Shown: in pieces, positions 1 to 64,000 of the stretch | Layout: each line of letters opens with the position of its first letter | Position numbering within the stretch: position 1 is the stretch's first letter | Source of the DNA: Planctomycetota bacterium | GTDB lineage: Bacteria; Planctomycetota; Phycisphaerae; Phycisphaerales; UBA5793 | Direction of reading: 5' to 3' | DNA length: 64,000 nt | Assembly (NCBI GenBank): GCA_963205185.1 | Contig: CAUJHZ010000047.1 | Coordinates: 62,001-126,000, forward strand | Notes under the pieces: model-generated | Databases searched by the model: none | Told to the model about the DNA's origin: nothing | What the model saw: the letters and a program-made list of their open reading frames with translations, nothing else | Position numbers and translations under genes: made by a program

Positions 1-753
1 GACAAGCGCACCCACTTCTACGGCGGGCACGCGATCGTCGGCGGGCAGACTCCCCTCGGCGCAGGTCTCGCCTTTGCGACGCGCTATGAAAACGAGGTGC
101 TCGGCGAAGGCAAGAAACGGGTGACGCTGTGCTTCCTCGGCGACGGCGCGCTCAACCAGGGCGCGCTGCACGAGGCCATGAACCTCTGCACCATTCTCGA
201 ACTGCCCTGCATCTACGTTGTCGAAAACAACCGCTACTCGATGGGCACCTCGATCGAGCGGGGCACGTCGATGGCCGACGACCTGTCCACCAAGGCGGCG
301 GCGTACGGCATGCCCTACTTCCAGGCCGACGGCATGGATGTGTGCGCGGTGTACAACGTCATGAAGCGCGTCGTCGATCGCATGCGCAGCGAGCAGCGGC
401 CGGCGTTCGTCGAGATCAACACGTACCGGTACAAGGGTCACTCGATGTCGGACCCGCAGAAGTACCGCACCAAGGACGAGGTGTCCGAGTACGAAGCGAG
501 CGATCCCATCCGCCGGCTGGCCGATGCGCTCATCGCGGCCGGCGCTCTGAACGAGGACGGCTTCAAGGAACTGAACCAGAGCGTTCGCGACGAAGTGCGC
601 GATGCCATCAAGTGGGCGGAGCAGTCGCCTGAGCCCGATCCTGCTGCAGATCTGTACAGCGACGTCGTCACCGAGCCGTTCGGCGAATACGGGCCGACCA
701 GCCTTCCCGAAATGTGCGATCACGAGCCCGGCGATGTGCCGGAGTCGCCCTAG
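1..753 (+). CDS. pdhA: Pyruvate dehydrogenase E1 component, alpha subunit (5' truncated by window edge)
   Basis: The thiamine-diphosphate (ThDP) binding subunit of the E1 heterotetramer, which decarboxylates pyruvate and passes the acetyl group to E2. The frame is open from base 1, so the N-terminus lies outside the window; 250 codons are visible. The ThDP motif is clear: GDGALNQG followed about 25 residues later by VVENNRYSMG. The His-containing phosphorylation-loop region (YRYKGHSMSD) is also present. It is followed after 54 bp by the E1 beta gene and then E2, a standard operon. A branched-chain 2-oxoacid E1 alpha is the main alternative, but the sequence looks like PDH. The family call is very safe, the substrate slightly less so. 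Confidence 0.95.
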   Translation, partial: DKRTHFYGGHAIVGGQTPLGAGLAFATRYENEVLGEGKKRVTLCFLGDGALNQGALHEAMNLCTILELPCIYVVENNRYSMGTSIERGTSMADDLSTKAAAYGMPYFQADGMDVCAVYNVMKRVVDRMRSEQRPAFVEINTYRYKGHSMSDPQKYRTKDEVSEYEASDPIRRLADALIAAGALNEDGFKELNQSVRDEVRDAIKWAEQSPEPDPAADLYSDVVTEPFGEYGPTSLPEMCDHEPGDVPESP

Positions 754-807
754 AGGTCGCGCCAGCGCTCGGCGGCGGGATCACAGTCATTGCTCAGAGA
801 GATTCAC

Positions 808-1806
808 ATGGGTGCTGCGGTAGCCACACGTCAGATTCAGTTTCGCGAAGCGCTTCGCGAAGCCATGACCGAAGAGATGCGGCGCGACAAGCGCGTGTTT
901 CTGATGGGAGAAGAAGTCGCGCAGTACCAGGGGGCGTACAAGGTCAGCCAGGGCATGCTCGATGAATTCGGCGAGAAGCGCGTCATTGATGTGCCCATCT
1001 CCGAGAACGGGTTTGCCGGGCTGGGCATCGGCGCCGCCATGATGGGGCTGCGGCCGATCATCGAATTCATGTCGTGGTCATTCTCGCTCGTGGCGGCGGA
1101 CCAGATTCTCAACAACGCGCCCAAGATGCTTTACATGTCCGGCGGGCAGTTCGGCTGTCCCATCGTGTTCCGCGGCAACGACGGCGCCGGCGGGCAACTC
1201 GGTTCGACGCACTCGTGGGCGGTCGAGGGCCTGTTCGCCAACGTGCCCGGTCTGCGCATTGTCATTCCCTCCACGCCTTACGACGCCAAGGGCCTGCTCA
1301 AGACGGCGATCCGCTGCAACGATCCCGTGTTCTTCCTCGAGTCCGAGCGCATGCTCGGCAACAAGGGTCCCGTGCCCGAGGAGGAATACCTCATCCCCTT
1401 CGGCCAGGCGGACATCAAGCGCGCCGGCGGCGACTGCACGCTGGTGAGTTTCGGCCGGCCGGTGCACTTCTGCCTCGAGGCTGCGGAGAAGCTGGCGGAG
1501 GAGGGCATCGAATGCGAAGTGATCGACGGCCGCACAATCCGGCCGCTCGACATGGACACGATCATCGAGAGTATCCGCAAGACGAACTATTGCGTGGTGG
1601 TGGATCAGTCGTGGCCATTCGGCTCGGTGGCGAGCGAGGTGGCGACGCAGATCTACGAGCGCGCGATGGATCATCTCGACAACCGCGTGTACCGCGTGTG
1701 CAGCGACGACGTGCCGGCACCCTACAGCAAGACGCTCGAGCAGGCGATGCTGCCCAACCCCGGCAAGATCATCAAGGCGGTAAAGCAGGCGATGTATCTC
1801 GAGTGA
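808..1806 (+). CDS. pdhB: Pyruvate dehydrogenase E1 component, beta subunit
   Basis: Beta subunit of E1, 332 aa, forming the active site at the interface with PdhA. Family landmarks are GEEVAQYQGAYKVSQG near the N-terminus, PISENGFAGLGIGAAMMG and the FRGNDGAGGQLGSTHS segment. The ATG at 808 is preferred because an AGAGAGA ribosome binding sequence lies about 7 nt upstream; an in-frame TTG at 790 would add six residues that do not look like the family. It sits between pdhA and pdhC. Confidence 0.95.
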   Translation: MGAAVATRQIQFREALREAMTEEMRRDKRVFLMGEEVAQYQGAYKVSQGMLDEFGEKRVIDVPISENGFAGLGIGAAMMGLRPIIEFMSWSFSLVAADQILNNAPKMLYMSGGQFGCPIVFRGNDGAGGQLGSTHSWAVEGLFANVPGLRIVIPSTPYDAKGLLKTAIRCNDPVFFLESERMLGNKGPVPEEEYLIPFGQADIKRAGGDCTLVSFGRPVHFCLEAAEKLAEEGIECEVIDGRTIRPLDMDTIIESIRKTNYCVVVDQSWPFGSVASEVATQIYERAMDHLDNRVYRVCSDDVPAPYSKTLEQAMLPNPGKIIKAVKQAMYLE

Positions 1807-1826
1807 CATGGAAGTCTGGCTGATGG

Positions 1827-1846
1827 CCGTCGGTAGCAGCCGACGG
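1827..1846 (+). other. Stem-loop between pdhB and pdhC
   Basis: A 7-bp perfect stem (CCGTCGG / CCGACGG) with a 6-nt loop lies in the 73-bp gap between pdhB and pdhC. It is followed by TTCTCG rather than a T-run, so it is more likely an mRNA stability or processing element than a strong terminator. Confidence 0.35.
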
Positions 1847-1879
1847 TTCTCGTAACGACACTTTTCAGCGGGTGAAGCG

Positions 1880-3226
1880 ATGGCGATTGAAATCAAAATG
1901 CCTCGTCTGTCGGACACGATGGAGCAAGGCACGCTCGTCAAGTGGCACGTGAAGGAAGGCCAGCAGGTCGAGTCGGGCCAGGTGCTCGCGGACATTGAGA
2001 CGGACAAGGCGACGATGGAGATGCCGACCTACGACGCGGGCAAGGTCGCCAGGATTGTCTGCGAGACGGGTTCCAACGTCGCGGTGGGCGAGACGGTCAT
2101 GATCCTCGCAGAAGAGGGCGAGTCGATCGAAGAAGCGATAAAGTCGGTCGGCGCGGAAGCGGGCAACGGGGAGGCGGAGTCCGCGGCGCCGCCGAAGCGG
2201 AAGAGCGCGCCGGCGGCGGGAACGTCGGCCTCGAAGACGGGAAGCGCCGCGCCGGCAGCCGCAGCGCCGTCGCCCGGCGCTACGACGAGCAACGGCGCCG
2301 GCAGCGCCAACGGCGCGGCAGGCCGCATGCTCGTCAGTCCCCTGGCGCGGCGCATCGCCGAGGAAAACGGGCTGGATCTCAGGGCCATCAAGGGCAGCGG
2401 CCCGCAGGGTCGCATCATCAAGCGCGATGTCCTTGCGGCACTGGGACAGACAGAAGAGACGGAAGAATCGGAAACGGCGGCAGCGCCGGGCGCAGGGCCA
2501 GCGCCGATCTCGGCGCCCGCCGCACCGCTTGGCGGCAAGGTGGCGCTGAGCAACATGCGCCAGACGATCGCCCGGCGGCTCGTCGAGTCGAAGAACACCA
2601 TTCCACACTACCAGGTCAGCGTCAGCATCAACGCCGACCCGCTGCTCGATCTGCGCGCCACACTCAACGAGCAGCTCGCCTCGCAGAACGTCAAACTGTC
2701 GGTCAACGATTTCCTCGTGCGGGCGTGCGCCCTGGCGATTCACCAGCACCCGCACTTCAACGCGGCGTGGAAGGGCGACAGCCTGCAGATCAGTGAGCAC
2801 GTGAACATCGGCGTGGCGGTGGCGCTGCCCGAAGAGCGCGGCGGCGGGCTGGTCGTCGCCACCCTGCGCGATGCCGATCGCAAGGGGCTGCGGCAGATTT
2901 CGTCTGAGACCAAGGCGCTGGCCGACAAGGCGCGCGGCAAGGGGTTGAGCCTCGAGGAAATGTCAGACTCGACGTTCACCATCTCCAATCTCGGCATGTA
3001 CGAGGTGGACTTCTTTACGGCGATCATCAATCCACCCAACGCGGCCATCCTCGCCGTCGGCGCCGCGATAAAGAAGCCGGTCGTCCGCAACGATGAATTG
3101 GCCATCGGCCACGAGATGAGTTGCACGCTCTCGTGTGATCACCGCATCATCGACGGCGCCAGCGGAGCGCGGTACCTCCAGACGCTCAAGCAGCTGCTCG
3201 AGAATCCGGCGACCCTGCTGGTGTAG
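1880..3226 (+). CDS. pdhC: Dihydrolipoamide acetyltransferase, E2 component of pyruvate dehydrogenase
   Basis: The 448-aa E2 core transfers the acetyl group from lipoyl-lysine to CoA. Domains in order: one lipoyl domain (residues 1-75, lipoylation Lys43 in ETDKA), a long Ala/Pro/Gly-rich swinging linker, a peripheral-subunit-binding domain (about 148-185, SPLARRIAEENG), a second linker, and the catalytic domain (about 215-448) ending with the active-site motif DHRIIDG (His421, Asp425). It is third in the pdh operon. No E3 (lipoamide dehydrogenase) gene is seen downstream; it must be elsewhere. Confidence 0.96.
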   Translation: MAIEIKMPRLSDTMEQGTLVKWHVKEGQQVESGQVLADIETDKATMEMPTYDAGKVARIVCETGSNVAVGETVMILAEEGESIEEAIKSVGAEAGNGEAESAAPPKRKSAPAAGTSASKTGSAAPAAAAPSPGATTSNGAGSANGAAGRMLVSPLARRIAEENGLDLRAIKGSGPQGRIIKRDVLAALGQTEETEESETAAAPGAGPAPISAPAAPLGGKVALSNMRQTIARRLVESKNTIPHYQVSVSINADPLLDLRATLNEQLASQNVKLSVNDFLVRACALAIHQHPHFNAAWKGDSLQISEHVNIGVAVALPEERGGGLVVATLRDADRKGLRQISSETKALADKARGKGLSLEEMSDSTFTISNLGMYEVDFFTAIINPPNAAILAVGAAIKKPVVRNDELAIGHEMSCTLSCDHRIIDGASGARYLQTLKQLLENPATLLV

Positions 3227-3254
3227 GGCCACACTGGTTCGTCTTTTGTTGGGC

Positions 3255-3284
3255 TTGCAAAGCAGGGGTCTTTTCGGTTAACAT
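3255..3284 (+). promoter_or_regulatory. Possible promoter for the exported protein at 3346
   Basis: TTGCAA (3255-3260) and TAACAT (3279-3284, four of six matches to TATAAT) are separated by 18 bp in the 119-bp gap after pdhC. This is the best sigma-70-like pair seen there. The match is partial and unsupported by other evidence. Confidence 0.3.
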
Positions 3285-3345
3285 GCGCCCCATGAGCGGC
3301 CCGCAGTGGGCTGCTCCGTGGCACGTATAGAAAGAGAGAGATGCA

Positions 3346-4257
3346 ATGCGCAAGGCAAATGTGATCGTGTCCGTAGCGGCGCTGGTGGCAGCCGCCTGGT
3401 GCAGCGCGGGAGCGCTGGGGGACGGGCAGATTCCCGATCGGGCCACGCTGGACGCCATTCTGGGCGGCGGCCAGACGCTCGAAGACTTTGAGAGTTTCGT
3501 CATCAGCGACGGCGGCGCCACGGTGCTGGATATCGCGGTGCTCGATGACCAGTCCATCGCCAACGGCCAAGGGCCGGGGCTCGTCGAAGACGGCGCCACC
3601 TACTCCTCCACAACCCTGCAGTGGAACGGCAACGCCTATTACAGCCTGCAGAGCAGGACCTTTCTCGCCAACGCGGAGACCCTGACGATCACCTACGACC
3701 CCGTCGTTACGGCGATGGGCTGCGATGCCCGTGCGTTCGCCGGCTACGGCTACAACGGCTCGATGCGCGTGTACGACCTCAACAATGCGCTCGTGGGCAC
3801 GATCAACTTCTCGCTCAGCAGCGGCGGCGCCGAGAATGTGTTCCTCGGCTGGGAATGGAACGCCGGCATCTCGCGCGTCGAGATCGATGACTCGACCTGG
3901 TCCTGGAGCCCAGTGATCGATAACCACGGCTACGGCGAGGGCGGCACGACCTACCGCTGCAGCGTCAGCGGACAGTGTCCCGGCACGCTCACCGTTTCCT
4001 GGCAGAACGCAAACCCCGGCCGCCAGCAGGGCATCGTCTTCGCGTCCAGCACCGGCAGTTTCGTCATCCCCGGCGGCGTGTGCCAGGGAACGCAACTGGG
4101 ACTGGGCTCGCAGAACATCCGGCTCGTCAACACCATCGGCACCGGCAACGGCTCGGGATCCGTCAACGGGAGAGCGGGCACCGCTGCCTGCGGCGGCTAT
4201 CTCCAACTCGTCGAAGTGCCCGGCTGCGCGACAAGCAACGTCGCAGGACCGATCTGA
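3346..4257 (+). CDS. Secreted protein of unknown function
   Basis: A 303-aa exported protein. A signal peptide with basic start, hydrophobic core and Ala-rich cleavage region spans about residues 1-25. The mature part is rich in Gly, Ser, Thr and aromatics with predicted beta structure, including a GYGYNGSMRVYDL stretch typical of extracellular beta-sandwich/lectin-like domains. The last 95 residues have a Cys-containing segment (YRCSVSGQCPGTL ... PGCATSNVAG) that loosely resembles the C-terminal module of the next three secreted proteins. It is followed by a strong terminator, so it is probably monocistronic. I do not recognise a named family. Confidence 0.8.
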   Translation: MRKANVIVSVAALVAAAWCSAGALGDGQIPDRATLDAILGGGQTLEDFESFVISDGGATVLDIAVLDDQSIANGQGPGLVEDGATYSSTTLQWNGNAYYSLQSRTFLANAETLTITYDPVVTAMGCDARAFAGYGYNGSMRVYDLNNALVGTINFSLSSGGAENVFLGWEWNAGISRVEIDDSTWSWSPVIDNHGYGEGGTTYRCSVSGQCPGTLTVSWQNANPGRQQGIVFASSTGSFVIPGGVCQGTQLGLGSQNIRLVNTIGTGNGSGSVNGRAGTAACGGYLQLVEVPGCATSNVAGPI

Positions 4258-4283
4258 TCGACACTGTCTGATTCACTTCGATC

Positions 4284-4323
4284 GAATCCTCACCCGTCGC
4301 GGGTGAGGATTCTCATTTTCTTT
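4284..4323. terminator. Rho-independent terminator
   Basis: A perfect 13-bp stem (GAATCCTCACCCG and its complement, 4284-4296 and 4300-4312) with a 3-nt loop, followed by TCATTTTCTTT. It ends the gene at 3346 and lies in the gap to the convergent carboxypeptidase gene, so it may serve both strands. Confidence 0.85.
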
Positions 4324-4345
4324 GGATGCCCGACGCGTGCACTGG

Positions 4346-5920
4346 TTACTCGATCGTGCGCTCGACGACGTTCGACCGCTTCTCTGATTGGACGCTCTGG
4401 ATCAGGATATCGATCGGCGGCGCATTGCTGGGAATGCGTCGCAGCAGCGTGGCCACGCCCTGCTGGTCGGCCGTGGCTGAGCCGATCAGCGTCGGCTGAT
4501 TGAGATTCAGCGTGACGTTGAGTTGCGGCACGAACGTCGAGCCGTAGCCGTTGAAGGTGTAGACGAAATACGTCCGGGCGCCAGGCGCGCCGCGGTGAGA
4601 CTCGAGCGCGGCCTGTCCGCCGCGCACGAGACCGGTTGCCTCAAGCAGCATCCGCGTCTCGAGACCGGCCTGGGCGAGGTGCATCGCGCCGGCGAAGATC
4701 TCCTCGGCGGTGGGCAGGATCTGACTGGCCGGCAGGAGGAAGCCGTACTGCCCGGTGTCGCGCAGTTCGAAGGTAAAGCCCCACGCGGCGCGCTCCTGGT
4801 AGGTGTAGTCCTGCATCACTCCGCTCGACGGGTAGAGGCGCGAGTACCACGGCCCGGGCGAATACGTGACGTTGTGCACGGCGCGAATGGCATTGGCGAT
4901 TTCCTGGGCCAGCGGCGTATAGACGCCGCCGTCGATGCTCGGGCTGGGCGTCCACGCCCAGGGGTAGAGGACGTACTGCGAGTAACTGTGGATGTCCACG
5001 TGGCGCACAATCCACGGCCGGTCGAGCAGAAAATCGCGCAGCGCAATCGTCTCGGGTTCGCTGAACGGCCCGGTGCCGCAGTAGAGATCGCTGCCGGGAT
5101 TGTGTGAGGAACCGACGCCTCCCCATTTGTACGACCAGTTGCGATTGAGATCGATGCCGAACGTGCCGTTGCCGTTGTTGCGGCGGTTCTTGCGCCAGAG
5201 CCGGTTGCTCGTCCAGGTGTACACGTAGCCATCGACGTTGACAATCGGGATGATGTAGAACACGCGCGAATCGACGAGCGCGGTCAGCGCAGGATCGACG
5301 CCGTATTGACGGATCAGTTGATCGGCGATGTAGGTCGTGGTCATACCGGCCACCCACTCGCGCGCATGCTGGACGCCGTTGAAGAGCACGCCGGGCACGC
5401 CGGGGCCGGGAGCGGCGCCGGTGATCTGGATGCCTTTGATCGTTCGGCCTTCGACGCTTGTGCCGACGGTGAAGACGGTCGCAATGCCCGGCTGCAGCGC
5501 GGCGAGTTCATCGAGATACGCGTTGATCTGGTCGTAGGTCTTGTAGTCCTCGAACCAGAGCCCCGCGTTGGCCTCCCCGCGCCCGGCGGTGCGCGACTCG
5601 CGATCGATCAATTGCTGCACATCGGGAATGAGCAGTTCGTAGGCAATGCCGGCCGCATCGAGCGCGGCCAGATCACCGGCGGCGAGGCGGACGTCGATCG
5701 GGCCGACACCAACGCCGTGCGACCACACGTCGGGGGTGAGGCGCAGCAGGGCGTTGAGTTCGGCCTCGTTGCGCGGCGTCGCGCGCACGATCGCGTGACC
5801 GTCGAAGCGAAGACGCCCATCGACGGGCTCTGCCCCGGGTCCTGCGGGCGGCGCGGGTTGGGCAGCGGTTGCGGTACAGAGGCTGGCCAGAAGTGCGGCG
5901 GCGGCAAGCAGTCGGTGCAT
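4346..5920 (-). CDS. Secreted M14-family zinc carboxypeptidase with C-terminal module
   Basis: A 524-aa extracellular metallocarboxypeptidase that trims C-terminal residues from peptides. It has a signal peptide (1-20), an inhibitory-propeptide-like region (about 30-115) and a catalytic domain (about 123-425). Zinc ligands are visible as H185-x2-E188 (QHAREW) and H311 (DIHSYSQYVLYPW). Substrate Asn-Arg is in DLNRNW (259-260) and the catalytic Glu is E385 (GFTFELRDTG). A further ~95-residue tail (430-524) resembles those of the neighbouring secreted proteins. The ATG at 5920 is preferred because it starts the signal peptide and has GGGAGAG 7 nt before it; the frame is open further upstream but that part is not signal-like. 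Confidence 0.93.
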   Translation of the reverse strand: MHRLLAAAALLASLCTATAAQPAPPAGPGAEPVDGRLRFDGHAIVRATPRNEAELNALLRLTPDVWSHGVGVGPIDVRLAAGDLAALDAAGIAYELLIPDVQQLIDRESRTAGRGEANAGLWFEDYKTYDQINAYLDELAALQPGIATVFTVGTSVEGRTIKGIQITGAAPGPGVPGVLFNGVQHAREWVAGMTTTYIADQLIRQYGVDPALTALVDSRVFYIIPIVNVDGYVYTWTSNRLWRKNRRNNGNGTFGIDLNRNWSYKWGGVGSSHNPGSDLYCGTGPFSEPETIALRDFLLDRPWIVRHVDIHSYSQYVLYPWAWTPSPSIDGGVYTPLAQEIANAIRAVHNVTYSPGPWYSRLYPSSGVMQDYTYQERAAWGFTFELRDTGQYGFLLPASQILPTAEEIFAGAMHLAQAGLETRMLLEATGLVRGGQAALESHRGAPGARTYFVYTFNGYGSTFVPQLNVTLNLNQPTLIGSATADQQGVATLLRRIPSNAPPIDILIQSVQSEKRSNVVERTIE

Positions 5921-6012
5921 GGCGTTCTCTCCCTCGGTGCGCGGCGGGCGCAAGTCCATGGGTAGTGTACCACAAAACGAGCCGTGCGGGGCGGTCGATC
6001 GGGCGGATCGGC

Positions 6013-6018
6013 TATGAT
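6013..6018 (+). promoter_or_regulatory. -10 box of a probably leaderless gene (MOSC)
   Basis: TATGAT lies 8 nt before the ATG at 6027 and there is no Shine-Dalgarno sequence. Transcription would start at or next to the start codon. Confidence 0.45.
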
Positions 6019-6026
6019 CCCGCACC

Positions 6027-6515
6027 ATGAGCCAGACCACCGCCGGCCGCGTTGAAGACCTCTTCATCACTGATCGCGAATCCGCGCCGATGCAATCGGT
6101 TGCGAGCGTCATGGCGCTGGCCGGCCAGGGGCTCGAGGGAGATCGCTACGGCTCGAAGCGCGGCACCTTCTCCGACAGCGAGAACAAGCCGGTGGAGCCG
6201 GAGCAGCAGATTACGCTCATCGAGGCCGAGGCCATCGAGGGTGCGCAGCACGAGTACGAGATCGAACTGGCGCCGATCCAATCACGCCGAAACGTCCTGA
6301 CGCGCGGCGTGGCGCTCAACCACCTCGTCGGCCGCGAGTTCAAGGTGGGCCATGAGGTCGTGCTGCGCGGCATCCGACTCTGCGAGCCGTGCGGCCATCT
6401 CGAAAAACTCACGCGCGAAGGCGTCCGCAAGTCGCTCATCCATCGCGGCGGGCTGCGCGCTGAGATCGTGCGCGGCGGGATGATCCACCGGGGCGACCCG
6501 ATCGCCGGCGCCTGA
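6027..6515 (+). CDS. MOSC domain protein
   Basis: A 162-aa stand-alone MOSC (molybdenum cofactor sulfurase C-terminal) domain. Family features are GDRYGSKRGTFSD, PEQQITLIEAEAIEG, the conserved RRNVLTRGVALNHLVGREF core and the Cys-bearing LCEPCGHLEK segment. MOSC proteins bind sulfur or handle pterin-cofactor sulfur and N-hydroxylated compounds; the exact substrate cannot be read here. It is divergent from the carboxypeptidase gene. No SD is visible. Confidence 0.9.
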   Translation: MSQTTAGRVEDLFITDRESAPMQSVASVMALAGQGLEGDRYGSKRGTFSDSENKPVEPEQQITLIEAEAIEGAQHEYEIELAPIQSRRNVLTRGVALNHLVGREFKVGHEVVLRGIRLCEPCGHLEKLTREGVRKSLIHRGGLRAEIVRGGMIHRGDPIAGA

Positions 6516-6665
6516 CGCTTCCGAATTCGCACATTGCCAGCTCGAATGGGTCCGAACGGGGCGAGATTCCCGGGCGATTCGCCCCCTTTGCGGTCCGATT
6601 GCAAACATCAGCGCCGCAGATCGTCAACAAGACATTACAATGCCGTGTCTCTGAGAGGAGGAGTC

Positions 6666-8228
6666 ATGCTCAAAGCACGTACGAGAACCCGCTCCGCGGC
6701 GGTTCGATCGATCAAGGTTGTCACTTTCGGCTCGGCTGCGCTGGTCGAGGGCGCCCTCGGCTCCGCCGCTGCGCTGGCCCAGGCGCCGGCGTTCTATCCG
6801 ACCGCCCCAGGCTCACACGACATTGCCGCGGGTGATTTCAACCGCGACGGCTTTCCGGATCTCGCCGTCGGCTCATCGACGGGCGCGATCACCATCCTGA
6901 CCAACGACGGGCACGGTGGCTTTGCCGATGCGCGCACCCTCAACACTGGCGGCGGAGACTACATGGCCATCGGCGACCTCGACGGCGATCGCGATGCCGA
7001 CATCGTCTCGGCTCTCGGCACCGCCGTGCGCGTCATGCTCAACGACGGCACAGGACAGTTCGGCGGCTCGCTCGAATACTCAGCCTCGGCGATGATCCAC
7101 GGCGTCGCACTTGGCGACGTCAACCACGATGGTGTGCCGGACCTCGTGCTCAGCGAGTTCGCGGGCAACATCTGGAAGTACGAAATCATGCTCAACGACG
7201 GCCACGGCGCATTCCTGTCCGTGGCCACCGGCGAATACGACACGCTCGATCCTCAGCCGGCCGACTGGAGCGCGGTCACCGGCGACTTTGACGGCGATGG
7301 CGACGTCGATGCGGCGATGATGCAGCAGGCCTACGGCACCGGCGGAAACTACCACGCCGTGCACGTTCACCTGCTCATCAACGGCGGCGACGGCAGGCAG
7401 TGGACGCGAGACACACAGGTCTTCGATCAGGGTGACTTCGCCGATCCGCCGCAGCATCTGGTCGCGGGCGACTTCGACGGCGACGGCGATCTCGATCTCA
7501 TGTACAACGACGGCGGCGGCTACGGTGGCTACAACGTGATGCTGCGCCATCTGGCCAACGACGGCCACGGAGAGTTCTCCACGAGCTTTCTGTGGTCTCC
7601 CACGCTCGACAACTACACCCGGGGAGTCGCGCTGAGTGATTACGACGGCGACGGCGGCATTGACAGCGTCGCCGTCGTGAACATCGGTTCGGCTCAGCGG
7701 CAGTGCGCCGTCTACCTGCTGCGCAGACCGGGCCAGTACGTGCTCTTCCGCGACACCGAGCATGGCAGGGCGGATGCACTGATCCTGCCGGAACTCAATG
7801 GCGACGGCTTGCGCGATGTGGTCACGGTCGTCTCATATCCTGCAGCGGGCGTTCTCGTCTCGCTCAATGCGTACGTGCCGCCGCGGCCGGTGCTGGTGCA
7901 GAGCCCGCTGCAGCGCGGCCAGGCGACGACGTTCACCGTCAGCGGCGCGCAGCCCGGCGAACGCGTGCACCTGCTCTATAGCCTTGCGGGCACCGACATG
8001 TCCGTCGGCCTGAGCGTCCTCGGCGGCGTCTCGATCGATCTCACCCGGCCGTTCCTCGCGTTCGCTGCGGCGACCGCCGACGGATCGGGCGAGGCGCAGG
8101 TGGTGCGCATCATTCCGCCGCAAGCCCCGCCAGGCGCGATCCTGGCCACACAGGCGGTCATCCGCCGCGGCCCGGGCGGTGCGGATTCGGTCAAGACGAA
8201 TTTCATCACCGCGCCGATTCAGCCGTAG
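6666..8228 (+). CDS. Secreted FG-GAP/VCBS repeat protein with C-terminal module
   Basis: A 520-aa secreted beta-propeller-type protein. The signal peptide ends near Ala39 (AAALAQ). At least seven VCBS/FG-GAP repeats follow, each with a calcium-loop motif such as GDFNRDGFPDL, GDLDGDRDADI, GDVNHDGVPDL, GDFDGDGDVDA and GDFDGDGDLDL. The last ~110 residues form a separate module starting near PVLVQSPLQRGQ, comparable with those in the carboxypeptidase and the beta-helix protein. The ATG at 6666 has a GAGGAGGAG ribosome binding site 4-5 nt upstream; a possible -10 TACAAT is at 6636-6641. Confidence 0.9.
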   Translation: MLKARTRTRSAAVRSIKVVTFGSAALVEGALGSAAALAQAPAFYPTAPGSHDIAAGDFNRDGFPDLAVGSSTGAITILTNDGHGGFADARTLNTGGGDYMAIGDLDGDRDADIVSALGTAVRVMLNDGTGQFGGSLEYSASAMIHGVALGDVNHDGVPDLVLSEFAGNIWKYEIMLNDGHGAFLSVATGEYDTLDPQPADWSAVTGDFDGDGDVDAAMMQQAYGTGGNYHAVHVHLLINGGDGRQWTRDTQVFDQGDFADPPQHLVAGDFDGDGDLDLMYNDGGGYGGYNVMLRHLANDGHGEFSTSFLWSPTLDNYTRGVALSDYDGDGGIDSVAVVNIGSAQRQCAVYLLRRPGQYVLFRDTEHGRADALILPELNGDGLRDVVTVVSYPAAGVLVSLNAYVPPRPVLVQSPLQRGQATTFTVSGAQPGERVHLLYSLAGTDMSVGLSVLGGVSIDLTRPFLAFAAATADGSGEAQVVRIIPPQAPPGAILATQAVIRRGPGGADSVKTNFITAPIQP

Positions 8229-8265
8229 AACATTGCCTCCTTCGCATCGCCCTGCCAGAACCTAC

Positions 8266-8297
8266 CATCCGATTCGACCGGCGGTCGAATCGGATGG
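8266..8297. repeat. Perfect 32-bp palindrome reaching into a ribosome binding site
   Basis: Two 16-bp arms without mismatch and without loop (left arm CCATCCGATTCGACCG). It begins 38 bp after the stop of the FG-GAP gene and its last two bases are the first two of the GGAGG ribosome binding site (8296-8300) of the CoA-binding gene. No T-run follows. It could be a dimeric regulator's operator, a hairpin hiding the ribosome binding site, or an RNA end element. Confidence 0.8.
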
Positions 8298-8305
8298 AGG
8301 CTCGC

Positions 8306-8665
8306 ATGCGCGTCATGATCATCGGCGCTTCGAACGATCGGCACAGGTTCGGCAACAAGGCGGTGCGGGCGCATCTGCGCCAGAAGCACACCGTGCTGCC
8401 GGTCAATCCGCACGAGCATCAGGTCGAAGGCCAGCGCGTCTGGCCCGACGTGAAAGAAGTGCCCGGTCCGATCGACCGCGCGCTCTTCTATGTGCCGGCG
8501 CACATCGGGCTCGAAGTCATCGGGCCGCTCGCGGAGCGCGGCGATGTGGGCGAAGTCTGGCTCAACCCCGGCGCCGAATCGGATGAACTCATCGCGCGGG
8601 CAAAGGAACTCGGCTTTGTTCCCATCTTGGCGTGCGCGATCATCGACATCGGCGAGCGGCCGTGA
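8306..8665 (+). CDS. CoA-binding domain protein (YccU-like)
   Basis: A 119-aa single Rossmann domain of the CoA-binding (succinyl-CoA-synthetase-like) family. It shows the N-terminal MIIGASNDRHRFGNKAVRA loop, the VNPHEHQVEG strand-turn and the EVWLNPGAESDELIARAKE helix. These proteins bind CoA or another nucleotide; their role is unclear. The ATG at 8306 follows GGAGG by 5 nt, so it is preferred to the in-frame ATG at 8294, which lies inside the palindrome. Confidence 0.88.
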   Translation: MRVMIIGASNDRHRFGNKAVRAHLRQKHTVLPVNPHEHQVEGQRVWPDVKEVPGPIDRALFYVPAHIGLEVIGPLAERGDVGEVWLNPGAESDELIARAKELGFVPILACAIIDIGERP

Positions 8666-8671
8666 GTCTCG

Positions 8672-8812
8672 GCAGCGGCCAATCTGCAGGTCATTCGCTC
8701 GGAACAGGGCAGGGTGCCCGAGCACGCGCGGCTGCTGACCGATCTGATGCACGCGCGCACTTCGAGATACAAAGCAGACTCTCACGCAGAGGCGCCGGGT
8801 TCGCAGAGTTGA
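8672..8812 (+). pseudogene. Copied 3' end of waaA (Kdo transferase)
   Basis: Just after the CoA-binding gene stop, a 46-codon stretch reads as the C-terminus of the Kdo transferase encoded at 18456-19763. Both contain VPEHARLLTDLMHARTS and HAEAPG shortly before the stop. At nucleotide level about 50 bases (GTGCCCGAG ... CGCACTTC) are identical. It has no start codon, no ribosome binding site and no catalytic domain, so it is a gene remnant or a fragment carried along with the repeat that overlaps its end. Confidence 0.8.
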
Positions 8813-8852
8813 AATCTGTACTTCTCTGCGCTCGCTGCGCCTCCGCGTGAGA
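8780..8852. repeat. Inverted-arm dispersed repeat, copy 1
   Basis: A 73-bp element with arms TCTCACGCAGAGGCGC at the left and GCGCCTCCGCGTGAGA at the right, one mismatch between them. A second copy lies at 18411-18488 and a half copy at 51602-51634. It overlaps the end of the waaA remnant. Confidence 0.75.
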
Positions 8853-8861
8853 TGCATTTGC

Positions 8862-10913
8862 CTACGGGAACCGATAACCCACGGCGTTGCTCACAGCGCA
8901 TGCAGCGTGATCGACCGCCTGGAGGATGATCGCGCGGCCGCTGGCGGCGCCGGGGATGCTGATGATCTTCGACGCGTAGCCGTTGGCGTCGGCGGTGCTG
9001 TGCGCTGCGATGCGCGGGTTGGCGATGTCGATGGTCAGCCCAGGGCAACCGGGCACGCCCGTCGAGCCGGTTGCAAAGCCATACACGAAGTACACGACAT
9101 TTCCCGGCGTCGCGCCGGCGGCCTGCAACTGGTTGTCGCGCCCCGCCACCCCTGGCCTCGGATGCACGGCGACGAAGCCGGCGCTTGTACCTTGAAACTC
9201 ATACGCGCCCATGTCGACGATGGGAATGGATCCGACGCCGGCGTCGGGCATGCCGGGATCATCAACGCGGCGCGGCAGCCCATCGAGATCGACCTCGGTT
9301 GTCACGAAGTCGTTATCACCCGCATCAATGCACGGCGAACTGGCGCTGAGGCCGTAGTTGCCGGTAAGCAGGTCTACGAACTTCGGATCGACGTCGAGGT
9401 TGCCAACGCCCGGCCATCCGCCCTCGACGTCACTGCGGCTCACCGTCACTCGTTCACTTCGGTCTACCATCGAACCAGGCGAATTCCCCCAGATGATGGA
9501 ATTGATGATCGAGCCGGCCGCGCCAGGCGCATCGGATATGAACGCCCCCCCGCCACCTTGCGACGAGGCGTTGGCGGCGAGCGTGCAGTTATTCAACTGA
9601 AGCGTCGACGTTTCGCTGAAGAGGCCCCCTCCAGCCAGACGGCCCTCGTTGTGGAGGAAGGCGCAGTTTGAGACGGAAGCGCCGGCTATGTGGTAGAGCC
9701 CTCCGCCGTACCGTGCCGCTCGATTCCCGTCAAAGGTTGAAGCAATCCAGTCGAACGAGCCCTCCGCTGTGAAGGCGCCGCCGCCTTCGAAAGCAGTATT
9801 CTGGACCAGCGTCACTCGTTCAAAGCGTGCCTCGGTGACTCCGTGCGCGGTCCCGGCATAGATACCACCGCCACTCACTCCATGGTTCGCTGTGAAGGCG
9901 GAGTCTCGGATGTCGAGCACGGTCGAGCCTCGTTCGGCTGAAAGACCTGCGCCTCGACCCGCTGCGTTGCCGCTGAAATCGCAATCCTCAACGACTAGGC
10001 TGGCACCGTAGTAAACGTATAGCCCTCCGCCAGAACTGTCCGCACCAAATGTCGGGTCGACCGAGCGAATGACGTTGTCTCGTAACGCTGTCCGTGTGAG
10101 AGTCGCGGAGGCGGCGTCCAGTAAGAGACCTCCTCCGTTTGCATGATCGGCCTCGATCCGGTTTCCAGCGATTTCACAGTCCATGATCCGAAGTTCCGTC
10201 ATCGCGGATGTGTAGATGCCTCCTCCTTCGCCAAGGAATCGATCGTTGGGCAGTAGGTGATAGTCGAGAATGTGGCAATTGATCATCTCAAGTGAGGATT
10301 GGTTAGCCCTCACACCTGCACCCCGTTCTCCGGAAGACCGGTTCTGACGCACCGTGGTTTGGATGAGGCGGATGACCGGGGTAGTCGAGATGGCATTGAT
10401 GCTGATGCCACCGGGCCCGATGTCGGAGAAACAGTTCTCGATGATGCAGTTGAGGATGTCAACATCGGCATCGGTGATGCAGATTCCTCCTGCCCACTCG
10501 TGCCGCCCGTTGCGGATCGTGAACCCTTCGATCGTGACGGGTCGATCATCCGGCAGGGTGCAGAAAGTGAAGCCGAAGCCATCGTTCTCACAGTCAATGA
10601 TGCAGTTGTCAGGCCCGCCGGACGAGCGGATGCTCATCTCCTTCTGGAAGAATTCGATGTTCTTGTTGCCGGGTCCGGTGTAGACGCCGTCGGCGACCTC
10701 GACGCTGTCGAAGTGATCGGCCGCGTTGATCCCCGCCTGGATAGTCGCCTTGGGTCCGTTGGGCGCCTCGCAGACCGGCGAGAGCCCGGTCCACGAATCA
10801 TCGCCGCACGAGCCGTTGACGTAGTACGTCGTCTGGCTGAGCGCGGTCGAAGTGATTGAAAGTACCGCGCTCATTGCGAGCGCACCGATGCCGCAGGTGA
10901 TTCGGATCGACAT
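8862..10913 (-). CDS. Secreted right-handed beta-helix protein with choice-of-anchor Q region and C-terminal module
   Basis: A 683-aa secreted protein. After a signal peptide (1-26, ending TALSQ) comes a parallel beta-helix with many short repeats of the kind 'GGGIYAG ... NTAFEGGGAF' (about 50-500). Then follows the YGLSASSPCIDAGDN ... VDMGAYEFQG segment typical of choice-of-anchor Q proteins, and finally a ~95-residue module (PGNVVYFVYGFATGSTG ... LQAVDHAACAVSNAV). It is probably a surface adhesin or polysaccharide-binding protein. The ATG at 10913 has a perfect AGGAGG 7 nt upstream; a longer reading from 11021 lacks one. Confidence 0.9.
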   Translation of the reverse strand: MSIRITCGIGALAMSAVLSITSTALSQTTYYVNGSCGDDSWTGLSPVCEAPNGPKATIQAGINAADHFDSVEVADGVYTGPGNKNIEFFQKEMSIRSSGGPDNCIIDCENDGFGFTFCTLPDDRPVTIEGFTIRNGRHEWAGGICITDADVDILNCIIENCFSDIGPGGISINAISTTPVIRLIQTTVRQNRSSGERGAGVRANQSSLEMINCHILDYHLLPNDRFLGEGGGIYTSAMTELRIMDCEIAGNRIEADHANGGGLLLDAASATLTRTALRDNVIRSVDPTFGADSSGGGLYVYYGASLVVEDCDFSGNAAGRGAGLSAERGSTVLDIRDSAFTANHGVSGGGIYAGTAHGVTEARFERVTLVQNTAFEGGGAFTAEGSFDWIASTFDGNRAARYGGGLYHIAGASVSNCAFLHNEGRLAGGGLFSETSTLQLNNCTLAANASSQGGGGAFISDAPGAAGSIINSIIWGNSPGSMVDRSERVTVSRSDVEGGWPGVGNLDVDPKFVDLLTGNYGLSASSPCIDAGDNDFVTTEVDLDGLPRRVDDPGMPDAGVGSIPIVDMGAYEFQGTSAGFVAVHPRPGVAGRDNQLQAAGATPGNVVYFVYGFATGSTGVPGCPGLTIDIANPRIAAHSTADANGYASKIISIPGAASGRAIILQAVDHAACAVSNAVGYRFP

Positions 10914-11227
10914 TGAAGTGCCTCCTGTCATGGCCGCTGTGCCCGGCCTTCCGGTGTATCCCGCCGGATGTGCTATCCGGACCGGGTATCCATCCGTACA
11001 CAATGATGGATGCGGATGCAACTGTCAAGCGAAATCTCAGCACATTTACCAAAACAGGGAAATGGGATTGACGCACAGGTGTGTCCGGAATGGCTTCCAC
11101 TGCAGCGCGCCTCGGCCGTGCGAGCACACTCAAACCTCCAGGCAGGAGCCGGCGCCTTCGCGCCTGCGCGGTTCGCCTCAGGCGGGTCGAAGCATGGCAC
11201 CATGGGCGCGGACTGATATCCTGATCC
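10914..11227. other. Divergent intergenic region
   Basis: This 314-bp stretch separates the beta-helix gene (minus) from the fatty-acid transporter gene (plus). It holds the candidate promoter at 11000-11028 for the minus-strand gene. Short frames here are not convincing as genes. Confidence 0.6.
11000..11028 (-). promoter_or_regulatory. Candidate promoter of the beta-helix gene
   Basis: On the minus strand a perfect -35 TTGACA (11028-11023) is followed after 17 bp by CATTGT (11005-11000), three of six matches to TATAAT. It lies about 85 bp upstream of the start codon at 10913. Confidence 0.4.
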
Positions 11228-12631
11228 ATGATCAGCAGACTCGGCTCCATCATTGCGGGCGTCTTTCGCAAGACGTGTCCTGATCCTTTCGTCATCGCCA
11301 TCCTGCTCACGCTGCTTACGGCTGGCCTGTGCTGGGCGTTGACGGACGCGGGGCCTCAGGAAGTCGTCGATGCATTCATCGGCGGCGGCGGGATGTGGAA
11401 CCTGCTGCTGTTCTCGATGCAGATGTGCCTCGTGCTGGTGACGGGGCACGCGCTGGCCTCCTCGCCGCCCGTGGCGTGGATGGTGCAGGCGTTGGCGCGC
11501 CAGCCGGGCAGCGCAGCGCAGGCCACGGCGCTGGTGGCGCTGATTGCCGGCGCGTGCGCGGTGGTCAACTGGGGCCTCGGCCTCATCGTCGGCGCGCTCA
11601 TGGCGCGCGAGGTCGGCCGGGCCATGGCGGGCAAGGGAATCCGCGTGCACTACCCGCTGCTGGCGGCCGCGGGGTACGTGGGGTTGATGGTCTGGCACGG
11701 CGGCATGTCTGGCAGCGCGCCGCTCAAGGTCACCGCCATGAGCGACCTGATCAACATCCTCGGCCCCGAACTGGCCGCGCAGATCGAGCCCATGCCGCTG
11801 CAGACGACCATCGGCTCGACCATGAACATCATCATCACCGGCGGCCTCGTGCTCGGCGCGCCGGCGCTGTTCATGCTGCTTCATCCCAAGAACCAGGGCG
11901 AGATCGAGACATTCACCGACTTTCGCGTGCCCACGTACATCGGCGAACCCGCGCTGGGCTCGGACGACCAGGATGCCCAACTGCACCTCGATGAGCCGCC
12001 CGCGAGCGTGCCCGAGTGGCTCGAGCGCCGGCCGTGGCTCGCGGGGCTGTTCGCCCTGTTTCTCGTCGCAGCGCTGGTGCAGGCGGTGCGGATGCTGCCG
12101 GGCATCGGCTCGGTCGATCTGAATCACATCAACCTAATCATGCTCATCCTCGGGCTGGCGATGCACGGCTCACCGGCGCGCTACGTGCGCGCCGTGGATG
12201 AAGCGGCGCGCGGCTGCGGCGGGATCATCCTGCAGTTCCCCCTCTACGCCGGCATCATGGGCATGATGAGCGGCACCGGGTTGAGCGCCCTGATCGCCAC
12301 GAAAATGGCCGGACTTGCCGATGCGCAGTCGCTGCCGCTCGTGACGTTCTTCAGCGCAAGCGTGGTGAATCTGTTCGTGCCCAGCGGCGGCGGTCAGTGG
12401 GCCGTGCAGGGGCCGATCGTGGTCAAGACCGCGATCGACGCGGGCATCGAACCGAGCAAGATGGTCATGGCCCTGGCGTACGGCGACCAGCTCACCAACA
12501 TGCTCCAGCCCTTCTGGGCTCTGCCCCTGCTGGCCATCACCGGAGTGCGGGCCCGCGACATCGTCGGCTACACGGCCATCGTGATGATCGCCGCGGCGGT
12601 GTGGATCGGCGTGTGGCTGGTTGTTTTCTGA
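11228..12631 (+). CDS. Short-chain fatty acid transporter, AtoE/TIGR00366 family
   Basis: A 467-aa polytopic inner-membrane protein with about 12 hydrophobic segments. The AtoE-type N-terminus (GVFRKTCPDPFVIAILLTLL), the internal GLIVGALMAREVGRAM and the C-terminal FVPSGGGQWAVQGPIV motif are characteristic. Family members import acetoacetate, butyrate or similar short-chain acids. No atoDAB genes are adjacent, so the substrate is open. There is no clear SD before the ATG; TATCCT lies 5 nt upstream, so it may be another leaderless gene. Confidence 0.9.
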   Translation: MISRLGSIIAGVFRKTCPDPFVIAILLTLLTAGLCWALTDAGPQEVVDAFIGGGGMWNLLLFSMQMCLVLVTGHALASSPPVAWMVQALARQPGSAAQATALVALIAGACAVVNWGLGLIVGALMAREVGRAMAGKGIRVHYPLLAAAGYVGLMVWHGGMSGSAPLKVTAMSDLINILGPELAAQIEPMPLQTTIGSTMNIIITGGLVLGAPALFMLLHPKNQGEIETFTDFRVPTYIGEPALGSDDQDAQLHLDEPPASVPEWLERRPWLAGLFALFLVAALVQAVRMLPGIGSVDLNHINLIMLILGLAMHGSPARYVRAVDEAARGCGGIILQFPLYAGIMGMMSGTGLSALIATKMAGLADAQSLPLVTFFSASVVNLFVPSGGGQWAVQGPIVVKTAIDAGIEPSKMVMALAYGDQLTNMLQPFWALPLLAITGVRARDIVGYTAIVMIAAAVWIGVWLVVF

Positions 12632-12632
12632 G

Positions 12633-12664
12633 AAGGCATCGAGGCATTGAGGCGTCAAGGCCTC
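12633..12664. repeat. GCATCGAGG-type short repeat, copy 1
   Basis: Imperfect tandem units (AGGCATCG / AGGCATTG / AGGCGTCA) directly after the transporter stop. The complement of the same unit, GATGCCTC, occurs in tandem at 46538-46560. Confidence 0.45.
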
Positions 12665-12699
12665 ACCGCCGCCGTCGTCGAGGCAGCGAGCGCCGCCCG

Positions 12700-13209
12700 T
12701 CACAGCCGCAGATGCATGTGATGCTCGGCCGCGCTCTCGCCTGCGATGCGGATCGCGTCGGGTTCGGTGCCCCACGTCGCGAAGCCAAGCGACTCGTACA
12801 GCGCGCGGGCGGCCGGCGTACGATCGGAAACGGACAGCCAGATGCACTCGACGCCCGGCCACGTGCGTGCCGTATTGATTGCGAGGTTCATCACCGCACG
12901 GCCAAGCCCCTTGCCTCGTGCTGCCGGCGTGACGTACACGCCCCAGATCAGCGCGCGGTGCCGCGTCTTGCACGGATCCAACCGCACGACCCCTGCCGAC
13001 GCAAGCAGGCGCGGCGCCGGCCCGTCGTCAACTGCGCCGGCAATGTCGTTCTCATTCTCGGCCAGCTTCGCGGCAATGGCGCCTTCCACCACCGCGAAGT
13101 CATCGTCGATACTCCGCAGAAACGCCCACGGCGACTCAACGAGCATCTCGCGGCGCAGGGCCGCATACATGGGAGCATCTTCGGGCGTGAGCAGCCGAAT
13201 CGCAGGCAT
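12700..13209 (-). CDS. GNAT-family N-acetyltransferase
   Basis: A 169-aa single GNAT domain. The acetyl-CoA binding motif A is visible as VYVTPAARGKGLGRAVM (Q/RxxGxG/A type) followed by VSDRTPAARALYESLGF, the usual helix and strand of motif B. The substrate cannot be predicted. The ATG at 13209 begins a typical 'MPAIRLLTPEDA' start; no strong SD is seen, and an in-frame start at 13233 is possible. Confidence 0.88.
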   Translation of the reverse strand: MPAIRLLTPEDAPMYAALRREMLVESPWAFLRSIDDDFAVVEGAIAAKLAENENDIAGAVDDGPAPRLLASAGVVRLDPCKTRHRALIWGVYVTPAARGKGLGRAVMNLAINTARTWPGVECIWLSVSDRTPAARALYESLGFATWGTEPDAIRIAGESAAEHHMHLRL

Positions 13210-13256
13210 GGGCCATGGTACGCCGGCTGCCACCCCGCCTGGCGACGCGATGCGCT

Positions 13257-14144
13257 TCAGACTTCAATGATCCACGAGGCGCGCTTGCCCCGGAGATAGT
13301 CGCGCGGCACATCGGTGTGGATCGGAATCTCGCTCCACCGCGACGCGCCGATGTGGCGCAGGATGAGGTCGATGGCGCCGCGGCTTGGATAGACGACGAG
13401 ACCAGCGCTGCTCGCGCTGCGCACGTCGTGGGCTTCTTCCCAGTCCAGCAGAATGCTGCGGTCCCCGGCCGGGCTCACCGCGGTGTCGAGAACGATGCGC
13501 TCGCTGGCCATGTCGCGGGTCAACCTGAGCGCCGAGACCGGTTCGGGAAGGTGGTAGAGAATGCCGAGATTGAGCACCACGTCAAATGTGCCGCCCAGCG
13601 CCTGGGGCGACATGCTCCAGAAGTCCAGAACTTTGAACTCGACGTGGCTCGCGCCGACGATCGATTTGACGAGATCGGCCTGCTGAATCAACTCCGGCCG
13701 GCTGTCGAACCCGACGACATCCGCCCCCAGCAGCGCGCACTGAATGGACCAGAACCCCGAATTGCACGCGATATCCAGCACGCGCTTGCCGGCCAGCGAC
13801 CCGCCGCATGCCTCGACCAGCGGCGGCATGAAGTGCGCGAAGCGCTTCAGCGGGCGCGTGGGATCATTGGAGTGCGGCCCGGGATGATGATGCGCCGCGG
13901 CAAAGGAGAGCCCTCCCTCGAAAGCATACGCGTAGTGCCAGAGATCGAATCCGGCGAAAGCAGCGCGGATCGCCTCATCGCTCAGGCCGCCGGGCTTTCG
14001 TGGCAACGGCCAGAACGGCTTGATCGACGGCAGGCGCTCCACTTCTGACCGGGGTGCTCGCGCTGGCGTCTCCATCCGCCGAATCTCATAACCAAAGTAA
14101 CGGAAGGCCTGCTTCAGGCGCCGGCTTGGAGCGTGCGTCGTCAT
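13257..14144 (-). CDS. SAM-dependent methyltransferase, CmoB-like
   Basis: A 295-aa class I methyltransferase. Motif I is VLDIACNSGFWSIQCALLGA and the acidic end of strand 2 is VVGFDSRPELI. The LNLGILYHLPEPVSALRLTR block resembles the tRNA wobble-uridine carboxymethyltransferase CmoB/DUF1698 family. The CmoB role itself is not established because the N-terminal region is different and cmoA is absent. The ATG at 14144 has GGAGG 8 nt upstream. Confidence 0.82.
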   Translation of the reverse strand: MTTHAPSRRLKQAFRYFGYEIRRMETPARAPRSEVERLPSIKPFWPLPRKPGGLSDEAIRAAFAGFDLWHYAYAFEGGLSFAAAHHHPGPHSNDPTRPLKRFAHFMPPLVEACGGSLAGKRVLDIACNSGFWSIQCALLGADVVGFDSRPELIQQADLVKSIVGASHVEFKVLDFWSMSPQALGGTFDVVLNLGILYHLPEPVSALRLTRDMASERIVLDTAVSPAGDRSILLDWEEAHDVRSASSAGLVVYPSRGAIDLILRHIGASRWSEIPIHTDVPRDYLRGKRASWIIEV

Positions 14145-14251
14145 GACTGGAACCTCCATGGATCGCACACGGCCGGTCGCGGGCAAGGCCCGCCTGGCGC
14201 TTGCGGCCGGTGCGCATTGATCCATGCTACTCCGCGTCGAGAGAAGCGGGC

Positions 14252-14270
14252 TACAGGAAAACTGCCTGTA
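14252..14270. other. Small inverted repeat
   Basis: TACAGG and CCTGTA separated by 7 nt lie between the methyltransferase gene and the end of the ABC transporter gene. No T-run follows on either strand. It may be a weak RNA hairpin or chance. Confidence 0.25.
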
Positions 14271-14296
14271 TTAACATACTGCGAACGACGTCCGCT

Positions 14297-16123
14297 CTAC
14301 GCCGCGTCGGTGTCAGTCAGTTGCGTGCGGCACAACTGCTGATAGAGCGAGCAGCGGTCGAGCAGGTCCTTGTGGCGGCCGATGTCCACGATCCGACCGC
14401 GGTTCATCACCACGATGCGGTCGGCGTTGATGACTGTGCTCAGGCGATGCGCGATGACCAGGCTCGTGCGGTCCTTGCAGAACTTCTCGAGCACGACGTT
14501 GATCTGCGCTTCGCTGTCGGCGTCGATCATGCTCGTCGCTTCGTCGAGAATGAGAATGCGCGGATTGCGGAGAATCGCCCGCGCGATGGCGATGCGCTGG
14601 CGCTGGCCGCCCGAGAGCGTCACGCCCTGTTCGCCGACGACGGTGTCGTACCCATCGGGCTTGGCGCGGATGAATTCATCGGCCAGCGCCGCATGAGCCG
14701 CGCCGACGATGCGCTGCTGATCGATCACCCCGCTGCCGTAGCCAATGTTGTTGTTGATCGTGTCGTTGAAGATAACCGTTTCCTGCGTGACTACGCCGAT
14801 CTGCTGGCGCAGGCTCTTGAGCGACACCTCGTGCGTGCTCACGCCATCGATGACCACCTCGCCCGAGTCGGGATCGAACAGTCGCGGGATGAGGCTGAGC
14901 AGCGTGGTCTTGCCGCACCCGTTGGGCCCCACAAACGCCACCACTTCGCCGTAATGGATCTTGAGATTGATGCCGTTGAGCGCCGGCGCCTGAGCATTGG
15001 GGTAGGTGAAGACCACGTCGCGGAACTCGATGCAGTCCGAGTGCGGATCAAGGCGGCGGCGCGTATCGCCGCGCGACTTCTCGACCTTCGTTCGCAGCAG
15101 TTGCACGAGGCGGTCGGCGGCGGCGGCGGCTTCGTAAATGTCGTTGGTCAGCGCCGTCAGCGGCCGCACCGACGCCCCGGCTGCGCCAAGGGCCATCAGC
15201 GCGCCCAGCGCCTGCGTGCGATCGGCCGCGCCGTTGAGGATGTACCACGCGCTGATGCCGCCGAGCACGATGATGCCGATCATCGTGATCGCCTCGACCA
15301 CCGGCGAGTTGAGCGCTTTGGCGCGGCGGATGGACAGTTCAGCCGCGAGCAGCCGCTTGTTCGCCTGGTTGAAGCGGCCGACTTCCTGCCGCTCGGCGGT
15401 GTGCACCTTCACCACGCGGATGCCCTGCACCGACTGCGTGATGGTGGCAAGCATGAGCCCCGCCTGGCGCAGCGCCTTCTTTGAGGCCGTCTTGATGCGC
15501 TTGCTGAAGTAGCGCACGACCGCCGCGAGCACCGGCGTGCCGATCAGCGCAATCAGGCTCATCTTCCAGTCGAGCACGAACGCCACGATCAGCGCCGCCA
15601 CGCCCTTGAACAGCTCCGCCACCGCCTTGCTCGTGATGGCGGTAAAGCCGCGGCTCATCTGGTTCGAGTCGCGCACGATGCGGCTGATCGAGTCCATCGT
15701 GCCTTCGGCGACGATCGATCGCAGCGGAAAGTGAATGACGCGATAGAACGCCGCCTTGCGGATGTTCGCCACCGTGCGGATGCACGCCGTCATCGCCAGC
15801 AGCGTGTGGAAGTACTTGGCGCACGCCCCGACAATGGTCAGTGCGAACACGATGCACAGGACGACCAGCACCCCCTGAAACGGATCGGCCGGCAGCAGGT
15901 CGATCCACTGCTGCGGGATGACGTCGTTCCACTTCTGGTTGTATTCGGTGACGAGATCGGGCAGGTTGCGCGTCGTCGTGCCGAGCATCGCCTTGAGGAC
16001 GATCGGGATGGTGGCGATGCCGGCGCCGAAGCACGCCGCAGAAATTGTCGCCGCGAACAGGGCCAGGGCGACGGTCGTGCGGTATCTGAGGATGTGCCTG
16101 GCGAAGCGCCAAAAGTTCTTCAT
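14297..16123 (-). CDS. MsbA-like ABC exporter (membrane and ATPase fused)
   Basis: A 608-aa half-transporter. The N-terminal half carries six membrane segments beginning at residue 15. The C-terminal half is an ABC ATPase with Walker A GPNGCGKTTLL (about residue 400), signature LSGGQRQRIAIARAIL (about 500), Walker B ILILDEATSMID (about 522) and switch His in VIAHRLSTV. Such dimeric exporters flip lipids, lipid A or lipopeptides. A Kdo transferase gene lies nearby, compatible with LPS export, but the substrate is inference. The ATG at 16123 has no good SD; an upstream GTG is a possible alternative. Confidence 0.92.
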   Translation of the reverse strand: MKNFWRFARHILRYRTTVALALFAATISAACFGAGIATIPIVLKAMLGTTTRNLPDLVTEYNQKWNDVIPQQWIDLLPADPFQGVLVVLCIVFALTIVGACAKYFHTLLAMTACIRTVANIRKAAFYRVIHFPLRSIVAEGTMDSISRIVRDSNQMSRGFTAITSKAVAELFKGVAALIVAFVLDWKMSLIALIGTPVLAAVVRYFSKRIKTASKKALRQAGLMLATITQSVQGIRVVKVHTAERQEVGRFNQANKRLLAAELSIRRAKALNSPVVEAITMIGIIVLGGISAWYILNGAADRTQALGALMALGAAGASVRPLTALTNDIYEAAAAADRLVQLLRTKVEKSRGDTRRRLDPHSDCIEFRDVVFTYPNAQAPALNGINLKIHYGEVVAFVGPNGCGKTTLLSLIPRLFDPDSGEVVIDGVSTHEVSLKSLRQQIGVVTQETVIFNDTINNNIGYGSGVIDQQRIVGAAHAALADEFIRAKPDGYDTVVGEQGVTLSGGQRQRIAIARAILRNPRILILDEATSMIDADSEAQINVVLEKFCKDRTSLVIAHRLSTVINADRIVVMNRGRIVDIGRHKDLLDRCSLYQQLCRTQLTDTDAA

Positions 16124-16203
16124 GGAAGAGTCATTATCGCCGTTCACTCGCCGCGGAATAGCCCGCCCGGCAGATCGCGCTCGAATCTCACCCGGCCCGG
16201 CGT

Positions 16204-17148
16204 TCACTCTTCATCGGGCACCCGGCGGATGTACGCCAGTCGGCGATCGGTTCGGGCCAGCCCGAAGGACTTGTACAGCGACAAAGCCGGCAGATTGTCC
16301 TGATCGACGGCGAGTGTGAACCGAGTGTAGGGTCGCTCCGATAACTGGCGAAGCGCAAGGGCCATCAATCTCCGGCCCAGTCCCTTGCCGCGGTAATCCG
16401 CCCCGACGCCAAGATAGGAAAGCTCAACGGATTCGCCGTCCGCCAGCGGGTTGAGCAGCAGCACCGCGGCCGGCTGTCCCTCCCAGAGCACCAGAGTCCA
16501 CAACTGCGGATCCTGCACGCCCGAGCCGACGTGGTCGGCCAGGACATCGTCAATGTCACGCAGCCCGCACAGTGCGGGACAATCGAGGGTATTTACGTAG
16601 GAATCGAGCAGGGCTTGCTTGAAGTGCGACTCGAAACGCGGCTCGTAGTGCAGCAGCGTCACTTCCGCGGGCCATGGCGCCTCGGGAATGCGCGCGGCGC
16701 GCGACACGCGCCGCTCCATGTAGTTCAGCACCGCCAGGCGCGTGTAGCCCGCCTGCTCGAAGGCGGCGGCGGTCAGCGGCTCATCCGGCTCCATGAGCAC
16801 CTGGGCGAGGGCGATGCGGCGACGGTCGAGGCAACGGTGAGCATGCTCGATCAGCCGGGCCAGCCTCGGCACTTCCTCGGGGTAGCGCGGCGCGGTCACG
16901 AACACCATCGCGGTGCGGCCCGAGTTGGGCAGGGCGATCAGCGCCGGTCGCAGCTGCCCGGTCTCGTTGGTAACGGCCCAGCACTGATCGGCGTCGAGGC
17001 GCTGGGAGCGGATGAACTCGAGAAACCGCCGGGCCGCCGCCGCAGAGGGGTCGCTCCCGCCGCCAACCACGTGGCGCAGGGCGTCAAGGAGCCGGTCCTG
17101 GGGGACCTGGACGATGACGCCGGGCTGGAGGTGGGCGGAGGCGGACAC
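16204..17148 (-). CDS. Tandem GNAT acetyltransferase, mycothiol-synthase-like layout
   Basis: About 314 aa with two GNAT-like halves. The N-terminal half (about 1-160) is degenerate. The C-terminal half has the acetyl-CoA motif LGVGADYRGKGLGRRLM and the VDQDNLPALSLYKSFGL block. The function is unknown; double-GNAT proteins acetylate small amines or proteins. The start is uncertain: GTG 17148 leaves room for a divergent promoter, whereas ATG 17232 would add 28 non-domain residues and come within 28 bp of the start of the opposite gene. Confidence 0.8.
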   Translation of the reverse strand: MSASAHLQPGVIVQVPQDRLLDALRHVVGGGSDPSAAAARRFLEFIRSQRLDADQCWAVTNETGQLRPALIALPNSGRTAMVFVTAPRYPEEVPRLARLIEHAHRCLDRRRIALAQVLMEPDEPLTAAAFEQAGYTRLAVLNYMERRVSRAARIPEAPWPAEVTLLHYEPRFESHFKQALLDSYVNTLDCPALCGLRDIDDVLADHVGSGVQDPQLWTLVLWEGQPAAVLLLNPLADGESVELSYLGVGADYRGKGLGRRLMALALRQLSERPYTRFTLAVDQDNLPALSLYKSFGLARTDRRLAYIRRVPDEE

Positions 17149-17259
17149 GCAGCGGTCGCTCGAAAATGGCGGATCGGCCGCCCGGCGGGTCTGGTCCGGC
17201 GGGCGAGTCTCGGGTATGCTAGGACTGCGCATTGCCGCCCAGCCGCCGGGAGATTCCAG

Positions 17260-17889
17260 ATGTTTCAACTCAACCTGAGAACTCGACTTGCAGCCGCCCT
17301 CCTGCTGGCTGCTCTGGCCGCATTCATCGCCCCGGCTTCGCAGAGCGCCTTCGCAGCGCCCGAGCCCAGCGCCCGGCCGCCGCGCTGGGAACTGCAGTTC
17401 GAGATCGTGCACGATCTGCGGCTCATCGAACTTGATGACCAGTGGTACTGGTTCATGACCTACCTCGTGACCAATCGCACCGGCGAGGACCAGGTCTTCG
17501 TGCCAAATGCGGTCCTCGCCACCGACGCCGGCGACATCGCCAAAGACGGCGACGAGGTGCCCTATGAAGTCACGCAGGAACTTCTCAAATTGATGAAGAA
17601 CCCGCTGCTCGAGTCGAAAAACCAGATCATCGGCCAGCTCAAGACCGGCAAGGAATACGCCCGCGAGGGACTGCTCGTGTGGAAAGCCGGCACGCTCGAT
17701 GATGTGCGCGATGTGCGCGTTTTCTTCGGCGGGCTCAGCAGCGACACGCAGGTCGTCAAGAACCCCGTCACCGGCGACGACGCCGTGGTGCGCAAGCACC
17801 TGGCGCGGCTGTACGACTGCCCCGGCGACCCCATGGCCGACCCGGCCGACGCCGTGCAGTTGCGCAAGCAGGAGTGGATCATGCGCTGA
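17260..17889 (+). CDS. Exported protein of unknown function
   Basis: A 209-aa protein with a clear signal peptide (residues 1-32, ending SAFA). The mature part contains a WELQFEIVHDLRLIELDDQ strand and a YLVTNRTGED segment like the secreted beta-sandwich proteins that describe conserved residues contacting other proteins, but I do not recognise the family. The ATG at 17260 has CGGGAGA about 7 nt upstream, and TATGCT at about 17213 could be its -10 box. It is upstream of the bL27 gene. Confidence 0.8.
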   Translation: MFQLNLRTRLAAALLLAALAAFIAPASQSAFAAPEPSARPPRWELQFEIVHDLRLIELDDQWYWFMTYLVTNRTGEDQVFVPNAVLATDAGDIAKDGDEVPYEVTQELLKLMKNPLLESKNQIIGQLKTGKEYAREGLLVWKAGTLDDVRDVRVFFGGLSSDTQVVKNPVTGDDAVVRKHLARLYDCPGDPMADPADAVQLRKQEWIMR

Positions 17890-17956
17890 TGCGCGGCTAC
17901 CCTTGCCGGCTTTTCCCGGGATTCCGGGAGTGACTTGAATTTACGGAGCATTCGTC

Positions 17957-18244
17957 ATGGCACATAAAAAGGGACAGGGCTCGACCAAGAACGGCCGGGA
18001 TTCCAACCCCCAATACCGCGGCGTCAAACTGTTCGGCGGCCAGCGGGCCCAGGCCGGCTCGATCATCGTCCGCCAGGTCGGCACGCCCTACAAGGCTGGG
18101 TACATGGTCAAGCGCGCCAAGGATGATACGCTCTTCGCCATGTGCGACGGCACCGTGCGCTTCCGCAACCGCACCGTGGACATCATCCCCACCGATGATT
18201 CGATCCCGCGCTACACCGCCGTGGAAACGGCGACGAGCAACTGA
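17957..18244 (+). CDS. rpmA: 50S ribosomal protein bL27
   Basis: 95 aa, the usual length. It has the conserved start [17 protein letters not shown], without the cleavable extension seen in Firmicutes, and the [28 protein letters not shown] core. Its N-terminal tail reaches the peptidyl-transferase centre. GGAG sits about 9 nt before the ATG. Unusually, rplU (bL21) is not directly upstream; an exported-protein gene is there instead. A strong terminator follows. Confidence 0.97.
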
Positions 18245-18271
18245 CCGGCGCGACCGAGTTTGAATACCTTG

Positions 18272-18309
18272 CAGGAGCGGCCGGATTGGGGCCGCTCCTG
18301 TTCGTTTTT
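18272..18309 (+). terminator. Rho-independent terminator of rpmA
   Basis: An 11-bp perfect stem (CAGGAGCGGCC and its complement, 18272-18282 and 18290-18300) with a 7-nt loop, followed by TTCGTTTTT. Confidence 0.88.
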
Positions 18310-18410
18310 CTACTGGATCGGGCCGCCACTGAGCAGCGGCCCAGCGATGCTGAGCGCGAGTGCCAACGCAGCGTGCGGCACTTGGATCGCGACTCCCAGA
18401 TCCCAAGGCA

Positions 18411-18488
18411 TCTCACGCGGAGGCGCACAGAGCGCAGAGAATCCCGACTGGGATTTCAATTCTGCGCACCCGGCGCCTCTGCGTGAGA
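18411..18488. repeat. Inverted-arm dispersed repeat, copy 2
   Basis: A 78-bp element with arms TCTCACGCGGAGGCGC and GCGCCTCTGCGTGAGA and an internal small hairpin (AATCCC/GGGATT). It covers the last ten codons and stop of waaA, so the waaA C-terminus appears to be encoded by the repeat. Confidence 0.75.
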
Positions 18489-19763
18489 CCCTGCTTTGGA
18501 TCCTGAAGTGCGCGCGTGCATCAGATCGGTCAGCAGCCGCGCGTGCTCGGGCACGCTGCCCTGCTTCGACCGGATGACTTCGAGCCCGGCGGCGCCGAGT
18601 TGCTCGCGCCGCTGGGGGCCTGCAAGCAGCTGGGCAATGATCTGCGGCAGATGCTGCATGGTCGTCTGCACCATCCCCCCGCCGTCGAGCAGGGCGCGGG
18701 CCACGCTTTCGAAGTTGCGCACATCCGGGCCGACGATGACGGCCTTGCCCAACGCGATGGGCTCCATCATGTCGCTGCCGCGCTGGTTGGAGAACGTGCG
18801 GCCGACGATGACGAGATCGGCCAGCGCGTACGCGGCGCGGAGTTCGCCGATCGAGTCGAGCAGAAAGCGGAAAACGTACCTGTCCCGTTTATTCGGCGCA
18901 TTGTTGACCTGCGAGCGCCGCACACACGGCTGCAATACGCGCGCCGCTTCGTCGAAATGCTCGGGCTTGCGCGGCGCAACGATCAATTGGACATCAGCGG
19001 GCACGGCGGCCGCGATCAGCCCTTCCTCGCCCGAGCCCGTCGAACCCGCGACGACGATCGGACGCGTGCGATCGAGCCCAAACAGATCCGCAAGCCGGTC
19101 CGCCGCTTCGCGCACACCTTCCTGCCCTTGCAGCGCGTTGTCCCACTTCATGGTCCCGGCGACGCGCACGTGCTCGGGCCGGGCGCCCACGGCGATGAAT
19201 CGCTCGGCGATCGCCTCATCCTGCGCCACCACCAGGCTCAGCCGGCGAAACGACGGGCGCACGAGCGGCCCGAGCCGCCGGTAGCGCGGGAAACTCCGAT
19301 CGGAAAGCCGGCCGTTGATCACGGCGACGGGGATCCCCCGCTGCTCGCACAGGCGCGTGAAGTTCGGCCAGACTTCGAGTTCGACGAGGGCGACGAGATC
19401 CGGCCGCGTGGCGTCGAGAAATCGACGCACCGCCCGGCTGAAGTCCAGCGGGTAGCGCACCACGGCGTGGTCGTCGGCAAAGAGCGAGCGGGCCCGGGCC
19501 AGGCCGGTGTCGGTCGTCGTCGCGATGACGATCTCAAACTGCCGGGCCAGAAGCGCGACCAGGCTGCGGATCGCGTTCACCTCGCCGACGCTGACAGCGT
19601 GAAACAGGAGGCGCGGCCGGCGCGGCGGGGGCAGCGGAGCCACGTGGCCGAGCCGGGCCCGCAGATCGATGCGCGGCTTGCCGCGCAGCGGCCGCACAAT
19701 GAGCCACAGCGGCGCCGTGACAAGCGCAGTCAGGAAATAGACAACATCCACCACCAGCGACAT
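18456..19763 (-). CDS. waaA: 3-deoxy-D-manno-octulosonic acid (Kdo) transferase
   Basis: A 435-aa GT-B (GT30) glycosyltransferase that adds Kdo to lipid A precursor at the inner membrane. One N-terminal membrane anchor (residues 1-22) is followed by FHAVSVGEVNAIRSLVALL (family motif with the catalytic Glu in VGE), LVELEVWPNFTRLCEQRG, and the C-terminal GGxxMMEPIALGKAV-like region (GSDMMEPIALGKAVIVGP). Its presence implies an LPS-bearing envelope. The last ~10 residues come from the dispersed repeat. TAGAAT lies 7 nt before the ATG and no SD is visible. Confidence 0.93.
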   Translation of the reverse strand: MSLVVDVVYFLTALVTAPLWLIVRPLRGKPRIDLRARLGHVAPLPPPRRPRLLFHAVSVGEVNAIRSLVALLARQFEIVIATTTDTGLARARSLFADDHAVVRYPLDFSRAVRRFLDATRPDLVALVELEVWPNFTRLCEQRGIPVAVINGRLSDRSFPRYRRLGPLVRPSFRRLSLVVAQDEAIAERFIAVGARPEHVRVAGTMKWDNALQGQEGVREAADRLADLFGLDRTRPIVVAGSTGSGEEGLIAAAVPADVQLIVAPRKPEHFDEAARVLQPCVRRSQVNNAPNKRDRYVFRFLLDSIGELRAAYALADLVIVGRTFSNQRGSDMMEPIALGKAVIVGPDVRNFESVARALLDGGGMVQTTMQHLPQIIAQLLAGPQRREQLGAAGLEVIRSKQGSVPEHARLLTDLMHARTSGSKAGSHAEAPGAQN

Positions 19764-19770
19764 GGCCGGG

Positions 19771-19776
19771 ATTCTA
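19771..19776 (-). promoter_or_regulatory. -10 box of a probably leaderless gene (waaA)
   Basis: On the minus strand TAGAAT is placed 7 nt before the waaA ATG (19763). The opposite-strand SMR gene has the same layout, so the two promoters lie back to back. Confidence 0.45.
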
Positions 19777-19808
19777 CTGCGGCGGGTCGGCCGCCGATCG
19801 ACGCCCCG

Positions 19809-19814
19809 TAGAAT
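19809..19814 (+). promoter_or_regulatory. -10 box of a probably leaderless gene (SMR)
   Basis: TAGAAT is placed 6 nt before the ATG at 19821, with no Shine-Dalgarno sequence. Confidence 0.45.
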
Positions 19815-19820
19815 CGCGGC

Positions 19821-20192
19821 ATGACCATCCTTTACATGCTGCTGGCGATCGCGTTCGAGACCGGCTGGGCGGTGGCGATGAAGGCTTCCCATGGGCTGAC
19901 CCGGCCGCTGCCGGCGGCCATCACCATCGTCTGCTACCTGCTGAGCGTGGTTTTTCTCGCCATGGCGGCCAAGCGGATGGACCTGGGGGCCGCTTACGCC
20001 ATCTGGGCCGGGTCCGGGGCGGTGCTGATCGCGGTGGCGGGGGCGGCGGCGTTCGGCGAGACCCTCTCGCCGGGCCGGGTGATCTCGATCGGCCTGATTG
20101 TCGCCGGGATCGTGGGGATTCATCTCTCCGGCAGGCCGCCGCAGGCGGCTCAGACGGGCCAGCAGGCCGCTTCTTTGGCCGATTCAGGCTGA
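19821..20192 (+). CDS. Small multidrug resistance (SMR) family transporter
   Basis: 123 aa with four membrane helices, as in EmrE/Gdx. The essential membrane Glu is E13 (LLAIAFETGWAVAMK). The family motif AAYAIWAGSGAVLIAV is present. Gdx/SugE (guanidinium export) or EmrE-type (quaternary ammonium) cannot be separated with confidence, and the subgroup is left open. It is divergent from waaA. Confidence 0.92.
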   Translation: MTILYMLLAIAFETGWAVAMKASHGLTRPLPAAITIVCYLLSVVFLAMAAKRMDLGAAYAIWAGSGAVLIAVAGAAAFGETLSPGRVISIGLIVAGIVGIHLSGRPPQAAQTGQQAASLADSG

Positions 20193-20357
20193 AGAGCCAA
20201 GGTTGGAGCGGCGATCAGCCAATATTTTCTCCCGGTCGTGACGCCCAAAACCGGGTCGTGCGTCTACTGTTTGTGATCGGCACACATGGCTCACGCCGGG
20301 CCGCTGAGCCCGGCTTATCAGACGCGTTCGAGACGGCGCAAGAGAGGGGTTGACCTC

Positions 20358-21599
20358 ATGGGAATGTTGAGCATTCGGCACCACGCAGCAATCGCAGCGA
20401 CCCTGGGCCTGCTGGCCCTGGCCCCCGCGGCGTCGGCCCAGTTGTTCGGCCGCACCACGCCCGGACCCGATGGCGACACGACCTACGTCCGCGCGGCGAA
20501 CATCAAGTTCGAGAACGAAGAGCATGATTTCGGCGTCGTGCCCGACACGAACCAGGCCGTCTGCAACTTCAAGTTCACCAACGTCGGCAACGACATGCTG
20601 ATCATCTCGGAAGTGACCAGCGAGTGCGGCTGCACCGTGCCCGAACTCAAGGTGCGCGACTACCTGCCCGGCGAGAGCGGCACCATCGAAGTGCGCTTCG
20701 AACCCAAGGACCGCCCCGGCAAGCACCGCAAGGCGATCACCATCAAGTCCAACGACGTCAACTCGATCAACGGCGAGCGCAAGGTCTACATCGACGTGGA
20801 CGTTCGCCAGGCGGTCAAGCTCTCCGTGCCGTCGCTCGCCATCGGCCGGCTCATCTACGGCCAGGGCGGCAGCGGCGAGGTGACGCTCACCTCGAAGCGC
20901 GACGTCTTCGAGATCGTCAATACCGATGTGGCCGGCTCGAACCTCAAGGCCGAAATCGTCAAGAAGGAAGACGTCACCGACGACGACGGCTCCCCAGCCC
21001 ATGCCATCACCGTGAGATTCACCGTCGATCCCGCGGCCCCGATGGGCTACCTCGATCGGCAGATCATGTTCACCACCAAGCTGACCAAAGAAGACAGCGC
21101 CGAAACCTTCGAGCACCTCGTGCGATTCCACGTGAGCGCGCACATCGCCGGTCAGTTGCAGGCCACGCCGGACCGTCTCACGTTCGGCACCCCGGCCGCG
21201 GGCGAGAAGTTCGAGCGCCAGGTCACGATCTACAACCTGGCCAATAAGCCGTTCAAGATCACCAACCTCCGCGTCGAAGCGCCTGAGAATCTCAAACTGA
21301 CCGTTTCGCACGACACCATCGCGATCAACGGCAAGGAGGTGCCGCGCGTGCGCGTCGAGGGCTACGCTCCGGAAGAGCGCGGCAGCTTCAACGGCAAGAT
21401 CTTCGTCTCCACCGACCTGCCCAACGAGAAGGATCTCGAAATCACCTTCTTCGGCAGCGTCCGGGCGAGCAACCGCGGCCCGATCGTGATCCCCGGCCAG
21501 AAGTCCAACGGCGACAGCGACAGCGACGGCAGCGCCACCGGCGGCGGGGCGGCGACCAGGAGCCAGCCCCAGGCGGATGACGGCTCGGACGATCACTGA
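20358..21599 (+). CDS. Secreted DUF1573 protein
   Basis: A 413-aa exported protein (signal peptide 1-26, ending ASAQ). It carries a DUF1573 domain: HDFGVVPDTNQAVCNFKFTN, then SECGCTVPEL and YLPGESGTIEVRFEP, an Ig-like fold of the ASPM-SPD-2-Hydin type. A second Ig-like segment follows at about 240-390 (VTIYNLANKPFKI). The tail is Gly/Asp/Ser-rich. The ATG at 20358 has GAGAGGGG 8 nt upstream. It is followed by rhodanese and MauE genes with short gaps, forming a probable operon. Confidence 0.88.
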   Translation: MGMLSIRHHAAIAATLGLLALAPAASAQLFGRTTPGPDGDTTYVRAANIKFENEEHDFGVVPDTNQAVCNFKFTNVGNDMLIISEVTSECGCTVPELKVRDYLPGESGTIEVRFEPKDRPGKHRKAITIKSNDVNSINGERKVYIDVDVRQAVKLSVPSLAIGRLIYGQGGSGEVTLTSKRDVFEIVNTDVAGSNLKAEIVKKEDVTDDDGSPAHAITVRFTVDPAAPMGYLDRQIMFTTKLTKEDSAETFEHLVRFHVSAHIAGQLQATPDRLTFGTPAAGEKFERQVTIYNLANKPFKITNLRVEAPENLKLTVSHDTIAINGKEVPRVRVEGYAPEERGSFNGKIFVSTDLPNEKDLEITFFGSVRASNRGPIVIPGQKSNGDSDSDGSATGGGAATRSQPQADDGSDDH

Positions 21600-21645
21600 T
21601 CGCGCGCTGCAGGCGGCTTGGTACGTACAGCGCAGGGAGTGCCTC

Positions 21646-22326
21646 ATGGCGTGCAATCCGGTGAAATGCGCGGGCATGCAGATGGTCGTGCTGACCGCCG
21701 TAGCAGCCGGCGCCGCGACGCTGCACTTCTCGACCGCGACGAATCAGCGCGCGTTGATGGATGACTTCCTCAAGGCATCGGCCGGCGGTTCGAAGACGAC
21801 CATGCAGCCTGAAATCACTCCTGCCGAGGCGACCGACCCCGTCTCCGCCGATGGATCCGGCGCAGCGCCCGGCGGCGAGGAAATCGCGGCGAACTCGACG
21901 GAGGCCCCCACGAACCCGGCGCTCGACAGCGGGCCGGCGGTCCTGCGCGGACTTGAGGCGATGATCACGGTCGAGCAGGCGGTGGAGATCTACAACCTGC
22001 CCTACGTGGACCCGGAGGCGCCGCTGGTGTTCTTCCTCGATGCGCGCGAGCGCGACGAGTATGAGAAGGGCCACATTCTTGACGCCTACCACGTCACGCC
22101 GCAGAGCTTTTTCAACGACACGCTGCCCGAAGAGATGGACCAGTGGCCCAAGGATTCGATCATCGTGGTCTATTGCTCGGGAGGCGATTGCGACGCCTCG
22201 CACCTCGTCGAGACACGGCTCCGGCTCGAGAAGCAATTCACCCGCGTCTACGTGATGGGTGATGGCTATCCGGGATGGACCGGCCTGAACCTGCCGACCG
22301 AAACCGGGCCGCGCCAGTCGAACTGA
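21646..22326 (+). CDS. Membrane-anchored rhodanese-like protein
   Basis: 226 aa. An N-terminal hydrophobic segment (about 10-30) anchors it with the rest outside. The rhodanese domain (about 105-220) has FLDARERDEYEKGHILDA and the active-site loop VVYCSGGDCDAS with a Cys in place for persulfide chemistry. The linker (40-100) is Ala/Pro/Gly-rich. GGGAG is 7 nt before ATG 21646. It lies between the DUF1573 and MauE genes, which suggests a periplasmic sulfur or thiol role. Confidence 0.88.
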   Translation: MACNPVKCAGMQMVVLTAVAAGAATLHFSTATNQRALMDDFLKASAGGSKTTMQPEITPAEATDPVSADGSGAAPGGEEIAANSTEAPTNPALDSGPAVLRGLEAMITVEQAVEIYNLPYVDPEAPLVFFLDARERDEYEKGHILDAYHVTPQSFFNDTLPEEMDQWPKDSIIVVYCSGGDCDASHLVETRLRLEKQFTRVYVMGDGYPGWTGLNLPTETGPRQSN

Positions 22327-22345
22327 ACCACCAGCGGAGCAAGCC

Positions 22346-22894
22346 GTGGCGTCAACATGCAATGAGAATCCAACGCTGCCCGCCGGCGCCCGGGTGGGCC
22401 TGCTGGTGGCGCGCCTGGTCATGGGCGGGCTGTTTCTGTTCAGCGGCGCGGCGAAGCTGGGCTGGGTGCTGGCGTTGAAGTCGTTTGGCCCGCTCGAAGG
22501 GCTTGGCAGGCAGGGCATCGACCCCGCGGCCTTCGCCGGCACGATCAAGGGCTTTCGCATCCTGCGTGCGGATCTCATCCCCGCGGCTGCGTTCGCGCTG
22601 CCGTGGCTGGAAGTCGTGTGCGCCGCGGCGCTGATCGTCGGGCTGGGCACGCGCGGCGCGGCGCGGATAGTGATCGTGCTGCTGCTGCTCTTCTGCGCTG
22701 CGATGATCAGCGTCATCGTGCGCGACATCGATGTGGACTGCACCTGCTTTGGCAAGTTCCTCGGCGGCGCCGTGGACTGGCTGAGCATCGCCCGCAACGT
22801 CGGCCTGATGGCCATCATGTGGCCGGTGGCCAAATGGGGCGCGGGAACGCTGGCGCTCGAACACGCGGTGATGGGACGACCCGCGCAGGCGTGA
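22346..22894 (+). CDS. DoxX/MauE-family membrane protein
   Basis: 182 aa with four predicted membrane segments (LLVARLVMGGLFLFSGAAKL first). It has the Cys pair VDCTCFGKFLG in the loop between helices, as in MauE-like proteins that work with thiol oxidoreductases. It starts at GTG 22346 with GGAG 6 nt upstream. Third gene of the DUF1573-rhodanese-MauE cluster. Confidence 0.88.
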   Translation: MASTCNENPTLPAGARVGLLVARLVMGGLFLFSGAAKLGWVLALKSFGPLEGLGRQGIDPAAFAGTIKGFRILRADLIPAAAFALPWLEVVCAAALIVGLGTRGAARIVIVLLLLFCAAMISVIVRDIDVDCTCFGKFLGGAVDWLSIARNVGLMAIMWPVAKWGAGTLALEHAVMGRPAQA

Positions 22895-22900
22895 TTGCGG

Positions 22901-23284
22901 ATGGACATCCCGATCGAACAGATTCGAACGAAGTGGCGTGCATTGGCGGAAGCCGGCACGTTCGCTGAACTGTTCACGAGCGGCGAGACGCCTGTCGCGA
23001 TTATCATACCGTCGCACATCTATCACCATCGAGTTGACGACGAACTCACGCTGGAACTCGCGTTGATGGTGGTCGTGCATCCTGAAACAGGCGGACAGGT
23101 GCTCACGGCAATTCCACTTGAGGGCGTGGGTGACATCCGACCGAGCGATTACATACCGCCGCGGGGCTCGATGGCCGAGCAGGGCGGCTTTCACTGTGAG
23201 ATCAGTCCCGATGCAATCGAGCGGTTCTTTCGTGAGCAGCAGCCAACGGATCGCGATTCGACCGATCCTGCGCTGCCGGCGTGA
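22901..23284 (+). CDS. Conserved-looking protein of unknown function
   Basis: A 127-aa soluble protein beginning MDIPIEQIRTKWRALAEAG just after the MauE gene. No family recognised. It has a low-charge beta-rich middle (PVAIIIPSHIYHHRVDDELTLELAL). Its 3' end overlaps the end of the convergent zinc-ribbon gene by 83 bp (23202-23284), so one of the two ends could be mis-set. Codon use looks coding, but confidence is moderate. Confidence 0.6.
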   Translation: MDIPIEQIRTKWRALAEAGTFAELFTSGETPVAIIIPSHIYHHRVDDELTLELALMVVVHPETGGQVLTAIPLEGVGDIRPSDYIPPRGSMAEQGGFHCEISPDAIERFFREQQPTDRDSTDPALPA

Positions 23285-23804
23285 GTCGCGGCACGCGGCG
23301 GCCGCACTCGGGACAGGTGATGTCTTCCTCGAGCGCTTCGGGCAGGTGGCCGCGCAAATCGTAACCGCAGAACGGGCAGATGGACTCATCGAGATTGGCG
23401 AGCAGTTGGAACACGGCGAGCCGATTGCGTTTCAGATTCCAGAGGTGCTGCGCGGCGCCCGCAACGATGAATCCGAGCATCCCACCGGCCCAGAGAATGA
23501 TCACCTCCAGCACCAGATACCGGCGCGGAGGCAGCAGAAACGCTGCAAGCCATCCGCCGAGCAGCATGCCGATGACAAATGGCAGGATATACAGCGTGAG
23601 AAATCGCCACAGCCGTCGCGACTGGCTCTGAGCAGGGGTGGCCACAACCGTCAAGGCAAAGACCCGATCGCGGGGATCAGCCAGTCGGGCGAGTTCAGGG
23701 ATCGACCATGTGTAGATCCTCGCGAGGCCCAGGTACCACGCCTGACCAGCCGCGCCCTCCACGTAGGTGTGCAAACGATCGTACCAGCGGCCGTACACGA
23801 TCAA
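23202..23804 (-). CDS. Membrane protein with zinc ribbon
   Basis: About 200 aa. Two membrane segments (about 70-90 and 95-118) are followed by a zinc ribbon, CPFCGYDLRGHL ... ITCPECGRRV, of the kind common in planctomycete small membrane proteins. The start is either TTG 23804, overlapping the upstream stop as TTGA (translational coupling), or GTG 23798. Likely co-transcribed with the ankyrin gene. The C-terminal tail overlaps the convergent gene. Confidence 0.75.
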   Translation of the reverse strand: MIVYGRWYDRLHTYVEGAAGQAWYLGLARIYTWSIPELARLADPRDRVFALTVVATPAQSQSRRLWRFLTLYILPFVIGMLLGGWLAAFLLPPRRYLVLEVIILWAGGMLGFIVAGAAQHLWNLKRNRLAVFQLLANLDESICPFCGYDLRGHLPEALEEDITCPECGRRVPRLTPAAQDRSNRDPLAAAHERTARLHRD

Positions 23805-24946
23805 CGCTGGCCCGCGGCGCGCTCGGCCTCGGCTCGCGCGATGGCTTGCCGGGCCAGGGCCTGCACTTGCGGCCGCTCCACCGTGGCGTTGTGCTCCGCC
23901 CAGTCGAGCATGTTCGTCTCGCCGTTGTAACTGCGCTCCAGCGGGTCGGCGCCTGCGTCGAGCAGCGCCTCAAGCGTTGCGGCATGGCGATGGTGCGCTG
24001 CGACAGTGGCCAACGGCGGGCGATTGCGCACGTATCGCAAAGTGTGGTTCGGATCAGCGCCGGCAGCGCAAAGCAGCGCGATCATAGCCGGATGATCCGC
24101 CTCGACCGCCGAATACAGCGGCGTCCAGCGACCCTCGCCTTCGGCGTTGGGCGCAGAACCGGCGTCAAGCAGCCGGCGCACGAATTCGATTGAGCCAAAG
24201 CGGCTCGCAGCCCAGCTGAGCGGCGTGAACTGATAACGATCGCGCGCGTGAATCGAGGCGGGATTCTCGCGCAGAACCTGTTCAAACGCTTCAACGTCCT
24301 GCCGGATGATCGCCTGCGTGAGCGGCGGAAATGCGTCGAGGCTGCCGGGCTCCACAGGAAACTCGCCGCGCATGTACATGTCGTACACTGCGGAAAACAG
24401 CGGACCGAAGTCGTTCTGCTTCAGGTTCGCGACGAGTTGGGCCGTAATCCACTTTCGATCGGTCACGGGCAGGAGCAGCAGGCTGACTGAGAGATCACCC
24501 GCCGCGTACAGGGGGACTGAGGGCCAGTCGAAACCGACGGCCTGATTCGGATCTGCGCCGTAGTCGAGCAGCAGTTCCGTGAGGTCCACACTGCGCGCGG
24601 ATGAGCGGGCCGCATACTCGAGCGGCGAGAGTGAATCCGCATACAGGTTCGGATCGGCTCCGCCTTCGAGCAGCGCCTCGACCATTTCGACGTATTGAAG
24701 TTCGATGGCGGTTACAAGGAAGGTGCGCGTCTTCACGACATCGAAGTCGCCGGCGAGCAGAATCCCCATGAGTTGGCCGCGCACATAGCTGAGATTCGGA
24801 TCGGCGCCTTCGTTGAGGAGCCTGGTGGCCAGTGCAACGTCATTGGCCAGCACCGCATCACCGAGCCGGCCGCTGTTGCAGCCTGCGTTGAGCAGAAGAC
24901 ACAGGATCGCCGGGACCGCCATGAGAGGTTGCGTCAATCGTCCCAC
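23801..24946 (-). CDS. Ankyrin-repeat lipoprotein
   Basis: About 381 aa. A lipobox (LLLNAGC) near residue 20 marks an exported lipoprotein. Ankyrin repeats run over most of the protein, for example ATRLLNEGADPNL, LVEALLEGGADPNLYADSLSPLEYA-type units, LLDAGSAPNAEGEGRWTPLYSAV and LCAAGADPNHTL. These are protein-binding surfaces. The start is uncertain: GTG 24946 gives a basic residue before the hydrophobic core, ATG 24922 does not. It overlaps the next gene by 4 bp. Confidence 0.85.
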   Translation of the reverse strand: MGRLTQPLMAVPAILCLLLNAGCNSGRLGDAVLANDVALATRLLNEGADPNLSYVRGQLMGILLAGDFDVVKTRTFLVTAIELQYVEMVEALLEGGADPNLYADSLSPLEYAARSSARSVDLTELLLDYGADPNQAVGFDWPSVPLYAAGDLSVSLLLLPVTDRKWITAQLVANLKQNDFGPLFSAVYDMYMRGEFPVEPGSLDAFPPLTQAIIRQDVEAFEQVLRENPASIHARDRYQFTPLSWAASRFGSIEFVRRLLDAGSAPNAEGEGRWTPLYSAVEADHPAMIALLCAAGADPNHTLRYVRNRPPLATVAAHHRHAATLEALLDAGADPLERSYNGETNMLDWAEHNATVERPQVQALARQAIARAEAERAAGQR

Positions 24947-24954
24947 AAACAACT

Positions 24955-25875
24955 CTAGCTGCAGCCCGACGGTCGAGCTCCCGGGCGCAGACTCGGTTCA
25001 GCCGATGCTCCGGGTGCCCCGCTCGATCCGTCCCGTTCGGACAGACGGCCGTGCGGCGACTGCTTGCGAGCCGGCGGGCGACCGCGTTCGCTCTTGACCG
25101 GGCCCAGCGGGGTCAGGAGCATTCCGCGGAGCGTGTCGGTGTCGGCGGGGCTGTAGCCGTCGAGGCCGAGTTCGATCTGCTGCACCTCATCGCGGACGCG
25201 ATAGGTGCCGAACAGGCGGTCCCAGAAGGAAAAGATCGCCGAGTAGTTCGAGTCGGTCTCGCGTTCCCAGCGCGAATGGTGCACCCAATGCATGCGCGGC
25301 GTGACGATGACGGTGCGCAGCACTCGGTCGAGACGCGTCGGTAGGTTCACGTTGGCGTGATGAAAAACAGAAGTCGTGAGCAGCAGGATCTTGAACGCGA
25401 GGATGTGCAGCACGCTGACGCCGAAGATGGGAACAGCCAGCGCCAGGCCGAACATGGACATGATGATCTCGCCGGTGTGGAAACGAAACGCCGTGGTCGA
25501 ATCGACTTCGGCGTCGTGGTGGTGCACGGCGTGGAATCGCCAGAGCAATGGCGCCTTGTGCCAGAGGATGTGCAGGAGGTAGTGCCAGAGATCCAGCAGC
25601 AGGATCGCCGTGGCAAGGGTGACCGGCGGCGAGAGACCAGGCGCGAGATGGAGCACACCAATCCCGTGCTCGCGCGATGCGAGCGAGAGCCAGAGCAGCA
25701 GCGGCGGAAAGACCAGGGCGCACAGCAAACCGTTTGCGGCGCCCAGCGCTACGTTGCGGATGCCGTGGGCCGTGCGGCCGCGCCGGTGGACAACGAGCGG
25801 CGCCCAACCCTCCGCGAGCCAGATGATCATCAGCGCCACCGCGGCGGCGGCGGCCGGGCCGGTGCTGTCAAACAT
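24955..25875 (-). CDS. Sterol desaturase / fatty acid hydroxylase family protein
   Basis: A 306-aa integral membrane di-iron enzyme. Its histidine clusters are HYLLH-ILWH, RFHAVHHHD and HWVHHS, matching the HX3H / HX2HH / HX2HH pattern of the family. It hydroxylates or desaturates a lipid; the substrate (hopanoid, fatty acid or alkylglycerol) is not determinable. The ~50-residue C-terminal tail is basic and low-complexity. ATG 25875 has GGAGGAG upstream; the reading frame is open to 26232 but that part is not family-like. Confidence 0.9.
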   Translation of the reverse strand: MFDSTGPAAAAAVALMIIWLAEGWAPLVVHRRGRTAHGIRNVALGAANGLLCALVFPPLLLWLSLASREHGIGVLHLAPGLSPPVTLATAILLLDLWHYLLHILWHKAPLLWRFHAVHHHDAEVDSTTAFRFHTGEIIMSMFGLALAVPIFGVSVLHILAFKILLLTTSVFHHANVNLPTRLDRVLRTVIVTPRMHWVHHSRWERETDSNYSAIFSFWDRLFGTYRVRDEVQQIELGLDGYSPADTDTLRGMLLTPLGPVKSERGRPPARKQSPHGRLSERDGSSGAPGASAEPSLRPGARPSGCS

Positions 25876-26270
25876 GCCTCTCCTCCACCCGGAGTATTCA
25901 CCGCCGGGATTAAGCCTTGATGAGCGGGCAGCGGGATAGGCCAGCGGGCGGGTCAGGTGCAGGCTGCCGGCGGCGCTTGCAAGGCGGCCGGTGGCGGTGT
26001 AGCATCGCGTTGGCCTTGTTGCCGCGCTCCCGTGGGCCGTCCAACTGCGTGCCCGGGTCCGATGCGGCCGTGACATTACCGAGTCAAAACTAGCAGCGCC
26101 CAAGCGGCGCCTATGCCGTCGCGCGCCTGCCACGAATGCAGGCCGCGCCGCATCGGTGCGCGTGCCCCGGCGCGGAAAGGAGCAGCCCATGAACTGACTC
26201 TTCGCAATCGCCACAGACGCATTGCGAGCCACGAAACACCTTCAACATTTTCATTGATGAGGAGTTCCCC
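25876..26270. other. Divergent intergenic region with a possible promoter
   Basis: A 395-bp gap between the hydroxylase gene (minus) and the vWA gene (plus). A plus-strand TTGCAA (25977-25982) and TAGCAT (26000-26005) with 17 bp between them form a promoter-like pair. A three-codon start-stop unit lies at 26189-26197. No other gene is convincing. Confidence 0.5.
26189..26197 (+). other. Start-stop mini-frame (Met-Asn-stop) with strong ribosome binding site
   Basis: AAAGGAG (26176-26182) precedes ATG AAC TGA by 6 nt. It is 73 nt upstream of the vWA start. It may be a regulatory upstream frame or the relic of a lost gene. Confidence 0.35.
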
Positions 26271-26924
26271 ATGACAGACTGCAACCTGGCCGACATCACC
26301 CTGGTCATCGACCGCAGCGGCTCGATGAGACACGTTCGCGCCGAAGCGGAATCGGGAGTCAACGCTTTCATCCGCGAGCAGGCCGCCGCCCGCGGGCAGG
26401 CCAACCTGACGCTGGTCCAGTTCGACGCGGAGTATGACTTTGTGCATCGCGGCGTGCCGATCGGCGCCGTGCCGCCTTACACGCTTGAACCGCGCGGCTG
26501 CACGGCGTTGCTCGACGCCGTCGGGCGCGCCATCACCGAAGCCGGCGAGCGGCTCGCGGCCGTGCCGGAAGAGGCCCGGCCCGGGCTGGTGGTGTTCGCC
26601 ATCGTAACCGACGGCCACGAGAACAGCAGCCGCGAATTCACCAGGCAGCAGGTGCGCGAGATGATCACGCACCAGCGGCAGGTCTACAACTGGCAGTTCG
26701 TTTTCCTGTGCGTGGATGACGACGCATTCGACGAGGCCGTCGATATGGGCGTCGACCGGGCGGCCATGACCAAGTACGAGAAGATTGACACGAGTCGAGC
26801 CTACAGCGTCCTGTCCCGCGCCGTGATTCGAGGGCGAACCGGCGCGATGGAGCATGATCGCCAGTCGATCGAGATTCTGGATTCAGAGCGGCAGGAGTTG
26901 CAGCCGCAGCCCCCTTCGAAGTAG
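26271..26924 (+). CDS. von Willebrand factor A domain protein
   Basis: A 217-aa soluble protein that is one vWA domain. The metal-ion-dependent adhesion site is complete: DRSGSMR (14-20), CTALLDAVG and IVTDGHENS. No signal peptide is seen, so it is cytoplasmic. Stand-alone vWA proteins of this type work with MoxR-type AAA+ ATPases, TerY-like stress proteins or kinases, none of which is adjacent. GAGGAG is 7 nt before the ATG. Confidence 0.9.
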   Translation: MTDCNLADITLVIDRSGSMRHVRAEAESGVNAFIREQAAARGQANLTLVQFDAEYDFVHRGVPIGAVPPYTLEPRGCTALLDAVGRAITEAGERLAAVPEEARPGLVVFAIVTDGHENSSREFTRQQVREMITHQRQVYNWQFVFLCVDDDAFDEAVDMGVDRAAMTKYEKIDTSRAYSVLSRAVIRGRTGAMEHDRQSIEILDSERQELQPQPPSK

Positions 26925-27006
26925 TGCGGGGCAAAATCCGTTCAAGTCCATCAGGCGCGCCCCGTCGGCTCAACCCGGCGGGGCGCTTCGCCTCATGCCC
27001 CGGCCA

Positions 27007-27657
27007 TCAACGTTGCGGGTACTCCGCCGGAAGCGGCTCGGGGCGCCAGGTGCGGCGCTGGAGGTCGTCTTCCTTGAGCAGGTCGGCGCCGCCGTCGGCG
27101 ACGTGCTGATCGCCGTACATGAAGTTCACCTGCTCGTTGTGGCGCGGCGAAAGGTCCAGTCCGCGCACCATGAGGCGATAGGGACTGTCGGCGAAGATGA
27201 GATCGATTCCCGTGATGCGGTCGGGCTTGATGCCTCGGAAGCGCCAGTTGAGCCCGTAACTCTGCTCGCTCGTCGGGATGGCCTGCGGACAGGGAATGCG
27301 CCAACTCGGCGGCTGGGCGGGCGCAGCATTCTCTGCCTCGAGCAGTTTGCTGGCGAAGTCTCTCGATCCCGGCGGCGGCTGCTGGCCGAAGCCGAACGTG
27401 CCGCGATAACCGTGGTCCGACCGATCGGCCACGGTCTCGAATCGCGCCGGCTGCAGGTCATATGCGGACCCGGCCCAGCGATCGAGATCCCAGGCCTGCT
27501 CGAAATGCAGCAGGCCCAGTTCGCGCAGGTTGGAAGCGCACAACGTGGTGCGCGAGGCGGTTCGGGCGCTGGCCAGGGCGGGTGCGAAGAGCCCGACGAG
27601 CAGCGCGATGACGCCGATGACGATGAGCAGTTCGAGCAGCGTGAAGCCTCGGCGCAT
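27007..27657 (-). CDS. Type II/IV pseudopilin-like protein with prepilin cleavage site
   Basis: 216 aa. The N-terminus MRRGFTLLELLIVIGVIALL is a classic prepilin signal, with cleavage after Gly4 and Glu at +5. The globular part ends with RHNEQVNFMYGDQHV, resembling the H-x9-DG tail signature of planctomycete DUF1559/pseudopilin proteins. GGAGG is 7 nt before the ATG at 27657. It is probably part of a minor pseudopilin set whose other members are elsewhere. Confidence 0.9.
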   Translation of the reverse strand: MRRGFTLLELLIVIGVIALLVGLFAPALASARTASRTTLCASNLRELGLLHFEQAWDLDRWAGSAYDLQPARFETVADRSDHGYRGTFGFGQQPPPGSRDFASKLLEAENAAPAQPPSWRIPCPQAIPTSEQSYGLNWRFRGIKPDRITGIDLIFADSPYRLMVRGLDLSPRHNEQVNFMYGDQHVADGGADLLKEDDLQRRTWRPEPLPAEYPQR

Positions 27658-27820
27658 GATGCCACCTCCAGCCGGCGCCGCGATGCGTGCGCTTCGGATG
27701 TCGTTGCATCGGAAGAGTTTGCCCGGCGTTGAAGGGGCAGCCGGCAATTCGGGGCGCACCGGCAGCGCCGCTGCTGATCTGGATCGAGCCTGCGGGTTGC
27801 GCCAGCCGGGTGTTATCGGA

Positions 27821-29584
27821 TCAGCCGGGCCTGGGACGCTGGCCCGAGGACAGGCGCGCCGCCTTGAGCACCTCGTCGAGGAGTTGATCGACCTGGAACG
27901 GCTTGAACAGCACGCACTGCAGCCCTTCCTGGCTGGCACGGACGATCGAGTGGTGCGGGTCGTAGCCGAAGCCGGTCATCAGGATCACCGGCACGCGTTC
28001 ATCGAGCCGGCGCGCGGCGGCGAAAACCTGATAGCCGTTCTGGTCCGGCATTGAAATGTCTGAGATCACCAGATCGACCTCGCCCGCAGACGATCGGCCG
28101 AGCAGATCGATCGCCTGCTGCCCGCTCTCGCACACCGTCACCAGGCAGCCGCGCCTGCTCAGCACGGCCTGGATTGTCTCGCGAATGTTCGGCTCGTCGT
28201 CGGCCACGAGCACGTGCTTGTTGAGCAGCAGCGGATCGATCTCCGAGTTCTCGATCGCTTCCTGAATGCCGAGGATGCTCTTGGGGCCCTTGGCGACGTC
28301 TTCCACCTTGCGCCGCACGAGGCCCACGAGCTTGAGCACGCGATCGACGTGCTTGAGCGCCACGGGATCGGTAATCAGCCTCTCGCGCAGCGCCTCGGCC
28401 TCGGCGGTGATGTCATTGAGCGGATGGCTGATCTCGCCGATCACGTTCACGGCCACGGTGCCGCTCGTCGTCACGCGCTCGACCACAAGCAGATCGAGGA
28501 TGTTCAGCGCCAGAGCGATGTAGCGGCCGAAGATCTCGGCGATCTGCCGATCGTCCTCGCTGAACGCCCCGGGACTGAGCGATTCGATGTTGAACACGCC
28601 GATCACCTGATCGTGCAGGCGCAGCGGCACGCTCAGGCTGCTGGCGGCGTTGTCGAGGCCCGGCAGGTAGCGCGGGTCGTTCTGCACGTCGTGGCAGATG
28701 TAGCTGCGCCCCGTCGCGGCGACGTAGCCCGAGATGCCGTTGCCCGTCGTCTCGGCGCGCAGGTCGTAGTCGGCCACTGACTGCGGCATCCCCACCGTCA
28801 TGACCGGCAGCAGGCGCTTACTCTCTTTTTCGAGCAGGTAGATGTTGAAATGATCGAAGTGCATCAACTCGCGGGTGAAGTTGATGATCTTCTCTTCGAG
28901 CAGGGTGAGGCGCTGGGCCGTGTTGAGCGAGGAAACAGCCTCGGACTCGATGCGCACCAGTTCGCTCCCGGCCGCGTCGATCGCGTCGAGTTGCTGCTGC
29001 AGTCGTCGGCTCTTGGTCGTGTCCCAGACGATGGCGAGGATGCGCAGCCCGTCGCCCGTGCCGCGGCTCGTGTCGATCACCGGCGAAGCGATCATTTCGT
29101 AGAAGCGATTGTCCTCGGTCTGGAAGGCGAAGCGGCGGCTGGAGTCTTCGTTGAGTTCCACCTGCTCGGAGAACAGCCGCGCCGTCTCCTGGCAGGTCCG
29201 CTCGACCTTGCGCGTGACGGATCCGTTGAACTGCTGGTACTTGCGGTTCGCCCAGACGAGATTGCCGGCCGAGTCGCACAGGCACACGCCCTCGCCCAGC
29301 GCGCTGAGCAGCGTGCCGGTCTGCCCCTCGGCCAGGGCGCGCTCGAGGGGCATGAGGCTGGAGGGATCGGCCAGGACGAGCGATCCCGTCGCCGCGTCCT
29401 GAGCCGCCTCCGCGTCGCCGACGAAGCGGAGGTCAAAGTGCTGGCACAGACTTGCCGCGATTCTCGAATTCGGTTCGATCGCGCCGTCGAGGATGAGCAG
29501 ACGCGGCCGCCCCTCGGTCTTGAGCGGCTCGGCGCCGTTCGGCTGGTCCTTGGCGCTCTCGGTGGAATGCTTCGTTTCAGCCAT
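27821..29584 (-). CDS. PAS-GAF-histidine-box-receiver signalling protein lacking a kinase ATPase domain
   Basis: 587 aa, cytoplasmic. A receiver-like or pseudo-REC N-terminus (about 25-80) is followed by a PAS domain (about 85-200, VCLCDSAGNLVWANRKY), a GAF domain (about 235-385), a helical HisKA-like segment with GEISHPLNDI, and a C-terminal receiver domain (about 460-580). The receiver has VLVADDEPNIR, DLVISDISMPD (phospho-Asp), MTGFG and FKPF. No HATPase_c (N/G boxes) lies between the His segment and the receiver. It probably receives phosphate from another kinase, or is degraded from a hybrid kinase. ATG 29584 is chosen because the domains start just after it. Confidence 0.85.
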   Translation of the reverse strand: MAETKHSTESAKDQPNGAEPLKTEGRPRLLILDGAIEPNSRIAASLCQHFDLRFVGDAEAAQDAATGSLVLADPSSLMPLERALAEGQTGTLLSALGEGVCLCDSAGNLVWANRKYQQFNGSVTRKVERTCQETARLFSEQVELNEDSSRRFAFQTEDNRFYEMIASPVIDTSRGTGDGLRILAIVWDTTKSRRLQQQLDAIDAAGSELVRIESEAVSSLNTAQRLTLLEEKIINFTRELMHFDHFNIYLLEKESKRLLPVMTVGMPQSVADYDLRAETTGNGISGYVAATGRSYICHDVQNDPRYLPGLDNAASSLSVPLRLHDQVIGVFNIESLSPGAFSEDDRQIAEIFGRYIALALNILDLLVVERVTTSGTVAVNVIGEISHPLNDITAEAEALRERLITDPVALKHVDRVLKLVGLVRRKVEDVAKGPKSILGIQEAIENSEIDPLLLNKHVLVADDEPNIRETIQAVLSRRGCLVTVCESGQQAIDLLGRSSAGEVDLVISDISMPDQNGYQVFAAARRLDERVPVILMTGFGYDPHHSIVRASQEGLQCVLFKPFQVDQLLDEVLKAARLSSGQRPRPG

Positions 29585-29809
29585 ACGCGGTCTGGTCCGC
29601 CCTCCGGTGACGCGGCGTTCGTCCTCGATCCGCTCGGGGCGGAGGGGCAGTGTAGAATCACCGCCGCGTCGGGCAATGATACGAGCGCGGCGGGTCCGGC
29701 GGGTTGGATTGTGCCGGTTCGCGGCGGCTCGTGCGTCCCGGGGAACTCCGAGCCCGGATCGCAGGCGGGCAACGGTGGTGGCCCATTCCAGGTAAGTGAG
29801 GTTCCATGC

Positions 29810-30760
29810 ATGATCGAGATTGATCATCTCACGAAGTGCTATGGCTCTTTTCGCGCGGTGGGCGACGTCTCGCTGAGCATCCCCGACGGCCAGGTGCTCG
29901 GCCTGCTCGGCCCCAACGGCGCAGGAAAGACCACGATGATCCGCGTCATGACCGGCTATCTCCCCCCCACCAGCGGCCGCGCCTCGGTCGAGGGCTTTGA
30001 CAGCGTCACCCAGTCGCACGAGGTGCGCCGGCGGCTCGGCTACCTGCCCGAATCCAACCCGCTCTACGGCGAGATGCGCGTCGTCGAATACCTCGACTTC
30101 CGCGGCCGCATCTTCGGCCTCTCGCGCGAGACGCGGCGCAAGGCGGTGGATCGCGTCGTCGAACGATGCTGGCTCAAGGAGATGCGCCGGCGGCAGATCG
30201 GGCGCCTGAGCAAAGGCTACCGCCAGCGCGTCGGCCTCGCCGCGGCAATGCTCCACCAGCCGCCGGTGCTCGTGCTCGACGAGCCGACCTCCGGCCTCGA
30301 TCCAATCCAGATCCGCGAGACGCGGCACCTGATTCGCGAACTCGCCGGCGATCACACCATGGTCCTCTCGAGCCACATTCTGCCCGAAGTCGAAGTCACC
30401 TGCGATCGGATCGTCATCATCGCGCGCGGCGGCATCCGGGCCGACGGCACGGTGGACCAACTCAAGCACAAAGCCGGCGACACGCAGCACTACGTGCTCG
30501 AAGTCAAGCCCCCCGGCGGCGCCGACGGCTCGATCCGCGACGCGATCGGTCGGATTCCCGGCGTGTCGCGCGTCGATGAGACGAACATCGACGGCTGGAC
30601 GCGGTATGAGATTACCGGCGCCTCGAGCAGCGCGGACCTGCGCGAGCCGCTGGGCCGGCTCGTGGCCGAGTCGGCCCTGCCCTGCCGCGAACTGCATCGC
30701 GAGTCGGGCTCACTCGAGCAGTTGTTCGTTCGGATCACCTCGGAGGTGGATGCATCATGA
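29810..30760 (+). CDS. ABC transporter ATPase, GldA-like
   Basis: 316 aa. Walker A LLGPNGAGKTTMIRVMTGYL (39-47 region), signature LSKGYRQRVGLAAAML and Walker B VLVLDEPTSGLDP are all intact. The C-terminal extension (about 230-316) matches the GldA/NatA type that partners a single membrane permease. The SD AAGTGAGG precedes ATG 29810. The stop overlaps the permease start by 4 bp. Confidence 0.93.
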   Translation: MIEIDHLTKCYGSFRAVGDVSLSIPDGQVLGLLGPNGAGKTTMIRVMTGYLPPTSGRASVEGFDSVTQSHEVRRRLGYLPESNPLYGEMRVVEYLDFRGRIFGLSRETRRKAVDRVVERCWLKEMRRRQIGRLSKGYRQRVGLAAAMLHQPPVLVLDEPTSGLDPIQIRETRHLIRELAGDHTMVLSSHILPEVEVTCDRIVIIARGGIRADGTVDQLKHKAGDTQHYVLEVKPPGGADGSIRDAIGRIPGVSRVDETNIDGWTRYEITGASSSADLREPLGRLVAESALPCRELHRESGSLEQLFVRITSEVDAS

Positions 30761-31476
30761 GCCAGATGCTGGCCATCGCCCGCCGCGAATTCCTGTCGTA
30801 CTTCAGCACGTCGGTAGGCTATGTCGTACTCGCTCTGTACCTGCTCGTGAGCGGTCTGATCTTCGCGCTCTCGGTGCTGCACACAGGCGTCGAGGCGTCG
30901 ATGCGGCCGTTCTTCGATCTCTCGTTCTTCCTGCTGCTGTTCATCGCGCCGGCAATTTCGATGCGGCTGCTCAGCGAGGAGATGCGCCTGGGCACGATCG
31001 AGTCGCTCATGACCTGCCCGGTGAGTGATACGCAGGTCGTGATCGGCAAGTGGATCGGGGCGGTGGGCTTCTTTCTGGCCATGCTGGCCCCGACGCTGCT
31101 CTACCCGCTCGTGCTCGAGTGGTATTCGGCGCCGGACTACGGTTCGATCTTCGCCGGCTACTTCGGCCTCGTGCTCATCGGCGGGCTCTATCTCGCGCTG
31201 GGGACGCTGGCGTCTTCCATCTGGCCCAGTCAGATCCTCGCGTATCTGGTCGCGGTGTTCTTCTGGCTGCTCGTGGTCGGGCTGACCAGCTGGCTGCCGC
31301 GCTTCGTCGGCGAGCCATGGTCATCCATCCTGTATCGAATGAGCATCGATCTGCGCTACAGCAATGATTTCTCAAAGGGAGTGATCGACACCTCGACGAT
31401 CGTTTACTTTGTTTCGGGCATGGTGATCTTCCTGGTGGCGGCAGTCAAAATCGTGGAGTCGCGACGATGGCGGTAA
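30757..31476 (+). CDS. ABC-2 type permease, GldF-like
   Basis: A 239-aa membrane protein with six hydrophobic segments. GldF-like features are the N-terminal ARREFLSYFSTSVGYVVLA and the EEMRLGTIESLMTCPVSD loop. It pairs with the upstream ATPase and the downstream GldG-like protein. In Bacteroidota this trio supports gliding; here it may export or energise an envelope process. Overlaps both neighbours. Confidence 0.92.
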   Translation: MSQMLAIARREFLSYFSTSVGYVVLALYLLVSGLIFALSVLHTGVEASMRPFFDLSFFLLLFIAPAISMRLLSEEMRLGTIESLMTCPVSDTQVVIGKWIGAVGFFLAMLAPTLLYPLVLEWYSAPDYGSIFAGYFGLVLIGGLYLALGTLASSIWPSQILAYLVAVFFWLLVVGLTSWLPRFVGEPWSSILYRMSIDLRYSNDFSKGVIDTSTIVYFVSGMVIFLVAAVKIVESRRWR

Positions 31477-33650
31477 GCAAGAACAACTCTCAGAAGGCGC
31501 CGCCGCAGGAGACGGCTTCGAGCAGGCGGCTCAAGTACGGCCTGAGCGTCGGCGTGCTGCTGTTGTCGCTGCTCATCATTCTCGGCGTGCTCAACTGGCT
31601 CGCCTCCGACGCCGCCTATCGCGTCGACCTGACCGAGCGCGGCCGGTACTCGATCAGCCAGCAGACGCGCAACCTGCTCAAGTCGCTCGACGAAAGCGTC
31701 ACCATCACCCTGCTCTTCGCCGAGAGCGATCCGACGCTCAACACCGATGAGCAGCGGCTCGTCGCGTCGCAGCGGCGCGAGGTGGAAGATGTGCTGCGCG
31801 AACTGCGCAACAAGAGCGAAAAGATCGAAGTCGTCCGCATCGATCCCACCGATCATCGCACGATCACGCAGTACGACGAACTCATCGCCCGGCTCAAGGA
31901 CATCTACGCCGAGGAGTCGGCGGCGTACGAAGCGGCCGCGAAGGAAGGCCAGGCCGCACTCGAGCGCCTCGCGAACTTCGCCTCCGCACAAGCCGAGACG
32001 CTTATCGGTGCGATGGGCGAGCTGCCCTCCGACCACGTCTCGCGGCGCGACTTTCAGACCATCACGCTCGTGCTCTCTTCCGTGATCCCGCGCGAGAGCC
32101 AGGCGGCAATCGAGGCGATCGACGAATCGCTCAAGGACTCGCCGATGACGGGCGCGCCTTTTCCCGATCTGGCCGGCGCGGTTTCGATCGTACGGGCCGG
32201 CGCCGAGCGGGCCAGCACGCTCAGCCAGATCGCCGACTTTTTCGAGCAGTCCATCGACGCGGGCACGCTGCCCGAGTCGCTCGCGGGCAAACTTCAGCCG
32301 ACAATCCAGCCGTACCGCGACATGGCCTCGTCGCTGCTTGATGAGAAAGAGAAGATCGACGACCTCAAGCCGCTCGAACTGAGCAAGATCAACTCCGCTC
32401 TGCGCTCGCGCAACTGCGTGCTGCTGACGAGCCCGACGCGCGCGACGGTGCTGTCCTACAGCCGGCTCTTCCCGCCGCCGGGCGCGCAGCAGGCCGCCCA
32501 AGAAGCCACCGCCGGCGTGCGCCGCTTTGCGGGTGAAACCGTGCTCGCATCGGGCATCCGCCAACTCATGCTCACCGACCGGCCCAAGGTGATTCTCTGC
32601 CACTCCGAGCAGGCGCCGACGATCCTCTCCGGCCGGCCCGATCGCCTCGATCTGGCCTCCGTCGCGAGCCAGTTGCGCGACCTGGGCTTTGACGTGCAGG
32701 AGTGGAACGTGAACTCCGGCCCGCGCCCGACGGTTCAACAGACGACCGGCCAGCCGGTCTGGGTCATCCTGCCTCCGGCGCCGAGTGGCCAGCAGATGAT
32801 GGCCGGCGGCGAACTGGCGGACGCCGCCAAGCAGCTCGTCGCCGAAGGCGCCAACGTGATGATGAACTTCTTTCCGAGCTTCGTTGCCGGTCTCGGCCAG
32901 CAGGATCCCTGGAACGCAGCGATCGAACCGCTGGGCGTCACCGCCGACACGGGCCAGATCATCGTCGAGCAGATCCCCATGCCCACCGGCCCGCCTCAGA
33001 CCGATCCGACGCACGTGTTCGTCGATTTCCTCAGCGAGAACCCGATCGCCACGGCCGTGCGCGGCGAACCGACGCAGCTCAGTCTCATGGTCCCGCTGCA
33101 ATTCGACGACGGCACGCCGAAAGACAAGAGCCCATCGGGTGAAGAGACGCAAGGTGAATCATCCGGGCAGCAGCCGACCGCTGATTCCAACGTTCAGCAA
33201 ACGGCGCTGCTGCAGCTCAAGCCCAGCGAGCGCATCTGGGCGACGGACGTGATGAATCTGATGCAGGACGCGGAGATCGATCCGCCAGCGGAAGTGGGCA
33301 AAGCCCCCTACACCGTGGCCGCAGCCGTGGAGCGGCAGGGCGACTTCGGCCTGCAGCGGGCGCTCATCATCGGCTCGGCGCAGTGGTGCTGGACGGGCCA
33401 GGTCGGGCAATACGAACTGACGATGGGTCTGCCGATGTATCCCGGCAACGGCGAACTCTTCGCATCCGGCGTGTGCTGGCTGGCGTATCTCGATGAACTC
33501 ATCGCCCGCAGCCCGCGCGCCGAATCCGTCGCCCGCATCGAAGACCTTGGCCCCGGCGCGCAGATTTTCTGGCGCTGGGCATTGATCGGCGGCCTGCCGG
33601 TGTTGAGCCTTGTGGCGGGCATCTTCGTCGCCGTCAGCCGGCGAGGCTAG
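31467..33650 (+). CDS. GldG-like ABC transporter auxiliary protein
   Basis: A 727-aa protein with an N-terminal membrane segment (24-44, GLSVGVLLLSLLIILGVLNW) and a C-terminal one (FWRWALIGGLPVLSLVAGIFVA). A large extracytoplasmic part lies between them. The segment after TM1, YRVDLTERGRYSISQQTRNLL, is the marker of the GldG/'ABC-type uncharacterised transport' family. It overlaps the permease by 10 bp and likely forms a complex with it. Confidence 0.9.
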   Translation: MAVSKNNSQKAPPQETASSRRLKYGLSVGVLLLSLLIILGVLNWLASDAAYRVDLTERGRYSISQQTRNLLKSLDESVTITLLFAESDPTLNTDEQRLVASQRREVEDVLRELRNKSEKIEVVRIDPTDHRTITQYDELIARLKDIYAEESAAYEAAAKEGQAALERLANFASAQAETLIGAMGELPSDHVSRRDFQTITLVLSSVIPRESQAAIEAIDESLKDSPMTGAPFPDLAGAVSIVRAGAERASTLSQIADFFEQSIDAGTLPESLAGKLQPTIQPYRDMASSLLDEKEKIDDLKPLELSKINSALRSRNCVLLTSPTRATVLSYSRLFPPPGAQQAAQEATAGVRRFAGETVLASGIRQLMLTDRPKVILCHSEQAPTILSGRPDRLDLASVASQLRDLGFDVQEWNVNSGPRPTVQQTTGQPVWVILPPAPSGQQMMAGGELADAAKQLVAEGANVMMNFFPSFVAGLGQQDPWNAAIEPLGVTADTGQIIVEQIPMPTGPPQTDPTHVFVDFLSENPIATAVRGEPTQLSLMVPLQFDDGTPKDKSPSGEETQGESSGQQPTADSNVQQTALLQLKPSERIWATDVMNLMQDAEIDPPAEVGKAPYTVAAAVERQGDFGLQRALIIGSAQWCWTGQVGQYELTMGLPMYPGNGELFASGVCWLAYLDELIARSPRAESVARIEDLGPGAQIFWRWALIGGLPVLSLVAGIFVAVSRRG

Positions 33651-33680
33651 CCCGACCGCGCTTCAACTGGAGATCGAGGC

Positions 33681-35120
33681 ATGAACATTCGTCTCACCCT
33701 CATCGTTCTCGTGCTCGCCGTGGTGGCCGGCGTCGTGGCGTTCATCAAACTGCGCAATCCCGGCCCGCCGTCCACGACGCAGCCCGCCGCCGGCACGCGC
33801 CTGCTCAGTCCTGACGAGTTCAATCCTGATGACGTCACGCGCATCAGCGTGGACAAGGGCGACGAGCACGTTGTGTTCGAGTACGACGGCGAGAAGTGGT
33901 GGCAGACCGAGCCCGTGCGCTTCGAAATGGTCACCTGGTCGATCCGCATGCTCTCCACGTCGGCCGCGGACCTCACGATCTCCGAGACGATTCCCGCGCG
34001 CGATCTCGCGGGCGATCTGAGCGCCGCCAAACTCGGCCTCGATCCTGCCATGGCGACCGTGGCCTTTGACGCCGGAGAAAAGCAATTCACGCTGTATCTC
34101 GGGCGGATCGCCGCGGGCGGCAAGGCGTACGCGCGGCTCACGCCCGACGGCGAGGTGAGCGTCGTCGAAGATACGCTCCACCGCCGCGTCTTTGACTCGT
34201 CGCCGCGCGAATGGCGCGTCAAGAATCTCCTCCAGGGCGTCGGCGCGGATGCGTCGCGCATCACCATCGAGCAGAGCGAACCCGGCAGGACCATCAGCCT
34301 CGTCAAGACCGCGAGCAAGTGGCGCCTCACGCTGCCCATCGATACCGCGGCCGACGAGACAGCAGTTTCGCGCCTCATCGGCACACTCGGCTCGCTGCAG
34401 GTCGAGAGTTTCGTCGATGACAATCCCGCCGACCTCGCCGACTTCGGCCTCGACAACCCCTGGGCGACGATCACCGTCGAAACAGACAAGGTCGATTCCG
34501 AAGGCAAGGTGACGACGAAGCGCGAATCGGCGCTGCTGGGCAGCCCGTTTGATCTGCAGGACGCCGCCCGCTACGCCAAACGCGCCGACCAGCCTCCGGT
34601 TGTCAAGGTGCGAGCGAATGACATCAGGATGCTCACGCCCGACCCGGCGTCGCTGGCCTCTCGCGCCGTCGTGACGCTGCCGCGCCAGGACATTCGCGCG
34701 CTCGTCATCGACGGACAGGAAGGCCGCTTCCGCCTCGAGCGCAATCTCGACGCCTGGACGATCACCAACGATGACGGCTCGACGGCGCCTGCGCGCACCG
34801 AAGCAGTGATCAGCCTGCTCGATCAGTTGACGCTGCCCTGCCAGGGTGTGGAGATCGCCGCCCAGGGCGCTGCGGTCGAAGGCAGTTACCTCGGCAAGGT
34901 CGCCGTCGAAGGGTTCAGCAGCGGCACCGTGGCTGAAACGACGTGGTATCGGCGCCAGAAGGATGATGCAGCGCAGCTTGTCCTGGCCGACGGCTCAGGC
35001 GCGCTGCGCTGGCGGCCAATGGTCAATGTTCCCGAACTTGTAGCCGAAACATTCGCAGCCGGCGCCGCCACCGGCGGCGGCGAGTCCGGCGCCACCAACG
35101 AACCCGAGCCCGTTAAGTGA
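33681..35120 (+). CDS. DUF4340 protein
   Basis: 479 aa. One N-terminal membrane segment (6-24) is followed by two large extracytoplasmic DUF4340 repeats. It starts 30 bp after the GldG-like gene and ends 13 bp before the end of the convergent operon. DUF4340 genes commonly follow GldG-like genes; the function is unknown. A possible SD is GGAGA upstream of ATG 33681. Confidence 0.9.
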   Translation: MNIRLTLIVLVLAVVAGVVAFIKLRNPGPPSTTQPAAGTRLLSPDEFNPDDVTRISVDKGDEHVVFEYDGEKWWQTEPVRFEMVTWSIRMLSTSAADLTISETIPARDLAGDLSAAKLGLDPAMATVAFDAGEKQFTLYLGRIAAGGKAYARLTPDGEVSVVEDTLHRRVFDSSPREWRVKNLLQGVGADASRITIEQSEPGRTISLVKTASKWRLTLPIDTAADETAVSRLIGTLGSLQVESFVDDNPADLADFGLDNPWATITVETDKVDSEGKVTTKRESALLGSPFDLQDAARYAKRADQPPVVKVRANDIRMLTPDPASLASRAVVTLPRQDIRALVIDGQEGRFRLERNLDAWTITNDDGSTAPARTEAVISLLDQLTLPCQGVEIAAQGAAVEGSYLGKVAVEGFSSGTVAETTWYRRQKDDAAQLVLADGSGALRWRPMVNVPELVAETFAAGAATGGGESGATNEPEPVK

Positions 35121-35133
35121 TCGAATCGCACCC

Positions 35134-36069
35134 CTACGGCATCGTCCACTGGCCGTCGCGGTAGACGGTGAGCGTCGTGTTGATCTCGTACCAGCGGGGC
35201 AGCATGCTCAGATCGAGGACGGGGCGGGCTCGCGCCTGATCGACGGCCATGCGAGCTGACCACGACGCCTGCTCGCCGGACTGCAGCGCGACTTCAAAGA
35301 GCAGCATCGAATCAAGATCGGTTGGCGCGATGCGTTCGCCGGGCTCGCCGCCGCAGATGTTGCAGATGATAAACTGCTGCCCGCCGCACAGGGCGCACTG
35401 GCCGGGCGAGGCGCCGCCGTGGCACGACGGGCACTTGATGATGCGCTCGTTGCGGCAGGTGGGGCAGCGCGGGTAGTTGCGGCAGAAGGACATGATCTGT
35501 CCGATGGAGCCGAAACTCCGGCCAAACTCCTTGGCCAGCCGCTGCGTCGCGTCGTTGAGTTCGAGCGCGGCCAGCGCCTTTTGCCCGTCGCCCTGGCGAT
35601 AGAAGCCGAGCATCGAAGACAGCAGCGACGCAGCCCGGCGGAACTCGCGCTCCGCCTCTTTCAGGCCCAGCGCTTCAGGCGACTCGACCGTTTCCGAATC
35701 GGACAGCAGCGCCGCCAGCGAGCGCAAATCGCGCTCCTCCATCGACCGGCCGCGGCGCTTTTCAATCTCCGCCAGCGCCAGGCATGCGCTGCGGCCGAAG
35801 CGATCGCCGTCGAACCGCGCCGCGAGGACGAACAGCCGCACGGCCAGGTCGAGTTGGGCCTCGTCGATCGCCTCCTCCCCGAGCAGGAAGTACGCCTCGG
35901 GATCGGAAGGCGACAACTGCTCGAGCCTGGCATCCATGCTCAGCGCGCCCTGATCCGCCGGTGACGACTCCGCCGGCGCGGCCGCAGCCGGGGGCGGCTC
36001 CTGGGCGAGACTCGGTGTGGCCGCCAGAAGCAGCATGGCGCAGAGCGTCGTGATCAAAGCGCGTTGCAT
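35134..36069 (-). CDS. Exported protein with DnaJ-type CxxC repeats (last gene of ExbBD-vWA operon)
   Basis: 311 aa. A signal peptide (1-22, ending PSLAQ) is followed by a low-complexity linker and TPR-like helices (about 45-190). A Cys-rich domain follows (about 205-250) with four CxxC motifs: CPTC, CPSCHGG, CALCGGQ, CNICGGE. The layout resembles the zinc domain of DnaJ (CxxCxGxG repeats). The C-terminal ~60 residues are beta-rich. ATG 36069 overlaps the upstream stop by 1 bp (TGATG). The Cys-rich domain would sit in the periplasm, which is unusual for a DnaJ-type domain. Confidence 0.85.
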   Translation of the reverse strand: MQRALITTLCAMLLLAATPSLAQEPPPAAAAPAESSPADQGALSMDARLEQLSPSDPEAYFLLGEEAIDEAQLDLAVRLFVLAARFDGDRFGRSACLALAEIEKRRGRSMEERDLRSLAALLSDSETVESPEALGLKEAEREFRRAASLLSSMLGFYRQGDGQKALAALELNDATQRLAKEFGRSFGSIGQIMSFCRNYPRCPTCRNERIIKCPSCHGGASPGQCALCGGQQFIICNICGGEPGERIAPTDLDSMLLFEVALQSGEQASWSARMAVDQARARPVLDLSMLPRWYEINTTLTVYRDGQWTMP

Positions 36070-38903
36070 CAGAATCCACCTCCTCGCGCCGCTTGACCGA
36101 AGCGCACTTCCCACACCTTCGTCAGCGCCCGCTCGGCGATGAGCAGTTGCTCCATGGCGTTGCGGCTCGCGGCGAGTCGCTGCGTCGTCGAGTCAAGCAG
36201 GTCCGCGAGTTCCTGCCTCGCCGCGGGCCGCTCCGATGACGTGACATAACACGCCGCTTCGAGCGTTGCCATCTGCCACGCGTGGAAGCGGCCGATCGGG
36301 TCATCGAGCACGGCGGCGCGGATCGCGGCGCGGTGGGTGATCTGGTGCAGCGTGGCCGGAAGCGGCGCGATGGGTTGCATCGGCCGGGCCACCTCGACCC
36401 ACTGCTCGAAGCTCAACTTCGCCGCTTCCGCAGGATCGAGGCTCGATGGAGTCGTGCGCAGCAGCCGATCGGCGTACACCGCGGCCAGGAGGTCGCCCAG
36501 CGAGTCGATGACGGCGTTGGCGTTGAGGGCCCCGCGCAGGTAGGCCGCACGTCGAAGAAGCGCCAGCCGCGCCACGCGATACCACTGCTCATCGCGCGGG
36601 TCGGGAAGGTCTTCCGTCGTGATGCGTTCGATCGCGGCCGAAAGCTCACCGTCGGACCGGTCGGGGATCATCTTGTCCGCCAGTGCGAGCAGGACGTTGG
36701 GGCCCGACGCGTAAGAGCCGGCGATGGTGTCCAAAGCCACGTCGCGCATATCGCGCGGCTGGCCGTTGAGCGCGATGTCGGCAAGCACCGCCGCGTTGAT
36801 CGGCCCGAGTTCGCCGGCGATATCGCTGGGCAGGCGCTCGATGAGCTGCTTCATGCCCTCGCGATCATTGTTCTTGGCGGCGCGAAAATACTGCACGGCC
36901 CATTCGCCGTCGCCGCCGATGGGCGCCTGAGCCCGGCCGGGATCGACCTCGGTCGCGAGGCGCGCATCAGCGAGGCGAGATTCGACGCCACTCAGCAGCA
37001 GGGCCGCATCCTCGGGACGCCCCGCCCAGACGAGTGCGGCAGCGCTATTGTGAAATGCGACGTTGATCGTCTGCACGAGCAGCTCCTCAGGCGTCACGCG
37101 CACCGGCTCGGTGAGCAGGCGATCAGCGCGAAAGATCCAGTCGTCGATGCCGGTGCGGGCCGGCGCAGCGCCCGCGGCCTGGCCGGCGGCAGCCCACGCT
37201 TCAGCCAAGCGCTGGCGCAGCTCGGCTCGCTGCTCGGCGCCCGCGTCAGTCGGCACGATGAACGAGTCGTCGAGCCCCGGAATCGCGCCGGTCGAGACGA
37301 TCCATGAGGAGACGACGGCAAGATCGTCGGCCGAGATGCGCGGCTCATCCCACCACGCCAGCAGCGCGCTCCGCGCCGCCGTCGAATCGTTCCAGCGCAC
37401 CGCCGAAAAGAGCGCGGCCAGCACGCGGCCGGCGCTGTCTGAAGTGGAGAGATCGGGCCCTTCGACGAGCAGTTGCCGCGCCGACTCGAGCGCGAGCCCC
37501 TCTGCCTGGTCCTTGTCGGAGACGGTGGTCACGCACTGCAGCCAGGCGATCCAACTCTCGACGGCGCCGGATTCAATCGTCACCGCGCCCACCAGCGGCG
37601 TGATCATCTCGCGAAGCGCGAAGCGGGCCGCGGCGTCGAAATCGCCCGAGCGAGGCGGCGCGCCGGTGGACACGTGCCGGCGCCAGTGCTGCTCGACCAC
37701 GCTCCGCACCGGCGCGGGCAGGTCCGGCTCGCGCATGAGCACCGCGAGCATGCCCACGGACCAGGCGCGGCCCGTCAGTCCGTCGGGCGCCATCCAGCGC
37801 GGCTGCTCGGGATCGAGAAGCGACACGAGCGAAGCCGCGCTCGCCTGGTCACGGCCGAGCCGGTAGATGGCCGAGACGAGCACATCGCGCAGGCGCTCGC
37901 GGCCGGCGCCGTCGAACACCATCCACTGCTTCCGCCCCTGGGTCGCCGCCGAAGCGAAGAGATTCAGCGTCGTCTGATCAAGAGTCGAAGCCGCGGCCGA
38001 GTCGCGATCGAGCTGCTCGAGCACGCCGGCGAAGGTCTGCGAGAGCGGACTTACCGGCAGGTTGATGTTCTCGTTTTCGATGGTCGGCAGCGTCGGAGCG
38101 GCCGGGCGTTTGATCGGCGCCGTGGGCGTGTTGAGCGCTGCCGTCACTGCCGGGTCGGGCTTGGGGCCCGCGACGTTGATCTGAAAGAACACCCAGACGG
38201 CAAACGGAACGACGATCGCGGCGCAGGCGAGAAACGCCATCATTGCCACAAACAGATTGCGCTTGGCCGCCTCGTGCGCATCGCGGTAGGACAGCACGTC
38301 AGAGACGTTCAGCGCCGGCGCGCCATCCAGTCCGCCCGCAAACGCGGCCGGCGGCGGGCCCACCAGCGGCGTGTCGCGAGGCGTGGCCAGCGTCACGGGC
38401 ATGGTGAGGATGGCGTCGAGCAGCGCTTCACCCGACACGCCGTGCTGCGCACCGGCGGCGATGATCCGGTGCCGCGCCTTGCCGTTCCACCCTCCGGCCG
38501 ACACCCACGCGGCGAGCAGGTCGCGCAGAAATGCGGGCGGATAGTTGGGCGCGCCCGAGGCAGTGCGGGCCGAGCCGTTCGAACCTGCTCGCGCAGCCGG
38601 AGCCGCGGGCGCGGGTGAACCGGCCGCGACGCTCTGCCGCACCTTGTGGTAATCGTCGATGAGCGCGCGGCGAGCCTCGGCGTTGAGCAGCAGCGAAGCG
38701 GCGGCGCGGATCTCGCGGCGCAGCGCGTCGGCCGCCGCATCGTCCGACCCCGCGCGGGCGTCGATGCGCGCCAGCAGAGAATCCACCGCCGTCCGCACGT
38801 GGTGCGGCTCGCATCGATCGGGAGTCAGTCCGAGCAGCGCAAACGGGCCTATGCGGCCGGAGGTGGTGCCGAGAATCTCAAGTCGAAGCGCTTCGGGCGT
38901 CAT
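36069..38903 (-). CDS. Large membrane protein with degenerate J-like N-terminus
   Basis: 944 aa. The N-terminus (18-90, PFALLGLTPD ... LLNAEARRALIDDY) resembles a J domain in layout but has no HPD. A low-complexity stretch follows. There is one membrane segment near 215-240 (FLACAAIVVPFAVWVFFQI). The remaining ~700 residues are an alpha-helical repeat solenoid, presumably periplasmic. The start ATG overlaps the upstream stop as ATGA. It is co-encoded with ExbB/ExbD and a periplasmic TPR protein. Function unknown. Confidence 0.87.
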   Translation of the reverse strand: MTPEALRLEILGTTSGRIGPFALLGLTPDRCEPHHVRTAVDSLLARIDARAGSDDAAADALRREIRAAASLLLNAEARRALIDDYHKVRQSVAAGSPAPAAPAARAGSNGSARTASGAPNYPPAFLRDLLAAWVSAGGWNGKARHRIIAAGAQHGVSGEALLDAILTMPVTLATPRDTPLVGPPPAAFAGGLDGAPALNVSDVLSYRDAHEAAKRNLFVAMMAFLACAAIVVPFAVWVFFQINVAGPKPDPAVTAALNTPTAPIKRPAAPTLPTIENENINLPVSPLSQTFAGVLEQLDRDSAAASTLDQTTLNLFASAATQGRKQWMVFDGAGRERLRDVLVSAIYRLGRDQASAASLVSLLDPEQPRWMAPDGLTGRAWSVGMLAVLMREPDLPAPVRSVVEQHWRRHVSTGAPPRSGDFDAAARFALREMITPLVGAVTIESGAVESWIAWLQCVTTVSDKDQAEGLALESARQLLVEGPDLSTSDSAGRVLAALFSAVRWNDSTAARSALLAWWDEPRISADDLAVVSSWIVSTGAIPGLDDSFIVPTDAGAEQRAELRQRLAEAWAAAGQAAGAAPARTGIDDWIFRADRLLTEPVRVTPEELLVQTINVAFHNSAAALVWAGRPEDAALLLSGVESRLADARLATEVDPGRAQAPIGGDGEWAVQYFRAAKNNDREGMKQLIERLPSDIAGELGPINAAVLADIALNGQPRDMRDVALDTIAGSYASGPNVLLALADKMIPDRSDGELSAAIERITTEDLPDPRDEQWYRVARLALLRRAAYLRGALNANAVIDSLGDLLAAVYADRLLRTTPSSLDPAEAAKLSFEQWVEVARPMQPIAPLPATLHQITHRAAIRAAVLDDPIGRFHAWQMATLEAACYVTSSERPAARQELADLLDSTTQRLAASRNAMEQLLIAERALTKVWEVRFGQAARGGGF

Positions 38904-41557
38904 TGATCGCCCCCCTGCCGCTTCATCTGTTCGTGCAGTTCACGAATCCTGGCGCCCCACGGCTCCGGGCCGTAATCCGGATGCAGCAGGATGTGCTGGC
39001 TCATGACCTCGCGGGCTCGCGCTGGTTCGCTGCCGTTGAGCAGGCGCATGAAGTGATAACGGGCTTCGTACCACTCCGGCGCCGACTCGGGCGAGCCGGT
39101 CATCGCCGTGCGCCAGTGCTGCAGCGCTTCGTCGGCGCGGCCGCGGCTTTCAGCGATCATCGCTGAGCCGCGCAGTACGCGGAAGTGGCGCGGCTGGGCT
39201 TCGAGCAACTTGGCGAACCACGACTCGGCGAGTTGACGAAGTTCGACGTCGGGCTTGATCGTATCCAGCGTCAGCGCGGCGTCGGCGACGTTGATCATGA
39301 TCGCCGCCGCAGCCGGATCGGCAGCCGAAGGCGGATCGCCGGCCGACCGCAGCGCCCGCCGCCCATGCAGCACGACGCGGCGAAGCGTCTCCTCGAGCCG
39401 CGCATCCTGCTTGAACGTCTGCCAGTCCTGCACCGCGTACGCATAGAGCGCCCGGCTGGCGGACTGGGCGAAGGCGCTGTCGGGGTCGGATTTCCAGAGT
39501 TCTTCGCACCACCTGGCCGCTTCCTCGAAGCCGCCCGAGAGAATCTGCGCCTGGAACCGGCGGTAATCGAGTTCGCCCGCGACGTCCGCGAGATCGATCA
39601 ACCCGGCCGCACGAGCGGTTTCGAGGCGATCGAGAATCTGCCTCGCCTCGCTCACGCGCGCCACGCCTCGCGTCAGCAGCACGTCGAGCACGCGTCGAGC
39701 ACGCGTAAGGTACTGCTCGCGGGCGGCGGCATCGGCGCTGCCGATGAAGGCGCGGCGCTCGTCCGCCTCGAGCAGCGGCATGGCCACTTCGAGGTACTGC
39801 TGCGCCGCCTGGATCCGCCGATCCGCCGGCGCATCGCGAAACAGCAGAAAGAGCATGCGCTCGGCTTCGGCCCGCGCGGCGCTGTATGCGTCGCTGCTGG
39901 GCGGAATCGCGAGAAGCTCCTCAACCGCCTGCGCCGACGGCGTCGCGTCCGCCGTCGCCCGGCGGAAGCGCACGCGACCGGCGCGGCTGCTGGAGGGGAA
40001 TCGCTTCACGAACTCCTGCAGTGCCCGGTCGAGGTCCGCGGCCCACTTCGGATCGTTCTCATTGGCGGCGGCGAGGCGCTCACGGCAGACGATGCTCATC
40101 CACATGGCGGACTCGGCATCGTCGCCGGTCAGCTGCTGCGAGGTGTCTTCAAAGAGGCTCGCAGCCGGCGCCAGACGTCCCTGGAAATACTGCGACCAGG
40201 CGACGAGCAGTCGCGCGTGCCGCGCTGCGTCGGGCCACTGCCGCGCATCGCGCCGGTCGGCGGTTTCGGTCAGCAGTTTTTCCGCCTTGGCATAGAGCGC
40301 GATCAGCTTCGGGTCGGTGGCGGGCTCATCGCCCTGGTGTGCTTGGCGCGCCGCTTCGTAGGCTTTCATCGCAGGCACGTAGGCGAGGATGAAACTGTCG
40401 CCGCCCAGCGAATCGAGGCGGAAGACGTCGGCGATCTCGATGACCTGGTGCAGCTCGCCCATCTGCGCCAGCATGTTCACCGCCTCTTCACCCAGCCGGC
40501 GCGCCTGCGCATCGCCGGTGGACTGCGACTGCTCAAGGGCGAGCACCGCGAAGAGGCGCACGAGCGTCGTCGTCAGCCGGCCTTCCGAGCGCCATTTGGC
40601 GATGGAGAGTTCGATCTCATCCCAGCGGCCGGCCGCAAAGAGCACGACGAGCCGGTAACCCGGGAGAATCGCCTGTACGCGCGGCGATTGCGGATTGGCG
40701 GCCTGAATGTTGTCGAGCCACGCAAGGCCTGTCTGCGGCCGGCCGGCCTGCGCCTGGCAGAGCGCGATGCCGATGGCGGCGCGGGCGGCATGCTCAGCGC
40801 TGAGCATCGACTCGGGCACTTCCTCCGGCTCGGGCGGTGAGCCGTCGAACTGCAGGATGTCGCCAAAGAGCCGGATGGCGTCGTCGAGGCCGGACGTGCC
40901 GCCGCCGAGCCACGCCTGGTAGTAGCGAGCCCAGCCGCCGTAGTACGCCGCCTGCATGGCGAACGTGTCGAGTTCCGCCAGTTGCGCCTCGATGGTTTCG
41001 GAATCGACGTTGGAAGTGCCAAAGTCGGTGCTCTCCAGGCGCCGGATCCGATCACGGAAGTTGACGTAGCTGTCTCCCATGGCGGCCGCCACCTCGCCCA
41101 TCAGCCGCGCCGCCGTCTGGCGCTCCTCATCGGTTGCGCGACGCAGCCGGTGGAGTTCGGCGAGGCGCTCAGCGCGGAGGTAACTGGCCTTGTGGATCGT
41201 CAGGCGGAGCGTCTCGGTGTTGGCCTTAGGGACGCGTTCGAGCATGTCGCGGCTCTTGCGCTCCCAGCGGGCTCGCTCGCGGTCGTCGCCGGTTTCATCC
41301 AGCATCCGCCCATACAGGACGGCGAGACGCTCGGCCAGGGGGATGCGCTCCTCGCCCAGAGCTTCGGCAAAGCGGCTCTCGAGGCGCGCAATGACCAGAT
41401 CCGTCAGGCCGTGCCGGTCGAGATACGCCACCACCGGGTCGTCATCGCGCCCCGGCGATGTCTGCGCGAGGCCGACGGAGGCGGCGGCGGAGAGCACCGC
41501 GCCGCCCAGCAACGCGCAGATCAGGCGTCGCATCGACTTATTTCGACTCGGGGACAT
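38900..41557 (-). CDS. Periplasmic TPR-like solenoid protein
   Basis: 885 aa with a signal peptide (residues 1-31, ending GLAQ). Nearly all the rest is helical TPR-like repeats, for example LERVPKANTETLRLTI, RAAIGIALCQAQAGRPQTGLAWL and LRGSAMIAESRGRADEALQHW. ATG 41557 has GAAGG 6 nt upstream and overlaps the preceding exbD by 20 bp; ATG 41533 is an alternative. It is a likely scaffold for the envelope complex. Confidence 0.87.
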   Translation of the reverse strand: MSPSRNKSMRRLICALLGGAVLSAAASVGLAQTSPGRDDDPVVAYLDRHGLTDLVIARLESRFAEALGEERIPLAERLAVLYGRMLDETGDDRERARWERKSRDMLERVPKANTETLRLTIHKASYLRAERLAELHRLRRATDEERQTAARLMGEVAAAMGDSYVNFRDRIRRLESTDFGTSNVDSETIEAQLAELDTFAMQAAYYGGWARYYQAWLGGGTSGLDDAIRLFGDILQFDGSPPEPEEVPESMLSAEHAARAAIGIALCQAQAGRPQTGLAWLDNIQAANPQSPRVQAILPGYRLVVLFAAGRWDEIELSIAKWRSEGRLTTTLVRLFAVLALEQSQSTGDAQARRLGEEAVNMLAQMGELHQVIEIADVFRLDSLGGDSFILAYVPAMKAYEAARQAHQGDEPATDPKLIALYAKAEKLLTETADRRDARQWPDAARHARLLVAWSQYFQGRLAPAASLFEDTSQQLTGDDAESAMWMSIVCRERLAAANENDPKWAADLDRALQEFVKRFPSSSRAGRVRFRRATADATPSAQAVEELLAIPPSSDAYSAARAEAERMLFLLFRDAPADRRIQAAQQYLEVAMPLLEADERRAFIGSADAAAREQYLTRARRVLDVLLTRGVARVSEARQILDRLETARAAGLIDLADVAGELDYRRFQAQILSGGFEEAARWCEELWKSDPDSAFAQSASRALYAYAVQDWQTFKQDARLEETLRRVVLHGRRALRSAGDPPSAADPAAAAIMINVADAALTLDTIKPDVELRQLAESWFAKLLEAQPRHFRVLRGSAMIAESRGRADEALQHWRTAMTGSPESAPEWYEARYHFMRLLNGSEPARAREVMSQHILLHPDYGPEPWGARIRELHEQMKRQGGDQ

Positions 41558-41960
41558 ACGTCACCTTCTCAAAGCCGGCGTCGCGGCAGCACTGGATGGC
41601 GCCGACGGCAAAACCCACCGGCACCGAATCCGATACGCGCACAAACACCCCGAGTTCGTGCGGCAGTTCGCGCAGCAGTTCGAGCAGTTCGCTGCGCGTC
41701 GCGATCACGCGCGAGCCGATGCGGTAACCCGGCTTGCCGTCGATGATCTCCACCGAAAGCACCTGCGGGCTGAAATCAGTGCTGCGGCTGGCGCTGCTCA
41801 CCTGCTGCGTCTGAATGTTCGGCGTCAGTTGCGACTCGGACGGCGTGATGATCGATGAGAACAGGAAGAAGATGAGCAGCAGAAACACGACGTCGATCAT
41901 GCTCGCGAGATTGAGCGGCACGCGGTTTCGGCTGTCGGGCTTTTTCGACTTGAAGTTCAT
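41538..41960 (-). CDS. ExbD/TolR family protein (second copy)
   Basis: 140 aa. A short cytoplasmic N-terminus is followed by one membrane helix with the essential proton-path Asp at 23 (NLASMIDVVFLLLIFFLF) and a periplasmic ExbD domain. The ATG at 41960 overlaps the stop of the first exbD by 1 bp (TGATG). Confidence 0.93.
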   Translation of the reverse strand: MNFKSKKPDSRNRVPLNLASMIDVVFLLLIFFLFSSIITPSESQLTPNIQTQQVSSASRSTDFSPQVLSVEIIDGKPGYRIGSRVIATRSELLELLRELPHELGVFVRVSDSVPVGFAVGAIQCCRDAGFEKVTYVPESK

Positions 41961-42397
41961 CAGCGGGCCGGCTCCGTCGCCAGTCTCCAGCGCCACACCC
42001 CGCGCTCGCGCAGGTAGGCGCCCAGGTCGTTGATCCACCTGCTCGCGCCGCGCTGGTCGGCGCGGATCACCACTTCAAACTCACCCATCGTGCGGCCGTC
42101 CTCGCGCAATCGCATGATTTCGCGATCGATCAGTTCCTTCACGGCAACCTGGCCCATCTGCCGCTCGCCGACGATGTACCGGTCCGGACCCTCCATCAGC
42201 ACGTTGATCACCAGAGGCGGCAACGCCGCGCGAGCCTCCGGCTCGCCCTTCTCCTCGGGAAGTTCGAGTTCCGCCCGGGCCCGCTCGACGAACTGCGCCG
42301 TGGTCATGAAGAAGATGATGAGCAGAAAAATAACGTCGATCATCGCGGTAAGATCGAGGTCAGGCAGGTGAACGCGATGCCGGGCGGTGAACCTCAC
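41960..42397 (-). CDS. ExbD/TolR family protein (first copy)
   Basis: 145 aa. The proton-path Asp is D21 in LDLTAMIDVIFLLIIFFMTT. It starts at GTG 42397, overlapping the ExbB stop (GTGA). Two different ExbD proteins in one operon suggest a heteromeric ExbB-ExbD-ExbD' stator. Confidence 0.94.
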   Translation of the reverse strand: MRFTARHRVHLPDLDLTAMIDVIFLLIIFFMTTAQFVERARAELELPEEKGEPEARAALPPLVINVLMEGPDRYIVGERQMGQVAVKELIDREIMRLREDGRTMGEFEVVIRADQRGASRWINDLGAYLRERGVWRWRLATEPAR

Positions 42398-43218
42398 GTG
42401 CCCACCCTCGCAGACGCAGCCGGCGGGGCGGCGGGTCGCGTCGGGCCGCTCGGAGCAGGCGCGGACATCGGGCGCGCCGGCGCCGCGGTCGTGGTCGCGC
42501 GCACGGCGCCGGCCGGCGCCGCGCCGGTGGGCTCGAGGCCCACGGTGATCTCTTCAATCGTCTGGGCCGCGAGCGCGGCGTAGTGGTCGATGCGGTTGCG
42601 CAGATACGAGAACACCGCCATCGTTGGAATCGCCACGCACAGGCCCATGAGCGTGGTGATCAGGGCCTTGGAGATGTCCGCGGCGAGCAACTCCGGCCGC
42701 GCGCCGCTGCTCGAGATCGTGCTGAATGCGCCGACCATGCCGATGACGGTGCCCAGCAGGCCGAGCATCGGCGCGATCGAGCCGATCAGGCCCAGCGCAT
42801 CGGTCTTGCGATAGAGGCGGGCCACTTCTTCGGCTCCCGCTTCCTCGATGGCGTCCTTGAACTCGAACGGGCCGAAGGCGCTGCGCTGGTAGCGATTGAG
42901 CCCCTGCGCGAGCACGCGCGTGAGGAACGAGTCATTCTCGATGCGCTTGCAGACTTCGAGCGCGCCCACGACGTCGCGGTTGATGAGCAGCCCCTGCAGG
43001 GCGGAGACGAGGTGAGGCGGCACAAGTCGCTTGGGCTGAATGGCAATGATGTTCATCACCGCCAGCGTCGCCGCCACGAGGCTGAGCAGGATGATGATGT
43101 ACCCCGTCAGGCCGCCGTTGTGGATCTGCTCGAGCAGCGTCATGCCCTGCGGCTCCTCGTCCTGCGCGAGCAGGAGCAGCGGCTGGAGCAACGTGGGAGC
43201 GAGAACACCAATGGTCAT
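42394..43218 (-). CDS. MotA/TolQ/ExbB proton channel family protein
   Basis: 274 aa. Three core membrane segments are at about 39-60, 142-168 (GSIAPMLGLLGTVIGMVGAF) and 182-206 (ALITTLMGLCVAIPTMAVF). The usual cytoplasmic loop lies between TM1 and TM2. An extra hydrophobic N-terminus (1-20) and a Pro/Ala-rich C-tail of about 50 residues are present. It forms the proton channel with the ExbD proteins encoded next. Confidence 0.95.
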   Translation of the reverse strand: MTIGVLAPTLLQPLLLLAQDEEPQGMTLLEQIHNGGLTGYIIILLSLVAATLAVMNIIAIQPKRLVPPHLVSALQGLLINRDVVGALEVCKRIENDSFLTRVLAQGLNRYQRSAFGPFEFKDAIEEAGAEEVARLYRKTDALGLIGSIAPMLGLLGTVIGMVGAFSTISSSGARPELLAADISKALITTLMGLCVAIPTMAVFSYLRNRIDHYAALAAQTIEEITVGLEPTGAAPAGAVRATTTAAPARPMSAPAPSGPTRPAAPPAASARVGT

Positions 43219-44378
43219 TGTTTTTTCTCCGTGGCGGCGATGCGTGGCGCGGCTGCCGCGTCGTTGAGGGGATGCGTCGGATAGTCGAGTTTGAGTTCAG
43301 CGCGGAGTGAGGCGGCGTCCTCCGAACGGCCGAGACCTTCGAGCGCATCGGCCGCGGCGTCGAGGGCGAAGCCGGCGACGTAGGACTGCTGGCCGCCGAA
43401 CAGTGCGGGCACCGTCAGCAGATCCACCAGCCCGCCGCGCTGCGTGTCCACATCGCTCACCACCACGCGCGCCAGGCCGCGCGCGAAATACGCCCAGGGG
43501 GTCAGCGGGCCGGTTTCGCGATACAGTCGCGCAAATGTGCGGTCGACTTCCACGGGAAAGGGTTTGACTTTTTCGACGGCGGCGAGCACGGCGGTGACCA
43601 TCAGCGCCGCCGGATCGCGCCGCCATTCGTCGTCGAGGTGATAAAACAGCGCCGCATCCTGCACGCGAACACCCAGCGCCAGCCGCGCGCCGCGCGCGTA
43701 GAGCGACGCAAGGCGCTCCGTTGCCGGCGCATCGACCACATAGTGATCCAGATCCGAAAGCAATTGCTCAACGCCCACGGTGCGCGTCCAGAGCGGCGGC
43801 AGTTGCGGGCACACCCCGCTGGACGGATCGACAATCGGCGTCATGTCGAGGTACGCCGCCGGCTTGATGCCGCTGTTGAGCAGCCGGTGCATCTCGAGCC
43901 AGGGGATGACGGCCGCCGCGCGGGCGCTCCGCGCCAGGCGGCAGCGCAGCAGCCCCTCGGCAACGACCAGGGCCGTCGCGTCGGTCCGCCCCCTCATCTC
44001 ACTGAAAAGCGGATCGAGAATCGGCTCGGCTGCAGCGTAGTCCTGCCGCTCCACGCGGCTGCGAGCCCGCCAGAGGTTCTCGCTCAGGTCGCGGTACTCG
44101 GCAAACCGTTCGGCAAAACCCTCGCGATCGGTTTCGAGCAGTCGCACGCGGTCCCACGTGTAGAGCGTGTCAATGCTGTCGCTGGCCCGCGTGACGCGAA
44201 AGAGCACGCCGGCGTCATCGACCTGCACCGCGCGACCCTCGACGGGGTTCTGCGACCCGCGCGGAAACAGGCGATCGGCGCGGCACCAGGGCGCGGCGAG
44301 CGTGAGAATGAGCAGCCCGAACAGAGCGGAGCACCGCCGCGGATCATCGCGATGGGAGCGCAGCCGCGTCAGCCTCAC
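43215..44378 (-). CDS. Exported protein of unknown function in ExbBD-vWA operon
   Basis: 387 aa. The N-terminus is Arg-rich with a hydrophobic stretch (17-34, ALFGLLILTLAAPWCRA), so it is probably exported. The first third has a beta-rich part (AVQVDDAGVLFRVTR) and the rest is helical. It overlaps both neighbours by 4 bp. No recognised family. It may be a periplasmic adaptor. Confidence 0.85.
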   Translation of the reverse strand: MRLTRLRSHRDDPRRCSALFGLLILTLAAPWCRADRLFPRGSQNPVEGRAVQVDDAGVLFRVTRASDSIDTLYTWDRVRLLETDREGFAERFAEYRDLSENLWRARSRVERQDYAAAEPILDPLFSEMRGRTDATALVVAEGLLRCRLARSARAAAVIPWLEMHRLLNSGIKPAAYLDMTPIVDPSSGVCPQLPPLWTRTVGVEQLLSDLDHYVVDAPATERLASLYARGARLALGVRVQDAALFYHLDDEWRRDPAALMVTAVLAAVEKVKPFPVEVDRTFARLYRETGPLTPWAYFARGLARVVVSDVDTQRGGLVDLLTVPALFGGQQSYVAGFALDAAADALEGLGRSEDAASLRAELKLDYPTHPLNDAAAAPRIAATEKKQ

Positions 44379-45376
44379 GGTTGCCCTCCGCCGCCGCCGG
44401 GATTGGGCACGCCGAAGTCGGGCACGTAGCGGTACTCGCCGCCGGATTCCTTGGCGATCTGCCGCATGATCTCTTCACCGCCTCGGGAGCCGAAGATGAT
44501 GGTGTTGATCTTGGTCCGGCGGCCGCGCGTGTTGAGGGCGCGGACGAAGCCAGGCAGCACCTCCGTCTGCTGGCCGTCGGTCATGAAGTAGATCACGTCG
44601 GGGCGCGGCTTGAGTTTGAAGGCTTCTTCGAACGCCGGAGCCGGCTCGGTGCCGCCCGCCGAAACGAGGCGGCTGATCCACGCGCGAACCTTGAACTTGG
44701 TCGGCTCATCCGCCTTGTACCACCGGTATTGATCGTTCATCGCGAAGGCGCTGTCGCTGTAGGCGATGATCAGAAACGACGCGTGCTCGGGAAGCGCGTT
44801 GATCGACTCAACAAGATTGCGCTGCAGGGTGCCGATGCGATCGGCTTCGGACATCGAGCCGGACACATCCACGATGTAGACGAACCGGTTGCCGCGCGCC
44901 TCGATGCCGAAAAAACTCGTTCCCGCTCCGCCGCCGCCGAGCATCTGCCCGGGGCTGAACTCTTCGCCGGCGCCGCCCAGGGTATCCACCGCGCCGGGGT
45001 CGGCCAGATCAACCGAAACGCTGGACGGATCGGCCTCGAAGAGTTCCGCCGGCGACTCGGCGGCCACCGTGAGGCTCGGATCCATCGGTGTGGGAATCGC
45101 ATCCGATGGCTCATCCAGTTTGGTCAATTCTTCATCGGCGAGCGTCGCGAACTCGATCTGCACCTCGCTGCCGTCGCCCCGGATCGGCGGGTTGATGACG
45201 AGGATGGCGGCAATGAGCAGAAACAGCGCGTGCAGAAAAACCGAAACGGCCGGCGCGATGATCTTCTCCGGTTTGCGGTATTGAGAGGTGTGCCGAGACT
45301 CCTCGGCCAGCACTTCATACACATCGGGCTTGGGCGGCGCAGGCTCGTTCAGATTGCTGGTCGGCTCGTGGTTCAT
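44375..45376 (-). CDS. TonB-like anchored von Willebrand A protein (first gene of ExbBD operon)
   Basis: 333 aa. A cytoplasmic N-terminus of about 38 residues is followed by one membrane helix (39-61). This helix bears S45-x3-H49 (SVFLH), the same spacing as the TonB anchor S16-x3-H20. A Pro/Glu-rich periplasmic linker follows (63-160). A vWA domain (about 163-320) has a complete MIDAS: D170-x-S172-x-S174, T243 and D267 (TDG). The C-terminus is Gly-rich. ATG 45376 has AGGATCAGG upstream. It is likely a TonB-type energy transducer whose effector domain is vWA (inference). Confidence 0.9.
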   Translation of the reverse strand: MNHEPTSNLNEPAPPKPDVYEVLAEESRHTSQYRKPEKIIAPAVSVFLHALFLLIAAILVINPPIRGDGSEVQIEFATLADEELTKLDEPSDAIPTPMDPSLTVAAESPAELFEADPSSVSVDLADPGAVDTLGGAGEEFSPGQMLGGGGAGTSFFGIEARGNRFVYIVDVSGSMSEADRIGTLQRNLVESINALPEHASFLIIAYSDSAFAMNDQYRWYKADEPTKFKVRAWISRLVSAGGTEPAPAFEEAFKLKPRPDVIYFMTDGQQTEVLPGFVRALNTRGRRTKINTIIFGSRGGEEIMRQIAKESGGEYRYVPDFGVPNPGGGGGQP

Positions 45377-45589
45377 GCCTGATCCTGCCGTCGAAGCGGC
45401 AGTTCTCCTGCGTCGGGGCCTCGGGTCGATCCGGCTTGCGTGGCTGGCCGCCGGCTCGTGCGGTTCCGGCAGCGACTGGGGCCGCATCGGTCTGTTCGGC
45501 TGCACCCCGGGAGCGGTTGCGGCCGAGAAAAACACTCCTGCGATTCCATCCTATCGGATGCGCGGCAATGGCCCGGCAATCACGAAACA

Positions 45590-45595
45590 ATTATA
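45590..45595 (-). promoter_or_regulatory. Perfect -10 hexamer for the ExbBD-vWA operon
   Basis: TATAAT on the minus strand. No good -35 is seen 17 bp upstream (CGAATG), so an activator may be needed. Confidence 0.4.
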
Positions 45596-45632
45596 GGACA
45601 ACCATATCCACCCATTCGGGCTTTGCTCGCGC

Positions 45633-45661
45633 TTGACCCCCACCACCCCGCCGTCTCCAAT
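45633..45661 (+). promoter_or_regulatory. Promoter of pyrH
   Basis: TTGACC (45633-45638), 17 bp, TCCAAT (45656-45661). The start codon is 28 nt further on. Confidence 0.45.
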
Positions 45662-45688
45662 GCTCGAACCCCTCACCCAGGAATCCTC

Positions 45689-46420
45689 ATGCCCGAGTCC
45701 TCCCGCTACCGGAAAGTCCTGCTGAAAGTCTCCGGCGAGAGCCTCGCCCAGGTCGGCGCGTTGGGCATCGATCCCGAGGCCCTCAACCTGCTTGCCCACG
45801 AGATCATCGCCGCCGTCGAGACCGGCACCGCCGTGGCGGTGGTCATCGGCGGGGGCAACATCGTTCGCGGCGCCGCCCTGGCCAAGGCCGGGCTCATCCC
45901 GCAGGCCAGTGCCGACTACATGGGCATGCTCGGCACGATCATCAACGGCATCGCCCTCAAAGAGACGCTCGACAAACTCGGCCAGCCGACGCGACTGCTC
46001 TCGGCCCTGAATATCACTTCCGTCGCAGAGCCATTCATCCGCGGCCGAGCCCTGCGGCACATGGAAAAGGGCCGGGTCATCATCCTCGGCGGGGGCACGG
46101 GCAATCCATTCTGCACCACCGACACCGCCGCGGCCCTGCGCGCGACCGAACTCGAATGCGACATCATCCTCAAGGCCACCAAGGTGGATGGCGTCTACTC
46201 CTCCGACCCCAAGACCGATCCCAAGGCGAAACGCTACGAGCGCCTGACGTTCGACGAAGCCATCGCAGCGCACCTCAAGATCATGGACCTCACGGCATTT
46301 TCGATGTGCATGGAGCAGAATCTGCCGATCGTAGTCTTTGACTTCAAAGTGCGCGGCAACATTAAAGCAGTTGTCGAAGGCCGGCCGATCGGGACGATGA
46401 TCACATCCAGAGGCGCGTGA
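45689..46420 (+). CDS. pyrH: UMP kinase
   Basis: 243 aa, the usual length for bacterial UMP kinase (UMP + ATP to UDP + ADP) in pyrimidine nucleotide synthesis. Landmarks are KVLLKVSGESL, VVIGGGNIVRG, GTGNPFCTTDTAAALRA and ATKVDGVYSSDPK. AGGAATCC precedes ATG 45689. The usual tsf/frr neighbours are not seen. Confidence 0.96.
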   Translation: MPESSRYRKVLLKVSGESLAQVGALGIDPEALNLLAHEIIAAVETGTAVAVVIGGGNIVRGAALAKAGLIPQASADYMGMLGTIINGIALKETLDKLGQPTRLLSALNITSVAEPFIRGRALRHMEKGRVIILGGGTGNPFCTTDTAAALRATELECDIILKATKVDGVYSSDPKTDPKAKRYERLTFDEAIAAHLKIMDLTAFSMCMEQNLPIVVFDFKVRGNIKAVVEGRPIGTMITSRGA

Positions 46421-46537
46421 AGCGCGCCTCGATCGCCCAAGTCGAAGTGTGCGACGCTGCGCAGCGCCTTCGTGTCGTCATTCGACCCCGAGGCTCATGC
46501 CCGAAGGGCGGCCAACTGGGTGCGCCTGATCTGTCTG

Positions 46538-46560
46538 CTTGATGCCTCGATGCCTCGATC
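46538..46560. repeat. GATGCCTC tandem repeat, copy 2
   Basis: Two consecutive GATGCCTC units lie between pyrH and uppP. They are the inverse of the repeat at 12633-12664. The rest of the 164-bp gap shows nothing further. Confidence 0.45.
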
Positions 46561-46584
46561 CCTTGCTCCCTTCCCCTTCCCCCA

Positions 46585-47493
46585 ATGACTCCACTCCAGG
46601 CTGCCATCCTCGGGCTCGTTGAAGGCATCACCGAATACCTGCCCATCTCTTCGACGGGGCATCTCATTCTCACCTCGTGGTTGCTCGGGCTCGACACGCC
46701 GGAGATGAAGTCCAGCGTCGATGCGTTCAATATCGTCATCCAGGGCGGAGCGATTCTCGCGGTGCTCGGGCTCTACTGGCCGCGCGTGCTGCAGATGCTG
46801 CGCGGCCTGATCGGGCGCGATGCAGCGGGGCTGAAACTGGCGATCAACATCATCGTCGCATTCCTGCCTGCGGCGGTGCTCGGTCCACTACTCGATGACA
46901 CGATCGACAAGTACCTCTTCGCTCCAATTCCCGTCGTCGCGGCCCTGGCGACCGGCGGCGTGTGGATGATCGCCATCGACGTGTGGTACAGGCGCCGGTC
47001 TTCCGTAGAAGCTCGTCATTCCCGCGCAGGCGGGAATCCAGCGAGCGCGCCGCCACCAGGCGACGGTTCTTCGGCGTCCATCGGCGCAACGATTGATAAT
47101 CTCACCATCGCCCAGGCGCTGCTCATCGGCCTGTTCCAGTGCGTGGCTATGTGGCCCGGCACGAGCCGATCGATGATGACCATCGCCGGCGGCATGATGC
47201 TGGGCCTCAAACCCAAACAGGCTGCTGAATTCTCATTCCTGCTCGGCCTGCCGACGCTCGGCGGCGCGTGCGTGTTCAAGGCAATTAAGAATACCGAAGA
47301 ACTCGCGCAACTCGGCGCCGTGCCGATCGCGGTGGGCGTCCTCGTCGCGGCGATCTCCGCGGCGCTGGCCGTCAAGTGGCTCGTCGCGTTTCTCAATAAG
47401 CACGGCCTGACGGCGTTCGGCGTGTATCGACTGGTACTCGCTGCAGTCTTCGGCGGCCTGGTCTTCGGCGGCGTCGTGACGCTGACGAACTGA
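46585..47493 (+). CDS. uppP: Undecaprenyl-diphosphatase (BacA family)
   Basis: 302 aa, membrane bound. It recycles undecaprenyl pyrophosphate to the monophosphate for wall and glycan synthesis, and confers bacitracin tolerance. Both catalytic motifs are present: EGITEYLPISSTGH (13-26) and PGTSRSMM (about 190). It is longer than the usual ~270 aa because of a 30-residue loop insertion (about 138-170) that contains a dispersed repeat translated as HSRAGGNP. The ATG at 46585 has no strong SD. Confidence 0.95.
   Translation: MTPLQAAILGLVEGITEYLPISSTGHLILTSWLLGLDTPEMKSSVDAFNIVIQGGAILAVLGLYWPRVLQMLRGLIGRDAAGLKLAINIIVAFLPAAVLGPLLDDTIDKYLFAPIPVVAALATGGVWMIAIDVWYRRRSSVEARHSRAGGNPASAPPPGDGSSASIGATIDNLTIAQALLIGLFQCVAMWPGTSRSMMTIAGGMMLGLKPKQAAEFSFLLGLPTLGGACVFKAIKNTEELAQLGAVPIAVGVLVAAISAALAVKWLVAFLNKHGLTAFGVYRLVLAAVFGGLVFGGVVTLTN
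47014..47040. repeat. Dispersed 'SRAGGNP' palindromic repeat inside uppP
   Basis: A palindrome (TTCCCGCGCAGGCGGGAA) within CGTCATTCCCGC ... AATCCA, a repeat type known from many proteobacterial genomes. It is in frame with uppP and read through as amino acids. Confidence 0.75.
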
Positions 47494-47542
47494 CTGTCGG
47501 TGACGCAGCAGAACTACGTTCGCAAAGCGCGTCCTGACTCTC

Positions 47543-47754
47543 GCCCCGAAGGGGCCGGCTCATGTAGCCGCGGGTGAAGCAAAGCATGGGCGCAGCCCCG
47601 CAAGCGCAACCCGTGGAACGCAGATGCGCCCTCACTCCCCCCGCCCCGAAGGGGGCACGCCAATGTAGCCACGGGGGAAGCAAAGCGCGGGCGCAGCCCC
47701 GCGAGCGGAACCCGTGGAAAGCAGACGGTCATCAACTCCCCGCCCCGAAGGGGC
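47543..47754. repeat. Left REP array, about 100-bp tandem units
   Basis: The hairpin GCCCCGAAGGGGC (or GCCCCGAAGGGGG) begins at 47543, 47643 and 47742, a ~100-bp spacing. Between them lies a longer imperfect hairpin beginning TAGCC(G/A)CGGG and ending AACCCGTGG. Confidence 0.8.
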
Positions 47755-47812
47755 TCGCTACCTGAATCCGAACGATACCTGCCGAGCCCACCACGAGCGT
47801 CAACAATCCCAC

Positions 47813-48265
47813 ATGCCCGGCACCTTCTCCCAACTGCTGCTGCACATCGTCTTCTCCACGAAACACCGCCAAACCTGGATCGCCGATGAACTCGCGCCGC
47901 AACTCCACGCCTACCTCGGCGGCATCGTCCGATCCGAGAAAGGAACCGCATACGAAATCGGCGGCGTCGAAGATCACGTCCACCTGCTCGTTCGCTGGCG
48001 GCCCGATGATTCAATCTCCAACCTGCTCCGCAACATCAAAACACGCTCATCGCGCTGGATTCATGAAACCCGCCCCGATCTCAAGTCATTTGCGTGGCAG
48101 GAGGGTTACTCCGTCTTCTCCGTGAGCAAGTCGCAGGAGCAGGCCGTGAAGAACTACATTCAGAGGCAAGTCGAGCATCACGCGCGCGAAGACTTTGCAG
48201 CGGAACTCATCCGCCTGCTCGACGCGCACAAAGTCGAATACGATCGGCGCTATGTACTTGACTGA
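47813..48265 (+). CDS. IS200/REP-associated Y1 transposase
   Basis: A 150-aa single-domain HUH endonuclease. The metal-binding His pair is H55-V-H57 (EDHVHLLV) and the likely nucleophile is Tyr115 (KNYIQRQ). It resembles TnpA_IS200/RAYT proteins that cut single-stranded DNA at hairpins. The gene looks intact. Confidence 0.9.
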   Translation: MPGTFSQLLLHIVFSTKHRQTWIADELAPQLHAYLGGIVRSEKGTAYEIGGVEDHVHLLVRWRPDDSISNLLRNIKTRSSRWIHETRPDLKSFAWQEGYSVFSVSKSQEQAVKNYIQRQVEHHAREDFAAELIRLLDAHKVEYDRRYVLD

Positions 48266-48289
48266 CTCAGTCGCGCGGCTGCATCGCGA

Positions 48290-48388
48290 GCCCCTTCGGG
48301 GCGAAGAGAATCAAGTCACATCTTCCACGGGTTCCGCGCCGCTGCGCGGCGCTCCACCCGCGGCTACATTCACGCGCCCCTTCGGGGC
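48290..48388. repeat. Right REP copies in inverted orientation
   Basis: GCCCCTTCGGGGC at 48290-48302 and 48376-48388, with the reverse complement of the left array's longer hairpin between them (CCACGGGTTCCGC ... CACCCGCGGCTA). Confidence 0.78.
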
Positions 48389-48396
48389 GAGAGCCG

Positions 48397-49365
48397 TTAC
48401 ACATCCATCAAAACCTTAATTACCCCCGGTTGCGCGGCCGTCTGCAGCGCCTTGACGCCATCGTCGAGTTTAAACCGCCGCGAAATCAGGCTCGCCACAT
48501 CCACCTGCCGGCGCGCCAGCGCGGCCACCGCATCCGGAATCGAACCGCAGCGGCTGCCGATGACTTCGATTTCGTTGATCACGATCGGCGACAGATCGGT
48601 CTTTCGCTCGACGGGCGCCACCGTCGTCTTGAGCAGCACCTTCCCGCGCGGGCGCACGAGTTGCAGCGCCAGTTCGAGTCCTTCAGCCGAACCCGTGCAA
48701 TCCACCACCACATCCTGATCGGCGCGCCGGCCGATCTCGTTCACGTGCCGGTGCCTGATGCCCCACTTCGTGCACAGGTTCATCTTGTCGGGGTGCTTGC
48801 CGATGAGCCGCACCGACGCATTGAGTTGCGCCATGACCTGCACGCACAGCAGGCCCAGGCGCCCATCGCCGAGCACGGTGATGTACGGCTTGCCCTCGAC
48901 GTGCAGTTGGCGCGCTGCGTGCAGCGCCGCAGCGAGCGGCTCGGCGAATACCGCCGTGTCGTCGTCGATTGATTCGGGCACTTCGACAAGATTGATCGCC
49001 GGCAGCGTGAAGCGGTCGGCAAAACATCCGTCGCGATTGTGAATCCCCAGCACCGTGCGGTTGCGGCAGTGCGTGCTCAGGCCAGCGCGGCACATGTCGC
49101 ACTTGAGACACACGGCGTTGATGGCGCCCACCACGCGCTTGCCAACCAGCCGCCGCGTGTCCGGCCCGTTGATCGACTCGACCTCGCCGACGAACTCGTG
49201 CCCGAGCACGCCCGCGAAGCCCATGTAGCCCCGGCAGATCTCCAGATCCGTCGAGCAGACGCCGACTTTCAGCGGGCGGACGAGCGCTTCGCCATCTGCC
49301 GGCGACGGCTCGGCGCGGCGCGTATCGAGCGAAAGTAATTTTCCGTCAAAGACGAGGGCGCGCAT
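48397..49365 (-). CDS. Zinc-dependent medium-chain alcohol/polyol dehydrogenase
   Basis: 322 aa of the MDR superfamily. Catalytic zinc ligands are C37, H56 and E57 (GVCSTDLEI ... GHEFVGEV). Structural zinc ligands are C86, C89, C92 and C100 (CLKCDMCRAGLSTHC). The Rossmann motif is VLGDGRLGLLCVQVMAQL. It is close to L-threonine/glucose/sorbitol dehydrogenase types; the substrate is uncertain. It starts at ATG 49365 and is 7 bp from the HEAT-repeat gene stop, so the two may be co-transcribed. Confidence 0.9.
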   Translation of the reverse strand: MRALVFDGKLLSLDTRRAEPSPADGEALVRPLKVGVCSTDLEICRGYMGFAGVLGHEFVGEVESINGPDTRRLVGKRVVGAINAVCLKCDMCRAGLSTHCRNRTVLGIHNRDGCFADRFTLPAINLVEVPESIDDDTAVFAEPLAAALHAARQLHVEGKPYITVLGDGRLGLLCVQVMAQLNASVRLIGKHPDKMNLCTKWGIRHRHVNEIGRRADQDVVVDCTGSAEGLELALQLVRPRGKVLLKTTVAPVERKTDLSPIVINEIEVIGSRCGSIPDAVAALARRQVDVASLISRRFKLDDGVKALQTAAQPGVIKVLMDV

Positions 49366-49370
49366 GGTCT

Positions 49371-50198
49371 CTACGACCCCGGCGCGGCGGCGGGCGCAGC
49401 GGACGCCGCATCGGGATAGCCGACCGGCACGCCGGGCTGCTCGAACACGGGCCGGCCGAACGGCGTGATCGTCTCGAGCAGCGTCTTGTCGCGGCTGTAG
49501 ACGGGATATGTGTAGACGCCGCCCTTGGCGAAGGGATCGTCAACCTTGCGGCTCCAGTCGAGCCAGGCGACGGGGTCGGTGCCGAAGTTCTCGCCAGTCA
49601 GAATGTTCAGCGATCGCCGCGCGTGTACGGCCACGCCCAGCGAGCGGTCGTCGAGCCCGCGAATGAGCGCCTCGATGACGCCGCGTTCACGATACTGACC
49701 CAGCGCCGTCGCGGCGGCCATGCGCACATCCACATCTTCATCTTCGACCATCGCCTCGATGAGCGGCGCGACCGCCTGGTCGTTGTGAATGCGCTGCAAG
49801 CCCTTGGCGGCCTCCCAGCGCACCAGTTGCGACGAGTCTCCGAGGGCCGTGGCCAGCAGCAGCGCATCGGCCGGCTGGCCGTGCAGGCCCAGCGCGTGGG
49901 CGCTGGCAGCGCGGACCATGGGATCGGTATCGGCGATCGCCTCGCGATAGACCTTCAGATAGGGCTCTTCGCCGCCGAAGGGAGCATTGCTGATGAGCGT
50001 GATGCCCAGGCGGCGCTTCTCGGCGTCGCGGTGGAACATCCACGCCGCCGCCTGGCTCGGCGAGGGCGTGTTGAACTTGAGCGCTTCGCCGATGTCTTGA
50101 CCCGCCGTCTCGCAACCCGCCAGCGAGCCGAGCATGATGGCACCGAGCGTCAGAGCGGCCGCGATGCCGAGAGAGCGCGCCTGTCGTGGATAGTTCAT
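49371..50198 (-). CDS. HEAT-repeat lipoprotein
   Basis: 275 aa. A lipobox (GSLAGC) near residue 30 indicates export and lipid attachment. HEAT-type repeats follow (AASAHALGLHGQ, VRWEAAKGLQRIH, VRMAAATALGQYRERG, VAVHARRSLNILTG) at about 75-215. It is probably a protein-binding scaffold. ATG 50198 has GGTGG 7 nt upstream; ATG 50204 is close and also possible. Confidence 0.85.
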   Translation of the reverse strand: MNYPRQARSLGIAAALTLGAIMLGSLAGCETAGQDIGEALKFNTPSPSQAAAWMFHRDAEKRRLGITLISNAPFGGEEPYLKVYREAIADTDPMVRAASAHALGLHGQPADALLLATALGDSSQLVRWEAAKGLQRIHNDQAVAPLIEAMVEDEDVDVRMAAATALGQYRERGVIEALIRGLDDRSLGVAVHARRSLNILTGENFGTDPVAWLDWSRKVDDPFAKGGVYTYPVYSRDKTLLETITPFGRPVFEQPGVPVGYPDAASAAPAAAPGS

Positions 50199-50365
50199 GG
50201 CCATGCCACCGCTGAGAAGTGCACCAGAACCCATCGAGCCGGTCGAACGACCGGAGGCACATCATAGCAGGTTGGCGCAATAACCGCCTGTGGACCGTGC
50301 CTGCCAATGCTTCGGCTAGAATCGCCTTTGATCCGCAATTAGACCCGCCAGAGAGAGATGCAGCG

Positions 50366-51601
50366 ATGCCCCACATCGAACGATTCGACCTCGCCTGCGG
50401 CATGCCGCTGCTCGTCGAGCGCCACGACACCGCCTCATCGGCCGCGCTGACCTGGCTGCTGCCGCTGGGCAGCGCGTGCGACGAACCAGGCCGGATCGGG
50501 GCCAGCACCGTCCTCGCCGAGTGGCTCTGGCGCGGGGCGGGCGATCTCGATTCGCGCGGCCTCTCTGACGCCCTGGACCGCTGCGGCGTGCAGCGATCCA
50601 GCCACGTCGGCGGGCGGCACCTGTCCATTTCCGCCACGCTCATCGGCTCGCGGCTGGCCGAAGCCCTGCCGATTCTCACCTCCGTCGTGACCGCGCCGCG
50701 CTTTGAAGACGCGTCGTTCGAAGCCGTGCGCGACCTGACGCTGCAATCGATCGAAGGACTGCGCGATGAGCACCAGCAGCGGGCCATGCTGCTGGCGCGC
50801 AAGCACTTCTTCCCCGAGCCGTTCAACCGCTCGGGCTACGGCGAAGCCGACGACGTGAAGAGCCTCGCGCCGGCGCAGGCGCGGCAGGCATGGTCAAAGT
50901 GGGCCCGGCCGGGCGGCTCGATACTCGCGCTGGCCGGCGATGTCGATGGGGTCGCTGTCGCGAGACAACTCGATGAACTCCTGAGCGACTGGCGCGGTGA
51001 GACGATCGAAGCAACGCCGCAGACGTGGCCGGCGCCGGGGATGCACCACGAGCCCGAGACGATCGCGCAGGTGCACATCGCCGTCGCCGCCCCTGCGCCG
51101 CCTGAGCCCGATGCCGACAACATGAAGCAGCGCATCGCCACGGCGGTTCTCAGCGGGGGCATGAGCGGGCGGCTGTTCACCGAGGTGCGCGAGAAGCGGT
51201 CGCTGTGCTACAGCGTGCACGCGTCGTATGCGGCGGGTCGCGACTTCGGCGCGCTCTTTGCCTACTCGGGCACGACCGCCGAGCGGGCCCAGGAGACGCT
51301 CGATGTGCTGATTGCCGAACTGGAGCGCCTGCACAAGGGAGTGGATGAATCGGAGTTCGCGCGTGCCGTCGTCGGCCTCAAGTCGCGCCTCGTCATGCAG
51401 GGTGAATCGACCAGCGCCCGGGCGTCGTCGCTGGCCCACGACCTGTACAACCGCGGCGCGGCGCGCACGCTCGACGAGGTGCGCGACCAGGTGGATGCGG
51501 TGACTCTTGATGATGTGAACGCCTACCTCGCCAACCGCACCGCCGGGCCGTTCACGGTGGTGACCTTGGGGCCGAAGGAGTTGACACGACGGGAAGCCTG
51601 A
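50366..51601 (+). CDS. M16-family zinc peptidase homologue, catalytically incomplete
   Basis: 411 aa with two M16 domains (about 1-195 and 200-411). The zinc-binding HxxEH of active members aligns with T48-V-L-A51-E52 here, so all three catalytic residues are changed. The C-terminal substrate-binding signature REKRSLCYSVHASY is kept. It fits the non-catalytic subunit of a bacterial M16 pair; the partner is not in the window. GAGAGAG is 8 nt upstream of ATG 50366. TAGAAT (50317-50322) may be the -10. Confidence 0.87.
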   Translation: MPHIERFDLACGMPLLVERHDTASSAALTWLLPLGSACDEPGRIGASTVLAEWLWRGAGDLDSRGLSDALDRCGVQRSSHVGGRHLSISATLIGSRLAEALPILTSVVTAPRFEDASFEAVRDLTLQSIEGLRDEHQQRAMLLARKHFFPEPFNRSGYGEADDVKSLAPAQARQAWSKWARPGGSILALAGDVDGVAVARQLDELLSDWRGETIEATPQTWPAPGMHHEPETIAQVHIAVAAPAPPEPDADNMKQRIATAVLSGGMSGRLFTEVREKRSLCYSVHASYAAGRDFGALFAYSGTTAERAQETLDVLIAELERLHKGVDESEFARAVVGLKSRLVMQGESTSARASSLAHDLYNRGAARTLDEVRDQVDAVTLDDVNAYLANRTAGPFTVVTLGPKELTRREA

Positions 51602-51634
51602 TTCTCACGCAGAGACGCAGAGATCGCGGAGAGG
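51602..51634. repeat. Half copy of the TCTCACGC dispersed repeat
   Basis: TTCTCACGCAGAGACGCAG begins directly after the M16 stop and has no inverted partner. It is copy 3 of the repeat at 8780 and 18411. Confidence 0.6.
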
Positions 51635-51719
51635 TCAGCGGCGTGGAGGCTCAAGACCAGAGCAGCGTCTGGAATCGCGGCGATCTGATCGACCCGGCTT
51701 GCGGAAGCACGCGTACACC

Positions 51720-52562
51720 ATGAGCGACTCGTTTCCTGCCCGGCTGCACGTTCTGATGGCGCGCGATGCGCCGGTCGGCGTCGTTATTCGGCGCGGGCCG
51801 AGCAAACGAGCAGCGACATTTCTCTGGGATCGCCGCACGGACGAGTTTCAACTCGGCCAGTGGTTACGCGGGCGCATCTACGGGCGGCGATGCGACCTCT
51901 CACCTGACGGCAAATACCTGCTGTACTTCGCGATGAATGGCCGGTGGGACGCCGAGTCGAAGGGTGCATGGAGCGCTGTTTCGCGTGCTCCTTACCTCAA
52001 GGCAATCGCGATGTTCCCGAAAGGCGACTGCTGGTACGGCGGTGGGCTTTGGACAAGCAACACCACTTACTGGCTCAACGAAGCCGGCCATCAGCTTGTG
52101 CTGCATGAGGTGCTTCACGACACGGATGAAGTCAGGCGCGATCGGCAATACCAGCCTGATCCGCAAAGGAATCGAGAGAGCCTCGGTGTCTACTTCCCGC
52201 GACTTCTGCGCGACGGATGGACCCTGGTTGACAGCGATCACACCTTTCGGCGGCACTGGATCGACACCTTTGAAAGGCCGCTCGCGCACGGATGGGTGCT
52301 TCGTAAGCGAGCGCACTCGCAATTCGATTCTGCGCCAGGCCGCGGGTCGTACTGGGATGAGCATGAACTTGTACACTCGGAGTCCGGCTGTGCCCATCGG
52401 AGACTCGATTGGGAATGGGCCGAGCGCGATGGCGACCGACTCGTGTGGGCCGAAGGTGGGTATGTGAAATCTGCAGACATCACCCCGGATGGACTGGATC
52501 AGCCGAAAGTGCTGCAGGACTTCAACGACATCGCCCCCAAGCGGACCAGGGCGCCGTATTGA
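51720..52562 (+). CDS. Conserved protein of unknown function
   Basis: 280 aa, no signal peptide or membrane segments. It has WD40/TolB-like strand motifs such as CDLSPDGKYLLYFAMNG and VSRAPYLKAIAMFPKGDCW, so a beta-propeller is likely. I do not recognise a named family. ATG 51720 is preferred over 51699 because the typical start MSDSFPARLHV begins there. Confidence 0.8.
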   Translation: MSDSFPARLHVLMARDAPVGVVIRRGPSKRAATFLWDRRTDEFQLGQWLRGRIYGRRCDLSPDGKYLLYFAMNGRWDAESKGAWSAVSRAPYLKAIAMFPKGDCWYGGGLWTSNTTYWLNEAGHQLVLHEVLHDTDEVRRDRQYQPDPQRNRESLGVYFPRLLRDGWTLVDSDHTFRRHWIDTFERPLAHGWVLRKRAHSQFDSAPGRGSYWDEHELVHSESGCAHRRLDWEWAERDGDRLVWAEGGYVKSADITPDGLDQPKVLQDFNDIAPKRTRAPY

Positions 52563-52602
52563 CTGTTGCTTACTGCACGGTCACTTCGCAAGGCGATTGT
52601 CC

Positions 52603-52676
52603 TCACCCATCCCACACCCGCAACCCCACAAACAACGCGCAACCGATCACCTCGCCAATCTCGCGCCAGCATGCAC
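52603..52676 (-). pseudogene. Copied 3' end of the DUF4190-like gene at 53731
   Basis: The minus strand reads VIGCALFVGLRVWDG-stop, identical to the end of the protein at 53731-54024. The first 48 nt from the stop codon match 47 of 48. The rest diverges quickly. No start codon or upstream part remains. Confidence 0.8.
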
Positions 52677-52801
52677 GAACTCTAGCCGCTGCCTTGCTGT
52701 GACGGCGGTGGGCGGAGCTCACTCCAGGCCCAGGGCAGACTGTTTATCACTCAACTTTCAAGCGGGTTGATTCTCGACTGCGCACTATTGGAGCGAGGGG
52801 A

Positions 52802-53680
52802 TCAGGAATCGGTTCCATCAGGAGTCTGGAAGGACGCCCTGAACCTGATAGTCGAGCTGGCAAGCCGACCGATGCTCACACCGACTTCCACACTCCACTC
52901 CCACCAGACCATCGTCGAGCCTCGCCGCGCGGATCCAGTTTGGAGCGAGGCGGCTTTGGCAGGCGGTGGTGCATCAAACAGAACCACCGCCTCTCGGTCA
53001 TCGACTTCCATGCCGTGGACTTTGAGTTCGACGTTGGACACACGTTTTTGACTCACCGGCATCACCGCGCGAACTTTCGATGGTACCGCAATGCGTGTTA
53101 AAGCAAACGAGCCTCTTTTGAGCTCTGGTTTCCTGTTCGGTTCGCCATCGCGAAATCGAAACATGATCGATTTCGGGCGGAGTACCGCGCTTTCAGCATT
53201 CGTCCCCACCACCAGACTGAGTGTTTCCTCCGCAACGCACGATGCATACGCACAGGATCTGATGGCCTGAATGCAAAATGCCATGCAGATCAGTGCGTGG
53301 ATCGAAGCTGCAGCGGTGCTGACTGCGACCGGAAGCGACGATGACAATTGCAAAGCCACCGGGGCATACAGCGCGATCCCCCAGCACGTCCAAATCAGGA
53401 ACGCTGCAACGGCAGATTGAGCCCTTGCTCTCGGAGTGGAATCGGCGTCAACTGTTTCCGCCAGAGCGGCTTCCGCGCGCTGATCAATTCGCACGATGAT
53501 CGACCCGCGCTCAACGCCATAGACGGCCAGCAGCAGCATCCACACGGACGCAAAGCCCAACGCAGGAGCAAAGAGGAGTCCGGCCGCACCCCCAGCGACA
53601 CCGATCGCGCTGAAGAGGACAGCGATCAGGATCGACCCGGCAAGCACGATCAATCGAGTTTGATCGAAGAAGCGTGGCAC
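52802..53680 (-). CDS. Membrane protein of unknown function
   Basis: About 292 aa. The first 150 residues hold four hydrophobic segments (LIVLAGSILIAVLFSAIGV first). The C-terminal half is soluble and rich in Arg and Ser. Start GTG 53680 is preferred because it has GGGGAAA upstream and begins just before the first membrane helix; the frame continues to 53803. No family recognised. It lies between a gene and that gene's copied 3' end. Confidence 0.68.
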   Translation of the reverse strand: MPRFFDQTRLIVLAGSILIAVLFSAIGVAGGAAGLLFAPALGFASVWMLLLAVYGVERGSIIVRIDQRAEAALAETVDADSTPRARAQSAVAAFLIWTCWGIALYAPVALQLSSSLPVAVSTAAASIHALICMAFCIQAIRSCAYASCVAEETLSLVVGTNAESAVLRPKSIMFRFRDGEPNRKPELKRGSFALTRIAVPSKVRAVMPVSQKRVSNVELKVHGMEVDDREAVVLFDAPPPAKAASLQTGSARRGSTMVWWEWSVEVGVSIGRLASSTIRFRASFQTPDGTDS

Positions 53681-53730
53681 GCTGTTTCCCCGGCGTGGGG
53701 CGCATTCGTGTAATCGCGACGACCGTCGAG

Positions 53731-54024
53731 TCACCCATCCCAAACCCGCAACCCCACAAACAACGCGCAACCGATCACGCCGCCAACCGCGCCGAGGATG
53801 CACAGACGCCTGCCCAGCAGGTGCGGGTTGCGGTCAATGTGGCGCCAGCCCATCACCGCCACGACGATCGCCGCCAGCGACAGCGGCACGAAGATCAGCC
53901 CGTCGATCGGCGCTGCCAGGCCAAGCATTCCCGCCACCAGCGCATACGGGCTGCGCGCTTCGACAAACTCGCGGCCCCACTGGGCCCGCTGGGCCTTGCC
54001 CGGCATGTCACGGCCGAAGAGCAC
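53731..54024 (-). CDS. Small DUF4190-like membrane protein
   Basis: 97 aa with two to three membrane segments (LVAGMLGLAAPIDGLIF, VPLSLAAIVVAVMGW and LGAVGGVIGCALFVGLR). The layout is that of DUF4190 proteins. GTG 54024 has GGAG upstream; ATG 54006 is an alternative. It lies directly after the gene at 54027 and is probably coupled to it. Its 3' end is duplicated at 52603. Confidence 0.75.
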   Translation of the reverse strand: MLFGRDMPGKAQRAQWGREFVEARSPYALVAGMLGLAAPIDGLIFVPLSLAAIVVAVMGWRHIDRNPHLLGRRLCILGAVGGVIGCALFVGLRVWDG

Positions 54025-54026
54025 GC

Positions 54027-54797
54027 CTAACGGCTCCGCGAACTGATCGCCTTGCTGATGGGCATGAGCAGGTGCGGAATGACCCGGTCGTGCGCGATTT
54101 CCTCGGCTGTCGCCGCGAGCGTCTCGAAGATGCTCGGCAACTCTTCGATGTGCTCGATCGGCCCGACGCGGCGCAAACTCAGGAACACGCTGATCGGCTC
54201 GTCGCCGCCGCCCGAATCGGCCGGCGGCGGGCTGTCTTCGCCCGGTTCGGATTCGCCGCTGCGCGTCTTGACTTCAAAGTTCACCTGCACCTGCCGCTCC
54301 GGATCGAGCGCGAAAGTGAAAAACGGCTGCACATCCAGCGCAATCAAGCGGTCAGCATCGACCACGCGGCCCAGCGGCGTGGCGGCGAGCAGCGCTTCGT
54401 AGACGATGTCATCGTGGTTGCCCGGCGCTTCGAGATCGAAGCCGAACATGAGTTCGAGATAATCCACATCGAGCGGGCTGATGCTCAGGTAGAACGGCGC
54501 CACCTCGAGCAGCATGCGGTGGAGCTGGTACGCCTGCGCGAGGCTCTCGGGGTTGACCGTGCCGCTGCGCGCGGCGGTTTGGCGCAGGGCGACCCAGTCG
54601 TACTGCCCGGCGCTGGAGGTGGATTCGAGAGCCAGTTCGCCCTCGAAGCGCCGGAAGCGGTTCATCGTGGGGCGAAACTTGCGGATGCGGTCGAAGAGGT
54701 CCAGAACGGTCTCCCGCCCGGTCGGCAGGTCCATCTTCAGCGCCAGTTTCTGGTTGATGTAGAAGTCGGTGCACAGGGCGCTGAAGCTCGTGGCCAT
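54027..54797 (-). CDS. Conserved protein of unknown function
   Basis: 256 aa, soluble. No catalytic motif recognised. Features include an N-terminal helical region (MATSFSALCTDFYINQKL), an acidic linker (about 190-210) and a C-terminal helix. AGGGGGTGA is 7 nt before ATG 54797, so it is well translated. It stands upstream of the DUF4190-like gene. Confidence 0.75.
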   Translation of the reverse strand: MATSFSALCTDFYINQKLALKMDLPTGRETVLDLFDRIRKFRPTMNRFRRFEGELALESTSSAGQYDWVALRQTAARSGTVNPESLAQAYQLHRMLLEVAPFYLSISPLDVDYLELMFGFDLEAPGNHDDIVYEALLAATPLGRVVDADRLIALDVQPFFTFALDPERQVQVNFEVKTRSGESEPGEDSPPPADSGGGDEPISVFLSLRRVGPIEHIEELPSIFETLAATAEEIAHDRVIPHLLMPISKAISSRSR

Positions 54798-54967
54798 CGC
54801 CGATCACCCCCTTTCAAGAGGCAGAAAGTCGCTCAAGCAGTTGCGGGAAGGGCGTTTTTCAGCCCCCGCGGCCATGCCGGCCGCGCCGATCCGTAAACAA
54901 TACGCGGCAGAGAGGGGTTTGGTTGGGTTGAAGAGGTTTTTGGTTCTTCCGCCTGCCGATCGATCTC

Positions 54968-55636
54968 TCAACCTCCGGCTCCGCCGGGGGATCGCTTGAG
55001 TAACCGACCACACTCGCTGCAAACCGCCGAACTGCCTCGCGGATAGCCACAGGCCGGGCACCGGCGTTGCCGACGGCGGACCAAACGCCGAATCGCGCCG
55101 GGGACCACGAAGATCGCAAGCAGCACACCGCCAAAGCCGCCTGTGTTCACGGCGAAGCCGAACCAGATCGGTTGGTACGGAAGGATGATCGGCAGCGTCT
55201 CGTCCCTCGGCGGATTCAGCGCCTTGGCTCCGAGTACGAATCCGTCCTCGATGACGATCGATCGCTGCTCTGCGCCCGCCGACGCGGGTGTCGGACGAAC
55301 TCGCGCTGACAGCGCCAGCATCGGCCAGCCACATCCGATGTGAGCAATGGCAGCCATCTTCGTGGTCGCGTTGGGCTCCCACCACGTGCGATCCGAATAG
55401 ATCGGGGGAGCCGAGTACGCGTGACCATTTACCCGAGGCGAGTACTCGATCACGAACGCGCATCCAAATCCGGTAGCGGCGTCGATGAAGGTGCGGTACC
55501 CCTGTCCCTGATACCGCATTCGTCGAGATCCCGCCGAAGGGTCACCACGCACGATGGCGCAGCCCCACGCGACGGCCACATTCACCACCGCGCCGAGCAG
55601 CAGAAACAGAACGACTCTGCGAATCCATGCGATCAC
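54968..55636 (-). CDS. Membrane protein with C-terminal zinc ribbon
   Basis: About 222 aa. It has an N-terminal membrane segment (WIRRVVLFLLLGAVVNVAVA) and a second near 165-190 (WFGFAVNTGGFGGVLLAIFVV). The tail RRQRRCPACGYPRGSSAVCSECGRLL is a zinc ribbon like that at 23202. Start GTG 55636 is chosen because it begins the membrane segment; GTG 55663 is possible. Confidence 0.7.
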   Translation of the reverse strand: MIAWIRRVVLFLLLGAVVNVAVAWGCAIVRGDPSAGSRRMRYQGQGYRTFIDAATGFGCAFVIEYSPRVNGHAYSAPPIYSDRTWWEPNATTKMAAIAHIGCGWPMLALSARVRPTPASAGAEQRSIVIEDGFVLGAKALNPPRDETLPIILPYQPIWFGFAVNTGGFGGVLLAIFVVPGAIRRLVRRRQRRCPACGYPRGSSAVCSECGRLLKRSPGGAGG

Positions 55637-55696
55637 GCCGTGATTGTACAGGGGCGAACACACGACTGAGGCCGCAAACTGACGCGGTCTGATCTC

Positions 55697-56377
55697 TCAG
55701 CCTCGATCATCCCCCATGCCCCATGTTTCGCGCTTGAGTCGCAGCAGGTCGGCCATTTCAGCGTCGCTCAGGCGGCGCATTCTGCCCAGCAGGCTCAGTT
55801 CGATCACGAGGCGGCAGTAAGACTCGAGCATCTCCAGCCGGGCCAGGGCGGTCTCGAGCGAATCGCCCACCGTCACCGTGCCGTGGCTGCCCAGCAGAAT
55901 CGCGGCGGTATGCGGCGTCAGCGCCCGGCCCGTCGCCTCGGCGAGCAGACCAGTGCCCGGTGTGACGTACGGCACCAACGGGATGCGGCCCAGCAGCAGT
56001 TCCGCCTCGGGATGAATCCCTTCGGGTAGCGGCTCACCCGTGCACGCCCACGCCGTGCTTCGCGGCGCATGCGAATGAATGACGGCTTCGACGTCGTGCC
56101 GGGCGCGGTAGACGGCCAGATGCACAGCGCGCTCGCTGCTGGGATGCGGGCCGTGGATGAGCGAGCCGTCATCGACGCGCACGACGCACATGCCGTCGGC
56201 GCGCATGTCGCCCTTGCTGACGCCGCTGGGGGTGATGATGATGAGGTCATCATCGAGGCGCGCCGAGATGTTGCCATCGCTGCCAGCGCAGAAGCCCTGA
56301 CGCCACATCCGCTCGCCGACGCGGCAGATCTCGCTGCTGATCGAGTCGTACAGGTCGATGGGAAACGGCAACCCCAT
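55697..56377 (-). CDS. Class II aldolase/adducin family protein (fuculose-phosphate-aldolase-like)
   Basis: 226 aa. Zinc ligands H101-S-H103 and H165 (LLGSHGTVTV) and the catalytic Glu82 (HPSSERAV) are present. The family cleaves or epimerises sugar phosphates (L-fuculose-1-P, L-ribulose-5-P or methylthioribulose-1-P types); which one is not certain. TACACT sits 6 nt before the ATG with no SD, so it is probably leaderless. Confidence 0.9.
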   Translation of the reverse strand: MGLPFPIDLYDSISSEICRVGERMWRQGFCAGSDGNISARLDDDLIIITPSGVSKGDMRADGMCVVRVDDGSLIHGPHPSSERAVHLAVYRARHDVEAVIHSHAPRSTAWACTGEPLPEGIHPEAELLLGRIPLVPYVTPGTGLLAEATGRALTPHTAAILLGSHGTVTVGDSLETALARLEMLESYCRLVIELSLLGRMRRLSDAEMADLLRLKRETWGMGDDRG

Positions 56378-56383
56378 GCGGCA

Positions 56384-56389
56384 AGTGTA
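56384..56389 (-). promoter_or_regulatory. -10 box of a probably leaderless gene (aldolase)
   Basis: TACACT on the minus strand, 6 nt before ATG 56377, no SD. Confidence 0.4.
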
Positions 56390-56436
56390 CTCGACGCCGG
56401 GTGTCGCTCAAGCAACCCCGAAACCGCGCCACCCGG

Positions 56437-56465
56437 TTGACAGGCGACGCAGGTTGTTGTATTAT
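56437..56465 (+). promoter_or_regulatory. Strong promoter of the toxin-antitoxin-like pair
   Basis: Perfect -35 TTGACA (56437-56442), 17-bp spacer, -10 TATTAT (56460-56465; five of six matches). It is the best sigma-70 promoter found in the window. It lies in unusually AT-rich sequence, and AGGAG (56481) and ATG 56492 follow. Confidence 0.8.
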
Positions 56466-56491
56466 ATGATAACAGCGGCAAGGAGAGGCGA

Positions 56492-56740
56492 ATGCCCTGG
56501 CTGGAAGTGATCTGGATTGACGGGCCGGAGGGCAACGTCCAGCACATTGCTTTGCACGGAATCTCTCCCGCGGAAGTTGAAGCGGTGTTGCAGAACCCGC
56601 TCGACGGCGATGTCAGCGATTCATCGGGTCGCCCGATCGCTTTCGGACGGACGCCCAGCGGACGATTCCTGGCGGTGGTCTACGAGCCGATCGATGAGAT
56701 CACGGTTTATCCCATCACCGCATTTGACGTAGAGGAGTAG
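56492..56740 (+). CDS. Small BrnT/DUF4258-like putative toxin
   Basis: 82 aa. The core HGISPAEVEAVLQNPLDGD and GRTPSGRFLAVVYEPIDEI is that of BrnT/RelE-like small proteins, probably an mRNA nuclease (inference). It has a good SD (AGGAG) and the strong promoter. The gene at 56745 encodes an HTH protein 4 bp later, matching toxin-then-antitoxin modules. Confidence 0.78.
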   Translation: MPWLEVIWIDGPEGNVQHIALHGISPAEVEAVLQNPLDGDVSDSSGRPIAFGRTPSGRFLAVVYEPIDEITVYPITAFDVEE

Positions 56741-56744
56741 TGAC

Positions 56745-57113
56745 ATGCCTCAACCCATTCGCAGGTCATCCAAAAAACTTCCGTCCCGCCGCGTCCGCGA
56801 GCTGAAGCGCCTTGCTGAGCAGATCGACCGCGACGAGGGGGAATCGATCAGGCGACGAGGCCGCGCCGTCCGGGCCCGCCACGACGCCCTGCGCGACATC
56901 GTGCAGCTCCTCAAGGCCGAGCGGCAGCGCCTGGGACTGAGCCTGACCGATGTCGGCGAACGGTCCGGGATCGGCAAGGCCAACCTGTCTCGGCTCGAAA
57001 ACGACCCCGATCCGAATCCGACCATCGACACGCTCATGCGCTACGCCGACGCACTGAACAAGGAGATTCGGATCGACATCACGGACCCGCCGCCGCAGCG
57101 CCGATCGGCATAG
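56745..57113 (+). CDS. HTH-XRE family putative antitoxin
   Basis: 122 aa. The Cro/C1-type helix-turn-helix is at about 55-105 (LGLSLTDVGERSGIGKANLSRLEN). The N-terminal ~50 residues are basic. It is likely the antitoxin and autorepressor of the upstream small gene. It starts 4 bp after that gene and shares its promoter. Confidence 0.87.
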   Translation: MPQPIRRSSKKLPSRRVRELKRLAEQIDRDEGESIRRRGRAVRARHDALRDIVQLLKAERQRLGLSLTDVGERSGIGKANLSRLENDPDPNPTIDTLMRYADALNKEIRIDITDPPPQRRSA

Positions 57114-57251
57114 CGGCCAAGCAGCAGACAGATGCTGATTCGTGATGCGTTTGCTGCTTGACGAATGCCTGCCCGGGCGTGGGGGCGGCACTCTGCCGGC
57201 CCATCGTCGCCAACACTCGCAACTCCCCCTCAACCCCGCCGCCGCCTCGTC

Positions 57252-57257
57252 TACAAT
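57252..57257 (+). promoter_or_regulatory. -10 box of a probably leaderless gene (speA)
   Basis: TACAAT, 6 nt before ATG 57264, with no SD. A -35 is not clear. Confidence 0.45.
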
Positions 57258-57263
57258 TCGCCT

Positions 57264-59249
<1,986 letters not shown>

Positions 59250-59291
59250 CCGTTTCCTTCAATCGCCACACCGAGTCGATCGAGAGCGACG

Positions 59292-60176
59292 ATGGCCTAC
59301 CACCACCAGCCGCGCAACCCCGGGTTCCTCGATCTGCCAGCCGAAATGCGCGATCCGCGCGAGTCGCGCTTCGCCGTCCTTCCCGTGCCCTACGACGAGA
59401 CGAGCAGTTGGCAGAAGGGCGCTGACAAGGGCCCGGCCGCGATCATCGACGCCTCGGCCACGGTCGAGTGGTATGACATTCAGACCAATTCCGAGCCCTG
59501 CCGGCGCGGCATCACCACGCTGCCGCCCATCGAGTGGAAGGGTTCTTCCAAGGAACTCGCCGAACTGGTCGAGGCCGCCGTCGATGGCATCTTCGATCGC
59601 GAGCAGATGCCCATCATCCTCGGCGGCGAGCACAGCGTGTCCATCGGCGCCATCCGCGCTGCGGCCCGCCGCGTCAAAGGCCTGAGCGTCCTTCAGATCG
59701 ATGCGCACGGCGACACGCGCGAAGAGTACGAAGGCAACACCTACAGCCACGCGTGCGTCATGGCCTGGGCCCGGCAGTGGTGCCCGATCGTGCAGGTCGG
59801 CATCCGCGCCATCGACGCCGCCGAGGCCGAGACGATGGAGCCCGATTGCGTCTTCTTCGCGCACGACATTGTGCAGAGCGCCGATGCGTCTTGGATGGAT
59901 CGCGCCATCGACCTGCTCAGCGATGATGTCTACCTCACCATCGACCTCGATGCGTTCGATCCGAGCCTCATCCCCGCGACCGGCACGCCCGAACCCGGCG
60001 GGCTGTCGTGGAATGAAGTCGATCGGTTCCTCAATCGCGTCGTAGCCAAGCGTCGCATCGCGGCGTTCGACGTGGTCGAACTGCTCCCCATGCCCGGCCA
60101 CCACGCCAGCGCCTTCACCGCCGCCAAACTGGTCTACCGCCTCATCAGCATGATCGTCGCCCGCGAGCCGACGTAA
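59292..60176 (+). CDS. speB: Agmatinase (ureohydrolase family)
   Basis: 294 aa. The binuclear manganese ligands are visible: H114 (GGEHS), D137/H139/D141 (QIDAHGDTR), then the aspartates of LTIDLDAFDPS. GTPEPGGLSW is also typical. It hydrolyses agmatine to putrescine and urea; arginase-like specificity is less likely given the speA neighbour. Confidence 0.94.
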   Translation: MAYHHQPRNPGFLDLPAEMRDPRESRFAVLPVPYDETSSWQKGADKGPAAIIDASATVEWYDIQTNSEPCRRGITTLPPIEWKGSSKELAELVEAAVDGIFDREQMPIILGGEHSVSIGAIRAAARRVKGLSVLQIDAHGDTREEYEGNTYSHACVMAWARQWCPIVQVGIRAIDAAEAETMEPDCVFFAHDIVQSADASWMDRAIDLLSDDVYLTIDLDAFDPSLIPATGTPEPGGLSWNEVDRFLNRVVAKRRIAAFDVVELLPMPGHHASAFTAAKLVYRLISMIVAREPT

Positions 60177-60503
60177 CAAGCGCCTGCGTCCACAATGAGC
60201 GATTCTCCGTGCGAATCGGGGAATGCCGCCACTCCAAGCCGGGGCGCAGGCTCTGCGAATTTCCGCCCGCCAGATCAACAGGGTGCCGGGGTCAAGCGAC
60301 GCTCCGGGAGCGCAGGCCGCGCGATCGCGCGATTGATGTTCAATGTCTCCGCGCGACCGGTCCGCGATCGAGATGACGCGGTGCTGGGGTCAAGCAACGC
60401 TCTGACTGCCCGGAGCACCAAAGGTGCGCCCCATGCCAGCCCGGGGCAACGCCCCGGGATCGCCTCATAAACCGCCCGCTTCCTGGCTGAAATGCCTCGC
60501 CCA
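60177..60503. other. Intergenic region with short direct repeats and a REP-like palindrome
   Basis: 327 bp between speB and the Gfo/Idh gene. Two near-identical GGTGCYGGGGTCAAGCRACGCTC units lie at about 60283-60304 and 60380-60402. A palindrome CCCGGGGC-AAC-GCCCCGGG spans 60440-60458. No gene is convincing. Confidence 0.6.
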
Positions 60504-61529
60504 TCAAATCCTCACCTGCACACTCTCACCCCTTGCCGCGCTCAACCTCGCTGCGTCGAAGATCTCGACCACGCGCAGCGACTGGCGGGCGGTGACCAGC
60601 AGCGGCGCCCCGTCGCGCACCGCGTCGAAGAAGTTGCGATGCAGATCGGCGGGTGGCGGCGCCTCTGTCACGACCTGCTCGACCTCCTCCGCGTTCCGCG
60701 CCGTCGCCGAGTCCCAGTGGCCGATCAGCGAGCCGCGCTCGCCCACCACCATCCACTTGCACGCCGGGCCGACGGGCGCGACATCGCTCTTGCCCACCAG
60801 CGCCCGCGAGCCGTCTTTGAAGAGCAGATCGATCATGAAGTGGTCATCCGCATCGCCGTAGTGCACGTGCCGCACCTCGCCGAGCACCATGACGACCGGC
60901 CCGGCGTGCTCCATGAGCGCGAGGACTTGGTCGAGCAGGTGAGGCCCCCAGTCGAGCATCGTGCCGCCGCCCAGAGCCGCGGTGATGCGCCACTGCTGGC
61001 GAAACTCGGGCGCTCCGAAGCGCGTCGCCGGCTCGCGCTCGAAGAGCCGGTTCTCGACGCGCAGCGGCCGGCCGATGAACCCACTCTGCACGATCTGCCC
61101 CACGCGAAGAAAGTCGGCGTCCCAGCGCCGGTTGTGATACACGCTGCACAACACGCCGCAACGTTCGCAGACTTCGCAGATGCGCTGCGCCTCGGCGGCC
61201 GTCATCGCCAGCGGCTTTTCGATGAGCACGTGAATGCCGCGCTCGGCCAGCGGCTCCACCACGCTCAACCGCACGCTCGAATGCGGCGCCACCAGCGCCG
61301 CCCGCACGCCGCTGGCCGCGAACTCATCCATGTCGCTGCAGACCTGCGGCACGCCCAGCGCCCTGGCCGCCTCGCGCCGCGCAGGCGTGACGTCGAGCAC
61401 CGCCTGCACCTGCCAGCCCGCCTGGCGCAGCGGCGGCAGGTGGTACAACTCCGCCATGCGGCCGAAGCCGACGATGCCGATCTTCACCGGCTCACCGGTC
61501 GCGCTGTCCGCCGTAACGCCCGCCGCCAT
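60504..61529 (-). CDS. Gfo/Idh/MocA family NAD(P)-dependent oxidoreductase
   Basis: 341 aa. N-terminal Rossmann fold (KIGIVGFGRMAELYHLPPL), the family motif EKPLAMT and a C-terminal alpha/beta substrate domain. It acts on sugars or sugar derivatives; the substrate is not determinable. It starts at ATG 61529; an internal ATG is not needed. Confidence 0.92.
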   Translation of the reverse strand: MAAGVTADSATGEPVKIGIVGFGRMAELYHLPPLRQAGWQVQAVLDVTPARREAARALGVPQVCSDMDEFAASGVRAALVAPHSSVRLSVVEPLAERGIHVLIEKPLAMTAAEAQRICEVCERCGVLCSVYHNRRWDADFLRVGQIVQSGFIGRPLRVENRLFEREPATRFGAPEFRQQWRITAALGGGTMLDWGPHLLDQVLALMEHAGPVVMVLGEVRHVHYGDADDHFMIDLLFKDGSRALVGKSDVAPVGPACKWMVVGERGSLIGHWDSATARNAEEVEQVVTEAPPPADLHRNFFDAVRDGAPLLVTARQSLRVVEIFDAARLSAARGESVQVRI

Positions 61530-61554
61530 GCCCGCCTCGCTCGCGCCTGCCGCA

Positions 61555-62550
61555 TCACGGCTCGTGCCGGTTCAGGTACGCCGTCCATTTCTTCACATCC
61601 GTCGATCGGATCGCATACGTGCTGTAGAGCACATCCGCCGGCTGCGCCGCATACACGACGACGTCGCGCACGACCTTTGACTCGGGTCCGGGCAGATCTT
61701 CGATGTAGCGGATCAACTGCCAGCGCTGCTCGATCGTGATGCTGTCATCATTCATCCGCTCGCGCAGCGTGCGCGTGATGCGCGATTTGACGGCCCGCGT
61801 GTCGCAGGCCGCGGCGATGCGACCCTGCAGATCGAAGATGAGCACGCCCAGCAGCCGCATCCCTGTCTCGGGCATCGCGTCGGCGAGAATCGCGCGAAAC
61901 TTCAGCGCCGGCTGGTTGAGCAACTCCACCTGCTTGTCATCAAAGTGCAGCGCATCCCAGCGCTGCTGCAGTTGAGCCCGCACCTCGGCATCGCGGCCGG
62001 CGCCCAGCGCCAGCGCCTCGAGCGCCTCGTGGGCTTCCGTATCCGCAGACGCGCAGCGAACGAGGCGCGGCAGATTGCCGATGAGCCGCTCGTAGGCATC
62101 GCCGTCCATCGCGCCCCAATCGGCGTCGAAACTGAGCAGTTGCCAGCGGATGTACCCATCCACTGCCGCGTCTTCCCGATCCTGCACGGCCGCGACCGCA
62201 TCGTGCAGGTCGCGCGGGCGAACGAAGTATTCAAACGACTCGGCGAAGTCCGCTTCCTGCCGGGGCAGGTTGCCGGTGGCGCGAAACTGCCGCCCTTCTT
62301 GGCGCAATCTTCCGATGGCGATGTGCAGCGCCGTATCGGGCGCGACGAACGCCGGCTTATCTTTGCCCGGCGAAGCAGCAGCCGGCGCTACATGAGGCTG
62401 CGGTTGCGCCGGTTGCGGCTGAACGGGCTGCGCCGGCGCGGGCGGCTGGGCCGGTGACCCTCCGCCGCCGGAAGACTGCGCGAGCACGACGCCGGCTGTC
62501 GCCAGCACCGCCGCGGTCACCGCGCTCTGGATGGCTCGCCACGTGTGCAT
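61555..62550 (-). CDS. Exported protein of unknown function
   Basis: 331 aa. The signal peptide is 1-25 (ending GVVLAQ), followed by a Gly/Pro/Gln-rich linker (26-70). The rest is alpha-helical (about 75-331). No recognised family. ATG 62550 has GGGAG 5 nt upstream; the frame continues upstream to 62682 without signal-like features. Confidence 0.83.
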   Translation of the reverse strand: MHTWRAIQSAVTAAVLATAGVVLAQSSGGGGSPAQPPAPAQPVQPQPAQPQPHVAPAAASPGKDKPAFVAPDTALHIAIGRLRQEGRQFRATGNLPRQEADFAESFEYFVRPRDLHDAVAAVQDREDAAVDGYIRWQLLSFDADWGAMDGDAYERLIGNLPRLVRCASADTEAHEALEALALGAGRDAEVRAQLQQRWDALHFDDKQVELLNQPALKFRAILADAMPETGMRLLGVLIFDLQGRIAAACDTRAVKSRITRTLRERMNDDSITIEQRWQLIRYIEDLPGPESKVVRDVVVYAAQPADVLYSTYAIRSTDVKKWTAYLNRHEP

Positions 62551-62700
62551 ACTGCTCCCATCCATCCACCAAGCCATCTTACTGGCAACCCGGCCAGCGA
62601 GCAACAGGCCGGTCCGCCGGGGCTCGGCGACCCTGCTCAAAACGAACAGCCGCAGACTCGCGCCTGCGGCTGCCGGTGTCATTCGTATGTCGCGGCGAAC

Positions 62701-63195
62701 TCAGAATGCGAAGTGAGCGAACGCCTTGTTCGCATCCGCCATGCGATGCGTGTTCTCGCGTGTGGTCATAGCCTTGCCTTCGCCTTTTGCGGCGTCGTAC
62801 AACTCGCGGGCGAGGCGGTCGCACATCGGCTTGCCCTTCTCGCCGCGCGAGGCTTCGAGAATCCAGCGGAACGCGAGGCTCTGCTGGCGCTTGCGATTCA
62901 CCTGCACGGGCACCTGGTAGTTCGCTCCGCCGACGCGCTTCGACCGCACTTCCACCTGCGGGCGGACGTTGTTGATCGCCCGCTCGAAGATCTCGATCGC
63001 GGAGCGCGGCAGATCCTGGTTCTTGTCCTTCTCGAGCCGGTCGGCGATGCGATCGAGCGCATCATACACGACGCGTTCGGCGACTGACTTCTTGCCGTCT
63101 TTCATGACGCAGTTGATGAAGCGGGCCAGCGTGGTGTTCTGAAACTTCGGGTCCGGCCGCAACTGCTTGTCAGCCTTGGTAATCCGTCCTGCCAT
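62701..63195 (-). CDS. rpsG: 30S ribosomal protein uS7
   Basis: 164 aa. Core motifs are FINCVMKDGKKSVAERVVYDA and KRVGGANYQVPV, and the C-terminus ends FAHFAF. An AGGAGA ribosome binding site precedes the ATG. It follows rpsL after 187 bp in the standard str order. fusA and tuf are not next; an exported-protein gene lies downstream. Confidence 0.97.
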   Translation of the reverse strand: MAGRITKADKQLRPDPKFQNTTLARFINCVMKDGKKSVAERVVYDALDRIADRLEKDKNQDLPRSAIEIFERAINNVRPQVEVRSKRVGGANYQVPVQVNRKRQQSLAFRWILEASRGEKGKPMCDRLARELYDAAKGEGKAMTTRENTHRMADANKAFAHFAF

Positions 63196-63382
63196 TGAAA
63201 TCTCCTGTCTGGCTCATCCGGCCGATCGTGCGATCGACCCGTCTGTTCACCGCGGCGGCTGGCGAGGCCCGGCGCGATTACTTGCCGTCTGGTTGTGCCG
63301 CGCTCACTGCGAGCGCGGGTAAGGTGCGTTGAAGTTTTCCACCCGCCGCGGCGGCGGCCTCTGAAGAGGTCGCCGACGATGC
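63196..63382 (-). promoter_or_regulatory. Long rpsL-rpsG spacer with hairpin
   Basis: 187 bp. An 8-bp stem with 5-nt loop (CCGCGCTC / GAGCGCGG, 63298-63318) lies in the middle. In E. coli the rpsL-rpsG intercistronic region is the S7 autoregulation target, so this could play a similar role (inference). Confidence 0.4.
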
Positions 63383-63754
63383 TTACTTGCCGCGTTTGGC
63401 GCCGTACTTCGAGCGGCCGCGCTTGCGGCCATCCACGCCGAGGCAGTCCAGCGCCCCGCGAACGACGTGGTAGCGGACGCCGGGCAGGTCGCGGACGCGG
63501 CCGCCGCGAACGAGCACGATCGAGTGCTCCTGCAGGTTGTGTCCTTCGCCGCCGATGTAGGCGGTCACTTCCTTGCCGTTGCTCAGGCGGACGCGGCAGA
63601 CCTTGCGAAGCGCCGAGTTGGGCTTCTTGGGCGTCACCGTCTTGACCTGAAGACACACGCCACGCTTCTGCGGGCACGCGGCGAGGTCTTTGACCTTGCT
63701 CTTGGGCTTGGGCGAGACGCGGGGATTGCGAACCAATTGATTAATCGTCGGCAT
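63383..63754 (-). CDS. rpsL: 30S ribosomal protein uS12
   Basis: 123 aa, normal length, at the decoding centre. K43 is conserved ([11 protein letters not shown]). The other streptomycin-linked position, 88, is Arg ([13 protein letters not shown]) instead of the usual Lys. It is the first gene of the rpsL-rpsG pair. Confidence 0.97.
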
Positions 63755-64000
63755 ACCGACCGGGCTCCGTATCTGTCAGCATTGTCGAAAGGGGCGTCCC
63801 CACCAGGGAAGTCGATCCCGCATTCCGAGACGGCAATCATAGCCCCGGCCCGGCGGCGGTCCAGAGGGGCAAAGAGAGGCCCTGGGCACTGCGAATCAGG
63901 CAGCGGGCATCGGGCAAGAGCACCCGAGGGCGAGTCCGAAGCGTGAGCGAGGAGGATCTGATCCGAGCCCCGACCGTGAGGGAGGGCCCTTGGCGCCCGC
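63755..64000. other. Intergenic upstream of rpsL
   Basis: 246 bp with no convincing gene. It contains CGAGCCCCGACCGTGAGGGA (63963-63982), which looks like a dispersed repeat, and should hold the rpsL promoter on the minus strand. Confidence 0.5.

Follow-up and report, generated by a model that had tools for sequence, protein, structure and literature searches.

Several kinds of C-terminal tail are found on many unlike exported proteins of one genome. The C-terminal domains (CTDs) of the type IX secretion system (T9SS) in Bacteroidota lie at the extreme C-terminus, behind a Sec signal peptide, on many unlike cargos, and the type A CTDs (Por_Secre_tail in Pfam, PF18962) are Ig-like beta-sandwiches that are recognised in the periplasm (PMC10202324). 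PEP-CTERM tails, which are linked to exosortase, are also C-terminal, and they occur in many copies per genome, in sporadic lineages, and on unlike cargos with signal peptides (PMC1569441). NCBI's choice-of-anchor J and Q domains were probably named for standing before varying anchor signals. Also relevant here, by fold only, is the neocarzinostatin family of apoproteins, which bind chromophores with an Ig-like sandwich.

Here we describe a C-terminal module of about 100 residues in a planctomycete, with a predicted Ig-like fold, that resembles T9SS CTDs and PEP-CTERM tails in its behavior but matches neither. We found no paper that describes it, although our literature search missed most subscription journals.

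Related tails on four neighboring exported proteins

We analyzed a 64,000-nucleotide stretch of the genome (the window), which carries four neighboring genes for exported proteins at 3346-10913. A sequence-only reading had claimed that the carboxypeptidase, FG-GAP, and beta-helix proteins, and more weakly a 303-aa protein, end with a shared tail, that the rest of these proteins are unrelated, and that the tail might be a sorting or surface-binding domain. We confirmed the shared tail, and the phenomenon is much larger than could be seen in the window.

The 303-aa protein (3346..4257, + strand) has a signal peptide, MRKANVIVSVAALVAAAWCSAGA, and matches no family in Pfam or NCBIfam; its 103-aa module is at 3946..4257. 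The M14 zinc carboxypeptidase (4346..5920, - strand) has an activation peptide and a likely start at ATG 5920, with the signal peptide MHRLLAAAALLASLCTATAA; its 104-aa module is at 4346..4660 and has no cysteine. The FG-GAP repeat protein (6666..8228, + strand; likely start at ATG 6666) ends with a 115-aa module at 7881..8228, which contains a QAVIRRGPGG insertion. Finally, the right-handed beta-helix protein (8862..10913, - strand; start at ATG 10913) ends with a 105-aa module at 8862..9179, which has one cysteine pair. Directly before this module is a choice-of-anchor Q domain (9192..9359, - strand; NF041518, 28.2 bits against a cut-off of 25). Neither Pfam nor NCBIfam recognised any of the tails.

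The tails of the carboxypeptidase, FG-GAP, and beta-helix proteins align at about 30-36% identity. Their Smith-Waterman scores were 88 (carboxypeptidase and FG-GAP), 98 (carboxypeptidase and beta-helix), and 90 (FG-GAP and beta-helix), compared to means of 26-30 for shuffled sequences (SD ~5), which is 10-15 SD above the shuffles; 0 of 1000 shuffles reached these scores. The three tails share PG, Y, P, TADxxGxA, IP, and Q. The tail of the 303-aa protein scored 75 against the beta-helix tail (shuffled mean 31, SD 5, 0 of 1000), but only 36 and 22 against the FG-GAP and carboxypeptidase tails, which is within chance. So it is a relative, not the same subtype. We will call the three similar tails subtype A and the cysteine-rich tail of the 303-aa protein subtype B.

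About 210 copies of the module in one genome

A profile of the three subtype A tails found ~114 places in the 4.55-Mb genome at E < 1e-3. The tail of the 303-aa protein alone found about as many, mostly different ones, and its subtype has ~110 copies of its own. Together with the shuffles, this rules out chance or composition as the cause of the similarity. Profile-profile comparison joins the two subtypes into one superfamily (HHalign probability 99.9, E = 1e-33), so we rejected a separate origin for the tail of the 303-aa protein. After iterating the profiles, we had 217 distinct ORFs, including a few fragments, or about 210 copies. There are also 56-aa half-module fragments (SIDxQGGEAIAG...NLIEFTFPN) that lie between intact module genes on two contigs and are probably decayed copies. 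Tails that share a QAVIRRGxxG insertion form their own subtype. In the window this insertion is on the FG-GAP protein, and it may track FG-GAP cargos, so some subtypes could co-evolve with one class of cargo.

Of the 212 copies with a visible stop codon, 211 end within 10 residues of it. The exception is read as a signal peptide, a module, and ~104 more residues. There is one copy per protein, except for one tandem pair. The cargos fall into 74 BLAST-distinct clusters, which include S8, M14, and M28 peptidases, GDSL lipase, CHRD, CBM96, RCC1, FG-GAP, glucose/sorbosone dehydrogenase, beta-helix, and choice-of-anchor J and Q. Using a strict rule of our own, we identified signal peptides in 142 of 181 module-bearing proteins, compared to 13 of 42 control genes from the window (Fisher p = 9e-9). 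Also, about 18 stand-alone genes encode only a signal peptide and one module (mostly subtype B), and several of these are in tandem arrays of 2-4 genes.

The tails are exchanged as modules. Subtype B tails that are 74-85% identical as proteins (DNA up to 84%) are attached to cargos whose best blastp E values are 0.13-3.1, which rules out simple duplication of whole proteins. For 116 of 189 tails, the nearest tail is on another cargo cluster. In two comparisons with congeners, Ka/Ks for the tails was 0.18, which indicates purifying selection. In one congener, a homolog of the beta-helix gene (window 8862-10913 against positions 1-1803 of the congener's locus) has a near-identical tail (92.5% amino acid identity, Ks 0.20) and a conserved N-terminal part, but the beta-helix middle is mostly 25-60% identical with saturated Ks. 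This is a hypervariable or replaced center between conserved ends. A dispersed palindromic intergenic element (CTCACGCRGAGNCGC facing its complement) is found in the window at 8781-8851, 18412-18487, and 51604-51618 (5 matches against 0.3 expected), and a similar element follows the homologous gene in the congener.

Paired cysteines and a predicted Ig-like fold

The cysteines of the module appear and vanish in pairs. Alignment columns 40 and 90 are both cysteine in 141 tails, only one is in 7, and neither is in 55; most tails have 4, 2, or 0 cysteines. This is the signature of disulfides and of an extracytoplasmic location.

Given only 13 sequences, AlphaFold predicted an almost entirely beta structure for the beta-helix protein's tail, with a pLDDT of 96.1. 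The same strand order was predicted for the tail of the 303-aa protein, at a pLDDT of 77. The nearest solved structures include neocarzinostatin, macromomycin, and C-1027 (Foldseek E = 9e-4). The structural alignments to neocarzinostatin (1nco) had VIA Z of 8.4 (93 aligned, rmsd 3.1) and 9.9 (89 aligned, rmsd 2.7), but identities in structural alignments to this family are just 12-22%. A profile search of the PDB also ranked C-1027 apoprotein and actinoxanthin among its best hits, without significance (E = 0.35), and there was no Pfam match to this family. Z values near 8 are common for Ig folds, and Nir2 and antibody-like domains score similarly. We therefore read the module as a predicted Ig-like sandwich and make no functional claim from these matches.

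Distribution in Planctomycetota

No Pfam, NCBIfam, or PHROG model covers the module, and we rejected a phage origin for lack of a PHROG match. All 6 genomes of the window's family (family f1) are saturated with the module, while there is just 1 copy in 295 other genomes of the order. Elsewhere in the phylum, 54 of 390 sampled genomes from outside the window's genus have it. In one distant family (f62) there are 21-93 copies per genome, while others have 1-15. This sporadic many-or-none pattern is like the one by which PEP-CTERM was recognised (PMC1569441). The nearest named records are Phycisphaerales UBA5793 and planctomycete PLA5; another, PLA1, is labelled Vicinamibacteraceae and may be misassigned. 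In the loci from congeners and other families that we examined, the module is again at the C-terminus, within 0-5 residues of the stop except for two copies from one named record at 16-18 residues.

Comparison to T9SS and PEP-CTERM tails

The functionally closest analog is the T9SS type A CTD, which shares the C-terminal position, the Sec signal peptide, the unlike cargos, and an Ig-like sandwich (predicted, for the module). But PF18962 had no hits in the genome, and none of 34 module sequences matched any T9SS model in Pfam or NCBIfam. We found no SprA_N in 11 genomes, although that search had no positive control. No T9SS CTD structure was among the 50 listed fold matches, which is not evidence of absence. 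The module also differs in having paired cysteines and stand-alone copies, and in being found in Planctomycetota.

The module has no PEP motif, transmembrane helix, or basic end. Instead, it is a globular domain that ends on a predicted beta-strand, with final residues that are mostly P, E, N, or Q, and none of the 34 modules matched PF07589. Two exosortase genes (contig C47, 22170-22925, and contig C7, 139055-139825) and about 10 PEP-CTERM tails coexist with the module in this genome. However, 9 of 12 f62 genomes have no detected exosortase and still hold 21-93 modules, so the module does not seem to depend on exosortase, although these genomes are only 87-90% complete. The module-rich families have few or no PEP-CTERM tails (1-12 in f1 and 0-1 in f62), compared to 48-135 in most genomes from two related families (f5 and f6). 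But two other families (f2 and f3) that lack the module are also poor in PEP-CTERM tails.

Possible roles of the module

We favor, with moderate confidence, a C-terminal surface-targeting or retention domain, which supports the proposal from the sequence-only reading. In this view, the protein is exported by Sec, the module folds outside the cytoplasm, where it is usually stapled by one or two disulfides, and a partner in the envelope or at the cell surface recognises it and places or retains the cargo (peptidases, propellers, beta-helices, and FG-GAP proteins) at the surface. The C-terminal position, the unlike cargos, the exchange of tails, and the enrichment of signal peptides all fit this view. 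That a partner exists, that it reads this domain, and whether the result is outer-membrane export or surface retention are inferred. We did not identify a receptor or translocon, and there are no localisation data. Also, the tails diverge widely (median pairwise identity 28%), which is loose for a recognition tag unless the fold itself is read. The stand-alone genes and the protein with ~104 residues after its module show that neither cargo nor an absolute C-terminus is required. We slightly prefer retention by binding, because the signal-peptide-plus-module genes suggest autonomous binding rather than a pure export tag.

Alternatively, the module could be a true export signal, like a T9SS CTD, that is read by an undescribed outer-membrane secretion machine and may be cleaved off after transport. 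The strict C-terminal position, the single copy per protein, the signal peptides, the predicted fold, and the scarcity of PEP-CTERM tails in module-rich lineages are consistent with this. However, the stand-alone modules, the lack of matches to T9SS CTD families, and the low conservation of any single motif make it less likely. In its broadest form, which we view as a tentative possibility, the module would be the signal of an undescribed sorting or secretion system in Planctomycetota, a counterpart of T9SS with its own receptor and translocon, that serves roughly 5% of the genes in one family and is present in distant families of the phylum.

It is more doubtful that each module binds a small molecule or glycan, as the neocarzinostatin-fold apoproteins bind their chromophores, with the localisation of the cargo being secondary. 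The fold matches, the weak, non-significant sequence echo in the PDB, and the stand-alone copies hint at this, but shared Ig folds imply no function. Also, binding modules such as CBMs are probably rarely confined to one C-terminal copy, as this module is in 211 of 212 proteins. A passive cap or spacer that stabilises secreted beta-rich proteins, and that spread by duplication without any receptor, seems quite unlikely. It could explain the great divergence between copies and why the conserved positions are mostly turn residues (G, P, and DxxG). But it would need no C-terminal position, no restriction to certain lineages, and no exchange between unlike cargos.

Planctomycetes export many proteins, and how these reach the surface is poorly known. 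A module on about 210 proteins would outline a surface proteome at a stroke, and it gives a handle on many hypothetical proteins. Its distribution (many copies against none) provides a phylogenetic profile with which the missing receptor or translocon could be sought. The module would deserve its own model in Pfam or NCBIfam.

What the first reader, a model, noticed from the sequence alone, without database searches (positions are those of the whole stretch)
8672..8852. 3' end of waaA copied 10 kb away together with a dispersed repeat
The sequence after the CoA-binding gene encodes the last ~46 codons of waaA with ~50 identical consecutive bases, including the same in-repeat stop region, but nothing upstream. 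Both copies end in the TCTCACGC inverted-arm element, which suggests the repeat carried the tail with it or that recombination deleted a second waaA.
Basis: seen in the sequence. Interest (0 to 1): 0.58.

Follow-up and report, generated by a model that had tools for sequence, protein, structure and literature searches.

The report
Relic of a copied gene end
A 3' scrap of the lipopolysaccharide gene waaA, with the DNA hairpin at its end, was copied into a gap between two unrelated genes as part of a 2.5 kb insertion, and is most likely a dead relic of recombination, not a new gene part.

Summary
In detail: window 8690-8858 (+) matches the 3' end of waaA at 18578-18405 (-) at 86% (174 columns, longest identical run 50), including the stop codon inside a hairpin repeat. 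Relatives give no sign that a second whole waaA stood here: in 4 of 4 congeners the CoA-binding gene lies 36-40 bp from the next gene (AtoE-like), and each of 6 family genomes has one full waaA. In the window that gap holds about 2.54 kb (8670-11212): waaA tail, whole hairpin, and a beta-helix gene pointing the other way. In the closest relative the beta-helix counterpart (83-86%), also ending in such a hairpin, sits beside dnaE, where the window's genome has none. Best reading: a recombination or template-switch joint at the hairpin, waaA tail to beta-helix 3' end, lodged in the CoA/AtoE gap. waaA's own 3' end plus hairpin is itself a recombinant patch, resembling a distant congener. The tail follows the CoA-binding gene in frame but after its intact stop, so a domain is unlikely. 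Ordinary genome scarring, of modest interest because a hairpin marks the joint.

The parts
8294..8665 (+). CoA-binding protein gene (CoA_binding_2), intact, left border of the insertion
   Evidence: Pfam PF13380 E 6.6e-23; orthologues in 5 of 5 genomes of the genus
8670..11212 (.). insertion of about 2543 bp absent from relatives (borders approximate, read from blastn block ends)
   Evidence: block ends against L028 (G003); spacer comparison with G001-G004
8690..8779 (+). copy of the last waaA codons upstream of the hairpin; may begin as early as 8672
   Evidence: 80/90 bases equal to the window's waaA
8780..8852 (.). hairpin (inverted repeat TCTCACGC...GCGTGAGA) with the copied stop codon TGA at 8810-8812
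   Evidence: RNA fold of 8776-8860 -45.1 kcal/mol, z -5.6; 64/73 equal to waaA's hairpin
8862..11021 (-). beta-helix protein gene (choice-of-anchor Q domain), 3' end against the hairpin; counterpart beside dnaE in G003
   Evidence: Pfam PF13229 E 3.5e-19, NCBIfam NF041518 above cut-off, 83-86% to G003:C11
11228..12631 (+). AtoE-like transporter gene (TIGR00366, below its curated cut-off; 'AtoE-like' is a recalled name), right border; directly follows the CoA-binding gene in relatives
18456..19763 (-). intact waaA (Kdo transferase); stop codon lies inside the hairpin
   Evidence: Pfam PF04413 E 1.4e-54; the longest NCBIfam PRK05749-type matches end at residue 415-418 of 435
18411..18488 (.). 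hairpin at the end of the genuine waaA
   Evidence: RNA fold of 18401-18492 -58 kcal/mol, z -6.6
18362..18671 (.). recombinant patch: waaA 3' quarter and hairpin resemble G001, not the closer relative G003
   Evidence: 63 sites shared with G001 alone vs 18 with G003 alone inside 18350-18720, 70 vs 353 outside; scan statistic reached by 0 of 2000 permutations

Best explanation
The feature is a non-coding relic: a partial duplication of the waaA 3' end plus its hairpin, forming the left end of a 2.5 kb insertion that also carries a beta-helix gene. Inferred mechanism: a hairpin of the same family stood at the 3' end of the beta-helix gene (as it still does in G003); recombination or template switching between that hairpin and waaA's hairpin joined waaA tail + hairpin to the beta-helix 3' end, and the joint molecule was lodged by illegitimate (near homology-free) joining in the gap between the CoA-binding and AtoE-like genes. 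Shown: the insertion, its contents, the absence from relatives, the other location in G003, the hairpins at both genes. Inferred: the order of events and the joining mechanism.
For: Empty site in 4 of 4 congeners. Beta-helix counterpart beside dnaE in G003 with a full hairpin at its 3' end, while the window's genome has 11 bp in place of those 4665 bp. Similarity to waaA runs through the whole hairpin and similarity to the G003 beta-helix region begins in the hairpin's right arm at window 8824, so the switch lies in or next to that arm. The copy groups with the window's own waaA tail against G001 and G003 (ultrafast bootstrap 92, four sequences) and has the longer branch (0.099 vs 0.041), as expected for a copy freed of coding constraint. 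No direct or inverted word of 7 bp or more is shared by the ends of the insertion, which speaks for illegitimate joining and against a transposon.
Against: No genome was found in which the beta-helix gene lies next to waaA, so the joined intermediate is unseen. The right 150 bp of the insertion (11062-11212) match nothing fetched. The 50-base identical run is longer than even decay would give (0.3%), so later gene conversion or constraint is possible. The tree rests on about 170 columns and four sequences, and over the tail alone the window's waaA is nearer to G001 (82/90) than to the copy (80/90).
Confidence: 0.7

Rival explanations
1. A second full waaA once stood beside the CoA-binding gene and was deleted, leaving its tail.
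For: Tail and hairpin are in the right order and the frame is still open.
Against: 4 of 4 congeners have a 36-40 bp spacer there; one full waaA per genome in 6 of 6 genomes.
Confidence: 0.07
2. The whole block waaA tail-hairpin-beta-helix was built in another species, where the beta-helix gene stands downstream of waaA, and came in by homology-facilitated illegitimate recombination.
For: Exchange between lineages is seen at the waaA 3' end itself; accessory secreted-protein genes turn over around the AtoE-like gene.
Against: The copy groups with the window's own tail; the flanking CoA-binding and AtoE-like genes stay nearest to G003 with no clear donor-like stretch (one 60-base step of the CoA-binding gene, 8460-8519, is nearer to G004); no donor found.
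Confidence: 0.2
3. The tail is a functional element: a C-terminal domain read by stop-codon readthrough of the CoA-binding gene, or a conserved RNA element.
For: The tail's frame follows the CoA-binding stop in phase (TGA 8663-8665, then 48 open codons); the 50-base identical run; strong hairpin.
Against: In-phase by chance is 1 in 3; the stop is intact; 4 of 4 congeners lack the tail; 5 of 8 changed codons in 8690-8779 alter the residue (counted by eye).
Confidence: 0.03

Closest known systems
Orphaned 3' ends and displaced immunity genes at Vibrio cholerae T6SS and Rhs loci, explained there by homology-facilitated illegitimate recombination (PMC5361080, passages read)
   Same: A 3' gene piece is left beside newly arrived genes after one-sided or illegitimate recombination.
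   Different: Here the piece comes from a housekeeping gene 10 kb away and in inverted orientation, a hairpin marks the joint, and no homologous anchor was found.
REP/REPIN hairpins with RAYT (Y1) transposases (PMC3116915 and PMC6006769, search listing and start of abstract only)
   Same: Dispersed intergenic hairpins; Y1_Tnp genes are present in 5 of 5 genomes of the genus.
   Different: Only 6 exact 12-base arms in the genome; a longer palindrome; no Y1_Tnp match in the insertion; the REP tetranucleotide (recalled) was not sought.
Palindromic repeats inserted into reading frames, such as the Rickettsia palindromic elements (recalled, no call)
   Same: waaA's last 10 codons and stop lie within the hairpin in the window, with the same layout in G001 and G003.
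   Different: Sits at the very end of the gene, adding about 10 residues, not inside the protein.

Membership tests
WaaA (Kdo transferase), for the copy at 8690-8812 | N-terminal glycosyltransferase domain PF04413 | tested here: not met
   Only residues 379/390-435 are matched; the domain lies at residues 154-328 of the 555-residue open frame, upstream of the part copied
Transposon or cassette with its own ends | terminal repeats and target-site duplication | tested here: not met
   no shared direct or inverted word of 7 bp or more between the two ends of the window's insertion
Transposon or cassette with its own ends | transposase or integrase gene inside | tested here: not met
   the only open frame inside that was given a family match is the beta-helix gene; shorter overlapping frames were not scanned; no Y1_Tnp match there
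Homology-facilitated illegitimate recombination product | one homologous anchor of foreign origin, other end illegitimate | tested here: inconclusive
   flanks show no clear donor-like stretch; illegitimate ends plausible
REP/REPIN-RAYT | many near-identical short hairpins with a cognate Y1 transposase next to one of them | tested here: inconclusive
   low copy number; a Y1_Tnp gene at window 47825-48169 lies 3.4 kb from a half hairpin at 51603

The most novel reading that the evidence does not exclude
This hairpin family works as a recombination platform: by giving unrelated gene ends the same 70-base palindrome it lets gene 3' ends and accessory secreted-protein genes be re-joined and exchanged between species, the waaA tail copy and the recombinant patch at waaA's own end being two products of it.
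Probability: 0.15. Interest if true: 0.5.

Novelty: new member of a known kind. Interest (0 to 1): 0.22.

Why it matters
It warns annotators not to read the tail as a domain or as a lost waaA paralogue, and gives one bounded case in Phycisphaerales where a dispersed hairpin lies at a recombination joint and inside an interspecies recombinant patch. Beyond that it is ordinary genome scarring.

Tried and rejected
Second-waaA deletion: rejected on relatives' gene order. Assembly duplication: unlikely, since 25 of 174 columns differ and both borders are syntenic with G003; reads were not available. Plasmid or phage origin: no match of the 2562-base stretch 8666-11227 in the plasmid and phage collections. 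Staggered-break inversion of the 10 kb between the two copies (which would leave an inverted duplication at both ends): considered and rejected, because the genes between keep the same order and orientation in G003 and G001.

Search of 201 genomes of the order (drawn evenly from a larger group, 4 candidates scored per genome) for tail plus hairpin: 7 of 201 had a match at E 1e-5; waaA tails only in G000, G001 and G003. Of the other four, three (G055, G090, G097) match in the hairpin, and one (G015) is a 39-base match in the tail part without waaA in the 3 kb around it. Paper searches: (one paper, on HuH endonucleases; 19 papers, 6 listed) were the only ones aimed at such repeats or at waaA remnants; by title and abstract start none of those listed reports a waaA tail beside a repeat, which says little.

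Full report
1. The observation. The window lies on a 127 kb contig of a 4.55 Mb, 76-contig genome (G000). A blastn of 8600-8900 against the window finds 8690-8858 (+) aligned to 18578-18405 (-), 150 of 174 columns identical, E 1e-55. The target is the 3' end of waaA (18456-19763, minus strand; Pfam PF04413; all five NCBIfam hits are of PRK05749 type, all below their curated cut-offs). The longest identical run is 50 bases, which random placement of the differing columns gives in 0.3% of trials. The copied frame runs 48 codons from 8666 to the TGA at 8810-8812, at the place of waaA's own stop; it is in phase with the CoA-binding gene but comes after that gene's intact TGA at 8663-8665. In the whole genome the tail occurs only at these two places.

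2. What surrounds it. In the four other genomes of the genus held (G001-G004) the CoA-binding gene (5 of 5 genomes) is followed after 36-40 bp by a 467-residue (495 in G001) AtoE-like transporter gene. In the window the same two genes are 2562 bp apart: blastn block ends against G003 put the extra DNA at about 8670-11212. It holds, left to right, the waaA tail, the complete hairpin 8780-8852, a beta-helix gene on the minus strand (8862-11021), and about 150 bp that match nothing fetched. G000, G001 and G003 have waaA in the same orientation and order relative to these genes; in G002 and G004 the two genes are on separate contigs, so their arrangement there is not known. Six of six genomes of the family have one full waaA.

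3. The beta-helix gene moved or arrived separately. Its closest counterparts are in G003 on contig C11, as two tandem genes beside dnaE (named from its sequence, recalled): the window's 3' part matches one at 83% and its 5' part the other at 86%. In G003 a complete hairpin of the same family stands at the 3' end of that pair. In the window's genome the dnaE site has 11 bp instead of the 4665 bp of G003. G001 and G004 also lack such an insertion by the spacing of matches (about 155 and 255 bp), and G002 has an unmatched spacer of about 0.8 kb without a beta-helix match at E 1e-5. So the pair beside dnaE is most simply particular to G003 and the insertion in the CoA/AtoE gap particular to G000, among five genomes. 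Three other paralogues (G000:C46, G003:C2, G003:C13; 73-74% in their best stretches) show no hairpin of this family downstream.

4. The hairpin. Both copies in the window fold far better than shuffles (z -5.6 and -6.6). The exact 12-base arm occurs 6 times in G000, 5 in G003, 2 in G002, 1 in G001, 0 in G004, against 0 to 1 for the reversed control. Near-perfect palindromes of the family also occur in G002 and in a genome of another family of the order. In the window, and with the same layout in G001 and G003, waaA's last 10 codons and stop lie in the hairpin, whereas waaA of G002, G004 and G005 ends without it. The hairpin has no run of T after it, so it is not a textbook intrinsic terminator (by eye).

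5. Where the joint lies. Similarity to waaA continues through the right arm to about 8858; similarity to G003's beta-helix region starts at 8824, in the right arm. The switch is therefore in or next to that arm. The left border is at 8670-8690: bases 8672-8689 equal waaA at 9 of 18, too few to place it. No direct or inverted word of 7 bp or more is shared by the two ends.

6. Origin of the copy. Over the tail the copy equals the window's waaA at 80/90, G001 at 76/90, G003 at 73/90; over the hairpin 64/73, 58/73, 54/73 (gap columns left out). A four-sequence tree puts copy and window waaA together (ultrafast bootstrap 92), the copy on the longer branch. Against this, within the tail alone the window's waaA is nearer to G001 (82/90) than to the copy (80/90). 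The data favour copying from the window's own lineage, not strongly.

7. An unexpected result. waaA's own 3' end is a recombinant. Elsewhere in 17700-20300 the window's genome shares 353 sites with G003 alone against 70 with G001 alone; inside 18350-18720 it is 18 against 63 (Fisher p 8e-27, region chosen after looking; a scan statistic that allows for the choice was reached by 0 of 2000 permutations and gives 18362-18671). So this segment, hairpin included, was probably exchanged between the G000 and G001 lineages, in a direction not determined. The copy is nearer to this type of tail than to G003's, so it was probably made after, or together with, that exchange.

8. Reading. The tail is most likely a relic: the stop before it is intact, the first possible start codon in its frame (GTG at codon 17, read by eye) would leave 32 residues, 4 of 4 congeners lack it, and 5 of 8 changed codons alter the residue (by eye). 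The most likely history is a hairpin-to-hairpin joint between waaA's end and the beta-helix gene's end, lodged in the CoA/AtoE gap by illegitimate joining. The anatomy and the comparison are shown; the mechanism is inferred. As a kind of event it resembles the orphaned 3' ends at T6SS and Rhs loci (PMC5361080, passages read).

9. Scores. Interest 0.22: a well-bounded but ordinary scar; the hairpin's presence at both the joint and the recombinant patch is the part worth a follow-up.

Noticed in passing
window 18362-18671: The 3' quarter of the genuine waaA with its hairpin is a recombinant patch, closer to the distant congener G001 than to the close one G003.
   Followed up: yes
window 12631-12700; L028 5642-7847; L029 3707-11889: The other side of the AtoE-like gene holds islands of secreted-like protein genes, 2.2 kb in G003 and 8.2 kb in G001, but only about 70 bp in the window; the contigs of G002 and G004 end there.
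   Followed up: partly
window 47825-48169 and 51603: A Y1_Tnp (PF01797) gene lies 3.4 kb from a half hairpin arm; the same pairing occurs in G003 (C13:527350 and C13:531132). G000 has 7 Y1_Tnp matches in all.
   Followed up: no
L089 around 2022 and L092 around 1945: Near-perfect long palindromes of the same hairpin family in G002 and in a genome of another family of the order, suggesting a widely dispersed element.
   Followed up: partly
L059 (G003:C11:89920-94482): Two tandem beta-helix genes in G003; the window's single gene resembles one at its 3' part and the other at its 5' part, as if a tandem pair had collapsed or expanded by recombination.
   Followed up: no
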